Positions 1 through 25,890 of a stretch of DNA of 25,890 nucleotides are shown in pieces. This DNA is from Chloroflexota bacterium (GTDB lineage: Bacteria > Chloroflexota > Ktedonobacteria > Ktedonobacterales > Ktedonobacteraceae), in the NCBI GenBank assembly GCA_902810755.1, contig CADDYT010000082.1, forward strand, positions 1 through 25,890, written 5' to 3'. The notes beneath the pieces were generated by a model. It saw only the letters and a program-made list of their open reading frames with translations. It was not told the origin of the DNA and made no database searches. Each line of letters starts with the position of its first letter. Position 1 is the stretch's first letter. Position numbers and translations under genes: made by a program.

Positions 1-26
1 GAACGAGAGAGTAGAACGAGAGAGTA
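1..26. repeat. 13-bp tandem direct repeat at the window edge
   Basis: The unit GAACGAGAGAGTA occurs twice in a row (1-13 and 14-26), just upstream of the ribosome binding site of the first gene. More copies may lie outside the window. It could be part of a promoter region or a slippage-prone repeat; nothing further can be said. Confidence 0.7.
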
Positions 27-48
27 TCTATTTGTAAAGGGGAAGGTT

Positions 49-243
49 ATGATGGTTGTTCTGGGGGTACTGGCGCAAAGCACGACGGATAGCGGCATGC
101 GCGTTGTCTTGCTGTCGCTCTTGCTGGTTGCGGTGCTACTCCTCTGCACGGGCTGTACAATTGCCGTGCTGACATTTTTAAGGCAGCGCAAAGCCAGTTT
201 CATGCCGGCGAATGCCGAGCGCCTGGAGAGTGAGAGAACATAA
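49..243 (+). CDS. Small single-helix membrane protein of unknown function
   Basis: A 64-residue protein I do not recognise. It has one strongly hydrophobic stretch at about residues 18-45 followed by a basic segment (RQRK), which predicts one membrane helix with a cytoplasmic C-terminal tail. The sequence CTGC inside the helix resembles a lipobox but lacks the usual Leu at -3, so lipoprotein processing is doubtful. A GGGGAAGG ribosome binding site precedes two adjacent ATGs at 49 and 52; either could be used. The stop codon abuts the ATG of the downstream MFS gene, so the two are probably co-transcribed and translationally coupled. The real role could be as an accessory of that transporter, but this is inferred from position only. 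Confidence 0.55.
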   Translation: MMVVLGVLAQSTTDSGMRVVLLSLLLVAVLLLCTGCTIAVLTFLRQRKASFMPANAERLESERT

Positions 244-1578
244 ATGCCCCGTCAGTCGGCGACCCCGCTTCTTACAGGCACCTTCATTTTACGAACCAGC
301 GCCGGGGCGGGTACCGTCGTACTCGGACTCTTTCTGGCACAACTGACACGCTACGCGGGCCACTCCATCACCAGCCTGCAGGTTGGCTTACTGGCCGTTG
401 TCTATTATATTACCGAACTGACCCTCGCCACTCCGATGGGGGCGCTGGGCGATCGTTTTGGGCGCCGCCGCTTCCTCATTCTTGGTCCTTTCCTCGGGTT
501 GATCGAGACAGCTCTCTTCATCTTCACGCCCATACACCACCCGCTTTTCTATCTGCTTGGCTTGCAGGTGATGGCCGGTCTTGCCTCTGCCATGACCACC
601 CCGGCCACCCTCGGCTATCTGGCCGATTTCACCGTGGAGAATCAGACCTATCGTGTGCGTGTGATGAGCTTCTATGAGCTGGTGACGAGTGGAGGTCTGG
701 CCGCCGGGGTCGTGGTAGGCGGTCTGGCCTGGGAGCGTTTTGGTCGTTTTGCCTTTGCCCTGCTAGCTTTCCTCTACTTCCTTGTTGCCGTCTGTATGCT
801 GCTCGTACCAGAAGCGCGCCAGGTCATCGAACCGGCCCGCTTAGAAATCATGCTCAGGCGTTACCGGCGCATGCTGGGTACGCCGCGCCTGTTCATTTTC
901 ATCCCCGCCTGGGTCGCTATCTTTGCCCTGGTTGGCGTCTGGTTCAGTTCGCAGCTCACCTTCATTCTCTCGCTGCCCGTTCACAACCCGCACCAGTTGC
1001 TCATGGGGCTGGCCTCTGGTCCCGGCGGCGGTCGTCTCCTCAGCATCATCCTGGGCGTCATTGTCCTCTTCTTTGGCCTCTGTCTGGTCTTCTGGGCCTT
1101 TTTCCTCGGTCGAGTGCCGCGCCTCATCCTCATGCTCTCCTCAATCGCGGGCATCTACCTGGCCTGTCTCGCGCTCTGGGGCATCAACCATCGCGGCCCC
1201 GGCAACGACCTGATTCTGGTTTTCTGGATACCCCTCTTAATGCTCGGTATCTTCGCGGAGACCGGCTTCGCCCCCGCCGCTCTCTCCTACCTCGCCGACA
1301 TCTCAGAGGAGGCCGCACGTGATCGCGGCCTGCTCATGGGCCTTTACTCCGTCTTCCTCGGCCTCGGCCAGCTCTTCGGCAACGGCCTCGGCGGCATCTT
1401 CGCCCGCGCCTGGGGCTTCGATGGCCTTATCTACCTCACCTTGCTCCTCGCCCTCGTCGCCCTTGTCTCCCTGCTCTCTCTCTACCGCTACGAGAAGAAA
1501 CGCAGCAAACGCCGGGCAGAACCCCACGAAGTGAACTGTGAGGAAGGAGAAGGCCGTTTGAGCGACGTTGTGAGGTGA
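244..1578 (+). CDS. MFS transporter, 12-helix
   Basis: A 444-residue polytopic inner-membrane protein of the major facilitator superfamily. About 12 hydrophobic helices are visible. The MFS motif A loop between helices 2 and 3 reads GALGDRFGRRR (residues 67-76), and the related sequence YLADFTVENQTYRVR follows later. The N-half and C-half are of similar size, as expected for the family. A soluble basic and acidic tail of about 30 residues ends the protein. The ATG starts directly after the TAA stop of the 64-residue membrane protein, so translation is probably coupled. Substrate cannot be deduced; drug or sugar-type efflux is usual for such proteins. No dedicated regulator is adjacent. Confidence 0.85.
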   Translation: MPRQSATPLLTGTFILRTSAGAGTVVLGLFLAQLTRYAGHSITSLQVGLLAVVYYITELTLATPMGALGDRFGRRRFLILGPFLGLIETALFIFTPIHHPLFYLLGLQVMAGLASAMTTPATLGYLADFTVENQTYRVRVMSFYELVTSGGLAAGVVVGGLAWERFGRFAFALLAFLYFLVAVCMLLVPEARQVIEPARLEIMLRRYRRMLGTPRLFIFIPAWVAIFALVGVWFSSQLTFILSLPVHNPHQLLMGLASGPGGGRLLSIILGVIVLFFGLCLVFWAFFLGRVPRLILMLSSIAGIYLACLALWGINHRGPGNDLILVFWIPLLMLGIFAETGFAPAALSYLADISEEAARDRGLLMGLYSVFLGLGQLFGNGLGGIFARAWGFDGLIYLTLLLALVALVSLLSLYRYEKKRSKRRAEPHEVNCEEGEGRLSDVVR

Positions 1579-1685
1579 ACTGGCTACTTTTGATCAAAAA
1601 GTGCTTGAATGAAGAGCAAGCCTGTGGTATTCTTGCTGCATAAGAACGTTTGTGCGTAAGTTGCATTGCCGTAAGGCGTAATGTT

Positions 1686-2490
1686 ATGGGAAGGAAACGA
1701 ATTGAGTCGTATAGCCAGTTGGAGCTTCTGGAAACTTATACCTCACCCGGAGTTCCTGCTTCTTTCACTACTCATGGTTCTGTCCGAATAGAAATGGCCA
1801 ATTCTCTTGATCGCTATGCTTTCTGGCCAAAACCAACGGTCATTATCTCTGATGGAGCCTATGGCGTGGGAGGATTTCCCGGTGATCCCCCAACCCCTGC
1901 AGGACTTGCCGAGTGGTACGCTCCTCATATTGCGGCCTGGTCTCGTTATGCGCTCCCTGAAACAACGTTATGGTTCTGGAATACGGAAATCGGATGGGCA
2001 ACTGTTCATCCACTATTGGAGTTGCATGGATGGGAATATCGAGGCTTGCATGTATGGGATAAAAGCATTGCCCATATTGCTGGAAATGTGAATAGTAAGA
2101 CCATTCGCAGCTTCCCGGTTGTCACTGAAGTATGTGTGCGCTATGTACGCAATGTAAAGCTACCGACCGAAGATGGGCAACAGTTGCCATTGCAACAGTG
2201 GTTGCGCAGTGAGTGGCTGCGTTCCGGCCTTCCCCTCTCTAAAACGAATGAAGCATGTGAAGTGAAATCAGAAGCCTCTACGCCTTATTGAGCGAACCAT
2301 CCTTGCTTCCAGTGACGCGGGCGATGTCATCTGGGAGCTTTTTGGCGGCTTATGCTCTGTTGCCGTTGTCTCGTTGCGAACAGGGCGCAACTGCTACAGC
2401 GCCGAACATCTGCCCGAATACTATGAACTGGCAAGTATGCGTATTAAACAAGAGGAGCAAATGCTTGCAGCAATCCAGACCGCCTCGTGA
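1686..2490 (+). pseudogene. Broken beta-class DNA methyltransferase of a type II R-M system (internal deletion plus frameshift)
   Basis: The first part (1686-2291, with a possible longer TTG start at 1650) encodes the N-terminal half of a DNA amino-methyltransferase. VIISDGAYG (residues 52-60 from this start) sits where motif IV (DPPY) belongs, followed by TTLWFWNTE and a GWEY...VWDK segment. The frame then stops at 2289-2291. In a different frame, open from 2266 to 2490, comes NQKPLRLIERTI then ELFGGLCS, which are the motif X and motif I (FxG) parts that end this family. The central target-recognition stretch, roughly a hundred residues by my recollection of relatives, is missing and the two halves are out of frame, so no active enzyme should be made. 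The endonuclease gene follows and overlaps the remnant. This region looks less GC-rich than its neighbours, suggesting transfer. Confidence 0.75.
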
Positions 2491-3412
2491 TGAAGATGTG
2501 CCACCAGAGCCGCAACCATCAGGCCCAGATCAACAGTGGGAGCATTATGATCTCTTCACTCGTGTGAACAAGGCTTTATTTGCGCTTCCCTCGTTTTTTA
2601 AGTCGGATTTGTTGATCTCTGGTGTGCTTGCTACAGACCTTTTCACCTTTAATGCTTCGCTCGGTGCTACGATTGAGGCACAGGTAACAGATGGGCTGAA
2701 CGAACTGCGTTCTACCCGGGATCCCGACCAGAAGTATACTCTTTACCGTTTTGTGCGGCAGCCGCAAACCTTCCCTGATGTCACTCTGCGTTCATCTTCT
2801 CCTGAAATTCAGCCTTCTATCCTGATGGGTATTGAGCTTAAGGGCTGGTATGCCCTTGCGAAGGAGAGTGAACCAGGCTTTCGTTACAGGGTTACTCCGG
2901 CGGTCTGCGCACCAGCAGACCTGCTGGTTGTTTATCCCTGGGCTTTGTCAAATGTCATATCAGGCTCTCCACGCCTTTTTTCACCCTATGTAACCTGCGC
3001 ACGCTATGCTGCCGAATACCGGAACTGGTACTGGCGTTACAAGAAAACAGGTAGCTCTACTACAGAGATTAAGCTTTCCTCAGCTTCTATCTACTATCCC
3101 GCTAAAACAGCCCCTATTTCCGATGAGGCTGTGAACGATAAGGGAGGCAACTTTGGCCGCTTTGCACGAACAGGGCTGATGGATCAGTATATGCATAAGC
3201 TGTTCCGTGAAGAATTATCAGGTATTCCTCTCAGTGCTTGGCAAAGTTTCCTCGCTATTTTTAGCGAGGGTTGGACAGAGGAAAGGCTGACCCGCGTTCT
3301 CGATCAACTTGCAAGTGAGTCTTCAAAAAGGAGAACCGTGCTATCAGATAAAGTTCTTAGCAGTATCAGGCAACACTTGCTGGAGATTGCAGAGCTTCTA
3401 TCCAACGAGTGA
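2465..3412 (+). CDS. Type II restriction endonuclease-like protein, PD-(D/E)XK fold
   Basis: About 315 residues from a TTG at 2465 that has a GAGGAG ribosome binding site 7 bases upstream. The open frame extends back to 2288, but that part overlays the methyltransferase remnant and looks non-coding. GTG 2498 is an alternative. The catalytic signature is visible: FPD (Pro-Asp at residues 104-105), then 18 residues on MGIELKGW with Glu124-x-Lys126, i.e. PD...ELK, as in PD-(D/E)XK nucleases. Downstream come FRYRVTP, APADLLVVYPWALSNVISGSP and a Tyr/Trp-rich stretch (AEYRNWYWRY). I recall this arrangement next to methyltransferases of the kind remnant here, so cognate restriction is the likely role. 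No damage is visible, which is odd given the broken methyltransferase. Exact recognition site unknown. Confidence 0.7.
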   Translation: MQQSRPPRDEDVPPEPQPSGPDQQWEHYDLFTRVNKALFALPSFFKSDLLISGVLATDLFTFNASLGATIEAQVTDGLNELRSTRDPDQKYTLYRFVRQPQTFPDVTLRSSSPEIQPSILMGIELKGWYALAKESEPGFRYRVTPAVCAPADLLVVYPWALSNVISGSPRLFSPYVTCARYAAEYRNWYWRYKKTGSSTTEIKLSSASIYYPAKTAPISDEAVNDKGGNFGRFARTGLMDQYMHKLFREELSGIPLSAWQSFLAIFSEGWTEERLTRVLDQLASESSKRRTVLSDKVLSSIRQHLLEIAELLSNE

Positions 3413-3431
3413 TTTGCCGCTTTTGCATCCT

Positions 3432-3926
3432 CTATTTCCCTTGCTCGTTATTGTTATTGCCTGTTCCTGTTTCCACTGAAGTGGCCGGGCTTTTCGGGCG
3501 AGCAACGTTGAATGTTCCCAGCAGGCGCGCAATGGCCTGTTGCTCCCCATCCACGATATTAAAGACCGTCGCTTCCAGCACTGCTGTTGAGCGCCCCTGG
3601 TAAACGATGCTGGCTTCGGCCACTAGCTCACCAGCGCGGACAGGCTGCAAATAGTTGATCTTTGCCTCAATGGTTCCCGTGCGTGTCCCCGGCGGGTTGA
3701 CCGAGAGAATTGCCATCGACATTGCTGTGTCGGCCAGCGTGAAGATCACCCCGCCATGCACAATCATCTGCGGGTGCATCAATCGCTCATCAACCTTCAC
3801 GCGCACACGCCCGATGCCGTTGTGTGCCGCCTCGATACGGAGGCCAAGCAGTTGAAAAATGCCGGCGCTACTGGTCACGCGCGCCAGCAGATCGCCGGGA
3901 ATATTAACCTGTTCTTCCTGTGCCAT
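3432..3926 (-). CDS. paaI: PaaI-type acyl-CoA thioesterase (hotdog fold)
   Basis: A 164-residue hotdog-fold thioesterase. The hallmark VHGGVIFTLADTAMS (residues 56-70) holds HGG (57-59) and Asp66 in the place of the catalytic acid of PaaI; the family acts as a homotetramer on phenylacetyl-CoA and ring-hydroxylated CoA esters. An ATG at 4010 would add 28 residues, but a good promoter on this strand lies between that ATG and 3926, and alignment by eye with PaaI favours the short form; the ribosome binding site at 3926 is weak. The C-terminus carries an N-rich tail (GTGNNNNEQGK). It diverges from the TetR/paa cluster, fitting a role in freeing CoA trapped in dead-end phenylacetate intermediates. 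It converges with the endonuclease gene 19 bases away. Confidence 0.85.
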   Translation of the reverse strand: MAQEEQVNIPGDLLARVTSSAGIFQLLGLRIEAAHNGIGRVRVKVDERLMHPQMIVHGGVIFTLADTAMSMAILSVNPPGTRTGTIEAKINYLQPVRAGELVAEASIVYQGRSTAVLEATVFNIVDGEQQAIARLLGTFNVARPKSPATSVETGTGNNNNEQGK

Positions 3927-3965
3927 AGGTTCTTTGTGAGAATCGCTCCTTTCCCTTTTTCGCTC

Positions 3966-3995
3966 ACTATACGCAGCCTGATTGCGCCCTGTCAA
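3966..3995 (-). promoter_or_regulatory. Predicted sigma70-type promoter for the PaaI gene
   Basis: On the minus strand, TTGACA (3990-3995) and TATAGT (3966-3971) are separated by 18 bases. Transcription would start near 3958 and reach the ATG at 3926. This supports the shorter start of the thioesterase gene. Confidence 0.6.
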
Positions 3996-3999
3996 GCCA

Positions 4000-4029
4000 T
4001 TGACTTTCATCGTTCCTGCAAGTTATACT
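4000..4029 (+). promoter_or_regulatory. Predicted sigma70-type promoter for the tetR-paa operon
   Basis: TTGACT (4000-4005) and TATACT (4024-4029) are 18 bases apart. Transcription would start near 4036, just ahead of the palindrome at 4044-4057. The -35 box lies only four bases from the -35 box of the opposing promoter, making a back-to-back pair. Confidence 0.6.
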
Positions 4030-4043
4030 CTAAACAGGAAGAA

Positions 4044-4057
4044 CGAACGCCCGTTAG
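4044..4057. promoter_or_regulatory. PaaR-like operator palindrome
   Basis: CGAACGCCCGTTAG fits at every defined position the pseudopalindrome CNAACGNNCGTTNG that I recall as the binding consensus of the TetR-family repressor PaaR of Thermus thermophilus. It sits just after the predicted start point of the tetR-paa transcript, where bound repressor would block transcription. In Thermus the repressor is released by phenylacetyl-CoA; the same is inferred here. No second copy was found before paaA or paaK. Confidence 0.65.
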
Positions 4058-4081
4058 TAATCAATGAATTTGTAAAGAGCG

Positions 4082-4645
4082 ATGCACAGGAAATCGGATA
4101 TTCTCAATACAGCCCGCGACCTGTTCAGCGAGCATGGCTATCATGGGACAACTATGCGCACGCTGGCGAAGGCGCTGGATTTGCGCGGGGCCAGCCTTTA
4201 TTCACATATTAACTCGAAAGAGGAAATGCTCTGGGAGATTGTCAACCGCGCCGCCGATCAGTTTCAGGCATGTGCCGAGGCTATTTCCAGAGACATTCCC
4301 GTTGAGGAACAGTTGAAACAGCTCATCAGGGGTCATCTTGAGGTGATTGCGCGAGAACTGCCTTACGCGACGGTCTTCTTTCACGAGTGGAAATTTCTCA
4401 CGCCCGAATTACGCGAGCAGGTCAAAATGCGTCGCGATGCCCACGAGGCGCATTTTCGCCGCGTGATCGAGGAGGGGATCAGGCAGGGCGTGTTTCATGT
4501 CGAAGACGCGCATATCGCCACGCTTTTTGTGCTTTCAGCCTTGAACTGGACGTACCAGTGGTTCCATCTCGATGGCGAACTCTCGATAGAGGAGCTTTCA
4601 GATCGCTATATCGCGCTCATCCTCTCCGCCCTCAAGGCGAGTTGA
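4082..4645 (+). CDS. TetR/AcrR-family regulator, PaaR-like
   Basis: A 187-residue TetR-family repressor. The N-terminal helix-turn-helix is clear at about residues 3-50 (ILNTARDLFSEHGYHGTTMR, then LAKALDLRGASLYSHINSKE). The C-terminal helical part (60-187) would bind the ligand and form the dimer. The ATG at 4082 has an AAAGAG ribosome binding site. It is the first gene after the predicted operator and promoter and is followed 49 bases later by paaA, so it probably represses itself, the paa genes and possibly the divergent thioesterase. By analogy with Thermus PaaR, the inducer would be phenylacetyl-CoA; the C-terminal domain alone does not prove this. A regulator of fatty-acid type (FadR/KstR2-like) is the alternative. 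Confidence 0.8.
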   Translation: MHRKSDILNTARDLFSEHGYHGTTMRTLAKALDLRGASLYSHINSKEEMLWEIVNRAADQFQACAEAISRDIPVEEQLKQLIRGHLEVIARELPYATVFFHEWKFLTPELREQVKMRRDAHEAHFRRVIEEGIRQGVFHVEDAHIATLFVLSALNWTYQWFHLDGELSIEELSDRYIALILSALKAS

Positions 4646-4694
4646 TGGCCTGTTTGTTTGCCCGCTTCAAGGGTATTTTCAGGAGGTGCTTGCT

Positions 4695-5621
4695 ATGAGC
4701 ATGACCGACGAAGAACGAGTAGCCGAATTCAAGCAGCGTATCAGGGAGGGGCAGAAGGTCGAGGCGGGTGACTGGATGCCGGATACATACCGCGCGTTGC
4801 TGATCAAATTTATCGAGCGACACGCCATGTCCGAACTGATGGGCGCGTTGCCCGAACGCGGGTGGATTCCGCGCGCCCCCACGCTTCAGCGCAAACTGGC
4901 CGTCATCTCGAAAGTGCAGGATGAGGTGGGACACGCGCAACTGCTGCTACGGCTGGTGGAAGACCTGGGCAAGCCGCGCGAGCAGGTCATGCAGGACCTC
5001 TTTGACGGCAAAGCCAAGTTTCACAATATCTTCCACTATCCCCTCGATACCTGGGGTGAAATGAGCGTTTTTGTCTGGTGGGCCGACTCCGCCAGTCTCA
5101 TCACGCAGTCGGCTATCCGCCGCGCCAGCTATGCTCCCTACAGCCGCGTGATGACAAAAATCTGCTGGGAAGAGGCATTTCATCTCAAACACGGCGAGGA
5201 TATGGTCCTCACGCTGGCGATGGGAACGCAGCGACAGCGCGCGATGGTGCAGGAGGGGATCAATCGCTGGTGGGAGCCGATTATGATGTTCTTTGGCCCG
5301 CCCACGCCTGCCGAGAAAGATGACGCTATTCAGTGGGGCATTAAATCCAGGACGAATGAGGAGATGCGCCAGGAATGGCTTTCCAAATACGTCAAAAAGA
5401 TTCGCGAGCTTGGCCTGACCATTCCCGATCCCCGACTGCGTTTTGATGAGCAAAGGGGCCTGTGGGAGTATACCGAACCCGATATGAAGAAGTTGCTCAC
5501 TGTTGTCACTGGTCACGGCCCGGCTTCGCGGCAGCGGCTCGGTTTCCGCTACCTGACCTATGGAGAGTGCGAGTGGGTGCGCCGCGCTATCCTGGCCGAA
5601 CCGGCTGCCGTTGTCGCGTAA
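4695..5621 (+). CDS. paaA: Phenylacetyl-CoA 1,2-epoxidase, catalytic subunit PaaA
   Basis: The diiron oxygenase subunit that epoxidises the ring of phenylacetyl-CoA using O2. The ATG at 4695 follows AGGAGG (4681-4686) by 8 bases; the GTG at 4686, inside the Shine-Dalgarno sequence, can be dismissed. The product is 308 residues, normal for PaaA. Diiron carboxylate and histidine ligands are seen in the four-helix core: ERHAMSE (about residues 41-47), QDEVGHAQ (75-82) and EEAFHLKHGED (159-169). The conserved segments NIFHYPLDTWGEMSVFVWW and WWEPIMMFFGPP also mark the family. It starts the structural part of the operon; paaB follows after 14 bases. The subunit works with PaaC (structural partner), PaaB and a reductase, which is not encoded in the window. 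Confidence 0.95.
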   Translation: MSMTDEERVAEFKQRIREGQKVEAGDWMPDTYRALLIKFIERHAMSELMGALPERGWIPRAPTLQRKLAVISKVQDEVGHAQLLLRLVEDLGKPREQVMQDLFDGKAKFHNIFHYPLDTWGEMSVFVWWADSASLITQSAIRRASYAPYSRVMTKICWEEAFHLKHGEDMVLTLAMGTQRQRAMVQEGINRWWEPIMMFFGPPTPAEKDDAIQWGIKSRTNEEMRQEWLSKYVKKIRELGLTIPDPRLRFDEQRGLWEYTEPDMKKLLTVVTGHGPASRQRLGFRYLTYGECEWVRRAILAEPAAVVA

Positions 5622-5635
5622 GGCAGGAGGAGTAT

Positions 5636-5950
5636 ATGCCAGCTATACGTATCTATGAAGTCTTTCGCAAGGATGTGGAGGGCGGCCCATTCCAGCACCA
5701 GGGCAGTCTGAAGGCTCCGACCCCTGAACTGGCGATGCACTACGCTCGCGAGATTTACAGCCGCCGCGAGGAGGCCGCGAAGCTCTGGGTGGTGCCAAAA
5801 GAGGAGATCATCGAAATTGCCGACCCCGATTTCCTGCACCCGCCAATTGAGCGCACCTATCGTATGGGCAAAGCCTATCGCGTCTCCGTCGAGAAACGCC
5901 GCCTCTTGCGCGAGCGAGAAAAGGAGGCCGGGCATGACGCTGGCGCCTGA
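5636..5950 (+). CDS. paaB: Phenylacetyl-CoA epoxidase subunit PaaB
   Basis: A 104-residue subunit of the phenylacetyl-CoA monooxygenase. The start ATG at 5636 has GGAGGAG just upstream; the longer open frame back to 5462 overlaps paaA and is not coding. Family marks are IYEVFRKDVEGGPFQHQGSL at the N-terminus, PELAMHYAREIYSRREEAAKLWVVP in the middle, and the C-terminal RTYRMGKAYR. PaaB is thought to bridge PaaAC heterodimers in the larger complex. It overlaps the start of paaC by 17 bases, indicating translational coupling. Confidence 0.95.
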   Translation: MPAIRIYEVFRKDVEGGPFQHQGSLKAPTPELAMHYAREIYSRREEAAKLWVVPKEEIIEIADPDFLHPPIERTYRMGKAYRVSVEKRRLLREREKEAGHDAGA

Positions 5951-6767
5951 ACTCCAGCAGGCCCTGATCCGCTATCTCCTGACCATTGGCGATGACGAAC
6001 TCGTGCTTGGTTCCCGCGACTCCGAGTGGACGGGCGTTGCGCCAATGGTGGAGGAAGATGTGGCTTTCAGTTCGCTGGCCCAGGACGAGATCGGCCACGC
6101 CCGCCTCTGCTACATCCTGGCGGCAGAGCTGAGCGGCGGTGATGCCGACGCTTTCGCCTTCCTGCGTCCACGCGACCAGTTCTACCATGCGCGTGTCCTC
6201 GAAGACCGCACAACGCCCATCTACGATCCCGAAGGCAGCCATCAGGGTTATACCGACTGGGCAAAAGCGGTGGCACGTCGTTTTCTCTACGATCTCTTCG
6301 ACGACCTGCGCGTTGCCTCGCTCACTGTATCCGCCTACGAGCCGCTGGCCGGGGCCATGCACAAGGTGCAGCGTGAGGAACGTTACCATCTCTGGCATGG
6401 AGAAGCGTGGTGGCAGACGCTGGCAGGCAGTTCGCCAGAGTCCCGCGCCCGGCTTGAACGCAGCTTGCGTGAACTCTGGCCCGGCTTGCTCGGCCTTTTC
6501 GAGGAAGCGCCGGGCGAAGGCCTGCTGCAAGACGCCGCTATCCTATCCACACGCACCTCGCAACTGCTGGCCCCCTGGCTGGAGCGCGTCCAATCCTGCT
6601 GCCAGCCCTACAACCTGCCTTTCCCCGCTCATAAAGCAGGTGAACAATGGCAACTGGACATTGAACCTTTACAGGGCGGTCGGCAAGGACAACATGGCCC
6701 CGGCTGGGACGATCTCTACGCTGAAATGACAATGGTGCGTTCGATGGAACCGGAAGGAGTCTGGTGA
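5934..6767 (+). CDS. paaC: Phenylacetyl-CoA epoxidase structural subunit PaaC
   Basis: A 277-residue, ferritin-like partner of PaaA. The ATG at 5934 is preceded by AAGGAGG and lies inside the end of paaB. The sequence carries GDDELVLGSRDSEWTG near the N-terminus, then VEEDVAFSSLAQDEIGHARL (a diiron-type helix pair that in PaaC has lost its metal role), and HKVQREERYHLWHGEAWW in the C-terminal half. PaaC has a structural rather than catalytic function and forms the heterodimer with PaaA. The stop codon overlaps the paaD start (TGATG), again pointing to one polycistronic message. Confidence 0.95.
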   Translation: MTLAPELQQALIRYLLTIGDDELVLGSRDSEWTGVAPMVEEDVAFSSLAQDEIGHARLCYILAAELSGGDADAFAFLRPRDQFYHARVLEDRTTPIYDPEGSHQGYTDWAKAVARRFLYDLFDDLRVASLTVSAYEPLAGAMHKVQREERYHLWHGEAWWQTLAGSSPESRARLERSLRELWPGLLGLFEEAPGEGLLQDAAILSTRTSQLLAPWLERVQSCCQPYNLPFPAHKAGEQWQLDIEPLQGGRQGQHGPGWDDLYAEMTMVRSMEPEGVW

Positions 6768-7291
6768 TGGATAAGGCCGATCCGCTCACAGAACAAACAA
6801 TCTGGGATACTTTGCGTCAGATTCCCGACCCGGAACTGCCCGCTATCAACCTCGTAGACCTGGGCGTCATTCGCAAAGTCGAGGTCGGTGACAGTATTCG
6901 TGTGGAGTTGCTGCCTACCTTCATCGGCTGCCCCGCCCTCGACATGATGCGCCGCGAGATCATGGACAAGCTTGCCCCCTACGGCGAAGTCGAGGTCAAA
7001 ATCATTTATAGCGATGCCTGGACAACCGAATGCATCAGCGAAGCCGGGCGCGAGATGCTGCGGCAGGCGAACATGGTTCCCCCGCCACGCGGCAACCTCA
7101 TCGAACTGCCCACCCGTGCCTCTCGCCTTACTCACCGCTTGCACGCTTCTGAAGCCGAGATCATCGTTGCCTGTCCCTATTGCGGCTCGGCCAATACCAG
7201 CCAGGAAAATCTCTTTGGTCCCACGCCCTGCCGCGCCATCTGCTACTGCCACGCCTGCCACCAGCCGTTTGAGCGATTCAAAACAGTCTGA
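6767..7291 (+). CDS. paaD: PaaD, Fe-S/diiron assembly factor of the phenylacetyl-CoA epoxidase
   Basis: A 174-residue protein with an N-terminal MIP18/DUF59 domain (IPDPELPAINLVDLGVIRKVE, then FIGCPALDMM with the typical Cys) and the PaaD-specific SDAWTTECISEAGREML. A C-terminal zinc-ribbon-like part has CPYCGS and CYCHACHQPFE, giving two Cys pairs. PaaD is required to mature the epoxidase, probably by delivering Fe-S clusters or iron. The ATG at 6767 has AAGGAG 7 bases upstream and overlaps the paaC stop; a GTG at 6764 is too close to the Shine-Dalgarno sequence. It ends the tight part of the operon; paaK follows after 105 bases. Confidence 0.93.
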   Translation: MDKADPLTEQTIWDTLRQIPDPELPAINLVDLGVIRKVEVGDSIRVELLPTFIGCPALDMMRREIMDKLAPYGEVEVKIIYSDAWTTECISEAGREMLRQANMVPPPRGNLIELPTRASRLTHRLHASEAEIIVACPYCGSANTSQENLFGPTPCRAICYCHACHQPFERFKTV

Positions 7292-7396
7292 GCTTGCTGT
7301 GGTTTAATAGAGTATGGTGGAGAGAGTGGAAGACACTGGATGGCGCCCGCAGAGAAGGACGGGCTAAAAATCATATTTGAACAGGGAGAATAGTAT

Positions 7397-8737
7397 ATGT
7401 ACGTCTACAACGAAATCGAAACCCTGCCGCGTGAAAAGCTCAGGAAGCTCCAGGATGAGCGTCTGCGCAGCATGGTCGCCTACGTCTACGAGCGCGTGCC
7501 GTTCTACCGCGACACATTTGGCCGCGCTGGTCTCAAGCCGGACGATATTCGCTCCGTTGAAGACCTGCCGAAGCTGCCCTTCACGCGCAAACAGGATTTG
7601 AAGGAACACTATCCCTTTGGCTTACTTGCCGTGCCACGAGAGCAGACGGTGCGCATCCACGCCAGCAGCGGCACGACAGGGAAGGCTACCGTCGTCTGCT
7701 ATACCCGTAACGATCTCGATATTTTCTCCGAAGTCATGGCCCGTTCGCTCGTCACAGCCGGCGCTCGCCCCGGTATGCTCCTGCACAATGCCTACGGCTA
7801 CGGCCTCTTCACCGGCGGCCTCGGCGTTCACTACGGCGGCGAACGCCTGGGTATGACTGTCGTTCCCGTCTCCGGCGGCATGACGCAGCGCCAGATCACC
7901 CTGATTCTCGACTTCAAACCGGAAGTTATCTGCTGTACTCCATCGTATGCCCAGACGCTCGGCGAAGAGTTCAAAAAGCTGGGTGTTTCACCTGATGAAA
8001 TCAGCCTGAAGTATGCCCTGCTCGGCGCTGAACCCTGGACGGAGGCTATTCGCGCTGATGTGGACGAGAAGCTGGGGATTCGCTCAACCAATATCTATGG
8101 TCTGAGCGAGATCATCGGCCCCGGTGTCTCGCAGGAGTGCGTTGAGGCTCGCAGCGGCAGTCATGTCTGGGAAGATCACTTCTACCCGGAGATCGTCGAC
8201 CCCGATAGCGGCGAGCCGCTGCCCGATGGCAAGGAAGGCGTCCTCGTCTTCACCCACCTGACCCGCGAGGCTATGCCGCTGCTTCGCTACTGGACGAGCG
8301 ATATCACATACCTTACCCACGAGCCGTGCGAATGTGGCAGGACGCACGTGCGCATGGGACCTATTCGTGGTCGCTCCGACGACATGCTCATCGTGCGCGG
8401 TGTCAACCTCTATCCCACCCAGGTCGAAGAGGTCTTGAAGCGCATTCCCGATGTTGTTCCCCACTACCAGGTCATCGTGACCCGCGAGGGCACGCTCGAC
8501 GAGGTCGAAGTCAAAGTCGAACTGGCCGAAACCGTTTTTCAGCAGGTATCCGGTGAAATGCTCACCGATGAAGTGCTGGAAGCGAACGAGCAACTGCGCG
8601 CTCTACGGCGCAAAATTCAGCACGAGCTGCGCGGCAACCTCGGCCTCAATATGAAGATTACTCTCATGGCTCCCGGCACCGTTCCCAGAAGCGAAGGCGG
8701 CAAACTGCGCCGCTCCGTGGATATGAGAAAGCTGTGA
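7397..8737 (+). CDS. paaK: Phenylacetate-CoA ligase
   Basis: A 446-residue AMP-forming ligase that activates phenylacetate with ATP and CoA, the first step of the pathway. The start ATG has AGGGAGA 7 bases upstream. Diagnostic segments are the phosphate loop HASSGTTGKATVV (residues 88-100), the AMP-binding YGLSEIIGPGVSQEC, LRYWTSD with its conserved Asp, and a C-terminal PaaK lid domain (GRSDDMLIVRGVNLYPTQVEE, ending PRSEGGKLRR with the conserved Lys). A CECGRTHVRMGP stretch is typical of PaaK. It lies 105 bases after paaD in the same direction, so it may be read from the operon promoter or have its own; none is obvious. A 17-bp hairpin follows the stop codon. Confidence 0.95.
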   Translation: MYVYNEIETLPREKLRKLQDERLRSMVAYVYERVPFYRDTFGRAGLKPDDIRSVEDLPKLPFTRKQDLKEHYPFGLLAVPREQTVRIHASSGTTGKATVVCYTRNDLDIFSEVMARSLVTAGARPGMLLHNAYGYGLFTGGLGVHYGGERLGMTVVPVSGGMTQRQITLILDFKPEVICCTPSYAQTLGEEFKKLGVSPDEISLKYALLGAEPWTEAIRADVDEKLGIRSTNIYGLSEIIGPGVSQECVEARSGSHVWEDHFYPEIVDPDSGEPLPDGKEGVLVFTHLTREAMPLLRYWTSDITYLTHEPCECGRTHVRMGPIRGRSDDMLIVRGVNLYPTQVEEVLKRIPDVVPHYQVIVTREGTLDEVEVKVELAETVFQQVSGEMLTDEVLEANEQLRALRRKIQHELRGNLGLNMKITLMAPGTVPRSEGGKLRRSVDMRKL

Positions 8738-8742
8738 AACAG

Positions 8743-8793
8743 GAAAGAGCAAATGAGGCTGAACAGGACAGGTTTGGCCTCATTTGCTCTTTC
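8743..8793. terminator. Bidirectional hairpin terminator between paaK and smpB
   Basis: A perfect 17-bp inverted repeat (arms 8743-8759 and 8777-8793, 17-base loop) lies between the convergent paaK and smpB genes. The arms contain A-rich and T-rich ends (GAAA and TTTC), so the hairpin can serve both strands, although no long pure U tract follows. Confidence 0.75.
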
Positions 8794-8798
8794 TCAAT

Positions 8799-9296
8799 TT
8801 ACCGCGTGCGAATCGTGCGCTCCATCTCGCGCCTGACATCGCGTTCCGCGATAGCTTCGCGCTTATCATACAATTTCTTACCGCGACACAGCCCGATCTC
8901 GACTTTTGCCTTGCCACCCTTCAGATACAGCTTGAGCGGGATCAGCGTCATACCCTTTGCCTCAACCCGGCTCAGCAACTGGTCGATCTCGCGGCGGTGC
9001 AGCAGCAGTTTGCGGTTGCGCATGGGATCATGGTTGTAGCGGTTGCCATGCTCATAGACGGCAATGTGCGCATTTTCCAGCCACAATTCGCCCTTACGCC
9101 CGATGGCATACGACCCGCGCAGGTTCACATGCCCCTCGCGAATCGACTTGATCTCCGTCCCCACCAGCGCGATCCCCGCCTCAATCGTGCGATCAACAAA
9201 GTAATCGTGATACGCCTGCCGATTGACGGTAATCACCTTGATCCCCTCTGGCTTCTCCGCCGCCTTGCTCTGTGTCTTTTTCTGTTGTTTTGCCAT
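8799..9296 (-). CDS. smpB: SsrA-binding protein SmpB
   Basis: A 165-residue SmpB, which binds tmRNA and brings it to stalled ribosomes for trans-translation. The family core is clear: VNRQAYHDYFVDRTIEAGIALVGTEIKSIREGHVNLRGSYA, then HIAVYEHGNRYNHDPMRNRKLLLH, and LIPLKLYLKGGKAKVEIGLCRGKKLYDKRE, with the basic C-terminal tail RREMERTIRTR that enters the mRNA channel. These segments are quoted in parts; residues 20-165 are all typical. The N-terminal 18 residues are a lysine-rich extension (MAKQQKKTQSK), common for the family. The ATG is preceded on its strand by AAGGAG at 5-6 bases. tmRNA itself was not seen nearby. Confidence 0.95.
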   Translation of the reverse strand: MAKQQKKTQSKAAEKPEGIKVITVNRQAYHDYFVDRTIEAGIALVGTEIKSIREGHVNLRGSYAIGRKGELWLENAHIAVYEHGNRYNHDPMRNRKLLLHRREIDQLLSRVEAKGMTLIPLKLYLKGGKAKVEIGLCRGKKLYDKREAIAERDVRREMERTIRTR

Positions 9297-9749
9297 AAAA
9301 ACTCCTTAAATGAAGGACGTATATCTGCCGCTCTTACTCCATCTCTTCCGAGCAGCAGGAACACTGCCACCTGTAATGGCAGGCCAGACCGAATGGCTAT
9401 CTGTCTCATTCAGTTCAGTTTTTGACGCGCAACCCTTCCTGTCATGCTCTATACAGGCGATTACACGTATCAATGGAAGTGAGACTATTATATACCACTT
9501 CTCTATAATGGTCGAGAGGGAGAGTTGGCGGAATCCCCGTCAGGAGTGAACCGGCCCACCTGTTTACGACCGCGATTACTGAGTCGAGCCTGTCAGGGGG
9601 TTGCTTACTATGCAACGAGGCATGAGGAAAGATTTTATGAATTTATTTACGTTCTATCCCCGGTGGTTTACGGATTTTTTATAGATTATTCTGTATACTA
9701 TAGCGTAGTAGCATGTTAAGAAAAGAGAAGGCGGAGAAGGAGCATGCCG
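9297..9749. other. Intergenic region of about 450 bases between smpB and the dehydrogenase gene
   Basis: No convincing gene is seen. The part nearest smpB is its leader and promoter. From about 9510 to 9700 the sequence reads like a possible 5' leader of the downstream gene: a GC-rich stretch (9518-9600), a small hairpin GTTGC/GCAAC around 9600-9616, and then an AT-rich stretch with a TATACT at about 9692. I could not match it to a riboswitch class by eye. Confidence 0.4.
9487..9515 (-). promoter_or_regulatory. Possible promoter of smpB
   Basis: On the minus strand, TATAAT (9487-9492) has TCGACC (9510-9515, four of six matches to TTGACA) 17 bases upstream. The leader to the smpB ATG would be about 185 bases. 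A second TATAAT on the plus strand (9504-9509) overlaps the same zone, so a divergent promoter pair is possible, but its -35 match is poor. Confidence 0.4.
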
Positions 9750-11039
9750 ATGAGCTGTCTTGATATCCCCAACGAGACTGTTTTCACCATGGAGATGACC
9801 CCTATCAAGATCGGTCCAGGTGCTACCAACGAAGTGGCTTATGACCTCAAGCGTCTGGGAGTGAAGCGTGCGCTGCTGATTACCGATCGTGGGGTCATGA
9901 AGCTTGGTCTACCGGAGCGTGTGCGTTCACTGATCCAGGAAGCTGGCATCGCTGCCGAAATTTTTGATGATGTCCACGTTGAGCCAACGGATTACTCGTT
10001 TGAAGCTATCGCTACCTTTGTGCGCGGTCGCAACTACGATGGCTTTGTCGCCATCGGTGGCGGCAGCAGCATCGATTCGGCGAAGGCGGCCAATCTTTTC
10101 AGCACGTATCCGGCCCCGGTGCTGGACTACGTCAATAAGCCGATCGGGAAGGGTTTGCCCGTCCCCGGTCCTCTCAAGCCATTGCTGGCGATTCCTACTA
10201 CGGCGGGAACCGGCAGCGAAACAACGGCGGTAGCGATTATGGATGTCCTTGCCTTGAAGGTGAAAACCGGCATCTCTCACCGCTACCTGCGTCCTACGCT
10301 GGCAATCATTGACCCGCTCAATACAGTGACACTGCCGCCGATGGCTACAGCTTACCCTGGCTTCGATGTACTGACCCACGCGCTCGAATCGTATACGAGT
10401 CGGCCATACAATGCTCGTCCGCGACATCAGCCGGACCTGCGCCCGGTCTATGTGGGCAGCAATCCCATCAGCGATCTCTGGTGCGAGAAGGCGCTGGAGT
10501 ATCTGGGGCGCTCTTTCCGCCGCGCTGTCCTCAATGGGATGGATGTGGAGGCGCGCACCTTTATGGCGCTGGCAGCCACCTATGCCGGGATCGGCTTTGG
10601 CAACGCAGGCGTGCATGTGCCGCACTCGATTGCCTATCCTATTGCCGGTCTGGTCAAAAACTTCTCGCCCCCGGACTATCCTGGAGACGAGCCAATGATT
10701 CCGCATGGGCTGTCCGTTGTGATGACCGCTCCTGCGACGTTCCGCTGGACCTACCCCGTCAGCCCGCAACGGCACCTGCGTGCCGCGCAATTGCTGGGAG
10801 CGAACGTCAATGGGCTGACGACGACTGAGATGCCGGAGGTGCTTCCGCGCACGTTACTCTCGCTGATGCGTGACACGGGCATTCCAAACGGCCTGGCGGC
10901 GTTGGGGTATGGGGAGGCAGATGTGCCTGCCTTGATCGACGGCACGCTCAAGCAGCAGCGTCTGCTGGTCAACTGCCCCCGTGATGTCGGCGCTGAAGAA
11001 CTCCAGCACATCATCCAGAACAGTTTCGAATACTGGTAG
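9750..11039 (+). CDS. Iron-dependent alcohol dehydrogenase family, hydroxyacid-oxoacid transhydrogenase (HOT/ADHFE1)-like
   Basis: A 429-residue group III iron-type dehydrogenase. Starting at 9750 leaves 7 bases from AAGGAG; the ATG at 9744 is too close. The nucleotide-binding GGGSSIDSAKAA and IPTTAGTGSE and metal ligands are visible: FDVLTHALE (Asp and His), HVPHSIAYP (His) and IPHGLS (His). What sets it apart is RPVYVGSNPISDLW, followed by AATYAGIGFGNAGVHVPH and GLAALGYGEADVPALI, which match ADHFE1-type hydroxyacid-oxoacid transhydrogenase by memory. That enzyme uses tightly bound NAD to convert 4-hydroxybutyrate plus 2-oxoglutarate into succinic semialdehyde plus D-2-hydroxyglutarate. The following gene fits D-2-hydroxyglutarate oxidation. 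A plain NAD-dependent alcohol dehydrogenase is the alternative. Confidence 0.8.
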   Translation: MSCLDIPNETVFTMEMTPIKIGPGATNEVAYDLKRLGVKRALLITDRGVMKLGLPERVRSLIQEAGIAAEIFDDVHVEPTDYSFEAIATFVRGRNYDGFVAIGGGSSIDSAKAANLFSTYPAPVLDYVNKPIGKGLPVPGPLKPLLAIPTTAGTGSETTAVAIMDVLALKVKTGISHRYLRPTLAIIDPLNTVTLPPMATAYPGFDVLTHALESYTSRPYNARPRHQPDLRPVYVGSNPISDLWCEKALEYLGRSFRRAVLNGMDVEARTFMALAATYAGIGFGNAGVHVPHSIAYPIAGLVKNFSPPDYPGDEPMIPHGLSVVMTAPATFRWTYPVSPQRHLRAAQLLGANVNGLTTTEMPEVLPRTLLSLMRDTGIPNGLAALGYGEADVPALIDGTLKQQRLLVNCPRDVGAEELQHIIQNSFEYW

Positions 11040-11156
11040 AAGATAGAGGGAGTGAGCCAGTCACAGTGAATGAGAAGATCATGGGAGCGTCTACACCTAC
11101 GGGAAGCGGCTTGAATCAGGTCTTAGCGGGCATTTCCCCGTTAGAAGGGCAGGGAC

Positions 11157-14054
11157 ATGAGCATCCAGGCGATGAAATCGGTGACTATCGATGCGGAGGC
11201 TCTGGCGGCTGAACTGCGCGGCCAGATTCGTGGCGAAGTACGTTTCGACGCGGGGAGTCGGGTGCTGTATGCCACCGATTCTTCCAATTACAGTCAGGTG
11301 CCGATAGGCGTTGTCATTCCTGGAGACGTGGATGATGTTCTCAAGATTGTGGAGGTGTGCCGCCACCATGCTGCTCCTCTCCTTGTGCGTGGTGGCGGCA
11401 CGAGCCTGGCAGGGCAATGCTGTAATGTCGCGGTTGTCATAGACGTGTCCAAATACATGAACAGAATTATCGAGATCGACCCGCAGAAAAGGCTGGCACG
11501 AGTGCAACCTGGCACCATTCTCGATGATCTGCGCCATGCAGCAGAGCAATTTCACCTTACATTCGGGCCAGACCCCTCTACACACGGTTATTGCACGCTG
11601 GGAGGCATGATCGGCAACGATTCCTGTGGCACGCACTCGTTGATGGCCGGCAAAACGGTCGATAATATCGAAGAACTGGAGATTCTCACCTATGATGGCT
11701 TACGTATGCGAGTTGGCCAGACCGCTGACGAAGAGCTTGAGCGCATCATCAGGGAAGGTGGAAGGCGTGGAGAAATCTATGCCCGGCTCAAGGCCTTGCG
11801 TGACAGATATGCTGACTTGATTCGCGAGCGTTTTCCTCAAATTCCACGTCGCGTCTCCGGTTATAATCTGGATCAGTTACTGCCAGAAAATGGATTTCAT
11901 GTAGCACGCGCCCTGGTCGGTACGGAAAACACCTGTGTAACTGTACTGGAAGCTACAACGCGGCTGGTGAAAAGTCCGCCTGCTCGCGCGTTGCTCGTGC
12001 TGGGCTATCCAGACATTTACAGGGCATGCGATCATGTAATGGAGATTCTGGCGCACGAGCCGATTGCGCTGGAGGGTATGGACGATCGCTTGATCGAGGA
12101 CGCCAGAAGGAAGAATCTTCTTTCTGCCGATATTGCCCTTCTTCCGTCAGGAGGCGGTTGGCTGCTGGCGGAGTTCGGTAGTGACACCATGCAAGAAGCT
12201 GTGGATCGCGCACGCGGCCTGATGGAGGAACTGGAAAGAAAAGGCAACCCACCGGATATGAAGCTCTTTGATCATCCAGAGGTTGCGAAGAAGATCTGGC
12301 TGATTCGCGAGGTAGCGGTAGGGGCAACCGCGAGCGTCCCCGGTGAGAAAGATGTGTGGCCGGGCTGGGAAGATTCAGCGGTACCTCCTGATAAAGTAGG
12401 AGGCTACTTGCGAGATCTGCGTCAACTGCTTGAGCAATACGAGTACCGGTGGGCCTTTTATGGACACTTTGGGCAGGGCTGTATCCATACCCGCATCAGC
12501 TTCGATCTGCAAACCAGTGCCGGTATCCAGAAGTTTCGCTCTTTTATGAACGAAGCCGCTGGCCTGGTACTCAACTACGGTGGCTCCCTTTCAGGGGAGC
12601 ATGGCGATGGGCAGGCCCGCGCAGAATTGCTTCCCAGGATGTTCGGGGAAGAGCTGATGGGGGCATTCCGCGAATTTAAGGCTCTCTGGGACCCCGATGG
12701 GAAGATGAATCCTGGCAAGGTGGTAAATGCCTATCGGCTGGACGAAAATCTCCGCGCTGGCACCGGCTATATCTCTGCCCGGCCACGGACGCATTTCGCC
12801 TTTGCTGACGATGGCGGAAACATGGCCAGAGCAACGGCACGCTGTATCGGCTTTGGCAAATGCCGGAGACTGGAAGGTGGTACAATGTGTCCAAGCTTCA
12901 TGGTCACCCGAGAAGAGCAGCATTCGACACGAGGCCGCGCTCGATTACTCTTCGAGATGCTGCAAGGCAACGCTCTCGACGGTGGGTGGCGCAACGAGGC
13001 GGTGAAGCATGCACTCGACCTCTGCCTGGCATGCAAAGGCTGCAAAAGCGACTGCCCTGTCAATGTTGATATGGCTACCTACAAGGCAGAATTTCTCTCG
13101 CACTACTACAGAGGCAGATTACGGCCCATAACGGGCTATACTATGGGCTTGATCCACCGGTGGGTACGCCTCGCCGCTCTTATGCCGGCTGTGGCAAACT
13201 TCTTCACGCAAACGCCGCTACTGCGCAGCATAGCAAAGAGGCTGGCGGGGATAGCGCCACAGCGACGGATTCCGGTGGTTGCTGCGCAGCCCTTCAGGCA
13301 TTGGTTCCGCAAACGTGGTGTGTACAATCAAGGAAACCCCAGAATCATCCTCTGGCCAGACACCTTTAACAATTACTTCCATCCTGAGACTGCCATCGCG
13401 GCTGTTGAAGTGCTTGAAGCGATGGGATACCAGGTTGAGGTGCCAGAGCAGGTACTGTGCTGCGGTCGCCCGCTCTATGACTACGGCATGCTCAACACAG
13501 CCAGACACCTGCTGAGGAACATTCTCGATGCGCTACGGGTACAGATTGAGGAAGGTGTCCCTGTGGTCGGTCTGGAGCCGAGTTGTGTTGCGGTTTTCCG
13601 TGATGAGCTGCTCAATCTCTTCCCCGACGACGAGGTCGCCAGACGGCTCAGTCAGCAAACGTTCCTCTTTAGCGAATTTATCGCAAAGCAAACAGCGCAT
13701 TACCAGTTGCCGCAGCTTCACGCTAAGGCGCTGGTACACGGGCATTGCCATCACAAGGCTCTTATGAAGATGACAGATGAAGAGAACGTCCTCTCAAAAT
13801 TGGGCCTGGATTATACCATTCTTGACTCCGGTTGCTGCGGCATGGCAGGAGCCTTTGGTTTTGAGAAAGACCACTACGAGGTGTCTATCAAGATTGGTGA
13901 AAGAGTGTTGCTTCCCGCTGTGCGCAATGCCGGGAAAGATACTCTGATCATTACCGACGGTTTCAGTTGCCGCGAGCAGATCGCTCAGATGACAGATCGT
14001 CATGCCCTGCATTTAGCGCAGGTCATACAGATGGCAATACAAGGGAACCAATAA
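11157..14054 (+). CDS. FAD-linked oxidase / Fe-S / CCG-domain oxidoreductase, D-2-hydroxyglutarate dehydrogenase (YdiJ)-like
   Basis: A 965-residue fusion. Residues 45-270 are a PCMH-type FAD-binding domain (LLVRGGGTSLAGQCC; GPDPSTHGYCTLGGMIGNDS), and 270-530 the FAD-oxidase C domain (FYGHFGQGCIHTRISFD; GGSLSGEHGDGQARAELLP; DPDGKMNPGKVV). Next come Fe-S cysteines C563, C569 and C578, and then CLACKGCKSDCP (C623, C626, C629, C633). The C-terminal third has two CCG modules (LCCGRPLYDYG; SGCCGMAGAFGFEK), as in heterodisulfide reductase and GlpC. This layout matches E. coli YdiJ, which oxidises D-2-hydroxyglutarate; D-lactate or glycolate are other substrates of the wider family. Electrons should go to quinone at the membrane. 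ATG 11157 has GAAGGG 7 bases upstream. It lies 117 bases after the HOT-like gene on the same strand, probably one operon. Confidence 0.85.
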   Translation: MSIQAMKSVTIDAEALAAELRGQIRGEVRFDAGSRVLYATDSSNYSQVPIGVVIPGDVDDVLKIVEVCRHHAAPLLVRGGGTSLAGQCCNVAVVIDVSKYMNRIIEIDPQKRLARVQPGTILDDLRHAAEQFHLTFGPDPSTHGYCTLGGMIGNDSCGTHSLMAGKTVDNIEELEILTYDGLRMRVGQTADEELERIIREGGRRGEIYARLKALRDRYADLIRERFPQIPRRVSGYNLDQLLPENGFHVARALVGTENTCVTVLEATTRLVKSPPARALLVLGYPDIYRACDHVMEILAHEPIALEGMDDRLIEDARRKNLLSADIALLPSGGGWLLAEFGSDTMQEAVDRARGLMEELERKGNPPDMKLFDHPEVAKKIWLIREVAVGATASVPGEKDVWPGWEDSAVPPDKVGGYLRDLRQLLEQYEYRWAFYGHFGQGCIHTRISFDLQTSAGIQKFRSFMNEAAGLVLNYGGSLSGEHGDGQARAELLPRMFGEELMGAFREFKALWDPDGKMNPGKVVNAYRLDENLRAGTGYISARPRTHFAFADDGGNMARATARCIGFGKCRRLEGGTMCPSFMVTREEQHSTRGRARLLFEMLQGNALDGGWRNEAVKHALDLCLACKGCKSDCPVNVDMATYKAEFLSHYYRGRLRPITGYTMGLIHRWVRLAALMPAVANFFTQTPLLRSIAKRLAGIAPQRRIPVVAAQPFRHWFRKRGVYNQGNPRIILWPDTFNNYFHPETAIAAVEVLEAMGYQVEVPEQVLCCGRPLYDYGMLNTARHLLRNILDALRVQIEEGVPVVGLEPSCVAVFRDELLNLFPDDEVARRLSQQTFLFSEFIAKQTAHYQLPQLHAKALVHGHCHHKALMKMTDEENVLSKLGLDYTILDSGCCGMAGAFGFEKDHYEVSIKIGERVLLPAVRNAGKDTLIITDGFSCREQIAQMTDRHALHLAQVIQMAIQGNQ

Positions 14055-14112
14055 ACCCGCCTCATGATTTTTCGTTGTATGCCAATCCCGAACCTGAGGA
14101 GGTTTTGCTGCT

Positions 14113-14277
14113 ATGAAGCACAACAAATTTCTCTTTCTGCGAAAAAGGTTGTCAGAACTGCAACTGAGAAAAACGCTTGACAGGAGGGCCGCAGAGGCGT
14201 ATAATTGTCTTCGTCAGATAGCTCTCGTGATGCTTTGCAAGGGGTATCAGAGAGTGAATGCTGGCGAGCCGGTGTAG
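14113..14277 (+). CDS. Possible small basic protein, 54 residues
   Basis: This ORF begins at an ATG with GAGGAGG 9 bases upstream, 58 bases after the oxidoreductase stop. The product (starting MKHNKFLFLRKRLSELQL) is basic and could form one amphipathic helix, but matches nothing I know. It contains the tRNA promoter and overlaps the first 10 bases of the tRNA gene, so the reading may be accidental. Coding status is uncertain. Confidence 0.25.
   Translation: MKHNKFLFLRKRLSELQLRKTLDRRAAEAYNCLRQIALVMLCKGYQRVNAGEPV
14177..14205 (+). promoter_or_regulatory. Consensus sigma70 promoter of the tRNA-Thr gene
   Basis: TTGACA (14177-14182) and TATAAT (14200-14205) are separated by exactly 17 bases, a perfect consensus. 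Transcription would begin near 14212, about 55 bases before the tRNA, as fits a stable-RNA promoter. Confidence 0.85.
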
Positions 14278-14339
14278 CTCAGGGGTAGAGCATCGCTTTC
14301 GTAAAGCGAGTGTCGTCGGTTCGAATCCGACCTCCGGCT
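14268..14339 (+). tRNA. tRNA-Thr(CGT)
   Basis: A full cloverleaf can be drawn. The acceptor stem is GCCGGTG/CTCCGGC, with one U-U mismatch at the sixth pair. The D arm is GCTC-AGGGGTA-GAGC, the anticodon stem TCGCT/AGCGA has loop TTCGTAA with anticodon CGT at the centre, and the T arm is GTCGG-TTCGAAT-CCGAC. The anticodon reads ACG (Thr), and G1-C72 with C2-G71 fits threonyl-tRNA identity. CCA is not encoded: the acceptor runs into a T tract that may help termination. Confidence 0.93.
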
Positions 14340-14794
14340 TTTTTATTGTATTTTGCGCTGCTAGCTAAAATTTCAGGAAAGGAGGTGGTGCATTTGATGC
14401 AATCCCTGGAGATCATTGTTTCACGATGCGCGACCTCCGTTCGAGAGTGCGTTGCGAGGCAGGGAAAGCTATCTCACCTGTGAGAATGAGAAGCTGTTAG
14501 CATAAGCTCTACGGTCTTATGACTCTTCTCTTCCCCTGTCTCTCCCTGTTCCTCTCCTCTCCGGTTCGCTCCTCGTATGCAAATGACATTTCCGCTCACC
14601 ATTCTCTGAGTACGTTCGCGCACAGCTCAGTTATCTTCTTGACCCGATGCTCCCACGAACGCCACTCAGGCCGTGTTTTTTCATGTTGGCCAGCCTGGCA
14701 ACCTGCTTTTGCGAAAAGAGGGAAAGAGATTGATGGACACTCAGTTGAGATGGAACTTCTGGCTGTCTGCCTGCTATCAGAGGACAGGCGAGTG
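14340..14794 (+). other. Intergenic region between the tRNA and the second MFS gene
   Basis: A T-rich tract follows the tRNA directly. A strong ribosome binding site and a 28-codon ORF lie at 14379-14483. The MFS reading frame is open back to 14519, but its first 92 residues are rich in Ser, His and Cys, without membrane helices, and look like untranslated leader. No structured RNA was recognised. Confidence 0.4.
14397..14483 (+). CDS. Possible 28-residue leader peptide
   Basis: A near-perfect Shine-Dalgarno sequence (AAGGAGGTG, 14379-14387) precedes adjacent TTG (14394) and ATG (14397) codons opening a 28-residue frame (MQSLEIIVSRCATSVREC then 10 more). I do not recognise the product. The quality of the ribosome binding site is the only strong evidence. 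Confidence 0.25.
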   Translation: MQSLEIIVSRCATSVRECVARQGKLSHL

Positions 14795-16027
14795 ATGGCG
14801 CGCATGTTTCGTAAACGCCCGGATGATGGGCGTGATGTAGTGACGACATTCTTGCAGTGGATGTTTCTGCGCTCGATGTTCCACCGGGGCTATGTGCTGG
14901 CGTCTGGCCTCTATTTCGTTGTCGATGCACATCTTTCCGCCGCTCAGCTTGTCTTCCTCGGCACGGCCATGTCCGTCACCCTGGTACTGTCGGACATTCC
15001 TGCTGGCGTCTGGTCAGACGCCATTGGACGCAGGTGGCCACTGGTGATCGGGCAGATGTTGCTGGCTACTGGTATGGCAATGACCGGCGTGGTGAGGGCA
15101 TTTCCGCCACTGATGGTAACGCAAGTCTTATGGGGAGCAGGCTGGGCCTTCTTAAACGGCGCCGATGTGGCCTGGATCACGGACGAACTTGATCAACCCG
15201 ACAGAATCGCTCGCGTGTTGACGGCAAGCGGTCGCCGGGATCTTGTAGGAGGGGCGACGGGGATGGTTCTGTTCGGGATACTTGGTCGGGCAACGAGCCT
15301 GGCGATCGCAATTGTGATTTCAGGCGCTGGCATGGCGTTGCTCGCCCTCTTCGTCGCGGCGCGCTTCAGCGAACGCAACTTCAATCCTGTGCGAGAGAAA
15401 CGCTGGAGTGCCTCGCTCTCGATTTTCCGGATCGGCGTCAGCCTTTCTCAGCGCGATCACGAGATTTTGCTGGTCTTCGTCGCAACGATGATCGTCAACG
15501 CTGCGGCGATGGTCACGTGGCTCTTTCCCAGACAACTGGTGAACCTGGGCTTTCCGGGTGATCCCGTGCTGTGGTACACGGCGCTGGGGATTTGCGCCTC
15601 GGCGGTGGGCGTCGTCGCGCTGCATATCGTCGAGGCGCGCATCGATGGCCTGGGTGTCGCCCGACGTATGTACGCGCTCACCTGCTTCATTGGCGTACTC
15701 GGCCTGATCGTGCTGGCCTATGCGCCAGATGCTCTCACTGGCAGCCTCGGCGTGCTGCTGGTGAGCGGCATCGCGTTCAACGTTACGCGGACGGTCAGCA
15801 TCATCTGGGTGAATCGGCGCACTCCGAGCGACGTGCGGGCGACCGTCCACTCATTTCTCTCCCAGAGCGAGTCCGTTGGTGAGATCTGTGGTGGATTCTC
15901 CCTTGCCGTTCTTGCCCAGACCACAGGCATTTCGATCACGCTTCTCACCTCGGCTGCGCTTATTGCGTTCATCGGGGCGCTGGTGGCCCTGTTACATGCT
16001 GACCATAGAGGTCCTGGCTCAAAATAG
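14795..16027 (+). CDS. MFS transporter
   Basis: About 410 residues from the ATG at 14795 (GTG 14792 possible; the ribosome binding site is weak, GAGG about 11 bases upstream). The open frame reaches 14519, but the extra 92 residues lack hydrophobic helices and family similarity, so I exclude them. The start chosen places the first helix at about residues 20-45. The motif A loop GVWSDAIGRR (71-80) and around 12 hydrophobic segments mark the major facilitator superfamily; GICASAVGVVALHIVEARIDG and RRTPSDVRATVHSFLSQSES are typical of small drug/metabolite exporters of this type. Substrate unknown. It is not obviously co-transcribed with the carbonic anhydrase 102 bases downstream, which has its own predicted promoter. 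Confidence 0.8.
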   Translation: MARMFRKRPDDGRDVVTTFLQWMFLRSMFHRGYVLASGLYFVVDAHLSAAQLVFLGTAMSVTLVLSDIPAGVWSDAIGRRWPLVIGQMLLATGMAMTGVVRAFPPLMVTQVLWGAGWAFLNGADVAWITDELDQPDRIARVLTASGRRDLVGGATGMVLFGILGRATSLAIAIVISGAGMALLALFVAARFSERNFNPVREKRWSASLSIFRIGVSLSQRDHEILLVFVATMIVNAAAMVTWLFPRQLVNLGFPGDPVLWYTALGICASAVGVVALHIVEARIDGLGVARRMYALTCFIGVLGLIVLAYAPDALTGSLGVLLVSGIAFNVTRTVSIIWVNRRTPSDVRATVHSFLSQSESVGEICGGFSLAVLAQTTGISITLLTSAALIAFIGALVALLHADHRGPGSK

Positions 16028-16043
16028 GTCTTCTTTAACCCTC

Positions 16044-16073
16044 TTGCAAAACCTCTTCCCATGATTCTATAAT
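16044..16073 (+). promoter_or_regulatory. Predicted promoter of the carbonic anhydrase gene
   Basis: TTGCAA (16044-16049, four of six consensus bases) and TATAAT (16068-16073) are 18 bases apart. Transcription would start near 16080, 50 bases before the ATG. Confidence 0.55.
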
Positions 16074-16129
16074 TATCAGGAAGGTTTTCTTGACTTAGAA
16101 GATCAAGTTTGTCATGAAAGGAGACAGAG

Positions 16130-16624
16130 ATGTCGGTTGTTCAGGAGTTTCAGCAGGCTAATGAGGCGTATGCCGCGCAGTTTGACAAGGGGAATCTGCC
16201 GATGCCGCCCGGACGGAAGGTGGCTGTGCTGACGTGTATGGATGCGCGGCTCGATCCTGCCGCTTTTCTGGGCTTGCAGTTGGGAGATGCGCATGTCATT
16301 CGCAACGCGGGAGGGCGCGCCAGTGAGGATGCCATTCGTTCGCTGGTTATTTCAGAGCAGTTGCTCGGCACTGATACTGTTGTGGTCATTCACCACACCG
16401 ATTGTGGCATGCTGACCTTCAGCAATGAGGATTTGCGCGCAAAGCTCCAGCAGGAGTTGCATGCCGATGCCAGCAACATCGATTTTCTGCCTTTCAGCGA
16501 TCTCGCGCAGTCCGTTCGCGATGATGTAGCGACCATCAAGAACTCGCCGCTTATCCCCGCATCCATCTCGGTAAGCGGCTTCATCTATGATGTAAAGAGC
16601 GGGCGTTTGCTGCCGGTGACGTAG
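16130..16624 (+). CDS. Beta-class carbonic anhydrase, short form
   Basis: A 164-residue zinc enzyme interconverting CO2 and bicarbonate. The zinc ligands are visible: CMDARLDP with Cys36 and the Asp38-Arg40 dyad, and HHTDCGM with His89 and Cys92. The conserved NAGGRASEDAIRSL follows Cys36 as expected. It is shorter than plant-type enzymes and matches the small beta-CA group found in mycobacteria and other Gram-positive bacteria. The start has AAGGAG 8-9 bases upstream. It stands alone with its own promoter. Role is presumably bicarbonate supply for carboxylases or pH balance. Confidence 0.9.
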   Translation: MSVVQEFQQANEAYAAQFDKGNLPMPPGRKVAVLTCMDARLDPAAFLGLQLGDAHVIRNAGGRASEDAIRSLVISEQLLGTDTVVVIHHTDCGMLTFSNEDLRAKLQQELHADASNIDFLPFSDLAQSVRDDVATIKNSPLIPASISVSGFIYDVKSGRLLPVT

Positions 16625-16685
16625 GTGTGTGATCTGGTCCGGGACGGAAGATGGTGGGCTATAAGGACTGCCGTTTCGGACATGA

Positions 16686-16764
16686 CATGCAGCGTGCAGC
16701 GAAGCCTCTGAGGGAAAAACGTATTGCGGACAGCCTGTTCGGATACTTCGCTGCACGCTGCATG
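16686..16764. repeat. Palindromic repeat, copy 1 (19-bp perfect arms)
   Basis: Inverted arms 16686-16704 and 16746-16764 match perfectly over 19 bases around a 41-base loop. The sequence GTGCAGCGAAGC..CTGAGGG in the left arm and loop recurs in the second element at 17859-17943, so both belong to one dispersed family. It lies between convergent genes and could end both transcripts. Confidence 0.8.
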
Positions 16765-16827
16765 GGCCGCTCCGGAGCCTTTTCAATGGCAGGTTGTTCA
16801 TCTTGCCCGTCATCGTCCGTCTGTGTG

Positions 16828-17796
16828 TTATGAGAAGTGCAGGCGGGTGCCAACGCTGGGCTGGATGTAGGCATCGGGGAGCTGGCGGGCGACAAGGTGG
16901 ATAGCCTTCCAGCCGGTGCAGTGGCCGGGGACGATGAACGTCGGGCTGATGGCGACCAGTTCGGCGACGGTACGCCCGATGATTGGCTCGAAGAGGGCGC
17001 CGGACAGGTGCAGGCCGCCGACGAAGGCGTAGATGGTATTGATGCCGGTCAGTTGTTGGGCGTGGCGCAGGACGTTGATGACGCCGGCATGGCTGCAACT
17101 TGAGAGGACAAGTAATCCCTTATCTTTGATGTGGCAGACGACGGCCTGGTCGTCCCAGATCCACGTATCCGGTTCCCAGTCGTGGCCGTCTGCTGTGCGC
17201 GCCTGTTGCAGCGCGTAGCCTTTTTCAAAGTCGGTGACGCGCTCCACCTGACCGGTTATCAGGAGCATACCGTCGAGCAGGAGCGAGGGGCCGCGCTCCT
17301 CGATGATGTCGACGCCTTCATGGTCGAGATCGGCATGGCTGGGCGGCGGCAGATGTAGCATATGGCCGGTAGGAAAGACGACGCGACGGTCGCGCCAGAC
17401 GTCGGGATGGAGCAGCAGCGGCATCCTGTGCCGACCAACGCGCCGGAAGATGCCTTCCAGACCACCGTGATGGTCGGCATGGCCGTGCGAGAGGATGACG
17501 GCGCGCAGTTCGTTCGCGCGCACTTCCAGCACATCCATATTGTGCAGCACAGTGTCGCGTCCCAGGCCCGCGTCATAGAGAACGGATGCGCGATGGCCTT
17601 CTCGCTCCACTGTCACCAGCAGCGAATAGCCATGTTCGGCGATCAATTGCTGCTCGCGCTCAAAAAAATCCCAGGGCATGGCCGCTCGCTGCGCCACCTC
17701 GCTGCTCTGCAAGAGAACATCGATACTATTATCTACCAGGATGGTCACATCTGCCCCGTCAATGGGCAGCAAGGTTACGCGCTCGCCTGTACTCAT
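16828..17796 (-). CDS. Metallo-beta-lactamase-fold hydrolase, DHPS-like
   Basis: A 322-residue MBL-fold protein. The dinuclear metal motif SHGHADHHGG (His104, His106, Asp108, His109 from this start) is complete. Further metal-site segments are SSCSHAGVIN, FVGGLHLSG and VPGHCTGWKA. Such spacing is typical of the group often labelled 7,8-dihydropterin-6-methyl-4-(beta-D-ribofuranosyl)-aminobenzene-5'-phosphate synthase, but the label is weakly grounded in bacteria outside methanogens and the true substrate is unknown. ATG 17796 has GGAGA about 7 bases upstream; an ATG at 17808 would add four residues. No signal peptide, so cytoplasmic. The gene is flanked on both sides by long related palindromes. 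Confidence 0.8.
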   Translation of the reverse strand: MSTGERVTLLPIDGADVTILVDNSIDVLLQSSEVAQRAAMPWDFFEREQQLIAEHGYSLLVTVEREGHRASVLYDAGLGRDTVLHNMDVLEVRANELRAVILSHGHADHHGGLEGIFRRVGRHRMPLLLHPDVWRDRRVVFPTGHMLHLPPPSHADLDHEGVDIIEERGPSLLLDGMLLITGQVERVTDFEKGYALQQARTADGHDWEPDTWIWDDQAVVCHIKDKGLLVLSSCSHAGVINVLRHAQQLTGINTIYAFVGGLHLSGALFEPIIGRTVAELVAISPTFIVPGHCTGWKAIHLVARQLPDAYIQPSVGTRLHFS

Positions 17797-17858
17797 GATG
17801 GTCTCCATTTCGCTATCGCTCTCGACTCAGATAATCATGCTCTTATTGTAGCACGCGG

Positions 17859-17943
17859 CCCTGTCATGCTGAGTGCAGCGAAGCAGCTGAGGGTCATATT
17901 TGTCGTTTGCCTCAGCTGTTTCGCTGCACTCAGCATGACAGGG
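17859..17943. repeat. Palindromic repeat, copy 2 (34-bp arms, one mismatch)
   Basis: Inverted arms 17859-17892 and 17910-17943 pair over 34 bases with a single mismatch, around a 17-base loop. It begins CCCTGTCATGCTGAGTGCAG. I recall sequences of this type (CATGCTGAG.GCAGCGAAGC..CTGAGG) being dispersed in several bacterial genomes. It lies between the start of the MBL gene and the end of the pseudokinase gene and may act as terminator or as a non-autonomous mobile repeat. Confidence 0.85.
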
Positions 17944-17981
17944 GCTACTGATAGCAGAGAAGAGGCCGTTGGGTCGGACGA

Positions 17982-20231
17982 TTAGAGTTGTACCAGGATG
18001 ATGCCGAGTGTTGCCAGAGCCGCCGCCAGGATTTTGAGGGCGACGTGGCTGTCTTCTTTCAAAATCACGATACCGGCCAACGCTGTCAGCAGCGTTGAAC
18101 TGGCCGAGAGGGCTACCACCTGGGGGACGTTGCCCAGCTCAAAGGCTTTGAGCAGGAAAAAGAAGGAGATATCCATCACCGCCGCGTTCAGCAGGATTTT
18201 CTTCCACTGGACGCGCAGCTCATAACGCAGCTCTGATACTTTCGGGCGCAGGAAGATGAACAGGTTGGCGATGGCGGGGAAGAGGAAGGCCGCGAGCATG
18301 TAGGGGGGAATGGAAAAGCTTTTGACGACTTCACTGTTGAAGCCCAGTGCCACGCCCTGAAAGAGGCTGTACAGCAGCGCGAAGATGATGCCTTTTGACG
18401 GTCGCACGCGCAGATAGCGCAGGCCGATCAAGAGCGAAGCGGTCATGATGATGAGGAAGCCGATCACGATAGTCGAGTGGATGGCAGAGTGAAGGAAGAC
18501 GACGCTGACGGCAAAGGTGAATACGTAGTTCAACGGGAAAATGGCCGAGAGGATGCTGGCTTCTTCATATTTGAAGGAAGAAAACAGGAAAGCATCGACC
18601 AGCGCCCACAGGATGACTGAGAGCGCGAAGAGCAGCAGCACGCGCGGGCTGGCGTCGATGGAGAAGCGGTCAAACGGGAGGAAAAAGGGAACGAGCAGCG
18701 CGCAGAATAACTGCCACAGGATCGTATAAGCCGATTCGTGTTTCGTTGTTGACAGACTGACGCGCGAGATGATATTGAAGCCAACAGTGAAGGCAATTGA
18801 CAGGACAATGCATAGCCCCAGCAGGAGCTGCGGCTTCCCGAAGAGGTCTCCCTGCCCTACCGGTTGTCTGAAGAACAGCAAAACTCCGGCGGCACCGGCT
18901 ACAATCAGGACAGCTACGGTGGTGATTACTATGTTCCGTCGGTCAGTTTTGCGCGGCAATGCAGCCTGAAGATCATTACCGGTATCTGTATTCGTATCTG
19001 GTAAATTCTGGAAGGTGGATGACCCTGTTTTCTGTCCGGGCGGCGTTGCCACTCTGGGAAGTGTTGGTTTATCTGAGAGGTCTTCGGGGGTGAGTGGTAA
19101 TGTTGCCTGCCCGGGTAGCGCCCGTATTCTTTTGAGGGTGGGACTGTCTGATAGATCCTCTCCGCCCTCTACCAGGAGCGAGCGTGCTGGCTGTGAATAC
19201 CGCGAGCCGTCATGGCCATCGACAACGGTTGGTTTATCGGTGTCTGATTCATGCCTGCCAGTTACCTGAAGGTCTATATGTTGTCTTTTTGCCTGTGGCG
19301 TTTCAGGAACAAAGGGCTGTTGAACCGGCCCGGTAAGTGCGGAGATGAGGGCTGATGATAGCTGGTTGCGCGCATTGGGGTTGACCGCGCGGTGATAGGC
19401 CTCTGCCAGCGCACCCGGTTGCTGGAATCGCTGCTTCGGATTCTTTGCCATCGCCTTGACGAAGATGCCGAAGAGTCCTGGCGGTAAATCGGCGCGCCAC
19501 CGGTTGGGCGGGAGAATGGAGGCGTACAGGTGCTGGCTGGCAAGCTCTTGCGGTGTGTAGCCAGAAAAGGCAGGCTCTCCGGTCAAAAGATGGTAGAGAA
19601 CGGCTCCCAGAGCATAGACATCGGTGAACGGGCCAACAGGCTTGCCCGTTAATTGCTCTGGCGCGCTTCCTTCACCGGCTCTTGCATCCAGATCAGAGAG
19701 TTTGCCATCCCGTTGCAGATCGAGCAGGCTGAACAGGCCCAGATTGGCTATCAGCAGGCGTCCATCTGGTTGCAGGTAAATGCAATCAATGGTGAGGCTT
19801 TCGTGCAGGATGCCATGCTGGTGGGCATATGCCAAGGCGCCACAAAGCTGGTCAAGGCAGTGTCCTGCCATGAGAGCGTCCATTGGTCCGTTGTTATCCA
19901 GCCAGCTACGCAGCGATTGCATAGCGACCTGCGGCATCACCAGAAATGGAGTGTCGCCCTCTACCCCGTAATCGATCACCGGTAGCAGACAGGGGTGGCG
20001 CAGGGACGCAAGCTGACCCGCTTTCTGCTCAAAACGCGCCAGATATTCGTCCCGCTTGCCGCTGTTCAGGGAGGTCGATTCTGTGAGCAAGCGCACGAGA
20101 CAGGTAGCGGAACTCTTCTTAGAGTGTGCCAGGAAGAGAGGAGTATGGTAGTCAACTGCCAGCAATTGCTTGAGATGATGCTGTCCGAACTGCGCTCCGA
20201 TAAACTGCTCGAATGCCCCTTGCTCGATCAT
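17982..20231 (-). CDS. Pseudokinase fused to an EamA/DMT-type transporter domain
   Basis: A single 749-residue frame. Residues about 15-285 have a Ser/Thr kinase shape: RHPCLLPVIDYGVEGDTPFLVMP, SAPEQLTGKPVGPFTDVYALG (APE and the helix-F Asp) and NPKQRF near the end. The catalytic parts are lost: no glycine-rich loop, VAIK Lys replaced by Arg47, HRDLKPxN replaced by HESLTID (143-149), DFG replaced by NLG (163-165). Residues 285-430 are a Pro/Thr/Asp-rich linker with a 17-residue repeat (DLSDSPTLKR at 359, DLSDKPTLPR at 384). A helix at 433-454 is followed by ten more (about 465-749), with the two-fold EamA/DMT permease look. So a dead kinase may sense a ligand or partner and gate a small-molecule permease; this is inference. 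Start has CAGGA about 10 bases upstream. Confidence 0.8.
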   Translation of the reverse strand: MIEQGAFEQFIGAQFGQHHLKQLLAVDYHTPLFLAHSKKSSATCLVRLLTESTSLNSGKRDEYLARFEQKAGQLASLRHPCLLPVIDYGVEGDTPFLVMPQVAMQSLRSWLDNNGPMDALMAGHCLDQLCGALAYAHQHGILHESLTIDCIYLQPDGRLLIANLGLFSLLDLQRDGKLSDLDARAGEGSAPEQLTGKPVGPFTDVYALGAVLYHLLTGEPAFSGYTPQELASQHLYASILPPNRWRADLPPGLFGIFVKAMAKNPKQRFQQPGALAEAYHRAVNPNARNQLSSALISALTGPVQQPFVPETPQAKRQHIDLQVTGRHESDTDKPTVVDGHDGSRYSQPARSLLVEGGEDLSDSPTLKRIRALPGQATLPLTPEDLSDKPTLPRVATPPGQKTGSSTFQNLPDTNTDTGNDLQAALPRKTDRRNIVITTVAVLIVAGAAGVLLFFRQPVGQGDLFGKPQLLLGLCIVLSIAFTVGFNIISRVSLSTTKHESAYTILWQLFCALLVPFFLPFDRFSIDASPRVLLLFALSVILWALVDAFLFSSFKYEEASILSAIFPLNYVFTFAVSVVFLHSAIHSTIVIGFLIIMTASLLIGLRYLRVRPSKGIIFALLYSLFQGVALGFNSEVVKSFSIPPYMLAAFLFPAIANLFIFLRPKVSELRYELRVQWKKILLNAAVMDISFFFLLKAFELGNVPQVVALSASSTLLTALAGIVILKEDSHVALKILAAALATLGIILVQL

Positions 20232-20304
20232 TGCAAATTTTCCTGGCAGAAAGAGGGATTAACGGTAAAGGATTCCCTCCGTTTTTCTTAACAAGGCTTT
20301 AAGG

Positions 20305-20368
20305 AGTAGAGTTATGCCGAAGAAACTCTACTGTAATATGTAACGTCAAGTTGCTTTATCTGTAACGT
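20305..20368. promoter_or_regulatory. Hairpin and direct repeats between two minus-strand genes
   Basis: A 9-bp inverted repeat (20305-20313 and 20324-20332, 10-base loop) is followed by the direct repeat TGTAACGT at 20339-20346 and 20361-20368, i.e. 22 bases apart or about two helical turns. The first could be a weak terminator for the hydrolase gene; the second looks like paired sites for a DNA-binding protein ahead of the pseudokinase gene. No strong -10/-35 pair is clear. Confidence 0.35.
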
Positions 20369-20379
20369 GAAAGCCCTTT

Positions 20380-21681
20380 TTACCTCAGCGCCTTCTCAAG
20401 AAACGCCAGGATTTTCGGCCAGGAATCGCGAACGGAGTGAGCGTTGGCTGCGATGCTGCCGCCGAAGGCGATGCCGGGGGCAGGCTGGACGTAGGGCGGC
20501 AGGGATGGCAGGCCGTAGGGGAAACAGACGAAATGACCGGCGCCTTTGTACCGCAGGTGTTCGTAGGGGTAGGGATGCTGATGGCGCGCGAGCCTGTCCA
20601 TGATTCGCTCGGCGAAGAGGGTGGAGGGCCAGAGCTGGTCATCTTCGCCTGAGATCAGCAAAACCGGCCCCTGGATATGTTCTACCTGTATGGTTGCCTT
20701 TTCCAGATTTTTGCGATCTTTCAGCGTGGTGAGAAACATGGTGCGCATGGCGAACGCATGGCGTTTGAATGCCTGCCAGCAGAGGGCCAGGGCTATGAAG
20801 AAGTTGACATGAACGTTGACATGAGGCAGCGGTTCGTCGTGAAATATCCATGCCGGGCCGGAAGGTCTGCCAGTTTCGTTGATGCCCGCCTGGATAAAGG
20901 GGCTGGGCGCGCCAGAAACTACCGCTTTGATGGCGGGAAACAGAGAGCCGAGCAGCAGAGCAAGTTCGCCGCCCCTTGAAAGACCAATGACGGCTATTTT
21001 CTCTGCATTGACTGTCTCCTGAGCCTGTAGCCAGGCGATAGCGGTCTCGAAGTATTCGAGAGGGATATCGGTCAGCGATCGGGGCAGGTCTTCGTAGTTG
21101 AAGTAGGCCAGCGCAAGAGCGGCATAGCCATGCGAGGCGAGCAGGGCAGCGGGATTTTCACGCAGCCCACCGTCGGAACCGTTGAGTACGATGACGGCGG
21201 GATGCGGCCCCGGCCCGGCAGGGGAGAAGAAGGTGCCAACCAGCCCATTCTCACGCACAGGCTGGCGTTTGACGCCAGAGGCGACAAATAGCCGCGTGAC
21301 CTGTGTGCTGGCAACGACCTCGCCCTCTACTTCCGCGACAAGCTCGATCACAAGCGGCTGCTGCGTTTTGTGGATGAAGGGTGTTGTCTGCTTTGTGTCG
21401 ACCGGCAGCATAGACCAGAAGAGGCCCGTCATGTCAGGATCGCGGTAGGTGCCGGAAAGCGGTTTTTGCGCGCTGAGGTCGATGTTTCCCTGCGCATCAG
21501 CCTGAAAGACGGCATACGAAGCCCATGCCTTCTTCGCGTGGTCTATCGTTTTCGCTCTCAGGGTCACCGCCTGTTGTGGGGCAAACCCCTTAAGCTGAAT
21601 CTGTATCGGCTCATCGACGAGCGCGCTTTGCGGCTTGGCCTCAATCGTGGGAATACGAACGATGTCTGTTGAGCTTTGCAT
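20380..21681 (-). CDS. BAAT-type acyl-CoA thioesterase/acyltransferase (alpha/beta hydrolase)
   Basis: A 433-residue protein with the two-domain layout of bile acid-CoA:amino acid N-acyltransferases and acyl-CoA thioesterases. Residues 13-130 are the beta-sandwich N-domain (DEPIQIQLKGFAPQQAVTLRA; YRDPDMTGLFWSMLP). Residues 145-433 are an alpha/beta hydrolase with nucleophile Ser235 in GLSRGGELA, Asp348 in SGEDDQLWPS and His383 in KGAGHFVCFPY. Ser rather than Cys at the nucleophile favours hydrolysis of acyl-CoA over amide formation, by knowledge of the family. No signal peptide. The GAAAGGAC ribosome binding site lies 7-8 bases ahead of the ATG. Substrate unknown; the gene is not adjacent to the phenylacetate cluster. 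Confidence 0.83.
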   Translation of the reverse strand: MQSSTDIVRIPTIEAKPQSALVDEPIQIQLKGFAPQQAVTLRAKTIDHAKKAWASYAVFQADAQGNIDLSAQKPLSGTYRDPDMTGLFWSMLPVDTKQTTPFIHKTQQPLVIELVAEVEGEVVASTQVTRLFVASGVKRQPVRENGLVGTFFSPAGPGPHPAVIVLNGSDGGLRENPAALLASHGYAALALAYFNYEDLPRSLTDIPLEYFETAIAWLQAQETVNAEKIAVIGLSRGGELALLLGSLFPAIKAVVSGAPSPFIQAGINETGRPSGPAWIFHDEPLPHVNVHVNFFIALALCWQAFKRHAFAMRTMFLTTLKDRKNLEKATIQVEHIQGPVLLISGEDDQLWPSTLFAERIMDRLARHQHPYPYEHLRYKGAGHFVCFPYGLPSLPPYVQPAPGIAFGGSIAANAHSVRDSWPKILAFLEKALR

Positions 21682-21741
21682 GGCTTTGTCCTTTCCGCTT
21701 CGAGTGGAATTCCGCTATGTACGATACTGCTCCGGGATGCG

Positions 21742-22059
21742 CTAAGCGCCTTTTCCCTTCTCTGGCTTCCCTTGTTGTAAGATGTTTTCGAGCGCCGCTA
21801 CGTGTTCGGCAAACGCCTGTCGTCCCGCTTCGGTTGGAGCGATATAGGTGTGTGGCTTCCTATCAACGAATGTCTTCGTGATCGTGACATAACCGGCATC
21901 TTCCAGTTTGCGCAGGTGCGCGCCAAGGTTGCCGTCCGTCAGGTTGAGCAGTTGCGCCAGGTAGGTAAAACCGACTTCCATTCCTGGTCCCAGCGCGGCT
22001 AATGAGGCCATAATCTGTAGCCGTACAGGCTGGTGGATCACTTCGTTCAATGCTGCCAT
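21742..22059 (-). CDS. Winged-helix transcriptional regulator
   Basis: A 105-residue DNA-binding protein with a winged helix. The segment LQIMASLAALGPGMEVGFTYLAQLLNLTDGNLGAHLRKLEDAGYV (read in parts) contains the helix-turn-helix with recognition helix DGNLGAHLRKLE, and ITKTFVDRKPHTYIAPTEAGR forms the wing. It resembles the small MarR/ArsR-like HTH_34 group. The ATG at 22059 has GGAG 8 bases upstream, overlapping the end of the preceding membrane-protein gene, whose stop codon lies two bases before. Such membrane protein/regulator pairs commonly autoregulate; the ligand is unknown. Confidence 0.85.
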   Translation of the reverse strand: MAALNEVIHQPVRLQIMASLAALGPGMEVGFTYLAQLLNLTDGNLGAHLRKLEDAGYVTITKTFVDRKPHTYIAPTEAGRQAFAEHVAALENILQQGKPEKGKGA

Positions 22060-22061
22060 GA

Positions 22062-22649
22062 CTATCTCCGCAGGATAGAAAGGCCTGTGCCGGTCAGTAT
22101 CACGCCACTACTGATGGCTATCCAGAGCCAGAAGAACTGCGGCAGCAGGTAGTAGCCGGGCAACGAGAGCAGGGTAATGACCACCCCTATGCCGATGAGC
22201 GGCTTCAGACGCAGCCATGTTCCTGTGACGACATAGCCAAACATGACGAAGGTGATCCAGAGCAGCGCCACCTGTTGCGCGTGTAGCGGCTGTGCAATCA
22301 AGAGCCAGACAAGGCTGTAGAGTGTCAGGGCGGCAAAAAACAGGCCGATACGCGCTCCCAGGTTTGCCAGATCGGAACCGGGCGTTGCCCGTATTCGTTC
22401 GCTCTGGCGCCTGCCTTGCAAGAGACCCAGCGCCATAGAACTCAACATGCCAACAATCAGCATTGCCAGGAGTACCGGACCGGTCAGAGTTGCCGGTACA
22501 AACTGGCAGACAAGAAAGCCGAAGAACCAGACCAATCCCCAGGCCACCTGATACACTGCACCTAACATCTGCACGTGCCGCATTTTTGCTGTGGAAAGCC
22601 TGACCGCTTCAAGGGCCTCCTGCGCTTCCTCTGGCGATATTTCCATCAT
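22062..22649 (-). CDS. Multi-helix membrane protein, partner of the winged-helix regulator
   Basis: About 195 residues from the ATG at 22649, which lies 8 bases from AAGGAG; the ATG at 22655 is only 2 bases from it. After a soluble N-terminal helix (EISPEEAQEALEAVRLST) come about six hydrophobic segments in three pairs (roughly residues 25-70, 95-125, 130-192). I do not recognise a family with certainty; it is of the kind annotated as hypothetical membrane protein beside a small HTH regulator. It shares an operon with the downstream winged-helix gene, two bases away. It may be a membrane sensor or a stress-response protein, but nothing proves this. Confidence 0.75.
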   Translation of the reverse strand: MMEISPEEAQEALEAVRLSTAKMRHVQMLGAVYQVAWGLVWFFGFLVCQFVPATLTGPVLLAMLIVGMLSSMALGLLQGRRQSERIRATPGSDLANLGARIGLFFAALTLYSLVWLLIAQPLHAQQVALLWITFVMFGYVVTGTWLRLKPLIGIGVVITLLSLPGYYLLPQFFWLWIAISSGVILTGTGLSILRR

Positions 22650-22688
22650 GTTCATCGCTCCTTCTCACTACAAAGGACTCTGTAATAA

Positions 22689-22717
22689 AGAGTAGTCTGT
22701 ACCGATGAATTTGTCAA
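22689..22717 (-). promoter_or_regulatory. Predicted promoter and possible operator of the membrane protein/winged-helix operon
   Basis: On the minus strand TTGACA (22712-22717) and TACTCT (22689-22694) are 17 bases apart. An inverted repeat ACTCT-N7-AGAGT (22677-22693) overlaps the -10 box and could be where the operon's own regulator binds. Confidence 0.5.
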
Positions 22718-22764
22718 GGGGTGCAAGTATATTTCTGCGGATGGAAGAGAGGGAAGAAAATGCG

Positions 22765-22806
22765 GAAGGAGCGCCGGAAGGGGTGCAAGCCTTCCGGCGC
22801 TCCTTC
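22765..22806. terminator. Hairpin terminator of the lactate permease gene
   Basis: A perfect 17-bp GC-rich inverted repeat (22765-22781 and 22790-22806) with an 8-base loop lies 80 bases after the stop codon of the permease on the minus strand. On that strand it is followed by GCATTTTC, a short T-rich tail. Confidence 0.8.
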
Positions 22807-22885
22807 TCTTTTGCCATCAAGCAACCTCACTCAACCACCACTTCCCTGCGTGCGGTAGGAGGGTAAAGGTAGGGTTGGGCCGGGC

Positions 22886-24501
22886 TTAAGGGGCCATCAG
22901 CCCGGGCAGCAGGAAGTAGTAGAGAAGTCCAACGATGATGAGCCAGGCGAGCAGAACCAGCGTCCAGCCCATGTTATGCCGGATGACCTGGCCCTCGTTG
23001 CGCACGAACTTGGTGGTGGAAACGCCGACGCTGGCCGTCTGTGGGGCGACCGGCTTGCCCACCTCGGCGCCCACGGAGTTCAAGGAGGGCAGCAGGAGGA
23101 CGGGGAAGCCAAGTAGCCTGCCAACCTGTACCTGCACGAGACCAAACAGGCTGTTGGTGGAGGTATTGCTGCCGGACAGCGCGACGCCGATCCAGCCCAG
23201 GATGGGGGCGAGCAAGATGAATGCCGGTCCCACTTTTGAGAAGCCGTAAGCCAGCGACGCGCCCATACCGGAGTAGTTGAAGACGAAAGCCAGGCCGAAG
23301 ATGAAGACGCCGACCAGCAGTGCGCCCCACATCTGGCGGAAGGTATCGCGAAATACCTGCCCCAGCAGCGCGAGCGGGGGGCGAATGAACAGGAGCATGA
23401 TCAGCCAGGAAGCTAGAATAGCTGTGCCGCCAATGAAGGGCGCGAAGGCGAAGGAGGCGGAGGTGGGTTTATTGCTGATGGAAGAGACGGCTTTGACCAC
23501 CCAGCTAAACGCGGTGATCTTTGGCAGATGAGACCAGGGGCCGGTCCACAGCACAACCACGACTACCAGGATAAGGAAAGGAAGCAGGGAGGCCAGCACC
23601 GAATGGCTGGAGGTCTCCTCTTCAATTCTGGATGCGCGCTGCGTTTGCTGCTCCTCTTCGCTCAGCGGCACCCCGCCGTAGCCCAGCACGGTGCGTGGGC
23701 GCCAGACCTTCAAGAGTAGGAGGATGGCGGCAAAGGAGACGAGCGCGCCGACGATATCGGGCAGATAGGGACCCAGGAATTGCGAGACCGGGAACTGGCC
23801 CAGGATATAGGCCAGCGAGCCGACAAGCGCCAGCGGCCAGCCATCGCGGAATCCCCTGCGGCCCGCGACCAGGTAGATCAGTACCCAGGGCGGCAGCAGC
23901 GCCAGCACCGCCACGATTTTCCCGACCGAGGCCGAGAGCGATAACAGGGGCAGGTTGGTGACGGCGGCCAGCGCGATAATCGGCGCGCCCAGCGCGCCAT
24001 AGGAGACCGGGGCGTTGTTGGCAATCGCTGCCACGCGCAGCGCATCCAGTTCGGCCACGCCCAGCACGACCAGGATGGGGGCCACAACCGCCCAGGGATA
24101 GCCGAAGCCGACCAGCCCTTCCAGCAGCGCCCCCAGCGCCCAGGCCAGCAGAATGGCCTGCACGCGCACATCGGCGGTGGCCTGCTCGACCAGCCAGTTT
24201 TTGAGCGTGTCGAAGAGACCGGTCAGCTTCAGCGTGTTGAAGCTGACCACGCCCCAGAAGGTAATCCAGTCGACCGCCCAGATACCATTGGCACTGCCTA
24301 TGAGGTACGACTCAATACCGTTGCTCAACGGCAGGTGCCACACCAGAATGGCGATAATCAGGGTGAAAATGGAGCCTATCAATGTGGCGAGCCGGTGACG
24401 CGGAACGCTGCCAGTAAGACCAGCAGCAGGATGACGGGAATGAGTGAAGCTAAGACGGTCAGACCAAGATTGCCTGTAGGATCGAGTACCTGATGGAACA
24501 T
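22886..24501 (-). CDS. lctP: L-lactate permease, LctP family, with an apparent frameshift near its 5' end
   Basis: A polytopic lactate/glycolate:H+ symporter of the LctP family. The core is unmistakable: WAVDWITFWGVVSFNTLKLTG, QATADVRVQAILLAWALGALLEG, LVGFGYPWAVVAPI, NNAPVSYGALGAPII, LSGSNTSTNSLFG and the C-terminal SVGAEVGKPVAPQ. The long open frame reaches back to 24553, but its first 50 residues are not LctP-like. The true N-terminus is in another frame: ATG 24501 with GAGGAGG upstream gives MFHQVLDPTGNLGLTVLASL and a further 20 residues to FRVT, then a stop at 24379-24381. Joining needs one extra base (or a lost group of four) at about 24389-24402, giving roughly 538 residues, the usual length. 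This is either a true mutation or a sequencing error. Hairpin terminator downstream; predicted promoter upstream. Confidence 0.85.
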
Positions 24502-24554
24502 GCAATGCCTCCTCGGTTGTCGAGTCTTGACAATAACAGTACCCTCCTGCCACA

Positions 24555-24583
24555 ATTGTACCCGATTTTTCAGCTTTTTTCTA
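24555..24583 (-). promoter_or_regulatory. Predicted promoter of the lactate permease gene
   Basis: On the minus strand TAGAAA (24578-24583, four of six) and TACAAT (24555-24560) are 17 bases apart. It precedes the ATG at 24501 by about 55 bases. A LldR-type operator was not recognised. Confidence 0.4.
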
Positions 24584-24776
24584 CTGGTGAGGTATTTGAA
24601 GCGTTATAGTGTATAGCCCATCAATTGGGAGAGCTTTTCCGAGAGCATAAAGAAGAGATTTTTCTGAAAAAGGAGAATGGCGGCGATGAGGACAGCCGGG
24701 GGAAAGGGGGACGTTTCTGTTCTCACGTGGTATGATAAAGACATCAACATCTTATCTGTGAGGAGGAACTTTTGCA

Positions 24777-25871
24777 GTGGGAACATTTTCGATTGTGGTG
24801 TTGCCGGGCGATGGTATCGGGCCGGAGGTGATTGAACAGGCCCTGCTTGTGCTTGAGCGGGTTGCGAGCCGCTACGGGCATACCTTTCAGACGACGAAGG
24901 CGCTGGTGGGCGTCTCGGCGATTGAGGCCGAGGGCGATGCTATTTCTGACGCGACGATGGAGCTTTGCCAGCAGAGCGACGCGGTGCTATTTGGCGCCGT
25001 CGGCGGCTCACCGCGCTATGAGGGGCCGAATTCAAAGGTACAGCCGGAGCGCGCGCTGTTCCGCCTGCGCAAAGAACTTGGTCTCTATGCGAACCTGCGC
25101 CCCGTGCGCCCTTTCGCGGCGCTGCTCAATGCCTCGACGATTAAGCCGGAAGTGCTGCGTGGGACCGATTTGCTGGTGGTGCGCGAGCTGACCGGTGGCC
25201 TCTACTACGGCAAGCCGAGCGAAATTCGCGAAACGCCCATCGGCTTTGAGGCCGTTGATACGCTGATCTATACCGATGGGGAGATTGAACGCATTGTGCG
25301 CACGGCTTTTGAACTGGCGAGGGGGCGGCGCAAGAAGCTGACCTCGGTGGATAAGGCCAATGTGTTGAGTTCGTCGCGGTTGTGGCGGCGCACGGCTGAC
25401 CGTGTGGCGGCGGACTATCCCGATATCGAATTTGACCACCTGCTCGTCGATGCCTGTTCAATGCACCTCATTCGCCGCCCGGCGACCTTCGATGTGATAG
25501 TGACGGAGAATATGTTTGGCGATATTCTCACCGACGAGGCATCCATGCTGGCCGGTTCAATGGGGATGCTGCCTTCCGCGAGCCTGGGGACGAGGCGCAC
25601 GCAACATGGCCTCTTTGGTCTTTACGAGCCTATTCATGGCTCGGCCCCCGATATCGCAGGTCAGCACAAAGCCAACCCGATCGCGGCCATCCTGACACTG
25701 GCGCTGCTCCTGCGCTACTCGCTGGGTCTGGAACGGGAAGCCAGCGCGGTGGAGGCGGCAGTGGAACATGTCATCAATGAAGGATATCGCACGGAAGATT
25801 TGCGCGAAGAGGGGAAAAAGACGGTCGGCACTGAAGAAATGGGCCGGTTGATCGCCGACGCTGTTGCCTGA
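24777..25871 (+). CDS. leuB: 3-isopropylmalate dehydrogenase
   Basis: A 364-residue NAD-dependent enzyme of leucine biosynthesis that oxidises and decarboxylates 3-isopropylmalate to 2-oxoisocaproate. Family marks are [13 protein letters not shown] at the N-terminus, [14 protein letters not shown] with the substrate-binding arginines, [20 protein letters not shown] (catalytic Lys), [30 protein letters not shown] with metal-binding aspartates, and [17 protein letters not shown], whose lack of a phosphate-binding site indicates NAD use. The start is a GTG at 24777 with AGGAGG (24761-24766) 10 bases upstream. The gene ends 19 bases before the window edge. No T-box or other leucine leader was recognised in the 220 bases upstream. 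Confidence 0.95.
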
Positions 25872-25890
25872 TTGCACAGGCCGCGTGCAG

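Follow-up and report, generated by a model that had tools for sequence, protein, structure and literature searches.

What could a bacterial cell use a protein for in which a protein kinase without its catalytic residues is joined to a membrane transporter? This question is raised by a single open reading frame on the minus strand (17982..20231) of a 25,890-nucleotide stretch of Chloroflexota DNA, the whole of which is referred to as the window. The frame begins with ATG, runs unbroken through 749 codons and stops at 17982-17984. On the minus strand throughout, it encodes a Hanks-type pseudokinase domain (residues 1-285; 19377..20231), a disordered linker rich in Pro, Thr and acidic residues (residues 286-430; 18942..19376), a single transmembrane helix termed TM0 with basic residues just before it (residues 431-454; 18870..18941), a short joint (residues 455-466; 18834..18869) and a 10-TM DMT/EamA domain (residues 467-749; 17985..18833).

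Both halves are recognized by Pfam: Pkinase at 60.9 bits (residues 72-274), above the cut-off, and EamA in two stretches at 43.7 bits against a cut-off of 28.2. Neither RskA_C nor MurJ was matched in this protein at E 0.1; the DMT domain occupies the place of the former, and the membrane half is a DMT domain by Pfam and by fold. In a sequence search of the PDB, the best match was mycobacterial PknB (E 4e-30), and a profile of the DMT half retrieved only a chance-level row (E 0.91). A fold search on that half did better and it has the 10-TM DMT fold, so that the preliminary description was right to call it a true DMT permease. The model of the whole protein had low confidence over the DMT part (pLDDT 44-78 per ten-residue block), and TM0 plus the DMT domain was therefore refolded alone. 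The linker is delimited by pLDDT below 50 at residues 288-435, and TM0 by hydropathy and by helices in the models.

The fusion recurs in Ktedonobacteraceae

A protein search found ten more proteins in which both halves are present (identity 49-97%, length 747-781 aa); nine of these are full-length and one, P0012, is without the N-lobe. With the window's own copy this makes 11 fusions, 10 of them full-length, in addition to a kinase-side fragment of 484 residues (P0007). The source names of the fusion homologues are Ktedonobacteraceae; the preliminary description had proposed looking for the fusion in other Ktedonobacteria. A sequencing or gene-calling artefact is ruled out, as the fusion recurs on different contigs, and separate kinase and transporter genes are not what the homologues have, since they keep both halves. 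The fused protein is thus confirmed as real, and it recurs in some soil Ktedonobacteria; the anatomy given in the preliminary description was correct wherever it was checked. Compared pairwise, the 11 fusions average 81.5% identity in the DMT domain, 56.3% in the kinase domain and 42.2% in the linker.

At E 1e-5 a search with the DMT half gave 148 relatives. The 120 of these that were listed are of three kinds: proteins consisting of the DMT domain only (mostly 281-282 aa), proteins of the linker-TM0-DMT type (388-475 aa) and partial proteins. Stand-alone DMT proteins of Ktedonobacteraceae (P0127, P0133 and others) share 64-83% identity with the fusion over the DMT domain and have the same loop charges, but they are without linker, TM0 and kinase and mostly 281-282 aa long. 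No copy of the DMT half was found at E 1e-15 in 47 genomes of the order of genome G221, a set without a known positive, so that this absence shows little; the order was taken as Ktedonobacteria because the closest pseudokinases were found in it. A scan of genome contigs gave four loci, none of them a fusion, and no viral carriers were found.

The kinase domain lacks catalytic residues across the family

The window copy lacks the glycine loop, and the VAIK Lys is replaced by R47, the HRD Asp by S145 and the DFG Asp by N163; Lys, HRD Asp, Asn and DFG Asp are all missing together. With a protein-kinase fold and the loss of these three residues, the domain is a Hanks-type Ser/Thr pseudokinase. It is not of the GLW family of bacterial pseudokinases, which is described as having GLW instead of HRD (PMC12599244); the window copy reads HES at this site. 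The main text of that paper mentions neither Chloroflexota nor Chloroflexi, and the paper describes bacterial pseudokinases as largely unexplored by experiment.

The VAIK Lys is missing in all 11 scorable fusion rows (12 rows including P0007; P0012 is gapped there), in 21/21 relatives of the RskA_C group, in 5/5 relatives on the Rieske side, in 13/13 genome loci and in the second domains of both tandem proteins described below, and it is kept in all 11 control kinases and in the first tandem domain of L113. The HRD Asp is retained in four relatives, the DFG motif in four fusions (P0009-P0012) and the kinase Asn in one fusion, P0009. Taken over the alignments, the kinase appears to be dead at the level of the family. 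The residues that keep the fold are present: the APE Pro in 10/11 fusions, and the APE Glu and helix-F Asp in 11/11. In the preliminary description the dead kinase was taken to have retained its structure, and this conservation bears that out.

In two cases, P0018 and L113 (6937-10191), one chain holds in tandem a Ser/Thr kinase that looks active and a pseudokinase; P0018 continues by eye into an RskA-like part, for which Pfam reported no match. These tandem proteins indicate that pseudokinases of this family can be coupled to an active kinase.

Origin by ectodomain replacement and later loss of the kinase

Among the closest known relatives of the kinase side are pseudokinase-TM-RskA_C proteins. 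They have a homologous kinase, TM0 and joint with the same dead motifs (P0016: 55% identity over 42% of the query), but carry an extracytoplasmic RskA_C-like domain and are without the PTLKR motif of the fusion linker. RskA_C was matched in 5/6 scanned pseudokinase relatives, at best with 27.9 bits, which is under the Pfam cut-off of 29.4. When a TM0-plus-joint profile built from 29 of the 35 fusion and linker forms was compared by hhalign with one from 15 of the 21 RskA_C-group relatives, the score was 81.1 (E 1e-17); 200 column shuffles averaged 17.0 and reached at most 27.1. The joint consensus, approximately LxGQVTFFDSS (GQVTFFDS), is eroded in the window copy and plain in relatives. The DMT part starts where stand-alone DMT proteins start (MILLGLCIVL in P0127). 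Since TM0 and the joint are shared and the DMT start is that of a stand-alone protein, the alignments indicate that in a pseudokinase-TM-RskA_C receptor-like gene the ectodomain gave way, just after its first residues, to a whole stand-alone DMT ORF; the joint is what remains of the ectodomain start. The earlier suggestion that a permease sits in the place of a receptor's sensor domain therefore holds.

The later history was read from a tree of 118 rows, for which 16 of 130 DMT-domain rows had been dropped because they were truncated or their start was unsure; the alignments A3 and A5 comprise part of the homologues. The 11 fusions and 24 linker forms fall into one supported group of 36 (100/92), the 36th row being P0150, which starts inside TM1. 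The DMT-only protein P0127 is sister to this group, and the fusion label changes at least four times on the DMT tree. The outgroup is very distant, which makes the root of this tree unsure. The 24 linker forms keep TM0 and DMT without the kinase. Several of them begin like the first 14-18 residues of the kinase protein and then enter the linker, the jump being at three different points (the P0124/P0130 type, P0125 and P0176). This N-terminal remnant scores above the best of 1200 shuffles in 4/24 kinase-less rows (P0124, P0125, P0130, P0176). Other kinase-less proteins start within the linker, and four of the kinase-less rows (P0126, P0129, P0135, P0141) may be 5'-truncated gene models. By the tree, the kinase seems to have been lost more than once. 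Gating by the kinase fold itself, one of the possibilities raised in the preliminary description, becomes doubtful as the main function because the kinase was lost in this way and the linker, TM0 and DMT were retained.

Predicted orientation of the DMT domain

EamA proteins usually have their N-terminus inside. To predict the orientation here, Lys and Arg were counted in the loops between the ten helices, odd against even. Odd loops carry more positive charge in 79/79 DMT-only proteins (mean 13.5 vs 3.4) and in 11/11 fusions, and the bias is reversed (even over odd) in 23/24 control ORFs from three presumed Ktedonobacteria genomes; these were picked by length and hydrophobicity from loci with EamA matches, and C16, C17 and C22 may not be EamA. 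The even-loop charge of the usual N-in/C-in EamA topology is thus absent from the fusion family. By the positive-inside rule, the charges predict an N-out DMT domain, opposite to ordinary EamA paralogues. An N-out DMT is also what a cytosolic kinase, the basic stretch and TM0 would require.

The same odd-loop bias occurs in 22 TIGR03340-like proteins with an HxxWN signature, whereas L102, a weak match, shows the usual bias; within L079-L101, TIGR03340-like DMT proteins have positive odd loops, as if N-out. The reversal is therefore probably older than the fusion. The window DMT resembles TIGR03340 phn_DUF6/EamA in a collinear weak match of 27.2 bits and in a profile score of 70.8 to the TIGR03340-like set, but with a cut-off of 288.15 bits the fusion DMT lies far below that equivalog and does not belong to it.

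Circularly permuted DMT halves were first suggested by crosswise profile matches and then rejected, because the TIGR03340-like set is collinear both to ordinary EamA (121.5 vs 111.8 permuted) and to the fusion family (70.8); four of the 24 control ORFs were dropped from the profile comparisons. Against this rejection, direct comparison preferred the permuted order with K/R masked (38.9 vs 25.0) and with K/R/H/D/E masked (35.3 vs 20.4), a preference taken as weak-similarity noise.

A conserved threonine motif in the linker

The linkers of the long forms have a conserved motif, EDxSDSPTLKR[IV]PAxPxQT, in which one Thr is invariant. In the window protein, the first copy is EDLSDSPTLKRIRALPGQA (residues 358-376; 19104..19160, minus strand), with Thr365. 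The second, EDLSDKPTLPRV (residues 383-394; 19050..19085, minus strand), with Thr390, is a reading of the sequence that does not match the strict core; repeats of the motif are present in homologues too. The core occurs in 34/35 fusion and linker forms, P0141 being the one without it. When the Thr position was left open in the pattern, Thr was found in 49/49 places; in a stricter count that required it, Pro precedes Thr in 46/48 instances and Arg follows at +3 in 44/48, and shuffled linkers have the motif in a mean of 0.57 and a maximum of 3 of 35. Thr365 to Arg368 are invariant in an alignment of 14 rows. The PTLKR motif was not found in the 106 non-DMT proteins of the protein search, which suggests that it travels with the DMT domain. 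Judged from sequence, the conserved unit is the linker motif together with TM0 and DMT.

Gene neighbourhood

Same-strand genes upstream of the fusion encode an acyl-CoA thioesterase/BAAT-like protein, a winged-helix regulator, an uncharacterised ORF and an L-lactate permease, and the same-strand gene downstream has a metallo-beta-lactamase fold. The uncharacterised ORF of 197 aa (22062-22655, minus strand), between the winged-helix regulator and the lactate permease, had no Pfam or NCBIfam match at E 0.1. Other scanned ORFs of the window are of PaaA/PaaC type or encode AMP-binding, Fe-ADH, FAD-oxidase with Fe-S, isocitrate/isopropylmalate dehydrogenase, carbonic anhydrase, MFS and TetR proteins. 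Among the 20 ORFs scanned with Pfam (of 56 of at least 100 aa), the fusion gave the only kinase match, and PP2C and FHA gave none.

FHA matches number 17-37 per genome in 5/5 genomes searched. In 5/14 neighbourhoods, those of L107, L109, L114, L116 and L117, a pyridine-nucleotide oxidoreductase-FHA gene is adjacent to the pseudokinase gene or, in L114, separated from it by one gene; these pseudokinases are cousins and not the fusion. Those of L107, L109 and L117 carry Rieske domains in Pfam (three checked), and L109 also has a cNMP/4Fe-4S gene nearby. These five neighbourhoods possibly represent a redox signalling cluster.

Another EamA protein, extended at its C-terminus, is encoded at L076 (533-2065), L077 (5658-7277) and L078 (5436-6677); downstream of it follow a TM protein (631-668 aa) and a PP2C-type gene (called by Pfam in L077 and by eye in L076 and L078). 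Relatives of this EamA protein occur in 20/47 genomes of the order of G221, and the three loci are another instance in which DMT proteins are linked with Ser/Thr phosphorylation.

Possible functions of the fused protein

The preliminary description knew of no described system of this layout. This was too strong, as it overlooks mycobacterial MurJ/MviN, in which domain order and transporter family are other ones. There, a flippase carries a pseudokinase of the ActPs3 family, and phosphorylation of the tail by PknB recruits FhaA (PMC12599244). As far as PMC6180346 describes it, the pseudokinase is non-essential, and the cell may be unable to do without the linker that precedes it. The two systems have in common a polytopic transporter and a non-catalytic kinase domain in one chain, and the loss of the kinase in the linker forms is a close parallel to the dispensability reported for MurJ/MviN in that source. 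However, a 14-TM MurJ comes first there with the pseudokinase C-terminal, while the fusion has an N-terminal pseudokinase, TM0 and a 10-TM DMT domain, and phosphorylation of the Ktedonobacteria fusion is something we infer. By analogy, the fusion may work like MurJ/MviN without being a member of that family. In a search that covered mainly open-access literature, no EamA-kinase fusion was found by title or abstract start.

Much as in MurJ/MviN, the fused protein probably allows a transporter to be adjusted by cell signalling. More specifically, we prefer, at somewhat less than an even chance, a transporter with a cytosolic regulatory module, in which a non-catalytic kinase-fold scaffold belongs to a MurJ-like switch. 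The kinase would be cytosolic, TM0 would cross outward and the DMT domain would be N-out. An active co-resident Ser/Thr kinase would phosphorylate the linker Thr (DSPTLKR) in trans, an FHA-domain protein would read the phospho-Thr, and the activity or location of the transporter would change. The pseudokinase would be an optional scaffold that helps to dock the active kinase or the reader. The FHA matches in all five genomes searched and the redox-FHA genes close to cousin pseudokinases lend this proposal indirect support. FHA ligands usually have I, V, L or D at +3, and the Arg found there in nearly all instances of the motif speaks against this proposal. The FHA neighbours belong to cousins and the 20 scanned window ORFs are without FHA or PP2C matches and, apart from the fusion, without kinase matches, which also weighs against it, as do the HRD Asp retained in four relatives and the DFG retained in four fusions, and the loss of the kinase may mean that the kinase does little.

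The protein could instead be a transceptor, as the preliminary description also suggested: the DMT domain would be the sensing domain of a receptor, with substrate binding or flux altering the kinase fold or the linker so as to signal to partners, and transport may then be secondary. The DMT domain did take the place of a receptor ectodomain at its start, sister pseudokinases carry an RskA_C-like or Rieske domain at that site, and tandem proteins join an active kinase to a pseudokinase (P0018, L113). However, 24 linker forms without the kinase keep the DMT domain, which also stands alone with the same conserved core, and we regard a sensing role as unlikely. A decaying pseudokinase, tolerated as a leftover of the fusion in a protein of which only the DMT domain matters, would fit its lower conservation (56.3% against 81.5%) and its loss from the linker forms, but the fold residues and the open frame persist where kinase identity among fusions goes down to 39%, and the kinase is better conserved than the linker, so that decay without a role is rather improbable. 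Another enzymatic activity, as in SidJ and SelO, which have been classed as pseudokinases (PMC12599244), is very improbable for a domain that in the window copy lacks all four of the residues named above, from the VAIK Lys to the DFG Asp, although P0009-P0012 keep DFG and P0009 keeps Asn.

The regulated-transporter reading can be extended to the origin of the gene: a receptor-like pseudokinase gene may have exchanged its ectodomain for an N-out DMT domain, giving a transporter switched by trans-phosphorylation of the linker Thr and an FHA reader, as an invention independent of MurJ. The swap would have been made possible by a DMT branch reversed in the membrane relative to ordinary EamA. This fuller account is possible but doubtful. 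If it is true, a pseudokinase-transporter switch of the MurJ type was reinvented in another phylum and with another transporter superfamily. The fusion suggests two separate origins of coupling between a kinase fold and a transporter, and draws attention to a DMT branch that would lie the other way round in the membrane. In addition, the family forms a natural deletion series, in which DMT occurs by itself, together with linker and TM0, or with the kinase in addition to these two, and which allows one to ask directly what the pseudokinase and the candidate phospho-motif add to a transporter.
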